DNA of 64,000 bases, taken from NCBI GenBank assembly GCA_020809705.1, contig CP085826.1, positions 6,696,001 to 6,760,000 of the forward strand, given 5' to 3'. A program made the position numbers and the translations under genes. The notes under the pieces are model-generated. The model was not told where the DNA came from. It made no database searches and was given only the letters and a program-made list of their open reading frames with translations. Shown here in pieces: positions 1 to 64,000 of the stretch. Position 1 is the first letter of the stretch. The number at the start of each line of letters is the position of its first letter. The stretch comes from Calonectria ilicicola (lineage: Eukaryota; Ascomycota; Sordariomycetes; Hypocreales; Nectriaceae).

Positions 1-131
1 AATATTTCGTACAAAAATAAAGACATTCGTAATCGTTTAAGGTGATGATGATACCTCTCTGAGGATTAACGAAAGGTAGACTTGGAACTAATGAGCTCTT
101 TTGGTCGGTCGGTCGACTGTCTCCATCTCCT

Positions 132-1147
132 CTACGACACGTGAGATTCCGAAGTTGATATAGGCTTGGAATCGAGCTCCGAACGCACTGTCCTCACAGC
201 AGACATTTCTTGAGGCGGAGGCGGATAATAGTAGTCAGTATTTTGACTGTTGTCGTAGGGGGGCTTCGGTTCCTCAGTATGTAGTTCGCTAGGCCTTGGA
301 CCATTATGGCGTCGGCGCCACCAGAGGAAGAAGAGCCCAAGTCCAAGTCCAAGGACGGCAATACCAACGCCGACACCAACGCCTGCTGCGGCGCCGACAG
401 AGAGGCCCGATGAAGATGAGGATGATGATGATGACGAGGAGGAGGCGGAGGAAGAGGAACCATCTGCCGAGTCGGAAACGGCTTTGGCTGTTTGTGAAGC
501 TACAGATGAGCCTGTCGCACTGGCATCTACGGCTGTTGCTGAAGGAATCTATGGAGGGGCACAATTAGCTCTCAGTCACTCTCGTGCGTTGGAATTGAAC
601 TCCATTCACGGCGATGATGACCTACTTTTGTAAACACAGTTGAGTAAGCGCCGTCGTTTACATCCTTAACACTCGTCATGAGCCAGTGTCGCCCAGGCTG
701 TGGAATGCTCGTCCTCAAGTCGGAACTCATAAAGGGCGGGTTTCCCGGATGTACGTCCATGACATAGTCGGAGCCATTCTTGACGTTGATGAAGCGATAC
801 GTGCCGTTGCCCCAGTCCGAAATGTCCCACATTTGCGCTTTTTCGCCGTTGGACGCCACCATACACGGCTCCGTCTTGGAGTCGTCGATTTCGTCGCTCA
901 CGTAGCACGCACTCAGCTGCTTGAAGACGCCTGTTTTGCTGCACCGCAACGCGTACCGGCCGTCGGGGCCATCCTCGACGGGTTGGAACTGCCAGTACTG
1001 TCCGACAACGCCCCAGACGGCCACGCCATTGTCATCCTCGACCTGGAGTTGGCTGGTGAAGTTGGTCTTGTTGTAGTCGTCGACGCGGGATTCCGTGACG
1101 TGGTACCAGACGTTGGAGTCGAGCTTGACAGCCTCGTACTGGCTCAT
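132..1147 (-). CDS. beta-trefoil (ricin-B-like) lectin-fold protein with C-terminal membrane anchor
   Basis: Two exons, 1147-626 and 548-132. The 77-bp intron (625-549) runs from GTAGGT to CCATAG and keeps frame, giving about 312 aa. Residues 1-174 contain spaced W/Q/G motifs (YWQFQP, MWDISDWGNGTYRF, HWLM) that resemble a ricin-B-like beta-trefoil; this fold call is inference. The second exon adds a long Ser-rich linker, one hydrophobic helix rich in Gly, Val and Leu, an arginine-rich stop-transfer patch (WWRRRH) and a Pro/Tyr-rich cytosolic tail. No N-terminal signal peptide is visible, so topology is uncertain. Without splicing the frame stops at 572 and the anchor is lost. A role in sugar binding at a membrane is plausible but unproven. 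Confidence 0.7.
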
Positions 1148-1149
1148 GG

Positions 1150-2578
1150 TTCGTTTTAGCTGAAGAAGACCGTTTTTACTTTATTTTTGGAAGGGAGTCC
1201 AAAAGGAGAGACGCGGTCAACTAGAGCAATTAAACCTGACGCAAGAACTTGACGCAAGAACCAGACGAAGAGATGGAATGGGATGAAAAACGGAATACGC
1301 GTGATGGACAAGAGAAAGAGGGCGGGTAGGCGGAGGGTATATTGAAGGATCAACACCGTGGGCGGGAGGATGAAGTTAGTAACCGAGCCTCTAGCTGGAA
1401 TTACAGACTAAAACGGGCCAAAAAACCTGATAAATTGCCACTAACTGCAGGCAATGAGAATCCTGTCACAGCATGATCCCAGCTAGGGCATATGGCACTA
1501 GGATGGGTTTGTATTGGTGGAAGAGGCAGATGGGGAAGTGATCCTCCGTCTGAGAGAAGTGGATATCAAGAGCCCTGGGCAATGAGCTGTCGGGGTGGTG
1601 ACGCTCATATCCCAGGCTTCTAAGCCTCTAAGCTAGTTGGACTAAACATGTCCGTGTTGAATTTAGGATGCGTCCAAGTGGTATTGGGTAATCAGAGTAT
1701 CTGATTACAAGTCAGTGCTAAGATGAAATCACCAAAAACAACAAATCGGAAGACGACGACGAACCAACCAACAAGAGGAAGAAGCAAAAACCCGCAGAGA
1801 GAGACACTCCGCCCTCCTCCAATTATCCGCCATCCCTACAACGTCCTGTCTCACAGTCCCAGTTAATCCCGCCTCCCAGGGCTGAAACAGTCGATCCTCG
1901 CTGCAGGGGCCGTGAATGGCATCGCCTAGCGGCCCCAGCCCCGCTAAGCCCACCCCTGGCCGATCAGCCTCTCTCTTCCCTGTGCCCACAGGGCCCAATT
2001 GGGAATTCCTGTACGCGGAACAGCGTAGTTGGAGAAGAGAGCTGTGAGAAGAAGCGAGGTTACATCGTCGAGCGTCAAGGGGGAGGGCTCATCTTCTACC
2101 AGTGAGGGGTTGTTAAATGAAACGGTAACATAAACAGGCACGAGATGGTGAGAGATGTGATGAGTCCCTGTCCTTATCTGCCGATCCAATATATATTCCA
2201 AAAAAGACAGCTAGCTCAGCTCCGCTTAGACACGGAATCGTTTATTATTGGGGGCCAAAAGTGGGTGCCAAGCACAGCCAAGTCGTTGAAGGATTATTCG
2301 TGTGGAGACGGGATGAATGGTCTCAGTCTTAGCTCTGAAGCCGTGACGTCGGCGAATTTCCGCTGGAGCACGTCAAACGGGCTAAAAGGCTCTCAGATCT
2401 AAACTAGTCTAGAGGTACTGCAGGTATGAAAGTCCAACAATTTCTATACTCAAACCGGAGCCTGTCTTCTCCGTTTCCGCTCGTCTACTGCGGGGTCTAT
2501 ACGTTTATCCAACATCATAATGTTACATCTCACCCTCGTGTTTTCCGTGAGGTAAAGAATCCCCTGGGTGAGTTTTAA
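1150..2578. other. intergenic region, no gene seen
   Basis: About 1.4 kb between two minus-strand genes. It should hold the promoter of the lectin-fold gene. Short open frames here show no recognisable domain, and I see no tRNA or repeat. Confidence 0.5.
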
Positions 2579-5338
2579 CTATCTGACCCTTCTTCTATCC
2601 ATGTCTGCAAGTGACCGCTTCACGATACCCTCCGCTTCCGCAATGACATCGCCACCTCTCCTCCATGTATACAAGGCGACGCCCAACCCGTCGAGCTGTT
2701 CATGAGCCCTCGCAAGCCGCCGCTTCCATAATTCCACCTTTTTATTCACTCCCTGGGGGCCAAGGCCAGGGGAGCCTGATGGCGTATTCAAATCTGATCT
2801 GGTACCCGACCTATTCGAAGCAAAAGTAGACACAGCCCTAGGTGCCGGAAGAGGATCAAAGTCTATATCTAAATTCGACGACATCTGAGATGGTCGGGGG
2901 GGAAGTGCCGGAGCTGCGTCGATATTCTGAGGAGTCCCCCTTCTCCTCGGGAGAGGCGGCGGTATAGCTGCTCCAACGCTCCGTGTACCATTCTTCGCGC
3001 TTGTTGCTGAGCCGGGGGTCTGTGTTTGCATCTGTGATTGACTTGGGGGTGTTTGTTTTATCTGAGGTACGGGTTTTCTGGGGGGAGGCGGTGGCGGCGG
3101 CGTACTTCCACTGGCCCCAGAGGTCTCTCGTACTATTCCAAGCGCTGCAACGCCCTTGTTGAGTTCCGTTATAGACCTTGTACTTCGCAAGGCTGCTGGT
3201 TTAACGGGCCGAGGTGGCGGTGGCTTTCGCGCAACATTATCTGGAGAACCAACATTTGGGGTTGCATTGGACTTGCGGATTTGAGCGAGAGCAGCAGACC
3301 TATCCAAATTCATCTCTTTCGGCTCTTCAGAAAAGTCTATCAACGTTCCCATTGTCGGCCTAGGAGAAGGAGTTCTTGAATTAAATGATGCAATTGAGAG
3401 GTTAGATTGGCTTGTAGAGTTGATGCCTTGGTCGAGTGGCATGCTCTTTTTGCGAGTCAGAGTGAACGCGGAATCAAAGTATCCCGGTTCCTCAGGTGTT
3501 GTCACATCGCGGATGAATACCGCCAATATACGGCCTGGATTCGCCAATGCCAATTCCGTGTATACCTCCAAATCAGCTTCGCCGCTATCACCCACAAGCA
3601 GGAACTTGCGCTCCGGAAAGTCTGTGAGCAATTTATTCAGTGTCGTCTTTTTTCGTTCCGCAACAGGTTCAAAAATTCCCTGAAGCATACCGCTGTACTG
3701 CTTCAAATGAAGGGATCCAGGGGGGAGTCCAGTCAGTTTAAAGAAGCTCGCGAGAACAGGATAGAGTTGCCATGGGCTGTTTGAGCAATAATGGATGCTC
3801 ACGCCGAGACCGTGCATCCTATTGAACCAATCTTTCACTCCATCAATCGTCAAATCGGACAATTCTCGCACAAATGTGTTGCGGAATATCTCTTTTGCGC
3901 CTGCAACAATGTTCGACTTTTTGACTGTGTCGTCAATATCACTGATGAGGCTCACGCCATACGGCTCAATAATCTTAATCTCCTGGATTGTTGAGAGGTG
4001 CTCGCTAGCCAGCACCCTAACGTGGGTAGGAACAAAGTCGAGAGCAGCTCGCATCGAAAAGTGACCAGCATCGTTCGTAAGGACCGTCTTCGACTGCGAT
4101 TTGGTGTCGTTGTAAAAAAATAATGTTATTGGCATGGCGACCAGGGGATTCGTCATAAACGGCGCGATTCGAGCCATGAGATTCGCGTTCGCAACCGCCA
4201 GCTCCGCCTCTGTAAGCTCATTCGTGTTCGTAGTAAATGTCCTGGCTGACATCGCCGGACTTGTTGGTGCCGAGTCTGGGGACTGAGCCCCGCTTCGAGG
4301 TTTCGTAGAATACGTATTCTGAATTTCATCGTAGCCTTCTTGAGGTCTCTCGCTATAACCCCCCCTGTAGGCTACTCGTTTTTCTGCCTGGCCTTGACGC
4401 TCGATCCGGGCTGCTTCATGGGCAATCTTCTCCTGCTCCTCGTTCGTCTGGTAGTTCGACTGGATCTGTCCGGATCCGGAGCCGTAGCCTTGGTCGGCTC
4501 TAGGAGCTGGAATTCCGCTTAGCTGGCGAGCCAAGCCTACCAACATTCGATTCCTTCTCGTCATAGGCCCAGTTTGGGGACTGTATGCCCATCCCCGTAC
4601 ATCAACGTCGACAATTGCCCTCTCGTCCTCGTTTCGTTCCCATTCTTGCCTCCAGTAGTCCTCATCTCTTATGCTTCCATGTGCTGCCTGAGACTGGTGC
4701 GCGCCCACCTGGCCCCAATCTCTCCTGTCATGCCGCTTTGCGTATGAAGGAAACAGAACGAGCTGGTCATCCCCTTCAACCATAATAGCCACGTCTGGGA
4801 ATGCTCCAGGGATGTGGATCCGGCCGTAATTTTCCAGGCTACCATCCATATTTCGTGCTCGAGTCTGCGCATATGATTCCTTGATTTCCGTCACCGCGGC
4901 TTGCCCAGTTCGGTACAGGTTGCCCGCCATGGCTGCCAGCTTCTTCCGCCGATAGCCCCGCTCTCCTCGGTCTCCTGGGCTGGAGGGCCGGTCCGGGCCA
5001 TAGCCTGTCATGCCGCTTCCTACAGACATTCTGCGCGCCGCTAAACCCCTCGGTCGGGCCTTGACATGCTTGGATGGAGGATATGCTTGGGGTCCTAGCC
5101 ACAGGCGTCTGCCTTGCTTTGCGACAATGTCCAGAATGCGACTCTTCTCGGCGCGGCGTCGCTGATGCTCGAGGATATAGCGATAGACCCGGGATTGTAA
5201 GCGATGCTTGAGGTATGGGAGGGTATCGAGATGGAAATTGAGTAGGCGTTCACGATAGCGCTCTCGGACCGGGCGAAGAAAAAGATAGCGAATGAGGCTC
5301 TGCTTATGGCGTGGATGCGGTCGTCTGGGGCGGAACAT
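2579..5338 (-). CDS. app1: APP1-family phosphatidate phosphatase
   Basis: Single-exon gene of 919 aa from the ATG at 5338 (protein begins MFRPRRPHPR); the frame continues 14 codons upstream but without an ATG. The catalytic domain (DUF2183) is recognised by a HAD-type DxDxT motif in SDIDDTVKKSN at about residue 466, followed by SIHYCSNSPWQLYPVLASFF and FLLVGDSGEADLEVY, all typical of APP1. Yeast App1 dephosphorylates phosphatidate to diacylglycerol and acts at cortical actin patches in endocytosis. The C-terminal third is proline-rich (PPPPRPVKP, PPPPPPPRKP), matching App1 binding of SH3 proteins. The N-terminus is basic. It lies upstream of, and on the same strand as, the DRS1 gene. Confidence 0.9.
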   Translation of the reverse strand: MFRPRRPHPRHKQSLIRYLFLRPVRERYRERLLNFHLDTLPYLKHRLQSRVYRYILEHQRRRAEKSRILDIVAKQGRRLWLGPQAYPPSKHVKARPRGLAARRMSVGSGMTGYGPDRPSSPGDRGERGYRRKKLAAMAGNLYRTGQAAVTEIKESYAQTRARNMDGSLENYGRIHIPGAFPDVAIMVEGDDQLVLFPSYAKRHDRRDWGQVGAHQSQAAHGSIRDEDYWRQEWERNEDERAIVDVDVRGWAYSPQTGPMTRRNRMLVGLARQLSGIPAPRADQGYGSGSGQIQSNYQTNEEQEKIAHEAARIERQGQAEKRVAYRGGYSERPQEGYDEIQNTYSTKPRSGAQSPDSAPTSPAMSARTFTTNTNELTEAELAVANANLMARIAPFMTNPLVAMPITLFFYNDTKSQSKTVLTNDAGHFSMRAALDFVPTHVRVLASEHLSTIQEIKIIEPYGVSLISDIDDTVKKSNIVAGAKEIFRNTFVRELSDLTIDGVKDWFNRMHGLGVSIHYCSNSPWQLYPVLASFFKLTGLPPGSLHLKQYSGMLQGIFEPVAERKKTTLNKLLTDFPERKFLLVGDSGEADLEVYTELALANPGRILAVFIRDVTTPEEPGYFDSAFTLTRKKSMPLDQGINSTSQSNLSIASFNSRTPSPRPTMGTLIDFSEEPKEMNLDRSAALAQIRKSNATPNVGSPDNVARKPPPPRPVKPAALRSTRSITELNKGVAALGIVRETSGASGSTPPPPPPPRKPVPQIKQTPPSQSQMQTQTPGSATSAKNGTRSVGAAIPPPLPRRRGTPQNIDAAPALPPRPSQMSSNLDIDFDPLPAPRAVSTFASNRSGTRSDLNTPSGSPGLGPQGVNKKVELWKRRLARAHEQLDGLGVALYTWRRGGDVIAEAEGIVKRSLADMDRRRVR

Positions 5339-5930
5339 GGACCAGGATTTCAACGGGAAATGGTCGCAAAATGGAATCAATTATAGAAAATGAGGGCGTG
5401 GCCAATCGCCCATCAAGCGCGTGCGGAGACCGTGATGCCGACGGGTGAGAGGAGAGAAGCAAAGGTGTTGCGACGCCCTCAGGCGGGAACGTCTTCTGAC
5501 GGGGCGGCTGCGATGTTCAACGGAAATGATGGCGGCGCATGATTGGGGTCCGGCCAGCCAAATCGGGAGCCTTTGCCGGCTGTGTCCAGAGGTCAGCGAA
5601 AGTGATGGGGGGAAGAGTTGACTCGTGATCCGGACGAGCTGGTGTGCTCCAGACCTCGTGCCTTACGTCATCAAATCCTCGCATGGTGGGGGAGCTGCCG
5701 GAAGCACACAGTCCAAGCAACGCAGGCCGTGGCTTAGCTGCTCTCGACAACTCGCTCGCGGATCTACACATTTGGGCCTCACGAGACTCGCAACTGTGAG
5801 GTTTCTGTATCATCCTATACAGCATGCAATGCCTTTGTAACGCCTTTATTAACACCCCGTGGGATCTTTTTATGTAGCCTGTCTATACAAGTCACCCGTG
5901 TCTCATATCAGCCACCACCGTCATTTTTTT
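5339..5930. other. intergenic region
   Basis: About 590 bp between the APP1 start and the DRS1 stop. It should contain the APP1 promoter and the DRS1 3' end. I see no gene in it. Confidence 0.5.
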
Positions 5931-8354
5931 TCACTTCCGCTTGCCGGCCATCTTGGCCTTCGGCTTGCCCTTGTTGGGAACCTTCTTAGGTGCTTTTCCC
6001 TTGGCTTTGGACTTGGCCTTGGCCTCCTTGTGTCTCGCCTTCATCTCCGCCTCGGATGTCTTACTCTTCCTCCATTGACCACCCTCTGCACGGATAGCCT
6101 TGACATCCAGTCGCTTCTTGTCCTTGTTGCTCAGCTTTCCAGTCTTCTGCTTCATTGCTTCTCGCATGCCGTTGAGCTCATCCTTGCCAGCCTGCTTAGC
6201 CTTTTTCTTGTCATGCTCGGTTTCGAACCACGTTCGCTTGGGTCTGGCCTTAATTTCGGCCTCGTGCTCAATCAGGTTCTCGCCCTTCTTGACTTGCATC
6301 TCGACCTGGGCAAGCTGCTTTTCCTGTTTCTCTTCCTTCATGATCTCTTCAATCTCATCATCCATCTCGTCAATCTGGGATTGCCACTGGTCTGCATCGG
6401 CAGCGTCGATAACTCGGCTAATAATCTTGGCTCCTTGAGCCTTGCCAGCTTTGACAGCAGCCTTAACCACCTTACGATCAGCTTCAGCAGCCAAGGTAAT
6501 GGCAGTACCCTTTCGTCCAGCACGAGCGGTACGACCGACTCTGTGCAGATAGATTTCTAGAGATTGCGGTGCTTCATAATTGATGACCGTGTCGACGCCC
6601 TTAATATCCAAACCACGAGACGCAAGATCGGTAGCAAGTAAATACGACACCTTACCATCTCGGAAGTCTTCCACACTAGCAATACGCTATTATATCATGT
6701 TAGTTTAAAGCTATGCAATCACCATAGAGATTCTCACCTGTGTTTGGTTCATGCTTCCGTGAAGTTCTGCACAGGACATGCCCAATAATCCAAAAATGAT
6801 GCGAGCTCTGTGAGCCTCCTTCTTTTGCCGGAAGAAAATAATGACCCGTTCTGTGTAAAAAGTCTTGCAGATATGCGCCAAGTAACCCAGGCGCTTCTCT
6901 TCTCGGCCAGGTCGTAGTCGAACAAACTCTTGCACCAGTGTGGAAACAGTCTTCTTCTGCGAATCAACCATCACTCGAGCAGGCTTGTCCAATCCTACAC
7001 GAATCAGACGATCCACAGAAGACGTCATGGTAGCGGAAAAGAGCATGGTCTGTCGCGATTTAGGCAGGGTTGTGAGAATCTCGTTCAATTCATCCGCGAA
7101 ACCATCTTCGAGCATACGATCAGCTTCATCCAGAACCAGGATCTCCACGGTGTTGGTGTCAAAGCTTGCAGAGTTTCGCATATGGTCAATAAATCGACCA
7201 GGTGTAGCGATGATAACATCAGGTCGCAGTCGCAATTCGGCCTCCTGTACCTTCAGGCTCAAACCACCGACGGCCAAAGTGAACTTGATGTCCGTGAAAG
7301 CGGCAAGCTTCGTTGCTACGGCGTGACATTGAATTGCCAATTCACGGGTAGGGGTGAGGATAACAACACGAGTGGTAGCAATCTTCTTTGGGCGGTACAG
7401 CAATCGTTCCAAGATGGGCACCACAAATGCGCCGGTCTTTCCGGAACCGGTCACGGCACCACCAACAAGGTCTTTACCCATGAGCGATATGGGAATGGCT
7501 TTAGACTGAATGGGAGTCGGCTTTGAGAAACCCACGGCAGCAAGACCTCGGAGAATTGGTCGTGACAAGGACATGGCCTGGAATGATGACATGTCCGATT
7601 TCTTCCCAGGCTTGGCTACTTCTTCAGGGGCGAAGAAGGCCTTGCGCTTGGCTGCTTCTTCTGCATCCTCTTCTTCCTCGTCGCTGGCATCGGATTCGTC
7701 GTCATCGGGGTGGCCCACGGGGGTAGCAACAGAATCGTTGTCTGAGGCAGCCTCGTCGTCGTCGTCATCGTCGTCGCTTCCGGCATCCTTCTCCTCGTCT
7801 TCTTCTTCCTCATCCTCAGCTTTGGAACCCTCGGATTCCTCGGCGTCTGAATCGATATTCATTCCAAATGCATCGTCGGCGAGGACCTCGTCATCGCCAT
7901 CATCGAGGTCGACGTCCATGTCATTGCTCACTTCATCAGCCTCCTCGGCTTCAACCTTGGGCGCCTTTCCAATCTTCTTCTCTCGACGTCGGCGGATAAT
8001 CTCATCCAAATCAACGCCTTTCTTTTCAGCCTTCATTCCCTTCTTTGCGCCGTCGAATCCCCATCCTTCAAATTCTTCAGTACCAACGTCACCTATATCC
8101 TCACCACCAAACTCAAAATCAGAGTCCATGGCGCCATCATCGTTATCGTTCTGGCCCCAAATGCCCTCGGGGGTCTCCTCTTCATCGGCGGCATCATCCG
8201 CATCGCGCTTCGTCTTCTTAGAAGCCTTGGTTGTCTTGGCCTTCTTCTTGGGAGGCGGCGCAACCTCCTCCTCGCCTAGAGGGGCATCTTCGTTATCGGA
8301 GATTGTGTGGATGAAATCGTCCTCAATTGGCTTCCTCTTCTGTGACGGGGCCAT
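5931..8354 (-). CDS. drs1: DEAD-box RNA helicase Drs1 (60S ribosome biogenesis)
   Basis: Exons 8354-6738 and 6686-5931; the 51-bp intron (6737-6687, GTGAGA..AATAG) joins MNQTQ to RIASVEDF, giving 790 aa, near the usual Drs1 length. The ATG at 8354 (MAPSQKRKP) is chosen; the frame runs further upstream with basic non-conserved sequence. Residues about 60-240 are strongly acidic and lysine-rich. Helicase motifs follow in order: Q motif [10 protein letters not shown], Walker A TGSGKT (about 300), [14 protein letters not shown] (about 406), SAT, and [10 protein letters not shown] (about 586). The C-terminus is lysine-rich. Drs1 is a nucleolar ATPase needed for 27S pre-rRNA processing. The gene is divergent from the EB1 homologue and shares a 634-bp upstream region. 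Confidence 0.95.
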
Positions 8355-8988
8355 CTTGATCGCGCTTGCAGGCAAATTTTGTTCCCTTGCAACGTCAAAG
8401 GATGTCGTCGAAGCTAGTGGGGCTCCACGACCAGGCAAAAATTCAAGCTCGACTCTGGTCGCAATTTTTCTGCCGTTTCTTTTTTTTTGGCGGTGAACGA
8501 TAGACGCATGTACGTACCAGGCCGTCCTCAACCACACTCGGATCGGCGGCGAGGTAGAGCTCGCACGTGATCATGGGGAACTGGCGCTTGGCGAGCAACT
8601 TCAGGGGGGGAGGGGAGGTATCTTGCGAGGTACACCACTGTACAACAAAACGCACCCAACATTTGGTGAAGGCGGTGTTCCCCCAGGTAACGCCCACCAC
8701 GGTTGATTGGGCGACTGGCTTTGGGTTGGCCGCCGCCAATACATTTACTCTAGAATCAGCGCGAAGACACAAAACCTGGTCTAATTTCTTCTCTCCCGAT
8801 CGCCTCTCCCCCTTCTTCATTGCGCCATCTTCCCACTTCGTTCCGTCCGGTTCGCGCTTCTCGATACCCTTTTTCTTCTCTACCTTTCTGGTGAAGCATT
8901 ACTTCTCCCATTCCTCATCAGGCTCTCGCCCCCCCGCCGCAGTCGAAACCTCTGTTAGCTGTTTACGTATCCATCCAGATCTTCCAAA
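8355..8988. promoter_or_regulatory. divergent promoter region between drs1 and the EB1 gene
   Basis: 634 bp separate the two divergent start codons. The side next to the EB1 gene (about 8770-8988) is strongly pyrimidine-rich and ATG-poor, as expected for a fungal leader. No clear TATA box is visible. A bidirectional promoter is inference from spacing. Confidence 0.5.
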
Positions 8989-9954
8989 ATGGGCGAGTCT
9001 AGGTTTGTTTTCCGCCCCGTGCCAGGCACCAGCCAGATTCAGTAATTAATCATACTCTCTTCAACAGGCAGGAACTCCTTCAGTGGCTTAACAGCCTCCT
9101 CCAGCTCAACATGACAAAGGTCGAGCAATGCGGTACTGGGTGAGTCGACCGCCCCCGAAGCCCCGCCCCCTCGTTCCATCATCGCGATGACGCCCCAAAC
9201 CGCCAATATCGTCCACCCGCCAGAGCAGCGAATTCTAACACGATGTCAGTGCTGCTCTTTGCCAGGTTTTTGACAGTATCTACATGGACGTGCCCATGTC
9301 CAAGGTCAAGTTCAACGTCAACGCCGAGTATGCATACGTACAAAACTTCAAGGTGCTTCAGAGTATGTTTATTTGGCCACTCTCTCCGCTTGACTGAAGC
9401 CAGTTCGACCATGATACTAATTTTCCTCAGACACATTCGCAAAGCACCAAGTCGACAAGCCCATCCCTGTCCAGGCCCTTATCAAGTGCAAGATGCAGGA
9501 CAACCTTGAGTTCCTCCAGTGGACCAAGAAGTTCTGGGATCTCAACTTCCCCGACCACGACTACGATGCTGTTGCACGACGAAAGGGTGCCCCCACCTCT
9601 GGAGGTGGCCCTGCCCCCCGAGCCGCAGCCGCTCCCGCCGCCTCTGCCGCCCGCCGTGGCACCCCCAGCAGTGGTCCTCGTGTCGCCAAGGCTGCTGGCC
9701 CTGGAACAGCTGCCCTGCAGGCGGAAAATGCCACTCTCAAGGAGACTGTCGTCGGCCTGGAGAGGGAACGCGATTTCTACTTCAGCAAGCTTCGTGATAT
9801 CGAGCTGCTGATTCAGCAGGCTGTTGAGGAAGATCCCGAGATTGAGAAGCAGGAGGATGGCCTGATCAAGCAGATCCAAAACATCCTGTACTCGACAGAG
9901 GAGGGATTCGAGATTCCCGAGGGTGAGGGCCTGGACGACCAGGAGACGTTCTAA
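8989..9954 (+). CDS. mal3: EB1/Mal3/Bim1 microtubule plus-end tracking protein
   Basis: Four exons: 8989-9002, 9068-9139, 9250-9362 and 9431-9954, about 240 aa. The introns have GTTTGT, GTGAGT and GTATGT donors and CAACAG, GTCAG and CTCAG acceptors; the first exon codes only MGES and part of Arg. Residues 1-105 form a calponin-homology domain (ELLQWLNSLLQL, VEQCGTG, VFDSIYMDVPM, KVKFNVNAEYAYVQNFKVLQ), which binds the microtubule lattice near GTP-tubulin. A linker rich in Gly, Ala, Pro and Arg leads to a coiled coil and EB-homology region (ENATLKETVVGLERERDFYFSKLRDIELL). The protein ends in an acidic segment plus ETF, reminiscent of the EEY/F tail that recruits CAP-Gly proteins. Length and domain order match the family. 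Confidence 0.95.
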
Positions 9955-11895
9955 GTATAATACATTTATCTGTGACGGAAGTAATGACGCGACCACGACT
10001 TTGTTGAGGAGGAGTGTGGTTTCATGGGGATGCAAAACGGGCATGGACTGGAGTTGCGGCCTCACATTAAAGCTATATTGCACGAGGGCGTGGCAATGGC
10101 TGGCACTAGAAGCGACATTTTCCTCGTGACGAAGACACGTCAAGGTCTCGGAGCCAGGGTGAAAATTGATATTGTTGGACACTGTATTATGAAGATCGCA
10201 ATTCTCCTGGCCTTCTGTGTGAATCATCGACCAAGCTGGAGCGGTTCGGGCCGGTCCCCCAACTTTGCTTTGAACGGAAAGGTTAAAAGGTTGAAAATGG
10301 CTTGGTGGCATTCTAGAGAATAATATCATTAACAACGTTGCGTTTTTTTATCGCCGTTGTACATCAGCAAAACGCCGTTTCAGAAGCCAGATGGCTTATA
10401 TCTGCACCCATATCTATGCAGTCAGAGACTTCAGGAGACACATTGCATCGTGGGGGCTTGCCTTGACCCGCTATGGAGGACGACAGGTAACTTCACATCT
10501 CACTATTTCAGGACAATCGACGGCTTAAAGAAATCCAGAATACAACATTTCAACTTGGATGATGTGACAACGAGCAAATGCACCTGCGCGTATGGTAGAT
10601 TTGGATATGCTCAGTGTCATTGACAAATGCAAGGGCCTTGTTGGCATATCAAGCTTGAAAGCATCAAACGGTGTTTTGTATACTCTTTTGAAGATACTAC
10701 CCGAGCTTAGATTTAGGTATGATGGATTCGGAAGTAAGCCCAGGTTGTCTATATCAATGCTAGTGTCGATTGCGTCTAGTATGATGCCAGGACGGGCAAC
10801 GGCGCATGTCAAAGGTCAACGACATCATTTGTGTGGAGTAAGCCAACACCTGCATATTATGCCTAATCCGTGCCAGATCACACTAAAAGGAGCTGGGAAT
10901 AGTTCAACCTGCAGTTGTACCAAACAGGGTTGGAGGAGAAACCCAGCGACATGACCGTGACAGCATTGCATCCCATGACCCCCATCGTCACCAAGACTAA
11001 TATAAACACCCAACTCTAGTCGCATCCTAGCCTAACCCGAGCAAATCTTGCCGAGAGATGTGTGGAAACAAATTTAGGACGATGCATAAAATCGATATTG
11101 TACAGGTGTAGGGTAGCGATAAGGCAGCACTTGCAGCCATTGCTTGGAGGAGGACGTTGATTGCGCCATGATGATGTGATTTACAGTGAGAGAATGCGTC
11201 TGCCTATATTAATATGGTGTTATTTTCAAGGTGACAGGTCATTCCCATGTATTGCCGTCTGCCTGTTGCCCAATGCCTAACACGCAAGCACGGGCAAAAT
11301 CAATCGGGCGTAATAAAGCAATGCATCTAGTGGTGCTACGACATGCTCCAAACAAGGAGTAACCCAGTAATGATTGGGATTTGTTTCCCGAGCCGTCAGG
11401 AACAGGAAAAGCACCGGTCCACGCGACCTCTTCCGGCTGAGCAAAAGGGTCGCATGGTCACGCTGTGCGCTTCTGGAATACCACCATTGTGCAGATGGGC
11501 GTCCATCCCAGGACCCCAATGGCAAGCTAGCGGGCTGCCGTAGCGCTCTTGCACTGTACCAGCTGTGGGATGCTCCGTGGTGTCCACTCATGCCCGCTTG
11601 AACAGCCGCCGACGTCCGGGCTGCAGACGGCGCTAAACCCACTGGCACTCCACTGAACCATACGTCAGGCACGGACTTGGGCCCTTTGGGACCGAGCTTC
11701 TCTTCCATCTCGTGAGCAGCGCCATGACGCATCCATCATCCTTCATGCCCAAGACCCTTCAGCTCATCGACCCGACCTATACCTGTGCGTGCTGAACGAC
11801 TGCCCGCATACCTACGACTGCAGAGGCCGCAACTACCGATCGAGACCTAGGACAAACAACCCAAGTGCTGATTGCAATTAAGGAAGACCGCTATC
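9955..11895. other. intergenic region, no gene seen
   Basis: 1.9 kb between the EB1 and Vam7-like genes. Open frames on both strands are short and of low complexity, and no domain, tRNA or repeat is recognised. The last 200 bp should hold the Vam7-like promoter. Confidence 0.45.
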
Positions 11896-12981
11896 ATGGC
11901 TCCGCCACCCGAGATCGCCATTCCATCCACGAGCGTTTCTGACGAAGGCGCATCAAAGCCCTATACCCTCTACAACATCACGCTCCGGCTTCCCCTCCGG
12001 TCATTCGTCGTACAAAAGCGATACTCCGATTTTGATACCCTCAACAAGACCCTTATCGAGCAAGTCGGTGCTGCCCCGCCAGAGCCGTTGCCTGCCAAAC
12101 GATGGATCAAATCGACCGTTAACTCCCTTGAGCTCACAAGGGAGCGTCAAGTCGGACTCGAGAAATACCTACGTGCCATTGCAGAGTCCCCAGATCGCAG
12201 ATGGCGCGACACATCCGCCTGGCGTGCCTTCTTAAACCTTCCCAGCTCCAGCACAGCCAACTCGGCCATGTCGGCAGGCGGTATGGTGAAGAGCACTGCT
12301 GCAGGAGCTGGCGACCCAGGAAACTGGGTTGATATCCATAGAGATCTGAAGCAACACCTGCACGAGGCGAGGCAACATTTGTCACGACGAGACGCCGCTG
12401 TAGACAGTGGGAACTCGACGTCAGCAGTTGAGGCTGGGGCTGCGGCCAAGAGAGTCTTAGTCAAGGCCGGTACATTGATTGCAACACTGGCAGATGGACT
12501 GCGGAGAATGCAGGAATCGAATCGATTGGGCGAGGGCGAGCTACGTCGTCGTCGAGATCTGGTATCTCAGGCCCGTATCGAAAGAGAAGGCCTAGATAAG
12601 CTCTCCAATAGCATGCCAAGCTCTACTGCGGTATCTGGTCGGGGGGGTTCTAGTCAAGGCCAGGCATCGGCATCCGACAAAGCCGGGTTGTTCAAGGGAG
12701 CACGTCCAGGCGGTCGAGTTCTCGGGGCTCCGCTGCCAGAGACAGACAAGACACGTGAGCTAGACAACGGAGGGGTGTTGCTCTTGCAAAAGGAAGAAAT
12801 GCAGGCTCAAGATGCGCAGATTGATCAGCTTGCTGCCATCATCCGACGGCAGAAAGAGATGGGTTTACAGATCAATGAGGAAGTTGAACGCCAGACCGAG
12901 ATGCTTGACAGAGTGGATGAGGATAGCTCCCGTGTCATGGCAAAGATCAAGGTGGCCAACAACCGACTCAAGAGACTATGA
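11896..12981 (+). CDS. vam7: Vam7-type PX-SNARE (Qc vacuolar SNARE)
   Basis: Single exon, 361 aa from the ATG at 11896 (MAPPPEIAIP). Residues 1-115 form a PX domain, with FVVQKRYSDFDTLNKTL carrying the RYSDF phosphoinositide-binding signature and RQVGLEKYLRAI closing the fold. A low-complexity linker precedes a C-terminal Qc-SNARE helix (about 300-361: QDAQIDQLAAIIRRQKEMG, EEVERQTEMLDRVDED), whose zero-layer Gln lies in ERQTEMLD. The protein ends at LKRL with no transmembrane segment. Lack of an anchor with PX targeting is the hallmark of Vam7, which binds PI3P and the HOPS complex to drive homotypic vacuole fusion. Confidence 0.92.
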   Translation: MAPPPEIAIPSTSVSDEGASKPYTLYNITLRLPLRSFVVQKRYSDFDTLNKTLIEQVGAAPPEPLPAKRWIKSTVNSLELTRERQVGLEKYLRAIAESPDRRWRDTSAWRAFLNLPSSSTANSAMSAGGMVKSTAAGAGDPGNWVDIHRDLKQHLHEARQHLSRRDAAVDSGNSTSAVEAGAAAKRVLVKAGTLIATLADGLRRMQESNRLGEGELRRRRDLVSQARIEREGLDKLSNSMPSSTAVSGRGGSSQGQASASDKAGLFKGARPGGRVLGAPLPETDKTRELDNGGVLLLQKEEMQAQDAQIDQLAAIIRRQKEMGLQINEEVERQTEMLDRVDEDSSRVMAKIKVANNRLKRL

Positions 12982-15435
12982 CTATGGCTACTCGCCTCTA
13001 CTATTAAGATTGTACTTTCGGGGGCCCAGGTGGTGGTTTGGTGGTTGTGGGTGATCAAGACGATACTCATTGGCTTTTCGTGGATAGCTGACTTGACGAC
13101 GCTCATTGTCCAACCAAGACAATAAGGCTATGCAAGCTCTCCTTGTTGGCGTCTGGGGCATTTTTGGGATTGGCATTGTGGTTTGTGATTGAATGGATAC
13201 TGCAATTTTCTTTCACGCTTTGGGATTCATACAATAGCGCTGGGTTCCTTGTTCAGAAAGTTTTAGGTTTAGGTGGTATTTACTTCTTATATGATAACTG
13301 TGAATGATATTGTAATGAAACGATGAATGTTTGTAAGCTGCCGCGAGAAAAGACCACAGAAAGCTGTCTCATCCTCGTAATTGGGTTGGATTTCTGGAGG
13401 GACTTTCTGCGACATGATGGTGTATCTAATTAAAATTTGGAGAAGGGCTGACGTTGCACTCACCACGCGCTTACCTGAGACGATGAAGAGTATTAACACC
13501 CTTGTATTAAAATCCAACATAAACCATTCTGTCAAGGTCCCTGTTTAGGTAATTGGAGCAAGTGGAGGCGAGAACAACCTGGGCAACCGACAGGTCGGTA
13601 TCGGGATCGGAATTCGGAGTACCAAGTCCCAAGCAGTCCCACGTGTACTCACACGAGGGGAGCAGGCGAAAAAAAAAAGGATGGCAAGGGGATGATGATG
13701 GAAGGCATTGGCAAATTTGCCGCTGGGCTGGATTTGGTGGCTTTCGGCTCTTCGCAAGAGTACAACCAAGGTACAGACTAGGGACGCCATTACTTGTGTG
13801 GTACATGCAGAGCTACCAAGCCCGTCACAGCACCCCTGCCTCGTTGAAAACGGTTCTGTTGGAGAAGCGCCCGGCTCGATGCAACCGGAGAGCCCGGTGA
13901 TTTGGAACGGGCGGTGCCTAAATTTTCCTCTTCAATTTTTTCTCCCTCTTTCTTTAAAACCCCCGTACGAAGGAAATTATGGCTGCATTTGAGAGATGTG
14001 GATGGGCAAGTGGTTTAATTAATCAGGTCTGCCGACCTGAGGGTTGATCTTTTTGGGTTGCCGTTGACCATTGATTGGGAGCAAGCCCCTGAAGGACCGG
14101 ACCAGAGTGTAAACAATTATAGGACTAGTTACTTGTGCTTCATAATTAGCACTATTAAAATTATTTGCTTTTTCTTTTTTTCTTATTTGTTTTTGCTTAT
14201 TTTCTCCCCCTCCCCCTCCAGTCTGGCGCTAAAGCAGTCCCGCCACAAAAAGAGAGACATGCATCACGGCTTGTGCGAGCAGTCAGACAGACAGACATGC
14301 CCTTCGCCTTGGGAGTGGAGCTGAGCTACGTCACTAGCCGACGTCTCGTCTTCCTCGCGTGGGATTAGGTTGTGATTTTTTTTTGCCCCTGTGGGTTTTC
14401 CAGTCTCTGCAGTACACAAGCAGGGTCGATCCAGGACCCACCAGGCTGGTTGCTAGGTAACAACAAGAGCCAGATGGGCCAATTTCCAATCATGGCCTCA
14501 GCCACCCCAGCCGCGCGAACGATGAACGGACGACAAGTGTTCGCGCGTCATGACGCCCTTCTCTGCTTCGCGGGGAGGGCGCGAGGAGGGGAAGCGATCG
14601 TCGCGGATTGCTGGTGTTCCAGCTTGCCAGGCTCCTGGCAAGGTCGATTGGAGACGGGGATGCCACGCTGGCAGAGAACTGCAGAGAAACGGCGAGGTTG
14701 GTTGGCAAGCAGAACACATGGTCATTGATGGGCGCACTCGAGCCCCACGTCACTACGTAACCGCAGCACCCGTCCGTCGCCAGCTATCAAGGGGGTTGGG
14801 CCAGAAAGGGTTGCTGTTGTTGGTAGTTTACGGAGCACTCTATTTTGATGACATAGCGGGGCTTTTCACCATGACTGCTGCGGATCGGGTATTCCTCATG
14901 AATGGCCGTTTCACCGCCCGGTGAAACTGCCGTGGCTATGTCGTGTTACGGATGCATTGTCGAGGTTCCGCGAGGGGGCTGGCCTGGAGTCTGTTTTTGT
15001 CTGACTTTTTTTTATTTTTTATTTTTTTCGTCTTATGGTTGCATCAGCACTCGAGGATCAGCGCAGGGGATTCGCTGGGTGTCACCTCCTGGCTTCCGCC
15101 ATGGTAACTTTTGGTGCAACCCTTTGGGCCATAGTCTTGGCTGTCATAGGCAAGGTTTGACACTTGGGGAGCCAATAGAACCACTCGAATTGGACTCGAC
15201 GTTGTGCAAAATGTGTCTCCAAAGTATTTTTCTCCCTTCGCCATTGTAGTCATTGACCGAGCATACTTTTCATGATGCATACACCTTGTAGGATAGAAGG
15301 ATTGGAGCATTTATTAACGGCCCCTCGTAGTTGAAAGTAGCTCAAAATTTCTCACTTGGAGCCATCCCTGAAGCAGGGTGAACATTACGAGCACGAATTG
15401 GGTCAGGCAAGTCATTGGTAGAAACCCACTCTATA
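12982..15435. other. long intergenic region, no gene seen
   Basis: About 2.45 kb. It contains scattered T-rich and CT-rich stretches (for example 14160-14225 and 15005-15035) and short frames without recognisable domains. I see no RNA gene. Confidence 0.45.
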
Positions 15436-16056
15436 ATGGAGCCGAAAGGGAAGAGGAGCACGGCATCAAACCGCCAAGCAGCAGCACAAGTCCAGAACCA
15501 GTCCGAAGGTACCGAAAGCGGCCCGCTGTTCTTCTACATGCCCTTTGCCAAATTCGGCGAATTCTGCCAGTGGCATCCATCCACTTTCACAGTGAGCAAG
15601 GCCGAGATATCCAAAATCGTTGGCCGCGTGGTCGATGAGGCGGACCCAGATGGGGACATCAAATTCAACTGTGCGGAGCAGTTCATGATGTACTGCAAGG
15701 CTGCTCGTTTCGGTGACTCGGAGCGCCAAACCCGGATCCTTGCTACTCCGAGCCCCAAGGAACAGAAGCTGCTGGGTAGGGGTACTAAAAACTTCACAGC
15801 GACGAGCTGGGATGAGGTCAAGAGCCGCGTGGTTGAGGCTGGCAACATTGCCAAATTCGGCCAGAACCCTGGGCTCCAAAGGAAGCTTCTCGCTACAGGG
15901 GACCGGTTGCTGTGTGAGGCAGCGTCGAAGGACCGAGTGTGGGGCATTGGATACTCGGAGAAGCATGCCATGGCTCATCGGAAGCACTGGGGGGAGAATC
16001 TTTTGGGCAAGGCATTGATGGTTGCGAGAACCCATCTAAGGAGGGTCAAACTGTGA
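15436..16056 (+). CDS. NADAR (YbiA-like) domain protein, putative N-glycosidase
   Basis: Single exon, 206 aa from the ATG at 15436 (MEPKGKRSTA). Almost the whole protein beyond residue 28 is a NADAR domain: GPLFFYMPFAKFGEFCQWHP, FNCAEQFMMYCKAARFGD with the family Glu in CAEQ, WDEVKSRVVEAGNIAKF, DRVWGIGYSE, and HWGENLLGKAL at the end. Family members act in riboflavin-pathway side-product hydrolysis in bacteria and plants, and some remove ADP-ribose from guanosine. The substrate in this fungus cannot be read from the sequence. It stands alone between long intergenic stretches, so context gives no help. Confidence 0.88.
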   Translation: MEPKGKRSTASNRQAAAQVQNQSEGTESGPLFFYMPFAKFGEFCQWHPSTFTVSKAEISKIVGRVVDEADPDGDIKFNCAEQFMMYCKAARFGDSERQTRILATPSPKEQKLLGRGTKNFTATSWDEVKSRVVEAGNIAKFGQNPGLQRKLLATGDRLLCEAASKDRVWGIGYSEKHAMAHRKHWGENLLGKALMVARTHLRRVKL

Positions 16057-19006
16057 TGGCCTGCAGATGACTAGTTAAGACACGAAGCGTCATATGCCGA
16101 GAAGAACTGGTGGGAGACTCGATGCCGCATGGATACCTCAACTCCACAGATTTACAGTGCATAATGTATAGAGGATTAACACATTAACTATAGAACCTGA
16201 TCCTCGAAGAAAAAAATAAAAAAGCCTAGCGGATTCACGAACTAGAGGAGCCTAATCTCGCTGATATCCATAGCAGCCCGTGTGTATTGCTGGGGTATCC
16301 TGCGCCACAGCCGCACGCAAGAGTTGAGTGACAGACAGCTGCATGACATGATGCCCAGGAGCACAGGGGACGCACGGAGGCGAAGCTCGGTCGCGAAGCT
16401 CGGTCGCGGATGTCTTTTGACAACGGGATCTACGGGCGGGGAGAATGAGCAACTGTAAGCGTTGTGGCTGGCTGATGGATTTCGGCTGGAGGATTTCGGC
16501 TGGAGCGCACGAGGACGAAAATCACATATTGCGACAAAATGTCAAGGCGGGGTCGCGAGTTGGGACGAGCGCGCACGGAGACAGCGAAACAATGTTGTTT
16601 CTTTTTCTTCTTCATTTCTTCTTTTCAGGGTCCTGTCAGTGCACACACTCGGTACATACAAAACGGGCACGTTGGGAACGGGCAAGGGGAGGTTGGGTTG
16701 CTACATCGACTAGGAACCCAGGTGTAAAAAAGAAGTGAACAGAAGCTCGTCGAGCAACAAGCAGGGGACACCCAGCCAACTACTTAGACACTGACCCTCA
16801 ATTCGAGGGGGGAAATTTGGCGGGTTCGTACCAGACAAGTTACTCAACGGCCTCGCAGGAAAACGGTCACGAAAGCAGCGGTTGAGGCGGCCGGGCACAT
16901 AGCCCCTAAGAGATGAGAATTGGGACGAACGAGATTTGAGTCCCGTGGGGAAGTGTGTGATGTATGCTTGGTGCATGCTTGGTGCACAAGGACCCATGAG
17001 TGACGACTCGCTGCAAGGCTTTGGAAACTGACTGGTCGAGTCTCAGCCCGCGCGGCAAGCCTCTTGTATCTTTTTACTTGCGTTGCCCCGGATAACTATG
17101 CACAAAACAATACACATTGCAACTTAACAACACTCACTGGATCGTCAAGGGATGGATGGTATCCAGTGGGCGAAGCGAGGTAGCTGCATGTCAGAGATAG
17201 ACGACCGCACAGGCGAGTCGTCCGTCGATCGCCCAACAGCCACCTTGCCACGGGGCGCTGCAGACAGCGAAACAAATTGTCCATCACAACGTCCCACGTC
17301 CCGTCCCGCCTCCACGACGGCGTGTTGGGCTCTTCTCGCTCTTTGTCGTCGGGCGCCTGCCATTTCCTGCTCACGCTACCCAATGCTTTTGTCCCCTCAG
17401 GTTTCGGATAGTGATAGAGCTGACCCATCGTATCATTTCATCTCTTACATGGCCTCTTGGTAACTGTGGTCAGAGCAGAAAAAAAGCAGATCATGCGTGC
17501 TGTACCCGTTTCCATTCTCTCCCCTCATCTCGTCTCCTCAGGTCAGAGCCTCTTCTCGGTTCGGCATTGGACCCTAGAACCCTGCCAATGGCTCGTGGCT
17601 GGCCGCACTGATAGGTGCAAAACGAAGAAAAAAAAGCCATTCAATACAACCGGGGTTCATCCCCATTGGTCGTCTCTCCCGTCCCAAGAGCACCTTCAAC
17701 CCTTGACGAGCCTGGGGCCCCCAAATGGTTGTGCGGGCTCCACCAGCGAGTGCCTAGCGAGCGGGGTGCCAGAGACGGCGCTTGAGATGCTGGGTCGAGG
17801 CCCCACTGATGTTAGGGGCCGCCTGCGTCCAGGAGCCCAGGCGACGACGACAGTGACCTGAGGACGAGGAGACGGAGAGAGCAGAAAAAAGCATGTACCA
17901 CACAAGACTTTCTTTGGTTGCGAATTGAATTTCTCTTGGTGCGAACTCTGTCTTCCTAAAGTTATCCGGCTATTGTCTGCAAGCAGGCGCTTATTGTAGT
18001 GGCCACGAGTGTCAGTTCCCTTGCTCTTGATTTGACCGCTATTTATTCTCCATCTCGACTCGCTCGCCTCGTGGTGGAGGTTGGAGGTTGGGAAAGTAAA
18101 GTAGTGGGTCGGCCCTCAGTGCTGTTGCAGTGTGTCTATTGCAGCATCAACACTCGCAACACCGCACCTGCCGGGCAGTGGGCTTGTGCTGTAGGCACTC
18201 TACCGCTGAGCACAGCCAGCACAGGTCACTGCCGCCATAAGGTACCTGCAGAGTACCTTAACCTGCAAGCCCCCCTGCGGCTTAGCCCCGTCAACCCGTC
18301 AACCCGCTCCCCGTCCCGCCCGCCGCGGGCTTTCCCCAAACTGCCCGAAAGTAAACAACCAGGCTGCCCAGTCTCCTGCACTTGGCCTGCCTCACTACCT
18401 CCTCCGCCTCCGCCTCTTCCTGTGCGGAGCCAGACCTACCTAGCCGCACGGCCGCGTACTTTTCTTTCCCACTTGGCTTCTTATCCTCTGCCCTCCTCCC
18501 CTCCTCCTGGGGACATCCTTGCTCCTCTTTTGTTGGACCCCTTACTAACTCATTCAAACCTCGCCCACCGCCAATCCACCCTTTGATATTTTTTTGCTTC
18601 ACAGACACTCGCCTGTGCTTGATCCTGCTTTGCTTGTGCATTGTGCATTTCGTTGCTTCAGAGCCTGGCGTTTGTTTCCTCACTCCCTCCCCCCTTTCAC
18701 CTGTAAGTCTTTACCTGTCACCGTACTACACTTCACAGGTCTGCTCAGACAGAGACACACGGCCAGTTTTGTCACAGACTTGGCATCCGACCTCGCCTGT
18801 TGTTTCCTGTCAAGATTGCCCTCGGGGGCGCTCGATGTCTTTCGAGGGACGTGACCTTGTCGAGACATCTTGACTAACCTGTTTCCTAGTCACACAAGCC
18901 TGCATGGCTTCATAATCGACCGCTTTCGCACACGCACATAAAAATCTATCCACCTCAGCCCACCCGAAGACGATTCCCTCACGGTCCTTTGTTCTGATCG
19001 AAAACA
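16057..19006. other. long intergenic region and leader of the Pro-rich gene
   Basis: About 2.95 kb with no recognised gene. From about 18280 it becomes C/T-rich, as expected for a fungal 5' leader; a weak TATA-like element (CATAAAAATC) lies near 18938, close to the start codon at 19007. ATG triplets occur in this stretch. Confidence 0.4.
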
Positions 19007-21841
19007 ATGAGCGGTCCTCCTCCGCCTCCGCCGCATGGCGGAGTGCCAAGGGGATCTGGGCTACCGCCTGGAAAATATGACATTTTCGTCATCCCTGAAC
19101 ACTCGTCCGGCGGCGGCTTTCTCTACCTGCCCTCGATGCAGCCCAATGTGAACAGCTTTGCTGCAGGGTTTGCATCTGCCTTGATCATCGTCGTCGTTTT
19201 CCAAACCATGGCCCCCGCCTTCCAGGCTTGGTGGACCAACTTTCAAGGGCTCAACAATATTGCCATGACGATGCTTGTCATCGGTGTTGGATTTGGCGCT
19301 TGGAGCCTGGGTCGGATTCAATCTGATCGGAAGGCCCCTCATAGTGGTCGTAACGCCTCCGGCGACCACGGTAGTGAAGGAGGCTTCCGCCGAACGAGTT
19401 TCAGGACGGGAGGGGATTCAGATGTGCCTCCCCCCCCTCCTCCTCACGGCACACCACCACACGGCACACCACCACCCCCACCACCTCACGGTACTCCCCC
19501 CAATCGATCTTCGCAAGGCGGTCATAGGGCGTCATGGGATGGACCCTCTCCCCAGCCCGGAGCCCCACCAAGGCCTCCGCCGCATAGACATTCGCCAGAG
19601 CGAGAGCCTGATCCTCCACCACCACCAAGACGTGCTCCTCCTCCGGAACAGCCTCCTCCAAAGGCTCGACCGCCGCCTCCTCAAACACCTCCACGAACTC
19701 CACCTCCAAAGTATGAAAAACGGGCGCCCTCTCCACCTATAGAGGCTCCTAAGGCCAAACCTCCGAAGGCCGAACCTCCGAAGCCTAAACCACCAAAGGC
19801 AGAACCTCCTAAGCCTGAGCCGCCAAAGGCAGAGCCTCCCAAACCTGAACCACCAAAGGCTGAACCACCCAAGCCTGAGCCACCAAAGGCGGAACCTCCC
19901 AAACCTGAACCGCCAAAGGTGGAACCTCCGAAGCCTGAGCCGCCTAAGGTAGAACCTCCTAAGCCTGAGCCGCCTAAGGTAGAACCTCCTAAGCCTGAGC
20001 CGCCCAAGGTAGAACTTCCCAAGCCAGAACCCCCTAAGCCGGAGCCTCCGAAGCCAAAGGGCAAATGGGAGAAGGCAAGGGAAGAGACAAGAAAGAAGGA
20101 GGAAGAACGCCGAGCAAAGGAGGCCGAACAGAAACGCCGCGAGGAGGCTGCCAAGCGATTGGCCGAGCTGAGGGCCAAGGATGCTAAGGAGCGTCACGAA
20201 CGAGAGAAGGAGCGAGAACGACGGGAACGCGAAATTAGAGAACGGAAGGAGCGCATAGAAGCTGAAGAGCGCGCCAGGGACCTAGCCGAAAAACTCGAGC
20301 ATGAACGAAGGGAGAGAGAACGACTCGAGAAAGAGGCCAAGGAGATTCGCGATCGTGAGGCACAGAGAGTTCGGGAAGCCAAGGAGTTAGAAGAGCGCAA
20401 GAAGAAGGAAGCTCAAGAAAGAGAGGAGAGGAGGAAGAAGCTTGCTGCTGAGCGGGAAGCTATGCGTAAGAAGGAGGCCGAAGAAAGAAGCGTCCGTGAA
20501 GCGGCCCAGAAGAAGAAAGAACAGGCTGAGAAAGAAAAGGCCGAAAAGGAGAAGGCCGAGAGAGAGAGAATCGAGAGGGAAAACGCAGCCAAGGAGAAGG
20601 CTGAGAAAGAGAAGGCAGAACGAGAGAAGGCAGCCAGGGAGAAGGCCGAGCGGGACCGGCTTGAACGGGAAAGACTTGAACGGGAGAGACTCGAACGAGA
20701 GAGAATCGAACGTGAAAGACTTGAACGAGAAAGACTCGACAGGGAGAGACTCGAAAGAGAGAGATTGGCGAGAGAAAAGGCAGAAAAGGAGAGAGTCGAG
20801 AGAGAAAAAGCGGAAGCAGCAGCTTCCCCTCGCTCAGGTTCATACGCCTTTTCTGGGGTTGGTGAGCGCATGAGCATGTGGCCCAATGGGCGACCACCAG
20901 TTCCTCCCTCAACAACATCTACAGCGTCAAGGACTCCTGCTCCTAGCGCAACTGGTTCATCTTCGCCGAAGAAGCCTGCTCCATCCAGTGCTAGATCTGG
21001 CGTTAGTGGCGTGAGCACTGAAAACTCATACCGGCCGTATGATAGGGCTAAGACACCGCAGCACAAGAAGTCTACTTCTTCCCTCGGATCAGAGTCCTCT
21101 TGGGCTCCTTCTCACAGCACATCTAGAACCTCACCGCCACCATCGATGCGAGGCGTCCCCTACAGCACCGAGGACCCTAACAAGATTGTCATCTCTGGAG
21201 TTTATCTTTTCATGAACCAATTCGCCAAAACTCCAGCAAGTCAGCTTGTCTCTGGGCTCGGCGCCGTCACTGATGGCCTCATTCTCCGTATCAACACTGA
21301 AGGTCTCTTCATTGATGACGATGTCCGAGGTGTTCCCCAGCGAGAGTGGGATGTTAAAGCTTGGACCCTGAAACAAGTTGAGGTATGGTGCCCCCCGCAT
21401 TGCTTGAATCCGTCTTCATCCCCCCCTGCCCCTGCATCTCAAAACACCACGAACCTGCGCCACAGGACAGCCGCTTCTCGAACCCATGAACGGGGTGCTG
21501 TAAAGCCCTTGACGGGAGAGGAAGCGGATGCATTCTTGGCGGAGATGCTGCGTGCTTGTAAAGATTCTTGCCATTCTGGGTCATACCAACGGAAATGCAA
21601 AGATGCTAACATGTCATCCTCTGTTCAGACGGGTAACTCCAAGGGTTTGCATGTACTTCGTGCCACGATCCGCGATCAAGAAGCCAAGAGATACGTCTTT
21701 GTCATTGATGAGTCGGAGGCTTGGAAGATATCTGTTGGGCTCCAACGCCTTCGAAAGAGTGCCCTGATCCGCCAGCTCGGTGTTACTGCCATGGGGGCGC
21801 AGGAAGCCCGTGGGACTCTCGACATGTTGGGCTGGTCGTAA
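19007..21841 (+). CDS. large Pro-rich / coiled-coil protein with two N-terminal membrane segments; function unknown
   Basis: 944 aa in one open frame. I do not recognise a named family. N-terminus: PPPPPP, a short conserved-looking segment (KYDIFVIPEHSS, GGGFLYLP), then two hydrophobic segments at about 50-72 and 85-105. Residues about 110-240 are Pro-rich. At about 243-350 there is a tandem decapeptide repeat of the form KPEPPKAEPP or KPEPPKVEPP. Residues about 352-604 are a highly charged coiled coil with repeated RERLE units. A Ser/Pro linker leads to a C-terminal globular part (about 725-944: NKIVISGVYLFMNQFAKTPA, WDVKAWTLKQVEVW, AKRYVFVIDESEAWKISVGL). A membrane-anchored tether or scaffold is possible. 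I tested two intron candidates near 21380-21630; both break the frame, so I keep one exon. Confidence 0.8.
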   Translation: MSGPPPPPPHGGVPRGSGLPPGKYDIFVIPEHSSGGGFLYLPSMQPNVNSFAAGFASALIIVVVFQTMAPAFQAWWTNFQGLNNIAMTMLVIGVGFGAWSLGRIQSDRKAPHSGRNASGDHGSEGGFRRTSFRTGGDSDVPPPPPPHGTPPHGTPPPPPPHGTPPNRSSQGGHRASWDGPSPQPGAPPRPPPHRHSPEREPDPPPPPRRAPPPEQPPPKARPPPPQTPPRTPPPKYEKRAPSPPIEAPKAKPPKAEPPKPKPPKAEPPKPEPPKAEPPKPEPPKAEPPKPEPPKAEPPKPEPPKVEPPKPEPPKVEPPKPEPPKVEPPKPEPPKVELPKPEPPKPEPPKPKGKWEKAREETRKKEEERRAKEAEQKRREEAAKRLAELRAKDAKERHEREKERERREREIRERKERIEAEERARDLAEKLEHERRERERLEKEAKEIRDREAQRVREAKELEERKKKEAQEREERRKKLAAEREAMRKKEAEERSVREAAQKKKEQAEKEKAEKEKAERERIERENAAKEKAEKEKAEREKAAREKAERDRLERERLERERLERERIERERLERERLDRERLERERLAREKAEKERVEREKAEAAASPRSGSYAFSGVGERMSMWPNGRPPVPPSTTSTASRTPAPSATGSSSPKKPAPSSARSGVSGVSTENSYRPYDRAKTPQHKKSTSSLGSESSWAPSHSTSRTSPPPSMRGVPYSTEDPNKIVISGVYLFMNQFAKTPASQLVSGLGAVTDGLILRINTEGLFIDDDVRGVPQREWDVKAWTLKQVEVWCPPHCLNPSSSPPAPASQNTTNLRHRTAASRTHERGAVKPLTGEEADAFLAEMLRACKDSCHSGSYQRKCKDANMSSSVQTGNSKGLHVLRATIRDQEAKRYVFVIDESEAWKISVGLQRLRKSALIRQLGVTAMGAQEARGTLDMLGWS
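19780..20060 (+). repeat. in-frame tandem repeat coding KPEPPKxEPP
   Basis: A run of roughly ten degenerate copies of a 30-nt unit inside the Pro-rich gene, coding KPEPP alternating with KAEPP, KVEPP or KVELP. Synonymous differences between units (CCT/CCC/CCG, AAG/AAA) show the array is not very recent. Confidence 0.85.
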
Positions 21842-22484
21842 ACGGGACGTCCCTCTGGTGGGGGCTATTCGCTTCGGTATATAAGTTTTGGTCTCGCAGC
21901 ACCAGTATACGCAGGATGCTTAGCCAAGGAAGAGGATGTATTATCATTTAAAAAGGTCGGCGACCCGGACAAAAAAAACTTGAGCACAGCATTTGTGGCG
22001 ACACGGGTGTGGCATGCAAAAGGAAATGCATAGTAAGACAGGAGTACAGGAGAAGGCGGATGAGACTGGGCGTTCGCCCGAGTCAAATCGTTTTTGTTTG
22101 ATTTGCGAACATTCCGTTCATCATACCCCAGAAGCAGCTTGCAGATTGGATCGGATACTAGATTCGACAACGAAGGACATGAATTCGAAATGAACTATTT
22201 AATACCCCTCTATTTTTATTGCCTATTTAGACACCTGTGATGGCCTCGTGATGTTCTGTTCTGTGAAATTAATTTGCTTGAATACTGACCAGCAACGCCC
22301 TCGTTAAACTTGCCCATATATATTTCAAGTTGCCACCTGGTTCAATAATGGCGTGAAGGTACCAACAATAACGAAGGATAGCATGGCAATTATGAACCGA
22401 TTTGAGAGCTGTCCGTCTCTCAGCAATTCTACCAGGACCAAAAAGAAACAAGCACAAAAAGAAGGAGCCAAAGCATCCCAGCAA
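21842..22484. other. intergenic region
   Basis: 640 bp between the Pro-rich gene and the tRNA gene. Base composition shifts to AT-rich. No gene seen. Confidence 0.45.
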
Positions 22485-22581
22485 TGGACGAACAGGGAAT
22501 CGAACCCTGGACCACTCCCAAGCTCGCAGGACGTTCCTGCAACCATGCTAAGGGAGTATTATACCACTAAACCATTCGCCC
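22485..22581 (-). tRNA. tRNA-Ala(AGC) with 25-nt intron
   Basis: Read on the minus strand, a full cloverleaf folds. Acceptor GGGCGAA pairs TTCGTCC with a G3:U70 wobble, the main alanine identity element. The anticodon stem is CTCCC/GGGAG, the loop carries TTAGCA with U33 and anticodon AGC, and the T arm is CAGGG-TTCGATT-CCCTG. A 25-nt intron sits after position 37, at the canonical place; it contains its own hairpin GCAGGA-ACG-TCCTGC. The D arm (GTTTAGTGGTATAAT) looks more like tRNA-Gly and has a T:T mismatch. An oligo-T terminator follows about 25 nt downstream. Confidence 0.87.
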
Positions 22582-24240
22582 AGGCAATCTCTGAATCCTG
22601 TGGATCTGATTGGCCAGTGGGGAAAGGTAAGAGGTTGATATTCGCCTCGTCAGCATGCCAACCACCTGCTAGCTTGAATGGTTTCTATAGTGACCTAACA
22701 TCAATGATTCGCCATGCAAAGAGTCTTACGTAGGATTTCTTTTTGGTCAAATGCCAAGAGATTTTCGATTCTGTATGATCCAACCTCCTAGATCTCCGCC
22801 GGCCAGGAATTCGACGCCGACGTAACATCACTGCAATCAATCTAAGTATAGCAAACAGAGTGTTGAGTCTAAAAGTCTGACATGACCAAGTAGGTTAAGC
22901 GTATTGTCCAAGTATCTTGATGGCAATGATATGCATGGAGAACAAACAGGATCGAGCACGAAGCCTGAAAAGAGGCTATGGTTTATTTGCCCAGTGCAGT
23001 ACCTGGAAGGCAAGAAAGGCTGGCATATTAATCTAGTTTTCACTGATGAATCTGCCCAAGAAAATTTGCACATTTCTCATTCAGATCTTAACGCACTGAG
23101 GCGATATCGAATTATTAGATACTCCCCAGGTACCGTGCATTTTACGGAATGGGAGACTCTACCATTACTTTAACCACAGACTGCAGATTACAAAAGAAAG
23201 AAAAAAACAGAAAGTAAACAGTAGAAGCAGTTGTAAGCGTACTATGTTAATATAAGTGATAATTAATCCATTACTTGGCACAAACCGCTGGCGCCCGTCC
23301 GGCCATAGTTGTGCGGATCAAGCACTCTTACTGGCTGCTCCCGTTACGGAATTGTTCTAAGCCAAGATCTCCCAAGTCTAAAGTGGATTGAGGCCATCGG
23401 GATCTCCGTGTAGACATACTAGTAGTGTTTTTGGTGGCTTTGACAGCTTGAGTGCCAAGACCTACGGACGTGCCCAGAAAGTGTTCATGATTCGTGGAAT
23501 ATTTGGCAAGACCATTTGACATGTCACTTGTACAATATATTCAAGATCTGCATCGCTCATTAGCAGAACTCTAATACTGAAGTCAGCCCACGTTGTGTGA
23601 CCCAGGGTACGCGTTGCTTGTCGCAGGATCACAAGCTTGGATCACCAAGTAGCACGGTGCGCCGCGCCAATGGGAAAGTTCGGAAACAATACGACGCCAA
23701 GGATGAATAAACTCTTCGGAAACATGCTAGCATGACAGACGCTTGTTTCGACTTAAATTTGGTTTGTGGGGGCCTTCATTGGTGTCGCTGTGTTTGGTAT
23801 CTACCGAGAGTGAGGCGATCACGTCGTTTCTCTGGAGCCGTCTCCAGATTCCATTTACCCGCGTTTGGTTTAGATGAATTCTGGAATTTAGTCCCATCTT
23901 TTCATCTTGGTGAATACTGATATGCTGACTTTGTTTGGTTTCAGACCCATACTAACTTGTACACTTGACCATGCTTATCGATGGGAACGACCCTGCGTCC
24001 GTCTTGGCATCCTACAGCTCAGATCAATGGCAGAACCAGGGGTCAGCAGTAGGGGTCACGAAGGGTTAGCGAGATCTTCTACGGCCAATAGCATGCTTTG
24101 GCGGTCTCATTGGTGGTGGACCTTCCATAGCCCTGTCGGGCCGGGATCTTGGATGTCTTTAAGCTTGTAGACCAAGATTACAGAGGTTTCAGTAATGTGG
24201 AGTTGTAGAATTCGAACTTAAAGAAGAAGAAAAGAAAGGA
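22582..24240. other. AT-rich intergenic region, no gene supported
   Basis: 1.66 kb. A plus-strand frame ending at 23173 (from an ATG near 22931) could encode about 80 residues but has no recognisable domain. Nothing else is supported. The PL3 promoter begins at the end of this stretch. Confidence 0.4.
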
Positions 24241-24248
24241 TATAAATA
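24241..24248 (+). promoter_or_regulatory. TATA box of the pectate lyase gene
   Basis: TATAAATA lies 175 bp upstream of the PL3 start codon, a usual fungal distance. Confidence 0.65.
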
Positions 24249-24415
24249 TGTTTAGGGAGTCGAGCTAAATTGTTCTGAGCGAGCTTCATTCCATTCCACT
24301 CTATTCTATCCATCAACAGTGAACGACAGGCTCGTCTCCATTCTATTCATTTCAAGCATCACATTCTGCAGGACCAGAGATTTCTTTTTCTTCTTCAATA
24401 ATAAAAACACACAAA

Positions 24416-25231
24416 ATGTCTGCCTTCATCAGAACCACTCTTTTCGCCGTCTTGGTTTCTGCGGCTGCCCTCAACTCCACGGGTACCCAGTTGCGAACGG
24501 CATTTCCTTCCCCAGCCGGCACCAAGAACTCGGGCGCCGTTCAAACCATTGCTGCTGGTCAGTCTTTTGACGGTCAAATGTTTCTTTATGACCGAAGCCC
24601 TTCAACTTGCAGTGGGCAGAAAGAGGGTGGCAACGCGGATGCCGTCTTCCTCTTGGAGGAGGGTGCTACGCTTAGCAACGTAATCATCGGTCCCAACAAC
24701 GGAGAGGGTGTTCGCTGCCTAGGTGCATGCACTATAAACAACGTGTAAGTCAAATAAATCGACCCTGCTTATTGTTTAGACATGTTCTAATCCGCTTCTA
24801 GTTGGTTCAACGACGTCTGCGAAGACGCCATCACTTTCAAGCAGGAGTCTGGCACTTCCTACGTCAACGGTGGCGGTGCCCAAAACGCCGAGGATAAAGT
24901 GATGCAGCACAATGGCGGCGGCTCTGTCGTTGTTAAGAACTTTTATGCCAAGAATGTGGGCAGACTCTACCGCTCATGCGGCAACTGCGCAAGCCAAGTC
25001 GCTCGAACTTCATCTTTCACCAATATCCGCGTGGAGAACGCTGAAATTGTTGCTGGCGTCAACAAAAACTTTGGTGACAAGACTTCAATCTCGAATTCTT
25101 GCGTTATTGGCATTCAGCATGTTTGCGAAATCTTTGATGCCACTACTGGTGGGGGCGAGCCCACTATGATCGGAAGCACTCCTGATGGTTCTACTTGCGC
25201 TACCAACGCCGTAACTCTCGATAGCTGTTAA
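24416..25231 (+). CDS. secreted pectate lyase, polysaccharide lyase family 3
   Basis: Exons 24416-24744 and 24802-25231 around a 57-bp intron (GTAAGT..CTTCTAG), giving 252 aa. A signal peptide of about 20 residues (MSAFIRTTLFAVLVSAAAL) precedes the mature chain. PL3 features: DGQMFLYDRSPSTCSGQKEGGNADAVF kept as short blocks such as MFLYDR, ATLSNVIIGPN, GEGVRCLGACTINNVWF, DVCEDAITFK, YVNGGGAQNAEDKVMQHNGGG and FYAKNVGRLYRSCGNC. The fold is a right-handed parallel beta-helix that cleaves de-esterified pectin by Ca2+-dependent beta-elimination. Many cysteines suggest disulphides. Neighbours are broken accessory genes and tRNAs. A plant-tissue or litter-degrading role is inferred from the family. 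Confidence 0.93.
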
Positions 25232-26076
25232 AAGATATGCAAATTACGGGGTAAACATGTATGATTAAGAGCTTGGATGAAACCCGGAAACCTAGATTAT
25301 GTTTGAATAGATTCTGCAACTACAAATAAGTTCTGCAACAAAAGAGGCTAGTAGACCAAAAAAAATGGAATGTATGCCAAAAAACATACAACAGCGAGGA
25401 TTCTCCGGTCGTCACCGACCCGAGTACTGGTATTAAAAAAGTGAAAAGAATAAATATCTATGACGATTGTGAATCTTGAAAATCGCGAGAAATTAAAATC
25501 TGTTCTGAAGCCAAGAGGCTAGTGAGTAACAATGAAATAGAGCCCACAAAGACAGACATACAACAATGTAACGAGCTAGTGCCACACAGCCGTTGCAATA
25601 TATCAGTCACTGCAACAACTTAACTTCTGCGGCAAAAGATCTAGCAGTAATCACAGTTATCACGATCACCCTGTGGCACTACACCCGTAGATAACCCCTT
25701 GACAACCCTGCCGACGCCTTTGAGAACTCCGAGCTTGCCGGTTGTTACAAATTTTTATACTTAATTATAGAAGTTATACTTTATTGTTGTAAACAGGATT
25801 AAGTTGGTTGTATCTTGGTCGGGCGAATCATATGGCCAAACTTAGTTGTATCTGCCACCGTTGTGGCTTTGGAGCTCCCTCTGTGTTGAGCCCACGATTT
25901 ACCAAAATAGAGGTTATACTGATAACTGTTTACTATTAAAGCACATTATAATAGCCCACTAAAAACATGGCACTGATCTTATTTTTATGACGGGCTGAAA
26001 GTTGCAGCTGGTTGGCTTTCTGCATCCCACTTATTTATGTTTAACAATCGATAAACATGATAACACAGTCATCATT
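25232..26076. other. AT-rich intergenic region, no gene seen
   Basis: 845 bp of AT-rich sequence after the pectate lyase gene. No coding frame or repeat of note. Confidence 0.45.
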
Positions 26077-26161
26077 TCCCCTGTGTCCCAGTTGGCTAAG
26101 GCGTATGACTGTTACCAAATGGCATATCATAAGATCGGTGATTCGAGCCCACCCGGGGGAG
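26077..26161 (+). tRNA. tRNA-Asn(GTT)-like gene with 11-nt intron, possibly decayed
   Basis: Acceptor TCCCCTG pairs CGGGGGA over 7 bp. The D region (CAGTTGGCTAAGGCG) and the anticodon arm TATGA-CTGTTA..A-TCATA fit eukaryotic tRNA-Asn, with anticodon GTT and an 11-nt intron after position 37. The variable AGATC and T-loop TTCGAGC are standard. Two stem positions are broken: T10:C25 in the D stem and A53:C61 in the T stem, where the B box reads GATTCGAGCC instead of GGTTCGA. TTTTTT follows 5 nt after the 3' end. Anticodon and overall likeness support Asn; the mismatches suggest a pseudogene or a poorly used copy. Confidence 0.65.
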
Positions 26162-26456
26162 TGATGGTTTTTTACGGCGCGAAGGGTACAGGCTGCCGAA
26201 CTGCCATTTTGACTCTGATCAGAGTGCTTCTTGGGCAACCGAGTCTGAGCTACCTCTCAAAGGAGGGGATAATCACCTATATACACACAGTCATCATTAT
26301 CGTCGACTAGAATCAGAGACAAAAGAACAGAGACATCCAATAAAAGCAAATACTATATAAGTGGCAAAGATTTGGAACTATAACGGATAGTCTCGAAAAG
26401 CAAATGCAGACAAAAACGACGACGTTAGAGGCACAGAATACTGGAGGTCAATTTCC

Positions 26457-27899
26457 CTATCGATCAAGTCCATCTTGGACTGCAGCTTCAAAATATTCTT
26501 GAGCATCCACAACACTAAGGTGCGCAATTCCATCAGTCTGAAGCTCCGCATGAAGCTGCTCGCACATATCAGGTTGCCTCAAATCACATGTACACATCAA
26601 TCCTCTCCATTCTGGGCTTGAGCGTGTACAAAGCCAAATCCAATATCGCATTCGCTCCGGTGTTTGTATAAATTGTGGAAACAAAACCGGGTTTCCATCT
26701 ATCGGTGGCTGAAAATTGTCTCTATCAAGTCTCGTTGCCGTATTAGTTTGCTCTTCGAATATGCACCACATGACCTTAGCTAAGCTGTAGTTCTCGAAAG
26801 TCTGTCGATTCATGTCGGATGCTAGGGCAAAAGGTGCCAGATACCCTCCAGGTGGGTTTGAATAGAAAATACTCTGTGGCATGTATAGAGAATTAATAGG
26901 ACTATTTGTCCAAGTATTCGTGCTCTTGTCTTGCGTAGTTCTGTCAAGGAGTGGATGAAGCCATCAAGGAGGGGACCCAAACTGTTCAAAGTCCACCAAA
27001 ACCATATCACCACTCCTAGAGAGAACCATATTGTCAGGCCTTAGTTCTGGATAGAAACTGCCACCTGGGCCATGAATATGTTTTAGAGCTGCCATTATTT
27101 GTCGAATCCACTGTATCTTGGTCTGAAGATTCAGGGTGGTTTGTTTTGATGGGTTTATTATCCTTTCGAGTAGCGTGCCGCCTGAATGATGCTCCAAAAT
27201 GAATCCACAAATAACTGGTTCCTTTGTTCTTCTGATTGCTCTTGTTACCAAATATTTTAGTTTCGATATTACATTTGGGTGATAGGGTATTCGCAAAAGT
27301 TCTCGGAGCTCGTGATACATCCGTGACAAAACAACGACTACTCCTTTTAAAATAGCTACCTCTCCACTAGGAAGAAGCACAAGGGACACAGAATCATGAA
27401 GTCGTTTTAATGCTTGCAATTTCTCGAACTCGAGAGTCGGTGGGAAGTCTAACGGCATGGATGACCACAGTTGTTTAAGGCTATTTAGCGTCAGGTATCT
27501 TTCTTCCAACGCAGTATTAGAGGCCATCCATATCGTATCTGTTGCATTGTGCCTTGCTGTCGACACGGAGGGAACGTGAACCCGCGAGCCTATCGAGGTG
27601 TGTTTAAGCCCTCTTCTTAACCCTCCAGAGCTACTCCAGGCATTGAGACGCGCAGTAATGCAGCTCAACATTTCCTTCTTTGCGTTTGTTGTAGTCTCGT
27701 CGCCCCAACTGTTTGCTAATAGTTTGGATAGAGTTTTGATGCAAGGATCATTATCTTCTATAATGCACAACAGATGGTAAGGAGGATATTTTTGCTTTTT
27801 ATTGCTTTGTGGGACAAGGAACAGACAGTCTGACCCGTCGTTGTTCATTCCTTCTATATCCCATGTCAATTGGAGATTGAAGTTGAACTCGTCAGCCAT
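26457..27899 (-). pseudogene. kinase-like protein gene with in-frame stop codon
   Basis: From the ATG at 27899 (MADEFNFNLQ) one frame runs to 26457 (about 480 codons) but is broken by TGA at 26966-26964. The upstream part ends DFEQFGSPP; the same frame continues with WLHPLLDRTTQ and further on YSNPPGGYLAPFALASDM and MRYWIWLCTRSSP. Such segments, as I recall, occur near the C-terminus of fungal kinase-like proteins. Kinase-like traits: GEVAILKG, a regulatory stretch with HPNVISKLKYLV, YPELRPDN at the HRD/catalytic-loop position (Glu replacing the usual Asp) and DFE in place of DFG, so activity is doubtful even without the stop. A 42-nt intron (GTTTGG..GACAG) would remove the stop in frame but is very short and lacks a good branch site. 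Disabled gene is the simplest reading. Confidence 0.65.
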
Positions 27900-28216
27900 T
27901 TTTAGGGTAGAATGATATCGCATCGATCAAATGGCTCATGGTAACATGTGTTGCAGAAGAAGTAAAAAAAGGTGCCTTACCATCCCCCTCACCTCATAGA
28001 CTTGGGATGCGGGTGTAAGAGGTGAGGGGGTGATTCGGTACATGTGCCAAGTATATCTGACGTCAGGGCTGTGCCTGAAATACCTCCCACCTCTGCTGAT
28101 TCACCGACAAACAGCATGCAAATTCCTTATTTATTCATCATTTAGCCGTAACGCAGAATACGGACCCCGCCACTTTTCTTTCTCATTACCTCCGCACCTA
28201 GCTACCAAATTCCGCA
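27900..28216. promoter_or_regulatory. divergent intergenic region with inverted repeat
   Basis: 317 bp between the divergent kinase-like and hydrolase genes. A perfect 12-bp inverted repeat, CCCCCTCACCTC (27984-27995) and GAGGTGAGGGGG (28019-28030), with a 23-bp loop lies inside it. It could form a cruciform or bind a dimeric factor. Confidence 0.6.
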
Positions 28217-29834
28217 ATGGCGCCTGACATTGACATGAGAATTGCCGCCATTGCGGCTCTTGAGCCTCAGATGTCCCACATCTGCAAGGTCGGTGGAGCA
28301 CCTGGGCTCTCTCTGTCAGTCGTCTTCGGCGGGAAGCTGGCTTATTCCAATCACTTTGGCTTTCGGGACGTTGAAAGCCAACAAGCTCCAGATGGAGACA
28401 CGACTTACTTCATTGGCTCTCTGACCAAGGCTGTATTTACAGCTTTGGTTGGAATATTCGTGGAAGAAGGAGAGCTGTAATGGAGTACTCGTATCGCATC
28501 TATCTTACCTGAACTCGAGGACTCCTTTGATGGTCGTGGCTCCCAAATGACCATCGCAGATCTCTTGTCGCATCGCTCTGGGGTCGCTCGTGGGGATGGC
28601 CTATGGCTACAGCGTGCTGGTAACATCCTGCTCTCTAAATCCACGGGCATCCAAACCTGGAAGTCACAGCCTCTCGTTCGGGAGTTCAGGACCGATTATT
28701 TATATAACAATTGGGGTTACGATATGGTCGGTCGGGCCATCGAGAAATTGTCCGGAAGAAGCCTGGGAACAAACCTCAAGGAAAAGCTGTTTGAACCGCT
28801 CGGTATGTCCAGGACATCTACTCAAGATATCCCGGGCAATACCAATGCTTCCAAGGCTTACTTTGCCCTTGAGAATGGCTCCCCCTTCGAAGTCCCTATT
28901 CCCATCATATCAGACCAAACCCTGATGGCACCCGCTGGATGTGTGCGAAGCTGCACAAACGACCTTGTCAAATTCTACAGCAACTTTATACACGCAGCAA
29001 ATCACCAAATTTGCTAACAAAACAACATCAACCCCGGGATCGCCTTTCAAGCAACTTCTCCAGATTCTTCGGCCACATAGCCAGCTTACGATGGTATCCC
29101 TTCGAGAGCAATCATACGCTCTCGGTTGGGGTCGCGCACAACTGCCAGCGACTCTCGGAGCGCTTAACTACAACAAATACCTCGTCCCTAATATGCCTCT
29201 CATCGGTCAAAGCGCCCCGTCTCACCTGACAATATACCACGGTGGGAGCATGCAAGGGGTCACTACAGCCGTCTATATTTTGCCTGAGATGGAGACAGCT
29301 GTTGTTGCGCTACAAAACTCCACAGGGCTGGGTGATGCGTGTGATTGGGTTTCTCAACTTATCATACACACGCTGTCCGGAGCGGACGCGCAAAGTATCA
29401 ACTTTGGAGAACTGGCCACAATTGCAGCAAAGACAGGCACGACGTTAGCTTCAAAAATTGAAGCTTCGCCGGAACAAGGCCGCGAAAAGAATACCAATCA
29501 TCTGAAGCTCCAGGCATACACGGGTCGATACTGGAATGAGCTCAAAAACTTTCACATCGATATCGCAATCCACGACGATGAGAAACTGTACATGACTTTC
29601 CAAAGCGTGGCAAACGAGACATACAGATTGAGGCATTATCATCACAATGTATGGATGTGGAACGTACCACACAATGAGACGGCAAAGCAGGGGCGTTTCC
29701 AGACGCGCCCCTGGGTCTCCTACAAAGTAGAATTCGATTGCGAGGGTGGGGGGGCAGCCAAGTCGCTTCGGTGGACGTACGACGCTGAGCTTCTGACTCC
29801 GGGTGTTTTTGTCTTGGAGGAGGGGTCTCGCTAA
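28217..29834 (+). pseudogene. broken beta-lactamase/transpeptidase-like serine hydrolase
   Basis: The reading runs from the ATG at 28217 to 29834 but has two defects: an in-frame TAA at 28478-28480 within GEL-stop-WSTRIASILPEL, and a frameshift near 28985-29017 (one extra base or two lost). Sequence on both sides aligns in order with the intact neighbour at 30681-32358. Class C-type motifs survive: SLTK (nucleophile Ser plus Lys) in IGSLTKAVF, YNN in YLYNNWGYD, and YHGG near the C-terminal half. The intact length would be about 539 codons. No splice signals explain either break. The two neighbours are probably an old tandem duplicate pair; which copy moved is unknown. Confidence 0.85.
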
Positions 29835-30680
29835 CTAGAAAATGACCTTTGGCAGGGGTCTGTGTTTTGTAGGAAGTGTTCTGCATACAGGGCTACTGGG
29901 TGGCTATTGTGGCCAGCAAGGACATGAGGTTGGAGACGGGAAGAGATACACTCTGGTTACCACGAACGTTCGTGACCTTCATCAAATGCTCCTCCATGGT
30001 TGTGTTGGTGAATTTGCCACCACCAAGAAAAGGCACAAGCGAAACGTAGGGCTTTTCTTTGAGGAAGAGCTCATCATCTGCCTTCATGTAGGCCACTTTG
30101 GCCTCTACGGTCTGGGGTGCTGTCATGGTGAGTGTAATAGACGAGTCGAGTCCAGGTTGGCTACAAAGCAAATAGGAGAAGAAAAAAGAAAGGCTCTGAT
30201 TTTCTGCTCTTTAAGGTGGTCGATAAAATTGCATCTGACAGCGCATGCATCAAAATACAATCCACGAGGCTCTCACCGAGCCAGGCGCACACGCCTCTTG
30301 ATGTACGTAATTTGTAGACCGGGAGCGAGCTAAGCTCCCGTTCGACTTGCCAAATATCACATTAAGATGCACAAGATAATTTTCAATATACCCACCCCCG
30401 CCGTTCTTTAGAGAAGTATCTAACTGTGTAGACATTTACCGCTAAAATGTGACTGCAACACTACACACACTCATGCAAAGGTGCCCAAATTTCAATGCCA
30501 CATGGGCGACGTCAGATCGCCTGATTGACCTTCCCCTTTCTTATTTCCGCATTCACAAAAGCTGCCTTCTAACCCGATTGCGGTTCCCTCCATCTCCAAT
30601 TCCTATTCAATAGCGACTCGGCATCGTCCATTCCTATCACAAGTCAGAGTCAGGTGAATCTTTTTTTTTTTTTTTGCAAA
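29835..30680. other. region between the two hydrolase copies
   Basis: 846 bp. No gene supported. A run of 17 T (about 30659-30675) lies 5 nt before the start codon of the next gene. Confidence 0.45.
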
Positions 30681-32358
30681 ATGGCTGTGGACTTGTCAAC
30701 GGAAGCAGTACGATCAAGGTAAGAACTTCAATACACCAAACTGTCGAATCAACGCTTCTTTCCCCCGGATTATTAACTTTGCGAGTAGAATTGAATCCAT
30801 ATCAACCATTTTGAATCAAATCCAAGAGAACACACGAACAGCCTCAATCAGCATTGGGGTTCTTCACTTTGGAGAAGTCATATACACGCGGAGTAAAGGT
30901 GTTCGCGACGCAGTTTCAGGCGACCCTGTTGACTCAGATACCCTATATCTCGTGGGTTCCATCTCAAAGGGCTTCACAGCATCATGCTGTGGTATTCTCG
31001 TTCACGAGGGCAAGCTGAGTTGGACTGAGCCACTGCAGAGCTACATCCCATTCAAGAATGAGATAGACCCTGTTATCGGGCAAAGGGCCACAGTTCAGGA
31101 CGCACTTTCCCACAATACTGGTCTTGCGCATTTGGATCTCACCTGGTTAGGCGTGGAGTGTGATTACATCACCGACATCAAGGATCTCATGGAAATCGTG
31201 AGCCATCTTCCACCAGTCCATGATCTACGCACTGGCTATCATTACAATAACTACATGTTCGCCATCGCCGGGAAGCTCATTGAGAAACAGACAGGCCGAC
31301 CGTGGTATGAATTTCTGAAAGAGAGAATCCTAGAGCCGCTGGGAATGAACCGAACAAGGACGAACCGCAAAGCTTTGCCAGATCACAATGAAGCAGAACC
31401 TCATGTTGTGCTGGATGACTATTCTTTGCGTAAGCAGAAGCCTGTCGACACTGCGGCTGATAACACCCTCATGGGGTCAGCTGGAGCTGTCTGGTCATGC
31501 GTCTCAGACATGATGAAATGGGCAAAAGCCCTGCTTGATGCCATGCACGATGAGACCACCACACCGCTAAGACAGGTCTCTACCATTGTGTCTCACAAAA
31601 CAAATGTCACCCAGTCCTCCATTGGCGAAAACACCTACGGCCTTGGCTTTGCTCGCGCGACGATCCCATCCACGGAACTTGGCATGATCTCCTTGAATGG
31701 ACCCCAACGTAAGCATATTATTGGCCGAGCTTCGCCGCCACGTCTTGTCTTGTATCACAATGGTGGTCAGTCCGGATATCTAGCTGCATTTTACCTTTTC
31801 CCCGAGACACAATCGGCTATAGTTGCTTTGGGTAACTCATACGGCTTGGGTGATGGGCCCGATTGGTCAGCACAAGCTATAACACAGGCAATATTCGACC
31901 TTCAACCAATTGTTGATTTTGCCGAGGCCTCCAGGGACAGGGCTAAAGCGGAGTATGAGCGGTACGATAGGCTTGTGTCCGAGTTTGAGCACTTCCGGGA
32001 AGCGGAGAGGAAGAAGGGAGGGTCTCATACAAGCGATCTGGGAGACTATGTGGGCAGATACACAAACCGGGGACTCAAGATGACATTGGATATCAAGAGA
32101 GATAATGATGGAGTCTTGCGATTAATCGTCAATGATGTTAATTCACAGCATCATGAACTGCAACACTTTGCCGGGGATAAGCCAGGGTTCTTGCCGGCAT
32201 CTCGAAAAGATTTGATCGTGCGGGAATTCATTGACTGGTTTCAGTGGGATCAGTTTGTTCTGGACTTCAAGCGTGAAGCATCTGGAGGGGTAGCGGGCGT
32301 TGCTTGGGCTCTACAGGTTGGGCTGCCACCTGTGCACTTTGACAAGTCATCAGACTAG
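30681..32358 (+). CDS. beta-lactamase/transpeptidase-like serine hydrolase
   Basis: Exons 30681-30718 and 30789-32358 with a 70-bp intron (GTAAGA..GAGTAG), 535 aa. The short first exon codes MAVDLSTEAVRS. Catalytic motifs of the class C beta-lactamase / penicillin-binding fold: SISK in VGSISKGFTAS (Ser nucleophile, Lys base), YNN in YHYNNYMFAIAGK, and HNGG in VLYHNGGQSGYLAAF. The second half holds an extra C-terminal domain (about 390-535), with YVGRYTNRGLKMTLDI, as in fungal LovD- or D-aminopeptidase-like esterases. No signal peptide, so probably cytosolic. Substrate unknown; fungal relatives include acyltransferases and lactam or ester hydrolases. Tandem with the broken copy upstream. Confidence 0.9.
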
Positions 32359-32690
32359 AAAATGGATGGAACATAGTCCAATAGTTACCAATACACTGAC
32401 ATTTTAAGCCGCTTCCGAGTGCTCTGGGCTGAATTTCACAATGCATAGTCAGATGGATGAGACTGTGGTGTCGATCTCATTGCGAAAAAAAAAGCCAGTC
32501 AACTCACAACGCAACACACGAATGCCTTAGGTTGAAGCCGATAGAACAGTGGTTTATCAATTTGCATTTTGCTGCAGTCAGCCGCATTGAAGCCGATTCT
32601 AATTTCGGTGAGTCGTGAGACATGTGATCAGACGCAGAATTGGTGGCGCAATGATCAGCAAAGATGTTAAGGCCGTTGTGAACAGGCTAA
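32359..32690. other. intergenic region
   Basis: 332 bp after the intact hydrolase. No gene seen. Confidence 0.4.
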
Positions 32691-33467
32691 CATGACTACG
32701 AGGATGAGCAAAAACACACCGAAGACAGGAAAGGAGATCACGCTTGGCTCTTAGCTACGTCGCTCTCCGATTGGGGTTGTGCGTGCACGGGACTGAGAGA
32801 ATTTGAGCGTGCAGAGGAGTTGTTCAAGGAGGGATTGTCAGTAACAGAAAGCATAACGGACAAGAAGACATACAAGGATTGGAGAGTGCATATAGCCCAC
32901 AATCTATCACGGCTGTACACTGAGTTGGGAAGACCTGAAGAATCGCTCAAATTACAATTTGAATATGGCGATGAGTTTGCTGATGGACTAATCATCGAGA
33001 ACACCCAACGCAGTACATTGTTCCTATATAAAATCGGCAACTCATATATTACTCTCTCTCACAAGGAGAAATTAGAGGGTGCGCAATCAAGAACTTATGG
33101 ATTTAAGTTTCATACCCGTGCTCTCCGGATTTGTCAACAGCTTTGCAGTAAACATTTCGTCACTGCGGTATCACTCCACAAGATTGGAGTCTTACTTTAT
33201 GAAGGTAGCGATTATGCCGGAGCCGCGGATGCAATAGAACATGCCATTGCTATTTTTGATAAGTCATTCATGGCTACTAGGGAGAAAACAAGATCGGTAT
33301 TTTACCTCTCGCTTATCAAAGCGGACATGAAACAGGGCGCGGAGGCTGAAAAACTGTTAACTGAGGCTTGGTCATCGTTGACTAAGATTACGGGCAAACT
33401 AAGAACACCCGAGGTGGAAAAAAGCTCTGAATTGTTTGACAGCATAGTGTTTTATGCTTACCATTGA
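32691..33467 (+). pseudogene. 5'-truncated TPR-protein fragment
   Basis: An open frame follows a TAA at 32688-32690 and runs to a stop at 33467. It has no ATG before the TPR region. Content: helical repeats typical of tetratricopeptides, such as REFERAEELFKEGLS, IAHNLSRLYTELGRPEESL, TAVSLHKIGVLLYEGSDY and ADAIEHAIAIFDKS, spaced about 40 residues apart. This resembles the C-terminal TPR block of large fungal STAND or NLR-like proteins, but no NACHT or NB-ARC part is in the window. I read it as a remnant; an upstream exon cannot be excluded. Confidence 0.65.
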
Positions 33468-33823
33468 GTGACATCTGAATATACGATTTGAAATCCAATG
33501 GCTTGTGTTCAAACTTGTTTTCGGTCAAATATCATGTTGAGATTACAAATGCACGAAAATTAATCTTTCCCGATATTATTCATTCTTGTTTAGACAAATT
33601 TAGCTATTGATAACCTCAAATTCTATCCGCAAGTAGGAAGCCTTGTTGCTCATTGCTGCTCATCAATATCCGTTTTCCATCTCCCCAAGATCTTCCATCC
33701 AAACTCCAGGAAAATCCGAAATCTAACAACTTGGTATCTCAAGCATAATTCAATCTTCTAATAATCTCACCCCTCGCTCTTGTCTCCCTCTCTAAATCGT
33801 TGCCAATATAATACATGTGGGTC
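33468..33823. other. intergenic region
   Basis: 356 bp, AT-rich, between the converging TPR fragment and WD40 gene. Nothing else seen. Confidence 0.45.
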
Positions 33824-34768
33824 TCAGCCCCTCTTCTCGTTTACCTCCCAGACATCGACATGTCCATCCATCTTTCCGAGCAGTAGAGTCTTGCAGTCCT
33901 TGGTGAATGCGCCAGCTGTGACAAATACGTCTTGTCCTAGTTCAAAGAGAACCTCGCCGGAAGTCACATCCATGATGTCAAAGCCATCTTCAGTGCGGCA
34001 GACCATGTACCTACAGTCAGGCGAAATACACAGCGGCCAGCCTTCGTTGCGGCGCACAGTGTTGAGGTTGTACGATGTCAAGTTGTTCAGCTGCGGCAGC
34101 CAGACGTGCACAGTTGTGCCCCAGACGGAAACAATGCGATATCCATCCGGCGAAACGGCCAAGGCGCGGGGGTTGGTTGAGTTTTCAATCTCCAAGCGGC
34201 GGAGCGTCTTAGATGTCGAAGAATTGGTAATGCGCAGAGTGCCGTCGCGGGAAATGGTGACCAAGCTGTCGTCTGGCATGAAAGCAGCGTGTGTGATGGT
34301 ATCGATATGGGCCATGACCCTGCCCATCCTCCGTCCGCTACGAGCATCCCAGATCCCCATGCGGTTGTTGTCCTCTCCAATTGCGAGAGTTCTCCCGTCT
34401 CTGCTCCATGCTACCGGCTGCTCCTTGGCCTCCTTTAGCTCACTGATCGTCTTGCCAGTGGTTCCATCTCGAATGAGGATGGTACTGGAGTGGTGGAACT
34501 CAACACCGCCTGCCACCTGGACAGCCCAGTCTCGGACCGTTGCGATACTGTTCCCTTGGGGAGAAAAAGCTGCATAAGATCCGCTAGTCTTAGAATAGCC
34601 ACGCTGTGTCTCAATGTCAAAGATGTCAATCCATGACTTGTGCGCGTGTCCAGACGTGTAAATGGCAAAAGCAGCCGAAGTCGCAGGGGAGATCCCGACA
34701 GAGGTAATCTCCGCTCTGCTACAGAGACGGCTAAAGCGCCGGGTTAAACTGAAACCACTTTCAGTCAT
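33824..34768 (-). CDS. WD40-repeat protein
   Basis: Single coding exon, 314 aa from the ATG at 34768 (MTESGFSLTRRF). At least six WD40-like blades are visible: KSWIDIFDIET, SSTILIRDGTTGKTI, RTLAIGEDNNRMGIWDARSG, DSLVTISRDGTLRITNSSTSK, YRIVSVWGTTVHVWLP and KTLLLGKMDGHVDVWEV. The chain is short for a full seven-blade ring plus tail, and no other domain is present, so a scaffold role is likely but its complex is unknown. Neighbours do not suggest a pathway. The leader contains a 55-bp intron (34851-34797) described separately. Confidence 0.85.
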   Translation of the reverse strand: MTESGFSLTRRFSRLCSRAEITSVGISPATSAAFAIYTSGHAHKSWIDIFDIETQRGYSKTSGSYAAFSPQGNSIATVRDWAVQVAGGVEFHHSSTILIRDGTTGKTISELKEAKEQPVAWSRDGRTLAIGEDNNRMGIWDARSGRRMGRVMAHIDTITHAAFMPDDSLVTISRDGTLRITNSSTSKTLRRLEIENSTNPRALAVSPDGYRIVSVWGTTVHVWLPQLNNLTSYNLNTVRRNEGWPLCISPDCRYMVCRTEDGFDIMDVTSGEVLFELGQDVFVTAGAFTKDCKTLLLGKMDGHVDVWEVNEKRG

Positions 34769-34796
34769 TGTTGTTGTTGTTGTCGTTGAAGATTTT

Positions 34797-34853
34797 CTGG
34801 TGTAAGTGTTAGTCAACGATTCAACGGCCCCACTACTCGAAAAGCACTTACAT
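34797..34853 (-). promoter_or_regulatory. 5'-leader intron with start-stop codon pair over the splice donor
   Basis: In the WD40 gene leader the minus strand reads CCGCCATGTAAGTGC. The intron runs 34851-34797 (GTAAGT..CTAAC..ACACCAG). The ATG (34853-34851) overlaps the donor and is followed at once by TAA (34850-34848). Splicing deletes this minimal upstream frame; retention would keep it. Confidence 0.6.
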
Positions 34854-36282
34854 GGCGGTGGTCGCCGAGTTCCTAATCGGGAATTGCCGAAATAGACAAA
34901 AGGGAGATTCAATTCTCAGACTCTAATTAACCAGAAAATAGAGAAAAATAAATTGAAGATGGTGGTGAAGTTGTGTTTTGGTGTTGAAAGATGAAGGTGC
35001 TAAGCAAAGAGTAGGTTGTGTTTTTGAGGCTGATTTTGGTAATGTGTATGATGAAGTCGAAGGGCGCGGGAGGTAGGGATAAACATGTTTTTAAGTATAT
35101 CCATCATGATGAATTGAATGACTCTAACCTAACCCACAGTGAAAAACTTGATTGATTGTTAATCGCGCGCAACCCTTGGCGCATCAGAATAGCCACCCTC
35201 AAAAAAAAAAAGTTAACTAGCCCCAAATCGCTTGAGAGGTGATGCACAACCCGATTCTGCGAACCAGATACGAATCGGTTGCAGCTTCCAATCAATCACA
35301 GCCTGGTACGAAAACAGGGGAGAAATAAGGCAAGGATCCGCGTGATACAGGATATCCATGTTATTCGCGCCTTTAGATAAGTAGGCTATGTTCTGCTCGA
35401 GGTTGGTTCGTGATGAGCCGTGAACAGTTCAGCGGCGTGACTCATGTCGGGCAACTCGTGAAAACCAGAGCGTTAAGCTTGAAATTGATCCGTCTTACCC
35501 CTGCGGGCTACGGTGATGGTGGAGGTGGCACCTTTCGGCGAGGCAGAAAGAGGAATAGCGCCCGCTGTCCAGCGTAGCAATGTTGCTCGATTGGGCGGGG
35601 AAGACGTGGTAGTGTTTGGGGGGGAGGGATGGAAGGATTGGAGAAAACATGAGCCCCGTGGCTTGCAGAGAGAATCCTTGTGTGTTAATAGGCCATGTGA
35701 TGCGATGCTTTCTGGTTGGATATGTCAGCACTCAACTTTGTGGTTGCAATCATGCTATAGCTCTGGGTTTGTTGGTGAAGCTGGATGGTGGCTGACGGAG
35801 TGGCTGAATACGGGCTGAATTGCAAACTTCTTGGCACTCAATAACAGTATTCGCGTATACGAATTATACGGCCAGGGATTATCTAGAAGCATTTCTCAAG
35901 GCTGTTTTTTGCACAGCATGAGTAATCCAATTCAATTCAATTGAACCAATACATCTTAGAATGGGGCCATCACGTCAACGCGGCGAGCGGCATTGTCATT
36001 TGCCCGCTTAATTGAGCTCCCAATATTTTACAATTGCATCCAAAACTCTTGTTTTCTTCATTTAATTCATCATTCATTTCAGTGACTGGGTCTACACGCT
36101 ATGGTTAAGCTATTGTGACATCTACCGATTGGGTCTGTTGGGCTTGTGCCATCAAGGTGCCCTGAAGAGGGGCCTTCATCTTTCCCCGCCAGACAACTAA
36201 CTCCTCATAACAGCCAAGGCTTTCCCGCCTGTATAATTCACACGATTTCCTTTTCTCTTCATACATTTCTCCATTTCATCCT
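34854..36282. other. intergenic region, no gene seen
   Basis: About 1.4 kb. Promoter of the WD40 gene lies near 34854-35100. No coding or RNA gene recognised; short A-runs occur. Confidence 0.45.
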
Positions 36283-37423
36283 CTAAGCCCCAAAAGCCTC
36301 GTCATAGTTGACCATGCACGATCGATATCGCACCTTGCTAGTGGCAATGTTGTCCATGGCCTGCTTCAGACCATCGGTGGAAATAGGAATCTCCTCGACC
36401 CATGACTTGATGCCCTTGTCGGCAGCGAGCTGAAGCATCTCAAGCATCTCGCGGCGGCTGCCCAAGTGGGAAGTACCGATGTAGCAGCCGTTGGAAAGGA
36501 AGTCCTGGTTGCGGACGCTGATACCCTCACCACCGGGGAGACCAACCGAGTTCCAGTGGCCGTGGATGTCGAGCAGGCTAAGGTACTCGCTGAGGGCAAA
36601 GCCTTCGAATGAGTTGGCAGTGTTGATGATGATGTCAAAGGTCGTCTTGTGGCCCTCGGTCCAGTTCTTCTCGGAAGTAGCCAGGAAGCCATCGGCGCCC
36701 ATCTTCTTGGCATCGGCCTCCTTGGCACGGGTACGGGAGATGGCCCAGACCTCAGCGCCGAGAGCCTTGGCGAAAAGGACGCCATAGTGACCAAGACCAC
36801 CGATACCGACAATACCAACCTTCTTGCCAGGACCAGCACCAAGTCGCTTCAGAGGGCTGTAGACAGTGATACCGGCGCACAGCATAGGGGCTGCCTGGGT
36901 GCTAGATAGGGCGTCGGGGATGGGGTAGACCCTGAAGATAAGTGGTTAGTTGAAAACGGTTCATTCACGAATTGCTTGCAGCAACTCACCAGTACTCATC
37001 CACTCGAGCGTGGGAGGAGTAACCACCCTGAGTGATGGCGCCAGTGTCGAGCCAGGGAGCACCATAGGCATCGATCTGCTCCTTGCAGTAGGTCTCGTTA
37101 TCGTTGTTGCACTGACGGCAGCTGCGGCACGAGTAGACCTGAGCACCAGCACCGACACGATCACCGACCTTGACCGAAGTGACCTCGGAGCCGACGCGAA
37201 TGGCCCTGCCAACGACTTCGTGTCCGACAGCCAGAGGGTAAGGGCAGCCACCCCAATCGCCGCTGATGGTGTGTCGGTCACTGGCGCAAACACCACAGCA
37301 CTCGATCTTGATGTCGATATCGTTGTTGCGGAAGGGACGGGGAGTGAACGAGTTCTTCTCAAACTCCAACCAGCGCTCGGCGCTGGGGGACTGGAAGCCC
37401 TGGAACTGTTCGGGGGAGGACAT
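36283..37423 (-). CDS. NADP-type zinc alcohol dehydrogenase (ADH6/cinnamyl-alcohol dehydrogenase family)
   Basis: Exons 37423-36990 and 36931-36283 around a 58-bp intron (GTGAGT..CTTCAG), 360 aa. Catalytic-zinc region GVCASDRH and GHEVVGRA; structural-zinc cysteines in CRSCRQCNNDNETYC; Rossmann loop GIGGLGHYG. Conserved CAD blocks include YPLAVGHE, GAITQGGYSSH and AAPMLCAGITVYSPL. Length and order match ADH6-like medium-chain dehydrogenases, which reduce a broad range of aliphatic and aromatic aldehydes, usually with NADPH. No signal peptide, so cytosolic. A pathway link is not visible here. Confidence 0.93.
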
Positions 37424-38516
37424 GGTGATGCTGGTTTGGAGTGGGGGAGAGCAGGACGTTGTCGAGATACGAGATGCTTGAGAGAGAGAAGGGAAAGAAG
37501 AGGAGAAGGGAGCAATTGAGAGGGAGCGGGCAATATGGTTAATAAAGCTGCTGCCCGACCCGACTCCCTCGCAACGCGTCACAGTCCAGCACAGCACAGC
37601 ACAGAATCTTGCACCGCACTCGAGATCAAACCCCCACTCTCCTCGGCCGACTTGCCTCCATCGTGGTGATGAATTCAATGAGGGGCACCACACACACACT
37701 AGGCAAAAAGACGTAGGTTTGGGGGGAGTGCCATTGACTTTGGGGGTGCTCCTCTCCCGCTATCCGTCCATGGCATCGGCTCAGCATCGCAACGGCATGC
37801 GATAGGGTCACAATGGCGCTCAAGAGGGTCCATCTTGAGCCGGTCGACTCCTCCCACTTCCTCTAATTCACCCCACCATTGCCCATCATGACACAGAGGC
37901 CGGATTATCGTGGAAGGAAGATTAATCCGCCGGCGTGCCGATTCCTCCACCAAGCACTGACCCCCAATCCCCCGGCCGGGTCCCTGCCGAGTAGGCAAAC
38001 ACGTCCGGTGCACATGACGGCGGCCCCCGAGCCCGGAATTCGATTGACACGGAGGCGTAGACTGCTGGCATTTATTATCATGACCCCTCATCCCCCTCTT
38101 CCATTTAACCTGGGCAGGCAACCCATTCGGCCCCGAGGATGCACGCCTCGCCCTCTGCTGTAACCCTTCTTCACGTCGCATGATCATACATGCCGAACCG
38201 AACAAATGCCATCGCCTATCGGGTATCGCGTATCCTGAGCTGCCAACCCTCGACGACACCCGGGTTTCCACAACACCATTGTCATGACAGGCCGTGTCCA
38301 ATGTGATTGATTAATTAACCGCTTCTGTCACCCCTGTTTCATGCCAATTTCGGCTCGTTTTCCTGCTCGTCCTTCTTCTCATTTTTTTTTTCTCCAGTCT
38401 GCGACTCTCTCAGTACATTGTGATGGAATTCAGTAACCGGCTCGTTCGCCCCTCCTTTGTCCCGTCCCCCTCCCTTCGGCTCGCTTTCCTTCGCAAACGG
38501 TCGGCCTAGCTTCCGC
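37424..38516. other. intergenic region
   Basis: 1.1 kb. Next to the ADH start the leader is purine-poor on the coding strand and carries a short CAGCA repeat near 37588. No gene seen. Confidence 0.45.
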
Positions 38517-39032
38517 TTACTGCTTCTGCTTCTGCTTCTGGTTCCCAACCCGCGACTGGCCCAGCCCAATGCCCGCCAAGAAGCACACTCGAAGCGTCGC
38601 TCCGATATAGACCCACGGCACATTTCCCAGGTCGCTCACGTTCCAGCCGGCGGCATTGTAGTAAATGCCCACACCCAGCTCCCGCAGCGAGTACAAGTGG
38701 CCAATATCGGCCAGTAGCAGCACCAGGAGCACGGCCCTCCAGACGCGCAGGTCCGCAGTTGATCGCAGTACAATGGCTTCGTTGAGCGCAAAGAACAGGT
38801 ACATGTTGGCGAGCTGCGACAGCGCCACCGACGTGCTCAGTGGCACCTGATCCGGGGTTGAGCCTGCATTCAGCAGCGAGAGGTACTCGTGCTGTCGGAA
38901 GTGGCCATAATAGGCCCCTGCGAGGGCCGATATGGGTTCAATGAGGAAGAAGAAGAGTCGGTAAACGACGTGGATTCGGAGAGCCACCTGTTGCTGCTGC
39001 TGTGGCGCCGACTGTTGTTTGTTGGGAGCCAT
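38517..39032 (-). CDS. small four-helix membrane protein (DUF7704-like)
   Basis: Single exon, 171 aa from the ATG at 39032 (MAPNKQQSAP). A Gln-rich N-terminus leads to four hydrophobic segments: YRLFFFLIEPISALAGAYYG, SQLANMYLFFALNEAIVL, WRAVLLVLLLADIGHLYSL and WVYIGATLRVCFLAGIGLG. The spacing and the D-H pair in LADIGHLYS resemble fungal DUF7704 proteins, of unknown function; I base this on recall. The C-terminus is a short KQ repeat. No cleavable signal is evident. Possible endomembrane protein. Confidence 0.78.
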   Translation of the reverse strand: MAPNKQQSAPQQQQQVALRIHVVYRLFFFLIEPISALAGAYYGHFRQHEYLSLLNAGSTPDQVPLSTSVALSQLANMYLFFALNEAIVLRSTADLRVWRAVLLVLLLADIGHLYSLRELGVGIYYNAAGWNVSDLGNVPWVYIGATLRVCFLAGIGLGQSRVGNQKQKQKQ

Positions 39033-42000
39033 TATGGGCACCAATTGATTCGCGCTTGCTGAGTTGGCGGTAAGAACTATTGAAAACCAAGTCACAATGT
39101 GAGTTTTTGGCGTCAAGTCGACTTGTAATGGCAATAGACGATTTGTGTGACTTGGTCGCTAGTTCATCCTGAACCAAAAAAGGATGTTGCTAATGCGAGC
39201 CACCCTGTACTCCGGGAAAAACTTGATCCACGATTATCCTTGGAGCCCACATCAATCGCATCTTGGGCCATTTTCGGGCACCGCTAGCGATAATACCAAC
39301 ATCATTGCGGAAAAGCTATGATCAAATACGACATCCTCAGGTGAAATTTTGCTAGATATTGGAGCTTTGTTGTTTTGCATTCCGGTCAGCAAAGACTTCT
39401 AGAAGCTTGGTTCATCTCCACAACGCGCTTCTATTGTTGGGTTGCCAATTTATACCGGAAAACCCGTCTTGGAAGGTTTGCAGTTGCCAAATTTAACCCA
39501 TAAATTTCGACATAAATTGGGATAATGCATTGAATGGACGACTGCATTGGTTCCGTGCGGGCTAGATGAAAGCCTTCTCGTTTTGACAGGTCTTGCTCCA
39601 CTCATACACGGATCGCATACCCCACCATCTTGGGCAGAAAGATCGTGAAGTGCGGTCCTTGCGTTGCGGTTCCTGAACGTAGATGATGGTAACTCCACAA
39701 GCATTTTATATGTTACAGGTCCCGATCCAAAAGCCGGGGTTAGTTCATTTCATGTGGAACGAAGTCAGCACGGATGCTTACTCATGACGTCGGGTTTGTG
39801 CAGACAAGTCAGTGCAGAGTCAAGTGACCTCCATTTTAATAAGTACAAGACCGTCACATTCATAACTCCCCCTCGGAGAAGTTCGTTTGACATAAAAAAA
39901 AGAATATTACGCATTCGGATATTCTCGTGGAACACAGACCAAGGAGATATCTCTAGATAGAGTAGGATGAATGACCTACAATGTCATATATAGTTTCAAG
40001 CTGGTTTCTCGAAGAAATTTGACCGGACGACCTATTCGGCTTTTACCGCCAGGATTTTTCCTCGCAACGTCCCGGTCGTTTCAAAATCCAAACCTTCCCT
40101 CGCAGCGACGGTATTATCCTACAGTTGGTTTACACACGTTGTGCTAACGGAGCTCGCCCTTGTGGCGTAGGCATGGCATTAGTTTGAGTTTGACGGCTCA
40201 GAGGTTTGGAGACGGTGATATCATACATTCCTTGGCCGGCCGAAATGCCCCTCATCCCTTAACGGAGCTAGTGATGGCGTCTTGGAGCGGTCAGGCTCGT
40301 GATGGGATTGGTTGGAATTAGCGGTGGTTAAGACGGTTAGTGGGCGATGGCGCTCTGGGTCCGTTTGGCATATGTAGAGCAGGATCCTTATGAAGGAAGC
40401 CCATTGGACAGTTCTGTGCATTCGATTTCACGCAGACTGGTGCAGGGCGGCAAGACCTACATGAGATCTATGAAGAAAGCACTGACCTATTAAAGCCGTT
40501 TGGAGAAAGATATGGTTTGCGGATGACATTTTTCGAAACTTGCAGATGGGTCAGATCCAACGATGTCTTAGCTAGAGGCAGAGCTTCCCAGACGAACAGT
40601 TACAGGGGCACGCCGACATGGCGGTCTACATTTATTCCCTCGGCAAGCCGTGGCGGACAGTCGGGCACTCCGCTGGGTCGGGACAGGGCAAGCTACGTGG
40701 ATGCATTCCTCAATGTGAGGACGGGATTGGAGCACACAAAGAAAAGTTTTTAGCCTCCGCAGATCACCTCGGACCTGACAAACTGCCAGAGCCCCGACTT
40801 TCCTGCACCTTGGGGGTGGCCCGGTCGGTCCGTTCTGGGGCGAAAGTCTGGGGGCGGTGGTGCCCGGTTGGTGGGACTTGGATGAGCTGAGGGGAGACAT
40901 GCGCAGTAAAATGCGCGCACAGGATGGCTGGCATGAATCGTGACGAGTCTTGCACACGCGGTGTCTTCGGGCCGTCAAGCACGAAGCATACCGAGCATTA
41001 ATTTTGAGGCTGGGCAGGAGAGTCATCCTGTAAGGCATCACCCTAGATTCAGCATTGCAGATGTCTGTGTGCGCGTCTGAGAGAAAGAAGAGGCAAGAAT
41101 GAGACATCCTTGCGAATGAGATCGCTCAAGGGACCGAAAATCTGGGGACAGGCAAACCCCTTGCAACCTTGGCGATATGGAGGGACCCAGTGTGCAGTGT
41201 GTTTTAGCGTGCGGTATCAGTGAGTTGGACGGAAACCCAACAGTCTGGGCCGGTCGAACCAGCAAGGCAAGGATGTGTGCTTGAAGGATGCTGACCCTGG
41301 GGGAAAAAAAGGTGATACCAAGCCCGACTTGATTGGTAGCACAGCAGCTGCACTGCATGCAGGCCTGTCAAAATATTTTTTTTCTTTGTTTTGTTGTTGT
41401 TGTTGTTGACAATGCTATTTTCGACGACAGGAAAACAAAAGCAATACCACCTGAGCCTAACCTATGGCGCGCGGCACAGAAGGACGGGTTTCCCTGCAGG
41501 ATGTGTCCAGAAGGGGTGTCATGCATAAGAGGAGCCCATTCAGACAGCAACGACAACAACAACAACAGCTCACACAGCGTGGCTGGGCAGGTTGAGATAC
41601 AACGCCAAGAAGAGGGGAGGTTGTCTAGGGCGAGAGCAAGGTAAAATGAATAGAACATGGTACATGTCATTATCGCTTGCCACTTGTGAAGACCCCAAAC
41701 ACCGACTCTTGCGCTTTACGCCACGGGAGGTGAGGTAGTGGCCGCCATCTGACGCCATCCAACTAGCCGAGCGAGGTAACGAGAGACAGACATCCCTTTC
41801 ATCAGCGCTGCGAATGCTCTCAGCTCGGCTCAGCTCAGCACTGCAGCATGCAAAGCAGGCGGTGAGGGGGCCTTGCCCGAGGTGTGTCTGAGATTTTCTG
41901 GAAGTGCTGCTGGAAGGCGGACATTGACCCTCATGATGATTTCATGGTCTGAATGCTTGTGCTCCACCGGGTCTGCCGCATTCCACCTCCAAGCCAGAGC

Positions 42001-42417
42001 CAAGCCAGGCCAAGCCCCCCCATGTACGCTCCAACATGGCGCCGTCTCGGTGTCCTGCATGAGGGCGGAAGAGAGAAAAAAAATAAACTGGGCTTGGGCG
42101 GTGGTGGCTACGACTTTCGGGCACCACGCAGAATCTCGTTGATTTAGCGCCGCCCATCGAGGGGATTGGAGTGACCGCCTACCGCAGCTAGAAGGGACGA
42201 CGGCTAGTAAAACCTTGCTTGAATAGGGCCTTACATGCATATGAATGACTACAGGACGGGTTTAATCAGAGGATAATTGCTTCTTTTTTTCTTTTTTTCC
42301 TCATCCCGCTCCTTTTTTTTTTTTTTGTTGGTTCGTTTCGTAAATACGTCCACCGACCTTTGTGGCCCCTCGTTTTTAGCCCTCCCACCTATCTTCCTCT
42401 CGTTTCCCCATCCTTAG
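39033..42417. other. long intergenic region, no gene seen
   Basis: About 3.4 kb. ORFs on either strand are short and lack recognisable motifs. Poly-T runs occur at 42285-42326. The far end is the promoter of the F-box gene. Confidence 0.45.
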
Positions 42418-42425
42418 TATAAAAA
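42418..42425 (+). promoter_or_regulatory. TATA box of the F-box/WD40 gene
   Basis: TATAAAAA lies about 1.1 kb upstream of the start codon, at the beginning of the ATG-free leader. It is the strongest TATA-type motif there, which suggests transcription starts near 42450. Confidence 0.6.
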
Positions 42426-42449
42426 TTCCCTGGTGGTGACTGTCCTGTC

Positions 42450-43537
42450 CTTCTTCCACCCCTGGATTGGCTGGCTGTGATATTGAATTCTCTCTCTTTT
42501 CATCACACTCTCACCCCTGCTACCATTCGTTTCGGCTCCTGGCCCCCGACCCTGGGTCCTTGTCTGCCGGTCAAACTGTTACTGGTTACCGATACACCCT
42601 GGATCCTGTTGTTTCGCTGGGATTGGTAATACTGGACGTCCCTCTTTTCTTCTTTTGCTGCGCATTAGAGGATACCACTTGCCTACCTGCCACGACGCGA
42701 CCTGGTCTATTTTGATTGTAATAATTTTTTTTTTCGTTGCTTGCATACCGGAGCAACCACATCATCAGTCATTCGACGACCTCGACGCATCGATAAAAAA
42801 GCCTCTCCGCTTCCTGTGACACGGCGTGGCTGGATAAAGGGACGGAAGAGCCGATCGTCATAACTGTACTGCAAGTACATCCACGGCCACCTTGCATCCT
42901 CCGAGACAAACGCACCCGAAAAAAAAGCCAGGGCGGAGACTTACTGGCCGGGCCCCCCCAATCATCCATCCTTGCACCTTGCAAGCACGGACGGACCACT
43001 GACACGACGCTGACTGTCCCTGACACCAAGACTGGCACTGACGGTGGTTTTCTTTGTCCGTGGCGTTGTCTTGGAATTAAAAAGACCTTTGCACGCTCGC
43101 ATTCTTGGACGTCCTCACCCAACAAGACGAACCAGCGGCACGCGCCCTTGGCACTGAGAGATTGGGTACTGATCTTTCCTTTCGCCCAGGTCTCCTTCAT
43201 TTCTCTTTTCTGACAGCGTACAAAGCTTAACTTGCTTGTTGATTTTTTTCTGACAACACTCTTTTCCCACTGGTCGGACCGTTGCGACTTTGCCAGCCGT
43301 TGTTGGGACCAAACTCCACGCCCCCGGTCTGTCCCTAGTCTGGGCCCTTGTCTGCGCGGCACTGCCTCTCCCTCATAACTGTACCCATCTGCTCGATTGT
43401 CGACACCGACTCTCCGACTCCGACACCTGTATTCGCAAAGTCGACTAGAGACCGCCGATTCACAGCCCGAAAACTCCGACAACAAAACCGCCCGCTACGT
43501 TTTGCTCGCGTATTCACGCGGGCATCACGCTACGACC
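42450..43537 (+). promoter_or_regulatory. very long ATG-free 5' leader of the F-box gene
   Basis: No ATG triplet is found on the plus strand from about 42248 to the start codon at 43538. By chance about 20 would be expected in 1.29 kb. The leader is pyrimidine-rich in parts. It may contain introns I cannot place. Confidence 0.65.
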
Positions 43538-45890
43538 ATGACCCGTCGCATCTTCCCCATTAACGACTGGGCCCCGGCCCAAGAAGCCATGATGGACGCA
43601 CCCATTGCCGAGTCGTCTACCGTGGCTAGCCATGCCTCCTCAAATTCCAACAACACACCAAATGCCAGCGCACCTTCCTCTGCTAACTCTACCCTGGACC
43701 AGAGTGTCCACGATGTCGCTGCCGCCGGCGCGACAAACGCCCCGCGACTTCGTAGCCTCAGCCTCTCGCTGCCGTGGCGCCGCCCCAAGTCCTACGTTCT
43801 TGGCAACGACCACTTCCATACTCTTCCTCGACAGCTCAACGAGCTCGCCATCGACGACACCGAAGATGAGTCCCAGGCCTCGGCCTCTGGATCCGGCCAA
43901 GAGGATGCTCAGTTCCTAGCCCCTCATCGTCACCAGACCCGCTCCTACAACCAGCAGCCTCCAGCGGGTGTCAAGGGCATCTTCCGCCGCGCTTCTCTCT
44001 CCATCAGAGGCATGGTTCGCAGACCGTCTGTCACTGCAGACGAGTTCCGCCGACAGGATGTTCACAACCCTCATCAGCATGGACAGGCCATTAGGCCGAC
44101 GACCGCCCAGACCCACTCGACTTGGAACCGGTTGCGACAAGTCGCTAGCTTCCGCCATTCACGCTCCATCTACGACCTCGACCTGACCCAAGAGCCACCC
44201 GCCTTCCCCCACAACCAGGAGAATGAGCTGGCAGTTCCAATCCCTGGTTTCGGTGGCGAGCCCCCTGTCATTCCCTCCAACTCTGGTGCTGCAGCTAAAG
44301 CCTCTGCTGCCATGCAAAACGAGTACATTGCTAGGCATGGCATGCAGCACCTGTGGCTGCAACCCTCCGCCAGCGAGGACGGGAACGATCGCGAGAGCGG
44401 TATTGGAATCACTGTCACCGTTCCTGGCTCCGGAACCGACGATGGCAGTGGTTCTGAACTGGCTCTTGAGCTGGGCTCCACTATCAGCCGAATTGACTTT
44501 ATCTCCAAGCTGCCCGCTGAGTTGGCGATCCATATCCTGGCCTATCTTGATGCCGCGGCGCTGTCCAAAGCCAGCGAAGTTTCCCGCAGCTGGAAGAAGG
44601 TGGTTGCCAACCAACACATCTGGCGAGAGTCGTGTCTACGAGAGATGACCACCACGTATGCCACTAGCGGACCCATTGTGCCTGGCAGAGGGCTAGGAAT
44701 CCCCTCCGTCTCTCCCAACAATGACTGGAAGGAGATTTACCGTGTCAAGCAGGAGCTGAACCACCGATGGAAAGCCGGCAAGGCCAGACCCGTCTACCTC
44801 AACGGCCACTCAGATAGTATCTACTGCCTGCAGTTTGACGAGTAAGTCGCCACTTACACATCATCGCTAACTAGCCCACAAATAAACTAACCCTAACAAT
44901 AGGTACAAAATTATCACTGGTTCCCGAGACAAGACGATTCGCATTTGGGATATGCGCACTCTCGAGTGTCGTCTGGTAATTGGTCCTCCTGAGGTTATTA
45001 ACGAAGCTGGCATGCTTCTTGATGACGACGGCAACCCCACGCACTATGCTGCCGGGTCTGACAATGAACGTACTGCCACGTCGATGCCGACACTAGTGTC
45101 GTTCCCGACTCATCACAAAGCCTCCATTTTGTGTCTGCAATACGACGATAAGATTCTGGTGACAGGATCGTCAGACTCTAGCTGCATCGTCTACGACGTT
45201 CGCGCGGGGTACCGACCTATTCGCCGACTCCGCCATCACACCTCACCAGTCCTGGACCTCGCCTTTGATGACAAGCATATCGTGACGTGCAGCAAGGACA
45301 CCAGCATTTGCGTATGGGACCGCGAGACTGGAGCTCTGCTCCGACAGCTACGTGGCCATGGTGGACCGGTCAACGCTGTGCAGATGCGCGCCAACACCAT
45401 TGTCTCCTGTTCCGGCGATTTCCGTGTCAAGCTGTGGAACATTGACACGGGCAAAAACATCCGCGAATTTGTTGGTCACAACAAGGGTCTCGCTTGCTCG
45501 CAATTTTCCGAAGACGGCCGCTATATTGCCTCGGCTGGTAATGATAAAGTCATTCGAATCTGGGATGCAAACACTGGCGAGTGCCTTCGCGAGATGCGTG
45601 CTCACGAGAACCTAGTCCGTAGCTTGCACATCGACAGTGTAAGTGGACGACTCATCAGCGGAAGCTACGATACCGACATCAAGGTCTGGGATATGGAAAC
45701 TGGCCACCAGCTTCTTGATTTCCCACGATGGCATGCCAGCTGGGTCCTAAGCGCCAAGAGTGACTACCGACGAATCGTTAGCACAGGTCAGGACCCCAAG
45801 ATTCTCATCATGGATTTTGGCGCCGATGTCAAGGGCATCGAGATGCTGGAGAGCGGACGACGCATTGAGCAAAGGGGCGGATTCATCTGA
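43538..45890 (+). CDS. F-box/WD40 protein, beta-TrCP/FWD-1 type SCF receptor
   Basis: Exons 43538-44841 and 44903-45890 (61-bp intron, GTAAGT..CTAACAATAG), 763 aa. The start is the first ATG after a long ATG-free leader (MTRRIFPIND). A long Ser/Asn/Gln-rich N-terminus (about 1-310) is followed by an F-box (FISKLPAELAIHILAYLDAAALSKASEVSRSW as two halves: FISKLPAELAIHILAYLD and KVVANQHIWRESC). Then come WD40 repeats: SIYCLQFDEYKIITGSRDK, SILCLQYDDKILVTGSSDS, VLDLAFDDKHIVTCSKD, VNAVQMRANTIVSCSGD and others. Their wording is closest to beta-TrCP and Neurospora FWD-1, which target phosphorylated proteins such as FRQ to the proteasome. Orthology is inference. Confidence 0.9.
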
Positions 45891-48800
45891 ACCTATGCCG
45901 TGCAGGGCTAGGCATAAACGTGAGACTTTGGTAATTCAAGGCGCCATGGAGGCTTACGAGCAACGACATTCCGAGGACATATACAATACGCACATAATTA
46001 GGCTGGGTGGAACTCGCAGGAACGGAAGGAACACCTGGTCATGACGAATCTTATTATAACGACTTTGGATTTGGGTAGAATCTCAATAGCAGGGTGCCTG
46101 AGACGCACTCTTATTGGAAACAGTTACGATGTTTTGGAAACACAGGGTGCCCTCGCGGCGCACCAAATGGCATATACTTGGGCAATTAGCGGTCGACTTT
46201 TTATGGGTTTTCTTTTCGCTTGGGAGGTTTTTTGTAAGGAATTAGCATGATGGCATGAGGTCAGGCACCCGGATTTACAAATAGACTTGGCCAATACGAT
46301 GGTCTTGACACGACATTTTTTCGACTGTGTACTTTGTGTGATGTTTTGAAAGGGCGTGAACGCATTGGTAAATGTTTGCTTGTCTATTGGACGAGAAACG
46401 AGACATTGCCGGCTTTGCAGGGGTAAACATGCCCGAGGCCGAGATTGAGGATGAGATTTTGACTTGTGATACCGAGACTGATCGGCATCCCGATGAATAC
46501 AGTAGCTCCGGGATCCGGGATAATGGGGTTCGGTTCCTGATCTTTCTCGGGAGTGGCACGATGTAACGGCAACGGCTGATGGTGTTTAAAAAAAAAAAAG
46601 TGCGGAGTCATGTGCACCAGTGGGTTAGGATCCCTCACAACGGGGAAAATACTTAGAACGGGAATCCAAACGCATCCGCGGCCTCACTGGTGAATATTAA
46701 TTTCACCGAGTCCATTAACAATAGTCCCTAGACGCTCAAGACTTGCAAAACGTGCCCTCCAGCGATGGATTGTTCTGGGCTCGAAAAGGATGAGATGCCT
46801 GCTGGCTGTACAATGGTTAGGGTGGGTATAGGGCCGAGCTGGGTCCGAGATTGAGGGATAGACTATAATCGGCAGCTAAGGTCTGGGGTTGGTCACATGT
46901 TTGCGGTAGAATGATGGCACTAGTTGCGGATCAGGAGGGGCCCTGGGCAGCAGATGCTGGGGGATTGACCGAGATGGTGTAAGGATATGGATGAGACCTG
47001 CCCGTTAAAGGATGGGGAGGGGAGGGGGAGGGGGAACTTTGCTGTTGAAAATAATTAAGGTGCGTTTTTCTGGGGTTGGACGTTGTAAGTGTAACACCCC
47101 AGGATGCATAGTGATGGAGGCAGAACGTCAGAAGGATCGTTGCATTGGTGTCAGTGATGCGAGCTGGGCCACATGACTGTGTTCCCGGGACTTATTAGTA
47201 AAAGAAAACGCTTATGCAGGATGCCGTGTAACTGTGTGCGCGTGTGAGTGAGTGAGTGAGCGAGTGGGCAAGTCTAAGTGTAGCGTAGCGTAGCGTGTAG
47301 AAGGGAGCGATCACGCTGGGTAAAATATCCGATGCAGCAGGGGGACGATCGCCATGAATAAGTCACACTCGCTTGTCATACTGGGCTGTCATTCTTACTT
47401 CACTTACATACATGCATGCAGGTAAAGGCGAGACGAGGCCACGATGTGCGACCACGTGCCACATGGCATGGCGTTCTGTCCAACACACACTGCTCAGAGG
47501 GCGAGACCCGAGAAAGCAACGCAACGGTTACAGTGACGTCGGTTGACCGCCCAGAGAGGCCCGGCCCTGCCTGGTGTTTTTGGCGTTTGCGCGCACATCA
47601 CTGGATGCTTTACGGCGGCAGCGAATGGAGCCAGTCAGTGCCTTGGTGGTTAGTTAGTGGGTTCATGACCGAGGCGCCTGTAGCGAGTCGAGCTGGGCGG
47701 ACCCGGCTGGCGATGCGACCACAACGTGGCTCGGCAGGTTTTGAAACAGGCGAGGGATGGCACGAATAGCTTGTCTAGGGTTTCTTTTTTTTTGTAGTTC
47801 TGGGTCCTTCCGGGTCGTTGGTGCCGAAAAGCATGTCGCTGTGTGCAGCTTACTTTTGGAGGCGGCGTTTAGGGTCTAGTCATGCTGGCCCATTGGGTGG
47901 ATGGCATTGCTTCACGGCTAGATTGGGGGGTGGGCGGCTAGTGCCATGACCCAATAGATGACGGAATACATGGCAAGTCTCTTTCCCAACCTACCTGCAG
48001 GAGGAGTTAAAAGAAAAAAGCAATAGTATCAACCTATTATCGTATTATTTAGGTTTAGGTACATGTATATCTCTCATTTTATTTACTTTAGTATTAGGCT
48101 TCTGGGTTCAGTTCTGTCATAGTGGGCCATGACTTGTTGTCACATGCGTGTTCATGAGTTCGTGCTCTGCATATTCTGTGTCAGTTGGGACGGAAAGTAA
48201 AAAGAAAGCACGCACAACAAAGAAAAAAAAGGAAACTGCATAATGTCTTAGGGTAGGAATCTATCGACTGATAGGGGCAATATTAAGCGGGACGCATATA
48301 AACGAAAAAAGGAAAAAGAAAAAACGAGACTGGATTGTAGCAGTTGAAGCGAGCACCAAGATAGGCTTGATTTTCTAATGAAGATGAGGATCTGTACCTG
48401 TTTCATGGTGGACCTAAAACAAGACGCATTCTTGGATCTGGCAATCACATGGGAGGAAAAAAAAACAAGAAGCAAAAAAAGAACCCTGGAATGGTGATCC
48501 TGTGCCTGGGAGTGGCTCGGCAGGTGATCCCAGAAGCGCCTGCGGTCGTGTTCATGCGGCGCTTGGAGGATGGGACGGGAAGAACTGTGTTTCGCTCCAG
48601 GCTGGGCGCGGATAGAGTGGTGCACAGGGGTGGCGGGGTGCTGTGGAGTGAGAGCAGATCCCTTAGGTTAATTAAGGGACGGCGTCAATGGTGGATGGAA
48701 TGGCAGAGAAGCTGAGGGGGGATGAAGCTGAGACGCAATGGGCCTCAAGCCGCGAGAGCGGAATGGCATCGCATTGGAACTGGCATGTCTCTGATGCTTT

Positions 48801-50259
48801 TGATGCTTCTGCTTTATTGAGGGGCGGTGGATCAGCTCTGCTTACAACACCGCGTAATGATGGCTATTCTCCGCTGGCTGGGCGCCGTTGACGGGGCGGT
48901 TTAGGCTTTCTGGGCCATGTACGATTATTGGCCAAAGTCTCCCATTCACGACTTGGCGCGAAGCCCCGAGCGCCCTGCTGCAAGGCACACCCGCCTGACA
49001 GCGAAAAATCTGACAGCGACAGACGCCAGAAAGGCTATAGCCGAAGGATCATCACGGCTTTCATTAGAGACGACCACGATCTTGGGCGAGCCACGATCCG
49101 ATATGGAGGGACGATTCTCTGGCCCCGATGTGCCCGATGGCCATGGCGGGCGAAACGGCGCCAAAACAAAAATAGCCCGCAAGCCCTTTTACGCGCATCA
49201 GATTCTAATTAAAGGGACCATTGCTTCAGTGCACGCTCTGAACCTCAACTGAACACAAGGCGGTAGCCCAGCGTGCTAGCGGCAGCGCCCCCCCTTCCCC
49301 GTCTCTCAGTCTGAGCGCTGGAGCCCCGCGGACCACCCGCTTCGGTTCCCCAAGGCGCCCACTGAAACGACGCTAGACTCGTCCGGGTGGTGCACATTGC
49401 GATTCGACCCGTCGCCACGCTCGTTTTTTTTTTTTTTTCTCGGGGTGCTTGCTGGTTCCTGGCGCCGAGTCTCTGGGCGCGTGCTAGCCTGGCTGGGCGC
49501 GCGCCGGTGGGGCTATAATGGGATGGAAGATTAGAAAGGCCAAAGGAAGCTTTCCTTTCTCGTGTAGGCAAGATTTGGTGCTAGTGCTCGAGTCAACTCT
49601 CATTTAGAGATGCATCTGTGCTGGCAAGACTAAAGGACTAGGGAAAGCAAAAGGCTCTCTCTCTGGTCTGGCTCCAGACTCATCTACCGCCGGCTGGATG
49701 GCCGACGTTGCATTGCATTGCCCGTCACCCGCTCCATCAACCTCGCACGCTCGCAAAAGCCCAGGTGCCCAATCCATCCCATGGCTTCGTTGAAACGGCA
49801 GCGACGCTCCGGGAGCCAATGGTGATGGTGGGATCCCTCCCCAAGGGGAGCTCAGGGCCCTTGGATGGCCCCCCTGGCCTTAATTGTGCCTGCGGGCCCC
49901 CCTTGCCCACTTCGCGGTGTCGATCATGGCCGGGTCCACCGCCATCAGTGGCGTCTGAGCCGAGAGACATTGGCAGAGAGACGAGCTGCAGAGACGCCGG
50001 ACGCCGTCCGACGGAGGCTTCGGGCGAGCCATCACCACTCGTCGCCTACTCGTGGCCCCATGCCCGTGCCCGTGCCCATCCCATGTCCCTGCCGGCCGTC
50101 CCTGCCGGCGCGACCAAAGCTGCGCTACGCTATTTCACGACGATGGGATGTGGGCGTGGGCATGGCATGGCATGGGCGTGGGATGCCATCCTCACTCATC
50201 CTGGCACCAGCGGCTTCTTTCTTTAATCTGCTTTTAGCTGGCCCAAGACAGACGTCACA
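45891..50259. other. long intergenic region, no gene supported
   Basis: About 4.4 kb. It contains a G-run cluster (47014-47034), a short GTGA/TAGCG microsatellite zone (47240-47300), poly-T near 49425-49440, and GC-rich stretches near 49700-50200 with apparently coding frames of biased composition only. No domain or RNA gene recognised. Confidence 0.45.
47240..47300. repeat. short simple repeats
   Basis: GTGA repeated four times followed by TAGCG repeated three times. Simple microsatellite. Confidence 0.6.
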
Positions 50260-50265
50260 TATAAG
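50260..50265 (+). promoter_or_regulatory. TATA element and GACGTCA motif of the GH55 gene
   Basis: TATAAG sits next to GACGTCA (50251-50257), a CRE-like core. The distance to the start codon (about 1 kb) implies a long leader, probably with an intron from the GTAAGT donor at 50581 to an acceptor near 51067 (TTTTACAG) or 50939 (CCCACAG). Confidence 0.45.
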
Positions 50266-51261
50266 ACACTGAGGTGCACACCCTCTTGTTTCTGGCCCCT
50301 CCCTCTCTCGTTTCCCGCTTCGTCTTTTTCCGCAACTATCACCACAGTCCTTTTCGTGAACGCGCGCGTGAGCGTGTGTCTCTCTTTTGCGTCGTTTCTT
50401 TTTCTTCCTGACCCTCCCTCCAAACCATCTCCATATATTTTTCGGTTCCTGTATTTGAACCCGTCCGTTCGTTTTCGACGACACCCGCTGTCTCGCTCTC
50501 TCTCTCTATATTCTGCCACCTCTGCTGGTCTCGGTGCGCAACCCTCGTGTATATCGACAGATACTTCTTGGCTCTTCTGGTAAGTTGAATCATGCAAACA
50601 CACATACACAACACAAAAGTGAACCCTCGCGCGCAAATCATTGCGTAATTGTTTGTCTGTCACCCCTGGCAGCTGCTCGCCTGCCCGTCCCCGTTCCAAT
50701 TGGCTCGTTCCCCTCGACGACTCGAAATGCTATGCATGCCTGGGCCTGGCCGTGTGGTTTCGTCTCACATTCATGGCGTTGGCTGGTTTCAATTTTGTGC
50801 CCTAATTGGTCCCGCCGCATGTGAATAATAGTTGCTGCCAACTTCATTCAATAACCCCAGCCGGCCCAGCTCACTTTGCTCTTCACTTTCAATCTTTTCT
50901 TTCACATCCCCAACCTTTGTTTTCCTTGTGGGCCCACAGATATTCACCCATTATCCGGTCACTCGCTTCACCGGTTTCTTTTCCATGCGTCACTGGGCTG
51001 CGCTATTCCAAGTCCCCATTTTACTTTGACTTCACTTTTGGATAACCCACAAAGTTCTTGTTTTACAGAACAACCACCACTGCCCTAATTTCCTTTTCTC
51101 ACTTTTTCAAAAACTCTCCTTTGCTCTATTTATATAACGATATACACGCCAAGCTCGTGGCTAACTCGATTTTCTTTCATAAAGCCCTGCAGGATCAACA
51201 ACATCAACTTTTACATTTGATCGATACTACGCATAGGTCGTCGCACGATTGATACTTCACC

Positions 51262-53646
51262 ATGGGTCTCTCAACGATCCTTACCACTAGCATTGTGGCC
51301 CTGCGCCTCTTCGCTTCTACAGCAGTTGCTGCTCCCTCGATTTCTCTCAACATCGATCTTGGTGACACCAATGTCGACGCTGTTGTGAACGACGCTTACA
51401 CCAGCACCGCCGACTCCTCCTGGTGGCTCGCTTCCATTGAGCGCCGGGGGGCCCTTCCATTCAACGGATCCTCTAGCTACAAGATCTACCGCAACGTTGC
51501 CGACTATGGCGCCAAGGGTGATGGAAGCACTGACGACACTGCGGCCATCAACGCCGCCTTCTCTGACGGCAACCGTTGTGGACAGGGCTGCGACTCTAGC
51601 ACTGTCACTCCTGCTATTGTTTACTTCCCTCCCGGTACCTACGTCGTCTCTTCGCCTATCCTGCCCTACTACTACACCCACATGATCGGTGACCTCAAGT
51701 CTCTCCCCGTCCTCAAGGCTTCTGCTAGCTTCTCCGGAATGGCTGTCATTGACGCCAACCCTTACGTCGACGGCGTCAACTGGCACACCAACCAAAACAA
51801 CTTTTTCCGACAGATTCGCAACTTCAAGATCGACCTCACTGGTCTGCCCAAGACTACCGGTACTGGTATCCACTGGCAGGTTGCCCAGGCTACTTCTCTC
51901 CAGAACATTGACTTCGTCATGGTTGAGGATACTGCCGACGACAACGCCCAGCAGGGTATCTTCATCGACAACGGCTCTGGTGGTTTCATGACTGATCTTA
52001 CTTTCACTGGTGGAAAGTACGGTGCTTTCGTTGGTAGCCAGCAGTTCACCATCCGCAACATGACCTTCCGCAACTGCAACACTGCTGTCTACATGAACTG
52101 GAACTGGGCCTGGACCCTTGCTGGCCTGACCATTGACAGCTGCAAGGTCGGTGTCAACATGACCAACGGTGGCTCCTCCCAGGCTGTTGGCTCCATTGTC
52201 TTGATGGACAGCACCATCTCCAACACCCCCATTGGTGTCAGCACTCTCTACACCACTGGTCAGACCGACACCAACGGAACCCTGATCATCGAGAACGTTG
52301 ACATGAGCTCCAACGTCCCCGTCGCTGTCCAGAACGGCGGCACCGCGGCCACCATCCTTGCCGGTAACGCCAAGATCGATTCGTGGGCTCAGGGCCGTGC
52401 CTACAGCGGAAGCACTGGCAAGGCTGTCCAGGGTGCCCAGACTGTCATCACTAAGCCTGATGTTCTCCTCGACAGCGCCGGCCGAATTGTCACCAAGAGC
52501 AAGCCCCAGTATGCCGACATCAGCGCTTCTGCTTTCGTGTCCGTCAAGGCCGAGGGTGCTATGGGTGACGGTTCCACCGATGATACTGCTGCTATCCAGA
52601 AGGTCTTTGACAACATTGCCGAGGGTGAGGTTGTCTACTTCGACCACGGTGCCTACGTTATCACCGACACCGTCAAGGTTCCCAAGAACGTCAAGATTGT
52701 TGGTGAGATGTGGCCCCTCATCATGGCTGGTGGCAACAAGAACTTCAAGGACCAGAATAGCCCCAAGGCCGTCTGGCAGGTTGGTGAGAAGGGCGACACT
52801 GGCGATATCGAGATCCAGGACCTCATCTTCGAGACCCTTGGAGCTCAGCCCGGTGCCATCCTAATGGAGTGGAACGTTGCTGGCAAGACTGCTGGTTCTG
52901 CTGGCATGTTCGATGTCCACTTCCGAATTGGTGGCTCTGCTGGTACCCAGCTCCAGTCCAACACTTGCAAGAAGACTCCTGCCGTCACCACCACCCCCAA
53001 CGAGAGCTGCTTCGGTGCCTGGATGCTCATGCACGTCACCGCTGAGGCCTCTGTCTACCTTGAGAACGTCTGGTTCTGGGTTGCTGACCACGAGCTTGAC
53101 CTCGCTGATCACTCCCAGATCAACATCTACAACGGTCGCGGTGTCCTCATTGAGAGCACCAAGGGCTGCTGGCTCTGGGGTACGGCTTCCGAGCACAGCG
53201 TCCTCTACAACTACCAGTTCGACAAGGCCTCCAACGTCTTCATCGGCTTCGCCCAGACTGAGACTGCCTACTTCCAGGGCAATCCTGACGCCAAGGTTCC
53301 CTACACTGCCAACACCGACTACAACGACCCCGACTTCACCAAGTCTTGCACTGGTACCTCTGAGAAGTGCGCTCGTACTTGGGGTGTCCGTGCTATTGAC
53401 TCGAAGGACATCTTCTTCTACGGTGCCGGCCTGTACAGCTTCTTTAACAACTACGGCCAGACCTGCGTCGGTGAGAACAACTGCCAGGACAACATTGTTA
53501 GCCTTGAGAACTCCCAGGTTCACTTCTATGGCCTGAGCACCAAGGCCAGTATCAACATGATCAACGTTGACGGCACCTCGGTTGCCACTGACTCTGACAA
53601 CCGCAACAACTTCTGCGCCTCCATCGCTCTCTTCACCCAGTCCTAG
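51262..53646 (+). CDS. secreted exo-beta-1,3-glucanase, glycoside hydrolase family 55
   Basis: Single exon, 794 aa. Signal peptide of about 23 residues (MGLSTILTTSIVALRLFASTA). Two related beta-helix halves follow: YRNVADYGAKGDGSTDDTAAI at about 75-100 and SVKAEGAMGDGSTDDTAAI at about 425-445, a duplication typical of GH55. Other family landmarks: YFPPGTYVVSSPI, GIHWQVAQATSLQNI, AVYMNWNWAWTLAGLTI, WFWVADHELDL, GCWLWGTASEHSVLYNYQF and CARTWGVRAIDSKDIFFYG. GH55 enzymes cleave beta-1,3-glucan (laminarin, fungal walls). Likely uses: nutrient release, mycoparasitism or self-wall turnover; I cannot tell which. The antisense strand is also largely open, a shadow of codon bias. Strong bias to C-ending codons suggests high expression. 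Confidence 0.95.
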   Translation: MGLSTILTTSIVALRLFASTAVAAPSISLNIDLGDTNVDAVVNDAYTSTADSSWWLASIERRGALPFNGSSSYKIYRNVADYGAKGDGSTDDTAAINAAFSDGNRCGQGCDSSTVTPAIVYFPPGTYVVSSPILPYYYTHMIGDLKSLPVLKASASFSGMAVIDANPYVDGVNWHTNQNNFFRQIRNFKIDLTGLPKTTGTGIHWQVAQATSLQNIDFVMVEDTADDNAQQGIFIDNGSGGFMTDLTFTGGKYGAFVGSQQFTIRNMTFRNCNTAVYMNWNWAWTLAGLTIDSCKVGVNMTNGGSSQAVGSIVLMDSTISNTPIGVSTLYTTGQTDTNGTLIIENVDMSSNVPVAVQNGGTAATILAGNAKIDSWAQGRAYSGSTGKAVQGAQTVITKPDVLLDSAGRIVTKSKPQYADISASAFVSVKAEGAMGDGSTDDTAAIQKVFDNIAEGEVVYFDHGAYVITDTVKVPKNVKIVGEMWPLIMAGGNKNFKDQNSPKAVWQVGEKGDTGDIEIQDLIFETLGAQPGAILMEWNVAGKTAGSAGMFDVHFRIGGSAGTQLQSNTCKKTPAVTTTPNESCFGAWMLMHVTAEASVYLENVWFWVADHELDLADHSQINIYNGRGVLIESTKGCWLWGTASEHSVLYNYQFDKASNVFIGFAQTETAYFQGNPDAKVPYTANTDYNDPDFTKSCTGTSEKCARTWGVRAIDSKDIFFYGAGLYSFFNNYGQTCVGENNCQDNIVSLENSQVHFYGLSTKASINMINVDGTSVATDSDNRNNFCASIALFTQS

Positions 53647-54437
53647 AAAGCTGGGTATGGGCCCGATGCGCCGTGCCAGAATACCACCTACGATGACTAC
53701 AGAGTCTAGACCCATCTCCCCGTTTGCGGTGTGCAGCGGCTCCACGACCGTGACTTGCAAACCGTCACAGCCGTCGCCGCGACCTCCCCTCTCGGCATAC
53801 TGAACATAAAAAGGCGAAGGTGCCGACTGACGTACATATGAAATATTTACATCTGAAGGAGTCGCGGACAGAAGTTTGGTTCTTGTCGCTTTTTCTTTCA
53901 AGATTTTGAGTCCTCTTTTTTTTTATTATTTATTTCTAGCTCGTGTCCTTTCTACACCAATTTACCTCGATTTGTTACCGCCACTGACACAAGGGCCTTT
54001 TGAGCTTGATTTTTATTGGTTCTTGGTTTTCTTTTTTTTCAGAATTGGGTCACTGGAATGTGGAGTTTAGGATAGCAAACGAAGTGCCTGTGAGGCAGAT
54101 GGGTCGGGGCTCTGTATTCGGGAAGATACGTAGATGAAGTGAATGAAAACCTTCCCAAAAAATAACTTGTGTGTCTTGTGCAATGTGAATTCTGGGATCT
54201 CTTGGAAAAGTTTGAATGCAGACCCCTCCAATGCTGCGCTAGTTCATCATGGCTCAGGAGGTAGATGGTCTGATCTTCTTAAGTTGACGTGTGATGTAGT
54301 TATCTCAAGGGGAAAATAATTCACAACACAACCGCCAGACTCCTTAAAATTGTAAAAAGATTGAAACTTTGTTCCAGAGCGCTACAGGAGCGGAGGCTGA
54401 ACGTGGTCGAAACAATAACCTCCGTACCACCAACGCC
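53647..54437. other. region between GH55 and the small-RNA array
   Basis: About 800 bp. T-rich 3' end of the GH55 transcript, then mixed sequence. No protein gene seen. Confidence 0.45.
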
Positions 54438-54518
54438 AAAAAGAGATAGGAGACGGAGCATCCAGGAGAAACAGCAATTCCACTTCGGTGGTCTTGATGT
54501 TCGAAGCTACACCGCCAG
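54438..54518 (-). ncRNA. array unit 0, diverged small-RNA copy
   Basis: The 5' block is changed to TGGCGGTGTAGC and the 3' end reads CTCCGTC followed by TCCTATCTCTTTTT. GGCGG still pairs with CCGTC, so the closing stem is kept with different bases. TATATA (54540-54545) keeps the 27-nt spacing, preceded by CCCT as in other units. The B-box position holds GTTTCGACC, a weak match. Possibly a decayed or specialised copy. Confidence 0.5.
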
Positions 54519-55013
54519 CGGGCGGAAGATTTATTTTGCTATATAAGGGAACCTGCAGGATGACAAGGATGTACATGCAGGCCTGTGGGACATGACTGCA
54601 GGTTGTCGAGGCCCAAGCAACAGACACTACCTGGACTGATAGCGCTGTAGAAGACACCTCATCTGGCATGGACACAAAGAAATATTAGTGAACATTGTGA
54701 ATGGTATGTTTGTCAATAGATGTTCCCTCTCCAGACCTCTTAATGAACACATCGGGTTTATTTTATTCTTCCTAGTACACGAAACAAAATGTCGATTGTG
54801 CCATCCAGAACCGAAGATTTAAGACGGAGGACCTCGGTACACAGTGTTGAAACAGAGGACAAGCAGTAATTTCAAAACATAGAACAAAGTCAGCCTTAAT
54901 GTGAAGGGAGAATAAAAATGGTATGTTTAATTTTTCCAGGAAGGAAAAGAGAAAAAAAAAAAGAAGATCTGGCTGGGATTGAACCACGGACGTGGGAAAT
55001 GGGTAACCAAGCC

Positions 55014-55115
55014 AAAAAGAGAAAGCGAAGGAATCTACCTCCTCACCGAGGTAGATCGAGTCAGGAATTGTAGTCATAGATATGGTAAACTGTTAAGCCA
55101 TTTGCTACTTCGCTG
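55014..55115 (-). ncRNA. array unit 1
   Basis: About 102 nt. The closing stem AGCGAAG/CTTCGCT is intact. A 9-bp hairpin ATCTACCTC/GAGGTAGAT (55033-55056) with loop GGTGAG sits directly before the 3' block. T run TTTCTCTTTTT ends it. B box GTTCAATCC at 54976-54984. CATATGATAAAG is the TATA-position element. Confidence 0.75.
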
Positions 55116-55447
55116 AAAGAGGACAGTATTACTTTATCATATGAAGGGCCTTTGGGATGATGAGATGAGTTGTGGTTGGATGCCGGGACGAAGTGGAGTC
55201 GTGGTGGCGTCGCGGTGTGACTAACACGCCGAACGACTGCCTTGTTGTCTGCGATCAGCACTGAGCAGATGATGGGAGGAAAACTAGATCATCAAAGCGA
55301 GACAGGAAAAAATCAGTTGTAATCTTGATGTATTTAATTACGTGCGCAAAAAAAGTTGAATCATTAGATCTTAGGGAAGCAATGTAGCAGCTGTCATTGC
55401 TTCGAACATGCATCCCCAATTCTAGCTGCAAGACCAAAAAGACAACC

Positions 55448-55525
55448 AAAAAAGGAAACGAAGAGGGTAAGCCCCTGAGGGACGAATTTTAAAGTTTAGG
55501 CTATTAAGAGAAGGCTACTTCGCTG
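55448..55525 (-). ncRNA. array unit 2
   Basis: About 78 nt, shorter body. Closing stem AGCGAAG with CTTCGTT uses a G:U pair. One weak hairpin CCC-TCA-GGG (55473-55481). TTTTTT terminator. TGATAAG at the TATA position; B box GTTCGAAGC at 55399-55407. Confidence 0.72.
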
Positions 55526-55784
55526 AATTGCTGGCAATTAGAACAGCTTATCAAGGCATCACCGTAGGCCTCCAAAGAATGGAGGGGGTAGGTACGGTAG
55601 CCTAATTGCACTGAGGGAGACTGGGGAAACGACAAAGAGTAAGGTCATAGATAATATTAGGAGAAGAAATAAACCTAGGTAGAGAAGGGGGAAAAATGAT
55701 TTCAACACATGGACCAAGGTGGTAAAATAAGTGTAATTGCATTGAGAGTGGTCTCGAACGCCCATCAACCTCACTACAAACGGC

Positions 55785-55849
55785 AAAAAGAAAACGAAGA
55801 AGGAATGAGAGAGCGACGGCAGATCTAATAATATGTAGCTACTTCGCTA
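55785..55849 (-). ncRNA. array unit 3
   Basis: Shortest unit, about 65 nt. 5' block TAGCGAAGTAGC; closing stem with CTTCGTT (G:U). I see no strong internal hairpin. TTTTTAGG at the TATA position (55872-55877 region); B box GTTCGAGAC at 55751-55759; terminator TTTTCTTTTT. Confidence 0.68.
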
Positions 55850-56101
55850 AAGCCAGCAGGATTAAACCGACCTAAAAGGGCAGGGCCCATGGGATGATCT
55901 CAGCCAAGGTCAGCATGCACGCTAGGGCTTCTCCGAACGCGGCGTACACAATGAGAAGAAATGTCAAGATTCGATCGATGAAAAGAAAATGCCATCGATT
56001 ATTCCCTACGCGAAGAAGAAAAAGATAAAACATACATGCCAAAAAAATGTCATGGCAGACAAACGGCTGAGAATTTGGTTCGAACTGAAGCCCTCGCGAG
56101 C

Positions 56102-56225
56102 AAAAAGCGAAGGCTTCCTTTCGGAAGAGTAATGGGGGTTTCTCGTAAGAGAATTTGGGTGGATTTCAATCAGTGATTGATGATCCCGCCACTGGGTGGC
56201 TGACAGTATTACAGCTACTTCGCTG
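56102..56225 (-). ncRNA. array unit 4
   Basis: Longest unit, about 124 nt. Hairpin TTCTC-TTAC-GAGAA (56140-56153) and hairpin CTTCC-GAAA-GGAAG (56114-56127) with a GNRA loop. Closing stem AGCGAAG/CTTCGCT, TTTTT. TATATA 28 nt upstream; B box GTTCGAACC at 56077-56085, only 16 nt past the T run. Confidence 0.8.
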
Positions 56226-56518
56226 ACAGTCAGAGGAATTAAACTGGTATATAAGCATGTCGTTGCTTGGCATTTGGGATTGGCTGGGGCTGGGTGGCTG
56301 GTGGGGGCCAGTACTACGAGAATGGTAAAAGTTGGAGGCGAGATATCGATGATGCAAGAAAAAAAAGAATGTATAGACATAGATGGCTAGATGATAAATA
56401 GAGACTCGATATCTAGAAGGAAGAGAAAACAAAAATGGATAAAAGGGGAAATAATTCCAGAATGACCTGCACGTTTCGAACCAACCTGCTTCTCAATGTT
56501 CTCGTCACCCAAAAAGGC

Positions 56519-56624
56519 AAAAAGCGAAGGCTTCCTTCCGGAAGAATGGTTTAGTCCCAAGGGGACAGAATCCAATGGTCTTAAATGGGCCACAGGGTGG
56601 CAATTGGTTTAAGCTACTTCACTG
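56519..56624 (-). ncRNA. array unit 5
   Basis: About 106 nt. 5' block CAGTGAAGTAGC; the C-to-T change turns a C:G pair of the closing stem into U:G. Hairpins GTCCC-CTT-GGGAC (56554-56566) and CTTCC-GGAA-GGAAG (56531-56544), the latter GNRA-looped. TATAAG 28 nt upstream; B box GTTCGAAAC at 56473-56481. Confidence 0.82.
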
Positions 56625-56839
56625 GGAGCATGCAACTTTGAACCGGCTTATAAGGGTGTTGTTGCCTAGTGTTGTAGAGTGGCTGGGCCATGGGGCTGAG
56701 AGTGGCGCCAGCCGAGAACACAACCAACACTGAATACAAAATGGCGAGAACAAAAGGAAAGAAAAGATTCACATTGAGTAATAAATTATCTGTAGATGAG
56801 ATGAATATGGAGCAACTAAAAATGAACTGAAAAGGAACA

Positions 56840-56872
56840 AAGAGAGAGAGAGAGAGAGAAAAAAAAAAAAAG
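56840..56872. repeat. AG microsatellite and poly-A
   Basis: AG dinucleotide run followed by about 13 A. On the minus strand this gives a strong T tract after the B box of unit 6. Confidence 0.8.
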
Positions 56873-56932
56873 GCGGGGGATCATCTCTTTGTTTCGAACT
56901 CGGTGCTCTCTGATGTTCTCTCCAAAAAGGGC

Positions 56933-57034
56933 AAAAAGCGAAGGCTTCCATGTGGAAGATAGGTTTTAGTCCGGAAAGGACCCTTAGAGTTTGAAATTAG
57001 GCCACGAGGGCAAATGGTTACGGCTACTTCGCTG
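56933..57034 (-). ncRNA. array unit 6
   Basis: About 102 nt. Hairpins GTCC-TTTCC-GGAC (56969-56981) and CTTCC-ACAT-GGAAG (56945-56958). Closing stem AGCGAAG/CTTCGCT, TTTTT. TATGAG 28 nt upstream; B box GTTCGAAAC at 56891-56899. A 13-T tract follows past the B box, so a longer transcript is also possible. Confidence 0.82.
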
Positions 57035-57113
57035 GGGGATGAACGTATTGAACTGGCTCATAAGGGTACTGTTGCCTAGCGCTCGCTGGGTACTGCAGTG
57101 GCTGGAACTGGGG

Positions 57114-57163
57114 CTGGGGATGGTGGTTGAGTGGCGCTGGGGATGGTGGTTGAGTGGCGCTGG
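57114..57163 (+). repeat. 23-bp tandem duplication
   Basis: Two exact adjacent copies of a 23-nt unit beginning CTGGGGATGG, plus a 4-nt partial third, in the spacer upstream of unit 6. Confidence 0.85.
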
Positions 57164-57358
57164 CCTACAACAAAAGACGAGCAGGACCAAAAACCAGATG
57201 ATGAGAATAAAAGAGCTTGTTTGCTAAGGAATAAAATGACCGTCTCATAATATGATTGAAATTAAACGAAAAAAAGAATAAAAGAAAATCACACCGGAGA
57301 ATAATATCTTCATTTCGAACCAGCATACTTTTGGGGTGTCCAGGTTGTCCAAAAGGGC

Positions 57359-57443
57359 AAAAAGCGAAGGCTTCCCGAATGACGCAGATTTTAATGTTCC
57401 CGAAGAAACTGGACTGGTGGTTGTTTACACAGCTACTTCGCTG
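57359..57443 (-). ncRNA. array unit 7
   Basis: About 85 nt. Hairpin GTTTC-TTCG-GGAAC (57396-57409) carries a C(UUCG)G tetraloop. The second hairpin before the 3' block is weak here (only TTC/GAA). Closing stem AGCGAAG/CTTCGCT and TTTTT. TATAAA 27 nt upstream, the best TATA of the set; B box GTTCGAAAT at 57312-57320. Confidence 0.8.
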
Positions 57444-57954
57444 AAGGCTGAACAATTAGACCAGTTTATAAGGGGCACTACTTGACCGCTTTAGTCTCAT
57501 GTGGCTGATCATTGAGATGAGATGCTAGGTGGGTGACTAAGAAACAAGGCATCATGCGCCCACAGCATGAAGTGATCCGATAATAAATCGGTGCGATTAA
57601 CACGGACAACGAATATAAACCTAATAGCTATATTAAAATGAAACTGTGATTTATTTGAAATATTTTTCATTTTTATTTGAATTTTTCTGATTGCCTCAGG
57701 ACAAGTTTGGTTGCTGTGCCATGTAATTTGTCACGTGAGATGACTTGGGCTTCGGCGACCAACACCATCCAGCACAGTTATCGACAAGCAGCACGTATCG
57801 ATCAATGACCGGGAAAGGTTTTCAACGAAGGAGATGCTGTGGGAGAGTTAGGGAAGAGGCATTTATAAAATCATCATGAGAAAAATATTCTGCAAAAAGA
57901 TATTACGATTTCGAACCATGTGGCAATTAATGTTGACGCGTGCCGAAAAGATGC

Positions 57955-58058
57955 AAAAAGCGAAGGCCTCCTTGCGGAGGCAAATTCTGACTTGTGGTCA
58001 CGAGTGACCACCAAACCAAATCTCAATAGAAATACTGTATGATTTCGCTACTTCGCTG
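57955..58058 (-). ncRNA. array unit 8
   Basis: About 104 nt. Perfect hairpin GTGGTCAC-TC-GTGACCAC (57994-58011) and GCCTCC-GCAA-GGAGGC (57966-57981) with a GNRA loop; relative to other units the second stem has paired U:A to C:G changes. Closing stem AGCGAAG/CTTCGCT, TTTTT. TATGTA 28 nt upstream; B box GTTCGAAAT at 57908-57916. Confidence 0.82.
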
Positions 58059-58090
58059 GGAGCTGTTGGTTCAGCTTTGGTACATAAAGT

Positions 58091-58726
58091 CTTTGACAGG
58101 GGGCGGGATGTTGCTGGGGTTGTGACAGACTGTGACTCAGCCGGCCAGGTAAATTGTGCTGTGCCATGTTATGCGGTGTTATGTCCAAAGGTATTAGCCC
58201 AAGTACAGGAAAAGTGATTGTGCATAATTTTAGGGCCCTACTTCGTTCTTAGTGCAAATGGCTTGTTTTTAGGCGTCGTTGTTGGTTATCCCAAGTGCAC
58301 AAGGTTGAATGGATAAAAAGTAGCCCCGCGATCCGGCCAAAGCAAACTGCAAAATTTGAGGGGCACCAAGTTCCGAAAGTCTCAAAAGGAACACGATGGA
58401 TCGCCTGGGAAATAATATCCGCTATCAACCTCAGAGGGTGATCTAATTTCCCAATTGCTGTCTTGTTCACAGTATGGTTCCATCCTGTTCCAGCTGCTTC
58501 ACATGCTGGCCCTCGGAAGTTCGTTCCACCGCGGCCGGCCCTCCCGGTGCGACAATGCCCACAATACACGTAGACGTCATAGGTGGCAGCTCCTTCGTCG
58601 CATGCGCACCCTTCATGCCCAATTCTTAAGGTCTCGCACAATCCAAGCTTCCTGGCTTCTCGGGCCAGCCAAATGAGGCATTGAGGCCGACCTATCCTTT
58701 TTCTATCCTGTTATTAGGGCCCTCAA
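58091..58726. other. region between array and FIT2 gene
   Basis: About 640 bp. At 58236-58250 the minus strand reads AACGAAGTAGG, like the array 5' block, but no closing 3' block or good TATA is found, so it may be a relic. Otherwise the FIT2 promoter. Confidence 0.4.
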
Positions 58727-59761
58727 ATGGCCACGGCTCGGCGCGCCGCCAATTTGGCATCCTCCCCCTCCACCGACGAAACCATGGCGACGCCGACAGC
58801 TTCATCCACGACCACACGCCACTCGCCCTTTTTGCCAACACCTCTCGAGCGAGTCTGCTTGTCGTTGTTCCCGATAATACTTGTTTTCGGCACCCTCTTC
58901 TCAATAATCTCCCCCGACATACGATCATCGCATTATGATCCCGTCTCGCAGTCACACTCGCAGGACCCCGCTGCCGCGCCGAGCTACTTCGCCCGCAAGT
59001 CCAATATCTTCAATGTCTTCTTCGTCAAGCGCGGCTGGGCATGGTTCACCATCTCTTTTGCCACATTCCTCTTCACTCACCCCAGCACCACTGCTGGGAC
59101 GCGACGACTACGTGCTGGACTGCGATGGGCCGCCGTCACCACGTTGTGGATTTTTGTCACCCAGTGGTTCTTTGGAGCTCCCATCATTGACCGTAGTTTC
59201 CGGTGGACCGGTGGTAAATGCGAGCTCGCACAGCGCCAGGTGACTATGGGCGATACGAGCGTTGGTGAAATGGTGACGGCAGTGGCATGCAAGGCTGCCG
59301 GTGGAAAATGGAAAGGCGGCCATGATATTTCCGGTCATGTCTTCATGTTGACACTCGGTACTGTGTTCTTGATGCAGGAAGTGGGATGGGCCATCACCAA
59401 ATGGTCTGGCTGGCAGTCCGAGGAGAGGTCCGTTATTATGGATGACGGCGCCTTGAAAAGTGCCCATATTGAAGCTGATGCGCCCGCTGGTGAAGGTTCA
59501 GGTAAGCCAGCTCTAGGCGCTGGTGCCAAGTTCGCCATCGGTGTCATGGGGCTCAGTGTCTGGATGTTATTGATGACTGCGATTTACTTCCACACATGGT
59601 TCGAGAAGGTAACATATCCTTCAATTATATTCCTCGAGCATAAAGCTAATTATTCGCAGTTTACAGGACTTTTGACCGCAGCTTCGGCATTATACATCGT
59701 ATACATCGTGCCAAGATTCGTTCCAGCAGTCAGAAAAGTTTTAGGTGTCCCAGGAGTTTAG
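58727..59761 (+). CDS. scs3: FIT2/Scs3-family ER membrane protein (lipid-droplet biogenesis)
   Basis: Exons 58727-59608 and 59660-59761, 327 aa. A 51-nt segment between them (GTAACA..CTAAT..TTCGCAG) is open in frame but removing it joins FEK to FTGLL, which fits family sequences, whereas the retained text does not. Several hydrophobic helices are present (PLERVCLSLFPIILVFGTLF, WAAVTTLWIFVTQWFFG, FAIGVMGLSVWMLLMTAIYF). HDISGH and the later His in YFHT are the two catalytic His positions of FIT2, an acyl-CoA diphosphatase in the ER that supports lipid-droplet and phospholipid balance. The start is the first ATG (MATARRAANL). Confidence 0.92.
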   Translation: MATARRAANLASSPSTDETMATPTASSTTTRHSPFLPTPLERVCLSLFPIILVFGTLFSIISPDIRSSHYDPVSQSHSQDPAAAPSYFARKSNIFNVFFVKRGWAWFTISFATFLFTHPSTTAGTRRLRAGLRWAAVTTLWIFVTQWFFGAPIIDRSFRWTGGKCELAQRQVTMGDTSVGEMVTAVACKAAGGKWKGGHDISGHVFMLTLGTVFLMQEVGWAITKWSGWQSEERSVIMDDGALKSAHIEADAPAGEGSGKPALGAGAKFAIGVMGLSVWMLLMTAIYFHTWFEKVTYPSIIFLEHKANYSQFTGLLTAASALYIVYIVPRFVPAVRKVLGVPGV

Positions 59762-60866
59762 TATTAAAGGAATAGCGTAAGAGACACGGGATACAAAATT
59801 TTGCATTACCGCTACATGTATAGAGCTTAGAATTAAATATAATGCCACTCCTAACATGCGCCTCCCCAAGCAGAGTCAGGGCAGACTAATAGGTAAAACG
59901 TTTCCATGCCAAAGGATGTCGACATCATCTATGATATGTGCTATGGTTTACCATTTTTCAAGGGAATCCATGGTGTGAATAACTGTTTCTCGCCGAGTCA
60001 GATATGCCTTCAGTTCTTTTAGTGGTTCTAGAGGGCGTCGAACTTTGGCTGAACCATTCATTTCGTCATAAAAACAATTCCACCCTCCGCACTCCATGGG
60101 GATATCAACAATGTCGATGACAGAATCCACAAGACAAATTCTCTTCTTCCTAGCTCCAATTGATAGCTTACACGAATTGAAGCCGTCATATTCCTTAGGC
60201 CCAGTCCGGATCACGATTTGCATATTCAACTACCCAGTTTAAGGTAGGAGGCCTACCACTCGTTCGAAAATGAATTAGCCCGACAATGAAGAGGCCTTGG
60301 TTGTGTTATCTGACCACAGCTGACGTAATGAGTGATTTGAGAACGAATGAGACGATGCCACGAGTAAATCACGAGCTGATGAAGATAAAAGTTGACAGAA
60401 TTAGGCTGTTATCTGAACAGTGGTGCTCCTAATTCTTCTCTGGAGAAAGGGTGTGTAGAATAGTCCGTGAGATTTTGGGTCGCCTTTCAAAGTAGCATAC
60501 AAGTTGTGGTATGGAACAAGGTAGCTTAAGGTGCAATGTTTCCCTCGGTGCAATGATAATATAATCAGCAATTATTAAAAAGTAGAAAGTATTAAATGGA
60601 ATTATCTTGCTTATCTTGGATTTTGACTGTTTCGTTTACTTTTACCATAATTTTTTCTTGTAATCCAGGGTGCATCTGTCGTACTGCCATGCTTTGCTGT
60701 AGAAGTAACAGGTTTCCTCCTGTATTCAAATCGCTACGAGGCCAAAAAAATAAAAATAAAAGAAAACTAGCTTTCATTGCGTTTCAAATAACTGCGCTAC
60801 AAAATTAAGAAAATATGTCCCGGTCCAATCTCGACTTGATAGAAAATACATAAAGAAAATAGAGAA
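59762..60866. other. intergenic region with a doubtful small frame
   Basis: About 1.1 kb. A minus-strand frame from the ATG at 60223 to 59948 codes about 91 residues (MQIVIRTGPKEYDGF..) with even composition but no known domain; it may be a small gene or remnant. Nothing else seen. Confidence 0.35.
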
Positions 60867-61719
60867 TCACTTAGATCTTTTAAATGGTACCCTGCCATGT
60901 TTGTCGTTCATGTGCCTTAGAACACGATCCCGTCTCGTAAATTTTGACTTGCAAGAAGGAAACTCGCATCTCAATTCTTCCAAGGAAAATCCCATGGCAA
61001 CCGCTTTCTCGGGATGTTGACTTATCAGGTGACGGTTCCGGTCGCGCTTCCAAGCAAATCGACGTGGACACTCTGGACAAGCCTCGGGCTTTTCGATCTT
61101 CCTTTTCTCACGACTATGATTTAATCAGCATCTGGTTCTTAAGATGGGTGGAGGGTCAACCATACTTGAGGTCACATTTGCGGGGTCTGTTATTTGCCTT
61201 TCTCATGGTTTTCGGCTTCGTTTTTAGCTTCGTATTCCGCCGAGGAGACATCTCCTCATCAGAAACTGAAATCGTTTTTGGTGAACTCAGCTGAGTTAGA
61301 GGAGTGTCAAGTCCGATCGAGCTTGTCAGTCCTGAAATCGTGCTTGAATCAACCGATGTAGAGCTGAAAAACATGGGACCGAGAAAGGCTGAGAAATCTG
61401 GATTGAATGTTGAATTCAATTGAAGGGGACATACTGTACTGTCGGTTAAATCGCTTGAATAGTTCAAGTTATCAGTTTCGAATTCCATGTTAGGGGAAGG
61501 GGGGTGCTGGATCCCCGAGTCTACAATAGTCGGGGCTGTCCCAACGGCAGAAGTCATAAGGTTAGAGTCAATAGGAATATGCCAATCCGAAAAGATTGGA
61601 AATCCGTAAGTACAAAAGTCGTTATTGAGGGCGAAATATGTATCGCTGTTCGGATCCTCCTGGTTCACCAAAGGTGGGGCCAGGATGTCCTGTTGGTCCA
61701 TGGTGGTCGATGGATCCAT
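60867..61719 (-). CDS. C2H2 zinc-finger protein, putative transcription factor
   Basis: Exons 61719-61166 and 61113-60867 with a 52-bp intron (GTATGG..CTGATTAAATCATAG), 266 aa. The start is the first ATG in frame (MDPSTTMDQQ). The first exon codes an acidic, Ser/Thr/Pro-rich region typical of activation segments, ending in a basic patch (RRNTKLKTKPKTMRK). The second exon codes two C2H2 fingers: CPEC-x12-HLISQH and CEFPSC-x12-HMNDKH. The first contains PRRFAWKRDRNRH, common in fungal C2H2 factors. Without the intron the frame stops at 61156 before any finger. Target genes unknown. A further upstream exon cannot be excluded. Confidence 0.8.
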
Positions 61720-64000
61720 ATCTTCGAGGGGACTAAGCAAAGCCCCAGCAGAGATCGTGCACCGGGGAGTGTCTCTCTACCGGAACAGTCCTTTCGTAGC
61801 GCGTTTGCGGTTGGTTATAAGCTAGTTCTGTCGTAATCGACGGGAGTAAATGGTAGATTTGGAGCGGGACCTTTTCACGACGATATCCAGGTCCATCAAT
61901 CTGGCTGATTAGTGAAACCTTAGCTATTTTTCTCTTGTTCAATACTTCATGGGATGGAGAGCTCTTACTCACTACCCCGAAGGGTAGAATTTATCTTTGA
62001 GCGCCATCTATTGTCAGCCGCGGATCCGTTTTGAATTTCCAGAACCTCTGCCGTGAATTTGTAGAACTGGTGATAACTCGCAACAGTCCAATAGATCGAG
62101 TAGATATAGCTCCTAGCAGCCTACTTAAATTTTCAGCAACTACTATATCTCCTGAGTTCTTCTTTCTGCTACGCGGTTTGTATAGGAACGACAAAGTCAT
62201 TTTGCAGAGGTTGCGGAAAGACAACCCGTATCCAGGCGCCTGACAATGGATGGCGATACAATCGCACATTATTGGACAGTAGGGTGCATAAGCCCAGGGC
62301 CGGGAAAGCACGGCAACAAAAGTTTATTCTTCGGCCACGCTTTCCCGACCCTGTATAAAACGATGTTTAAAAGGTTTGAAAAGTCTCGATGAAAGTGGGT
62401 ATCAATTAGAGCAATAGAAAGAAGTTGGGTGGGTTGAGTAAAGAGGTTGAGGAGGCAGAGTGGTCGGGATTAGCTGGCGCTTATAAAATGTTATCACCTC
62501 AGCGAAGGCCCCCCGCATCGGGTGAGAGATGCGCCGATTCGACAATCGTTCCTTCAATAATTCAATATACTGATTGACTCGATTACTAGTGACCAGGATT
62601 TGGTTGGCCAGCTTGGGGGCCCATCAATCCCACCTTCACATGGAGGCGGCGCCTAATGCAACCCACGGTTCAATCACAGTCCGGGATTCCATGCATGTTT
62701 CAACCAATGCAGACGCACCATTGTGTGATTTGGCCGCATTTTGCGCGGGAACCCCAGATTTGGATGACCATTTGCCCGATTCGATTTTCGATTTTAGTAG
62801 AAATCGACATCAAAAATGCTGTGTGAATCGAATGGTTGCATTTCAATCGCCACCTTCCTGAGCTATTCAATAATTTACTAGCAAGCCTACTCAATATTTT
62901 TCTCTCAATAAATTACTTCTTAAATGTTAATACTTCAGGATAAGCAAAGTCCAGGTGATCTCAAAGCTCGTTTTCTAATTACATGTGATGATCGCTGTTC
63001 CCCAAACAGGTGGCGGGGAAAGCCGTACCATCACCAATGAACCAAAAAATGAGCTAGATAAATGAAAATAAAACAACAGGGTATTATTTCAGTTCAGCCT
63101 TTTGTCGGGGAATAATTGCGGGTTCTCTTTACCCGGGATTGGGCAAGGGATCGGCGTGGTGTGCATATGGCCCCTAGCACTGAACACGCCATGGGGGGTT
63201 GCAGAAGAAGAATAGTTTATCTGCTCATGTAGGCCATTTATTAATAAATATAAAATATAAAAGAGAAACAATCTGAGGCCAAAATTCATGGATGCTATCA
63301 AGAACAACTCAACTTGGTGTCTATAATCTGCAGGGTATGTTGACGGCCATGTTTTGTTATGAGAATGGGCTTGTTTTGACGCCCTTAATATGGGATCGAT
63401 TTATTGACAAATAAAGTGCTAGTAATCTTTCGAAAGCTTTGCATTGTAATCCTCAAAACCTCAACGGCCGGACCAAACCAGGGGTTTATAGTATTAGTTG
63501 CTGCGTTTTATCGTCTTTTCACATCCTCAACACTTGGTTCATCATGACGAATAAACTGGTGACACTTTCTAATTTGGGAGGTGCAATTTTAGAGTATTAT
63601 TAATATCTTTCATAAAAGGAACCTTCGTCAGATCACTGCCAGCGTATTACTTGTCTATATATTGGCGTGGACAATATCCATCAGGTGTCTGGAGGATCTC
63701 GCACAACGCTGCGCACGCTGCATTCCCAACCATTTTCTTGGTAATATAGCTTAGAGAACTCTACGGATTAATGATGAATCCACGGTTATTCTGCATTTCA
63801 CGAGAAACATAGCGCGATGAGCCTGAAGCTGTTGGCTATCATATTAGCACCCATTGTCAAGCAAGAAATCGCCGTACCATCATTAAATCAGTGGTATATT
63901 TACTTATATGCTAGCTTAACGGAACATAGGGCGAGCTGTTCCCGCTGCAAGGCTAAAATGCTCCAATCTTTTATTTGCATTACCTATCGGTTTGGATGCA
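61720..64000. other. AT-rich terminal region, no gene supported
   Basis: About 2.3 kb. An imperfect inverted repeat (62297-62309 and 62339-62351) precedes TATAAAA at 62354. Short frames only. The region continues beyond the window. Confidence 0.45.
62297..62351. repeat. imperfect inverted repeat
   Basis: GGGCCGGGAAAGC and GCTTTCCCGACCC pair at 12 of 13 positions around a 29-nt loop, just upstream of a TATAAAA motif. Confidence 0.7.

Follow-up and report, generated by a model that had tools for sequence, protein, structure and literature searches.

A tandem array of predicted small structured RNA genes with SNR6-type promoter layout in Calonectria ilicicola

Closest described systems

To our knowledge, few fungal transcripts of RNA polymerase III have been recognised beyond tRNA, 5S, U6, RNase P and SRP RNA. 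Y RNAs are RNA polymerase III transcripts in which both ends form a closing stem. Vault RNAs are RNA polymerase III RNAs of about 100 nt with several paralogues, an A/B-box promoter and a paralogue-distinguishing central domain, and in human vault RNAs both boxes are annotated as internal (PMC11012908). At yeast SNR6, TATA lies at -30, box A at +21, the terminator at +109 and box B at +233 (PMC2667510). In Neurospora, milR-1 to milR-4 derive from stem-loop precursors that are mostly processed by Dicer; a tandem array with alike ends is not mentioned in the available portion of that article (PMC3547838). Structured RNA candidates of fungi have also been compiled by Li and Breaker in 2017, mainly gene-associated motifs, ribozymes and snoRNA-like candidates, and the word 'tandem' has 0 occurrences in the accessible part of that text (PMC5640933).

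The array described here lies on the minus strand of a 64-kb stretch of DNA, hereafter the window. As modelled, its RNAs are built like vault or Y RNAs, and by the tests run they are related to neither. With vault RNAs (PMC11012908) they share a length of about 100 nt, paralogues, a distinguishing central part and, by prediction, transcription by RNA polymerase III, whereas the B box of the array lies outside the RNA. With Y RNAs they share a closing stem, here predicted. However, vault RNA and Y RNA models of Rfam gave no match in the array. Ro60/TROVE had no match in this genome in a search that matched 1 of 14 control genomes, and Major Vault Protein had none in a search that matched no control genome either. 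The Neurospora milRNAs are likewise fungal and dependent on RNA polymerase III, with a T cluster and TATA-like elements (PMC3547838).

The array probably holds the genes of a hitherto unrecognised family of small structured RNAs transcribed by RNA polymerase III, as its sequence elements and predicted folds suggest. Without a match in the RNA family library searched, these RNAs could form a new fungal RNA class, one that would join unvarying ends and SNR6-type promoters to bodies that diverge, and offer a natural experiment on diversification of RNA bodies under one fixed promoter. A tandem family of this kind had been proposed in a preliminary description of this DNA, and it is still the best reading. 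The TATA element, the B box outside the gene, three dispersed relatives, a second hairpin and an apparently intron-borne B box are additions to that description.

Layout of the array

The block [C/T]AG[C/T]GAAGTAGC is paired with CTTCG[C/T]T in eight minus-strand units, from 58058 to 55014. Nine units with a common 5' block had been claimed; CAGCGAAGTAGC, with at most one mismatch, is present in 8 of 9, U9 having GGCGGTGTAGC instead. Because it lacks the shared 5' block and has a different 5-bp closing stem, U9 is graded just as a probable member. The complementary 3' block, CTTCGCT or CTTCGTT, stands for the eight; the stem of U9 differs, and the unit called U6 is not predicted to close. The units are as follows.

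57955..58058, minus strand: U1 predicted RNA, 104 nt, CAGCGAAG...CTTCGCTTTTT; closing stem and hairpins; z -5.3; closing-stem pair probability 0.98
57359..57443, minus strand: U2 predicted RNA, 85 nt; closing stem, 5-bp 3' hairpin not found; z -0.3
56933..57034, minus strand: U3 predicted RNA, 102 nt; closing stem and CTTCC/GGAAG hairpin; z -1.25
56519..56624, minus strand: U4 predicted RNA, 106 nt; stem AGTGAAG/CTTCGCT with one G-U pair; z -2.3
56102..56225, minus strand: U5 predicted RNA, 124 nt; z -4.2
55785..55849, minus strand: U6 unit (not U6 snRNA), 65 nt to the T5 end, TAGCGAAG...CTTCGTTTT; z -0.25
55448..55525, minus strand: U7 predicted RNA, 78 nt, CAGCGAAG...CTTCGTT, then T6; z -0.4; closing-stem pair probability 0.93
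55014..55115, minus strand: U8 predicted RNA, 102 nt; 10-bp 3' hairpin; CTTCGCTTTCTC, then T5; z -2.0
54438..54516, minus strand: U9, probable divergent unit; GGCGGTGTAGC, T5

The 5' blocks start at 58058, 57443, 57034, 56624, 56225, 55849, 55525 and 55115 (minus strand), which gives start-to-start distances from U1 to U8 of 615, 409, 410, 399, 376, 324 and 410; a further 599 separates U8 from the start of U9 (54516). The spacing of mostly about 400 bp reported before is thus borne out (324-615), as are the lengths of 65-124 nt, measured up to the end of the T-run, and the absence of a protein gene, the longest ATG open reading frame in 53902-58726 being 124 aa.

A chance likeness of unrelated spacer sequence is exceedingly improbable, even though the 11-mer AGCGAAGTAGC occurs at 23 places genome-wide against 53 for its reversed control and so is not rare alone. 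The composite AG(C/T)GAAGTAGC, 25-115 nt, CTTCG(C/T)TT was found eight times in the window, all on the minus strand, and the same-spaced pair of blocks was absent from all 200 dinucleotide-shuffled versions of that sequence. The reality of the array rests on the clustering of the 11-mer (7 of the 23 places fall within 3 kb) and on the TATA, T-run and B box found alongside.

U3 and U4 are clearly paralogous, and U5 is a more distant paralogue. Growth of the array would have proceeded at least partly by duplication, bodies diverging while promoter and ends were kept. The U6 unit, U7 and U9 may be decaying.

Promoter elements and predicted folds

A TATA-like element lies at about -30 to -22 in every array unit, weakly in the U6 unit. 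The T-run is at, or at most 6 nt from, the 3' arm in 8/8 units, and the oligo-T ends noted earlier extend to U9. One B box per unit had also been reported, which holds, although the box lies outside the RNA, 15-40 nt past the T-run, and starts at +91 to +143 (8/8 units). This order of T-run and B box recurs in U9 and in D14, one of the dispersed relatives (D14, D21, D30). The A-box-like GTAGC at +8 is kept in 8/8 units, the rest of the A box being degenerate in the array; a full A box, TAGCTCAGCGG, occurs in D21 only.

58080..58088, minus strand: U1 TATA-like zone TTTATGTAC, -30 to -22
57465..57473, minus strand: U2 TATA-like zone CCTTATAAA
57056..57064, minus strand: U3 TATA-like zone CTTATGAGC
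56646..56654, minus strand: U4 TATA-like zone CTTATAAGC
56247..56255, minus strand: U5 TATA-like zone CTTATATAC
55871..55879, minus strand: U6-unit TATA-like zone CCTTTTAGG, weak
55547..55555, minus strand: U7 TATA-like zone CTTGATAAG
55137..55145, minus strand: U8 TATA-like zone TTCATATGA
54538..54546, minus strand: U9 TATA-like zone TTATATAGC
57907..57917, minus strand: U1 B box GGTTCGAAATC, downstream of the T-run
57311..57321, minus strand: U2 B box GGTTCGAAATG
56890..56900, minus strand: U3 B box AGTTCGAAACA
56472..56482, minus strand: U4 B box GGTTCGAAACG
56076..56086, minus strand: U5 B box AGTTCGAACCA
55749..55759, minus strand: U6-unit B box GTTCGAGACCA
55397..55407, minus strand: U7 B box GTTCGAAGCAA
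54975..54985, minus strand: U8 B box GGTTCAATCCC
54403..54413, minus strand: U9 B-box-like GTTTCGACCAC

Judged by these elements, the layout is an SNR6-type RNA polymerase III arrangement, with TATA near -30, a weak internal A box, a T-run terminator and the B box beyond it (PMC2667510). Compared with SNR6, the B box lies closer in (+91 to +143 versus +233), and the A-box-like GTAGC begins at +8, where SNR6 has box A at +21 (PMC2667510). Moreover, the array RNAs are not U6, whose genes were found on contigs C1 and C3.

We infer transcription, La binding and each functional step as follows. TBP/TFIIIB would recognise the TATA-like element near -30, and TFIIIC, as at yeast SNR6, would contact the weak A box (GTAGC...) together with the B box past the gene. 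The first transcribed nucleotide would be close to the C of CAGC, and the polymerase would stop in the T-run just past the 3' arm, before reaching the B box, which would therefore be absent from the RNA. Base pairing of the two 7-nt ends would then give the closing stem, in many members abutted by a hairpin of 5-10 bp, and La protein would hold the U-rich 3' end. The stem-closed ends may serve as a common handle for stability and protein binding, whereas the differing, hairpin-bearing bodies could provide separate partners or targets for the individual members.

Folding of the eight array units and the three relatives predicted the 7-bp closing stem from the unit arms in 10/11 members, with mean pair probabilities of 0.76-0.98; the exception is the U6 unit (0.21), whose fold is weak and in which an earlier T4 ends at 59. 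The stem sequence hardly varies; G-U pairs occur in U4, the U6 unit and U7, the latter two using CTTCGTT with one G-U pair. In 7/11 members a hairpin with five or more base pairs is predicted no farther than 1 nt from the 3' arm, against 2-8% for shuffled bodies, and its sequence varies between members. For U2, U3, the U6 unit and U7 the fold was not better than shuffles at 2 sd, and formal covariation on the sequence alignment was not significant (89 of 500 shuffles equally good). Run against the window, a covariance model built from U1-U5 recovered the held-out U8 (E 0.006), U6 unit (E 0.04) and U7 (E 0.07).

The predicted hairpins in several units raise the question of milRNA precursors made by RNA polymerase III, from which Dicer or other nucleases would cut a piece of about 20 nt for Argonaute. 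A milRNA precursor would be expected to form a single extended hairpin, at least about 20 bp long; the longer array units are instead predicted to be multibranched, with stems of at most 10 bp, which makes this origin unlikely. It is favoured by two long Piwi-domain matches above cut-off in this genome, and by Neurospora milR-1 to milR-4, which have a common T cluster and need RNA polymerase III, TATA-like elements being important for milR-1 (PMC3547838). On the other hand, the article states in its text that no A or B box is predicted for milR-1, although one of its figure legends labels putative A and B boxes in the milR-1 to milR-4 set (PMC3547838).

The retention of TATA-like element and B box in nearly every unit would also suit a row of TFIIIC/TFIIIB sites acting as DNA, an insulator or chromosome-organising clamp with RNA as a by-product. 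Repeated TFIIIC sites serve as boundaries in yeasts. We nevertheless hold this to be quite improbable, because the kept closing stem, including its G-U versions, the adjoining hairpin with different sequences in different members, and an intron-like stretch in D30 whose splicing would take the B box out of the transcript make sense at the RNA level.

Dispersed relatives and known families

The genome contains at least three dispersed relatives, on contigs C5, C11 and C2. D14, D21 and D30 were found by the 5' block and then chosen by A box, T-run or B box. The 3' arm is exact in D21 and D30 and has one mismatch in D14. D14 and D30 have a TATA-like element at -30 to -22, D21 TTATC only. D21 carries a T5 ahead of its 3' arm, and in both D21 and D30 the stretch from 3' arm to B box is free of T-runs. 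The U1-U5 model scored D30 at just E 0.13 and 0.44. Conservation of the family is apparent among paralogues of this one genome. The number of relatives is a lower bound, because members were sought just among the screened part of the 128 places matching CAGCGAAGTAGCTCA with at most two mismatches (reversed control, 125): 30 loci (L028-L057, including D14, D21, D30 and U8) and 46 others were screened, four further places being array units, and no further member was found among them. A genome search for CTTCGCT..GGTTCGA gave 16 places against 44 for the reversed control, of which only D30 was a member on inspection.

Comparison with Rfam, suggested in the preliminary description, gave no match in the array at gathering thresholds. 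At E up to 10, the single match in 54000-58700 was snR107, rejected for its 18.2 bits (gathering 44) and its location in spacer. C/D or H/ACA snoRNAs were also rejected (RTGATGA in 0/8 units, ACA near the end in 0/8); CTGA occurs in 2/8 units, U5 and U8. In the open-licence literature, mostly at title and abstract level, no description of the family was found, and AGCGAAGTAGC appeared in 3 papers, all with titles on other subjects.

A transposon or SINE had been named as the alternative, and no repeat was found by DNA search of the genome. If the units were the remains of a repeat, such as a tRNA-derived SINE, this would account for the A and B boxes and for the 5' block, which resembles the 5' end of a tRNA (7 nt, followed by TAGCTCA in D14 and D21); tRNA-related SINEs have been reported from Aspergillus fumigatus (PMC5063351). 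In a DNA search of the 69.9-Mb genome, however, the whole array returned itself only and U4 returned itself and U3 only; this search was coarse, skipping simple repeats and not reporting D14, D21 or D30. ARAGORN (bacterial code) found no tRNA at the 16 non-array loci that contain the exact 11-mer or in the 10-kb neighbourhoods of the three relatives. A tRNA or tRNA-derived SINE was rejected on this absence of a tRNA body and of multicopy dispersal, and such remnants are very unlikely.

Tentatively, the family can be viewed as a stem-closed RNA polymerase III repertoire that is functionally like vault or Y RNAs and of independent origin, with the common stem as handle, diversifying bodies, and a B box excluded from the RNA by termination (the array, D14) or by an intron (D30). 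The D30 B box seems to be intron-borne, as in both U6 snRNA genes of this genome; if true, an intron would apparently serve an RNA polymerase III promoter outside U6. Each U6 snRNA gene, one on C1 and one on C3, has its B box within the intron. The C1 gene has TATA at -30, as in the array, and TTATA starts 41 nt (C1) and 39 nt (C3) before the shared CATATGG.

Organisation of the array and its control elements

The 69.9 Mb genome searched comprises 12 contigs, and the window corresponds to C2:6696001-6760000. The units of the array (U1 to U9, numbered along the minus strand) lie between two protein-coding genes:

51262-53646, plus strand: beta-1,3-glucanase-like gene flanking the array; best solved relative 5m5z
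58727-59761, plus strand: FIT-family gene flanking the array on the other side
54516-54438, minus strand: U9, with a TATA-like element, GTAGC, T5 and a B-box-like GTTTCGACCAC

The largest ORF starting with ATG in 53902-58726 measures 124 aa, in agreement with the preliminary description, which saw no protein gene among the units. The 5' block [C/T]AG[C/T]GAAGTAGC is present in eight array units, all on the minus strand. Combined with CTTCG[C/T]TT 25-115 nt further on, it was found eight times in the window, on a single strand, whereas 200 dinucleotide-shuffled versions of the window contained none. Nine units sharing this block had been proposed; eight carry it, whereas U9 differs from the others in its 5' end and closing stem. 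U9 is a probable array unit and is left out of the counts of 8 (array) and 11 (family). Start-to-start distances from U1 to U8 are 615, 409, 410, 399, 376, 324 and 410 bp. The 11-mer of the 5' block is not rare genome-wide (23 places versus 53 for the reversed control), and the weight therefore rests on clustering, with 7 of the 23 places falling inside 3 kb, and on the accompanying elements.

A TATA-like element is located at -30 to -22, being weak in the U6 unit (not a U6 snRNA gene), and GTAGC, occupying +8 to +12, is compatible with the opening bases of an A box whose remainder is degenerate across the array. The oligo-T ends described previously were recovered as T-runs of 4-6 whose distance from the 3' arm is at most 6 nt in 8/8 array units. 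A B box was likewise found in all eight, starting at +91 to +143; it lies 15-40 nt past the T-run and thus outside the predicted RNA, which modifies the earlier picture of a B box belonging to each unit. It reads RGTTCGAA in five of the eight, differs at the first base in U6 and U7, and is GGTTCAA in U8. Upstream of U1, AACGAAGTAGGGCCC at 58233-58247 (minus strand) may be a decayed unit; a covariance model built from U1-U5 gave no match there up to E 10.

Predicted structures and dispersed relatives

The paired ends are predicted to form a 7-bp closing stem (6 pairs in D14), with G-U pairs in U4, U6 and U7. Three relatives outside the array, picked among 5' block matches by an A box, T-run or B box, complete the 11 members:

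C5:1345444, plus strand: D14
C11:3427798, minus strand: D21
C2:7145267, plus strand: D30 (L030/L060), sharing a contig with the array at a distance of about 390 kb

Mean pairing probability of the closing stem is 0.76-0.98 in all members except the U6 unit, where it drops to 0.21. Seven of the 11 (U1, U3, U4, U5, U8, D14 and D30) have a hairpin of 5 bp or more next to the inner side of the 3' arm, at a distance of 0-1 nt where a gap of 0-2 nt was allowed; the search found none in U2, U6, U7 and D21. Its letters vary (GCCTCC/GGAGGC, CTTCC/GGAAG in three units, GATCTACCTC/GAGGTAGATT, GCCCC/GGGGC and GTCCT/AGGAC). Comparable hairpins arise in 2-8% of shuffled bodies, and with U3-U5 pooled as one, the binomial probability of 5/9 is 4e-4 when the rate is set to 0.083. 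On an alignment of six members, a formal count of covariation did not reach significance. Fold stability lies about 2 sd or more beyond shuffles in U1 (z -5.3), U5 (-4.2), U4 (-2.3) and U8 (-2.0), and falls short of this margin in U3 (z -1.25) or in U2, U6 and U7 (z -0.4 to -0.25). The predicted folds of D14 and D30 have an AAACA..TGTTT pairing in common.

That the units are milRNA precursors is kept as an unlikely reading, because in Neurospora the milRNAs come largely from pol III (PMC3547838) and Argonaute-type genes exist in this genome; the predicted folds, however, contain no long hairpin.

On the window, the U1-U5 model recovered the held-out U8, U6 and U7 (E 0.006, 0.04 and 0.07). Applied to 16 loci chosen beforehand for the 11-mer, it gave D21 E 0.0017 and D14 E 0.002; for D30 the values were only 0.13 and 0.44. 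The dispersed relatives number at least three, the screening having covered part of the 5'-block near-matches. The pattern GCGAAGTA..CTTCGCT (25-86 nt between) has six genomic places, D21, D30, U1, U2, U3 and U8; reversed controls also gave 6, so the count is unremarkable and what matters is that all six are family members. Its CTTCGTT version (25-55 nt) has 4 places against 5 in the control; two are the U6 and U7 units, and the other two matched without GTAGC. U3 and U4, 74% identical over about 170 bp, are clear paralogues, and U5 has weaker upstream and body similarity to U4, so duplication accounts for at least part of the growth of the array. A genome DNA search, coarse enough to leave D14, D21 and D30 unreported, showed no repeat: U4 matched itself and U3, and the full 3.7 kb itself alone.

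Placement of the B box outside the predicted RNA

According to an excerpt of PMC2667510, yeast SNR6 has its TATA at -30, box A at +21, terminator at +109 and box B at +233; the array units show the same order of elements. Judged from sequence, the B box of the array units and D14 would so be kept out of the RNA through early termination. In D30, a 43-nt stretch directly 3' of the CTTCGCT arm holds, in this order, GTAAG, the B box GGGTTCGA, a branch-point-like ACTAAC/TACTAAC and a final TAG, and here the B box would apparently be removed by splicing. Both U6 snRNA genes found in the genome have the same element order, GTAAG...GGTTCGA...CTAAC...CAG:

C1:6580508, plus strand: U6 snRNA gene (L024), intron-like stretch GTAAG..CTAAC..CAG carrying the B box
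C3:884181, plus strand: U6 snRNA gene (L025), intron-like stretch GTAAG..CTAAC..CAG carrying the B box

Their TATA lies at -30 on C1, counting from a 5' end placed by a motif, and at -22 from the chosen start on C3, or 41 and 39 nt upstream of a shared CATATGG. GTAAG..CTRAC..YAG occurred in 93 of 40000 random 120-nt stretches from 77 other loci, with GGTTCGA inside none of the 93. D14, D21 and the eight array units showed no intron-like stretch of this kind.

Identity of the family and other loci

Comparison with Rfam, proposed in the preliminary description together with its claim of an unrecognised family, yielded no match for the array; at E up to 10, a single 18.2-bit match fell in a spacer. 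Membership of the vault RNAs is unsupported (no Rfam match); MVP had no match in the genome, its control being silent too. Membership of the Y RNAs is likewise unsupported, with neither an Rfam nor a TROVE match. The best reading is that the units and their relatives constitute a so far unrecognised family, with 11 or more pol III-type genes for putative stem-closed structured RNAs.

Two long Piwi matches were seen in the genome, as was a third, partial one at C12:277210-277527 (minus strand; 35 bits, one internal TGA), on the shortest contig seen. Elsewhere in the window, a 99-nt tRNA gene at 22484-22582 (minus strand) scores 51.9 bits in Rfam; ARAGORN in its bacterial setting assigned it no anticodon, and the gene likely contains an intron.
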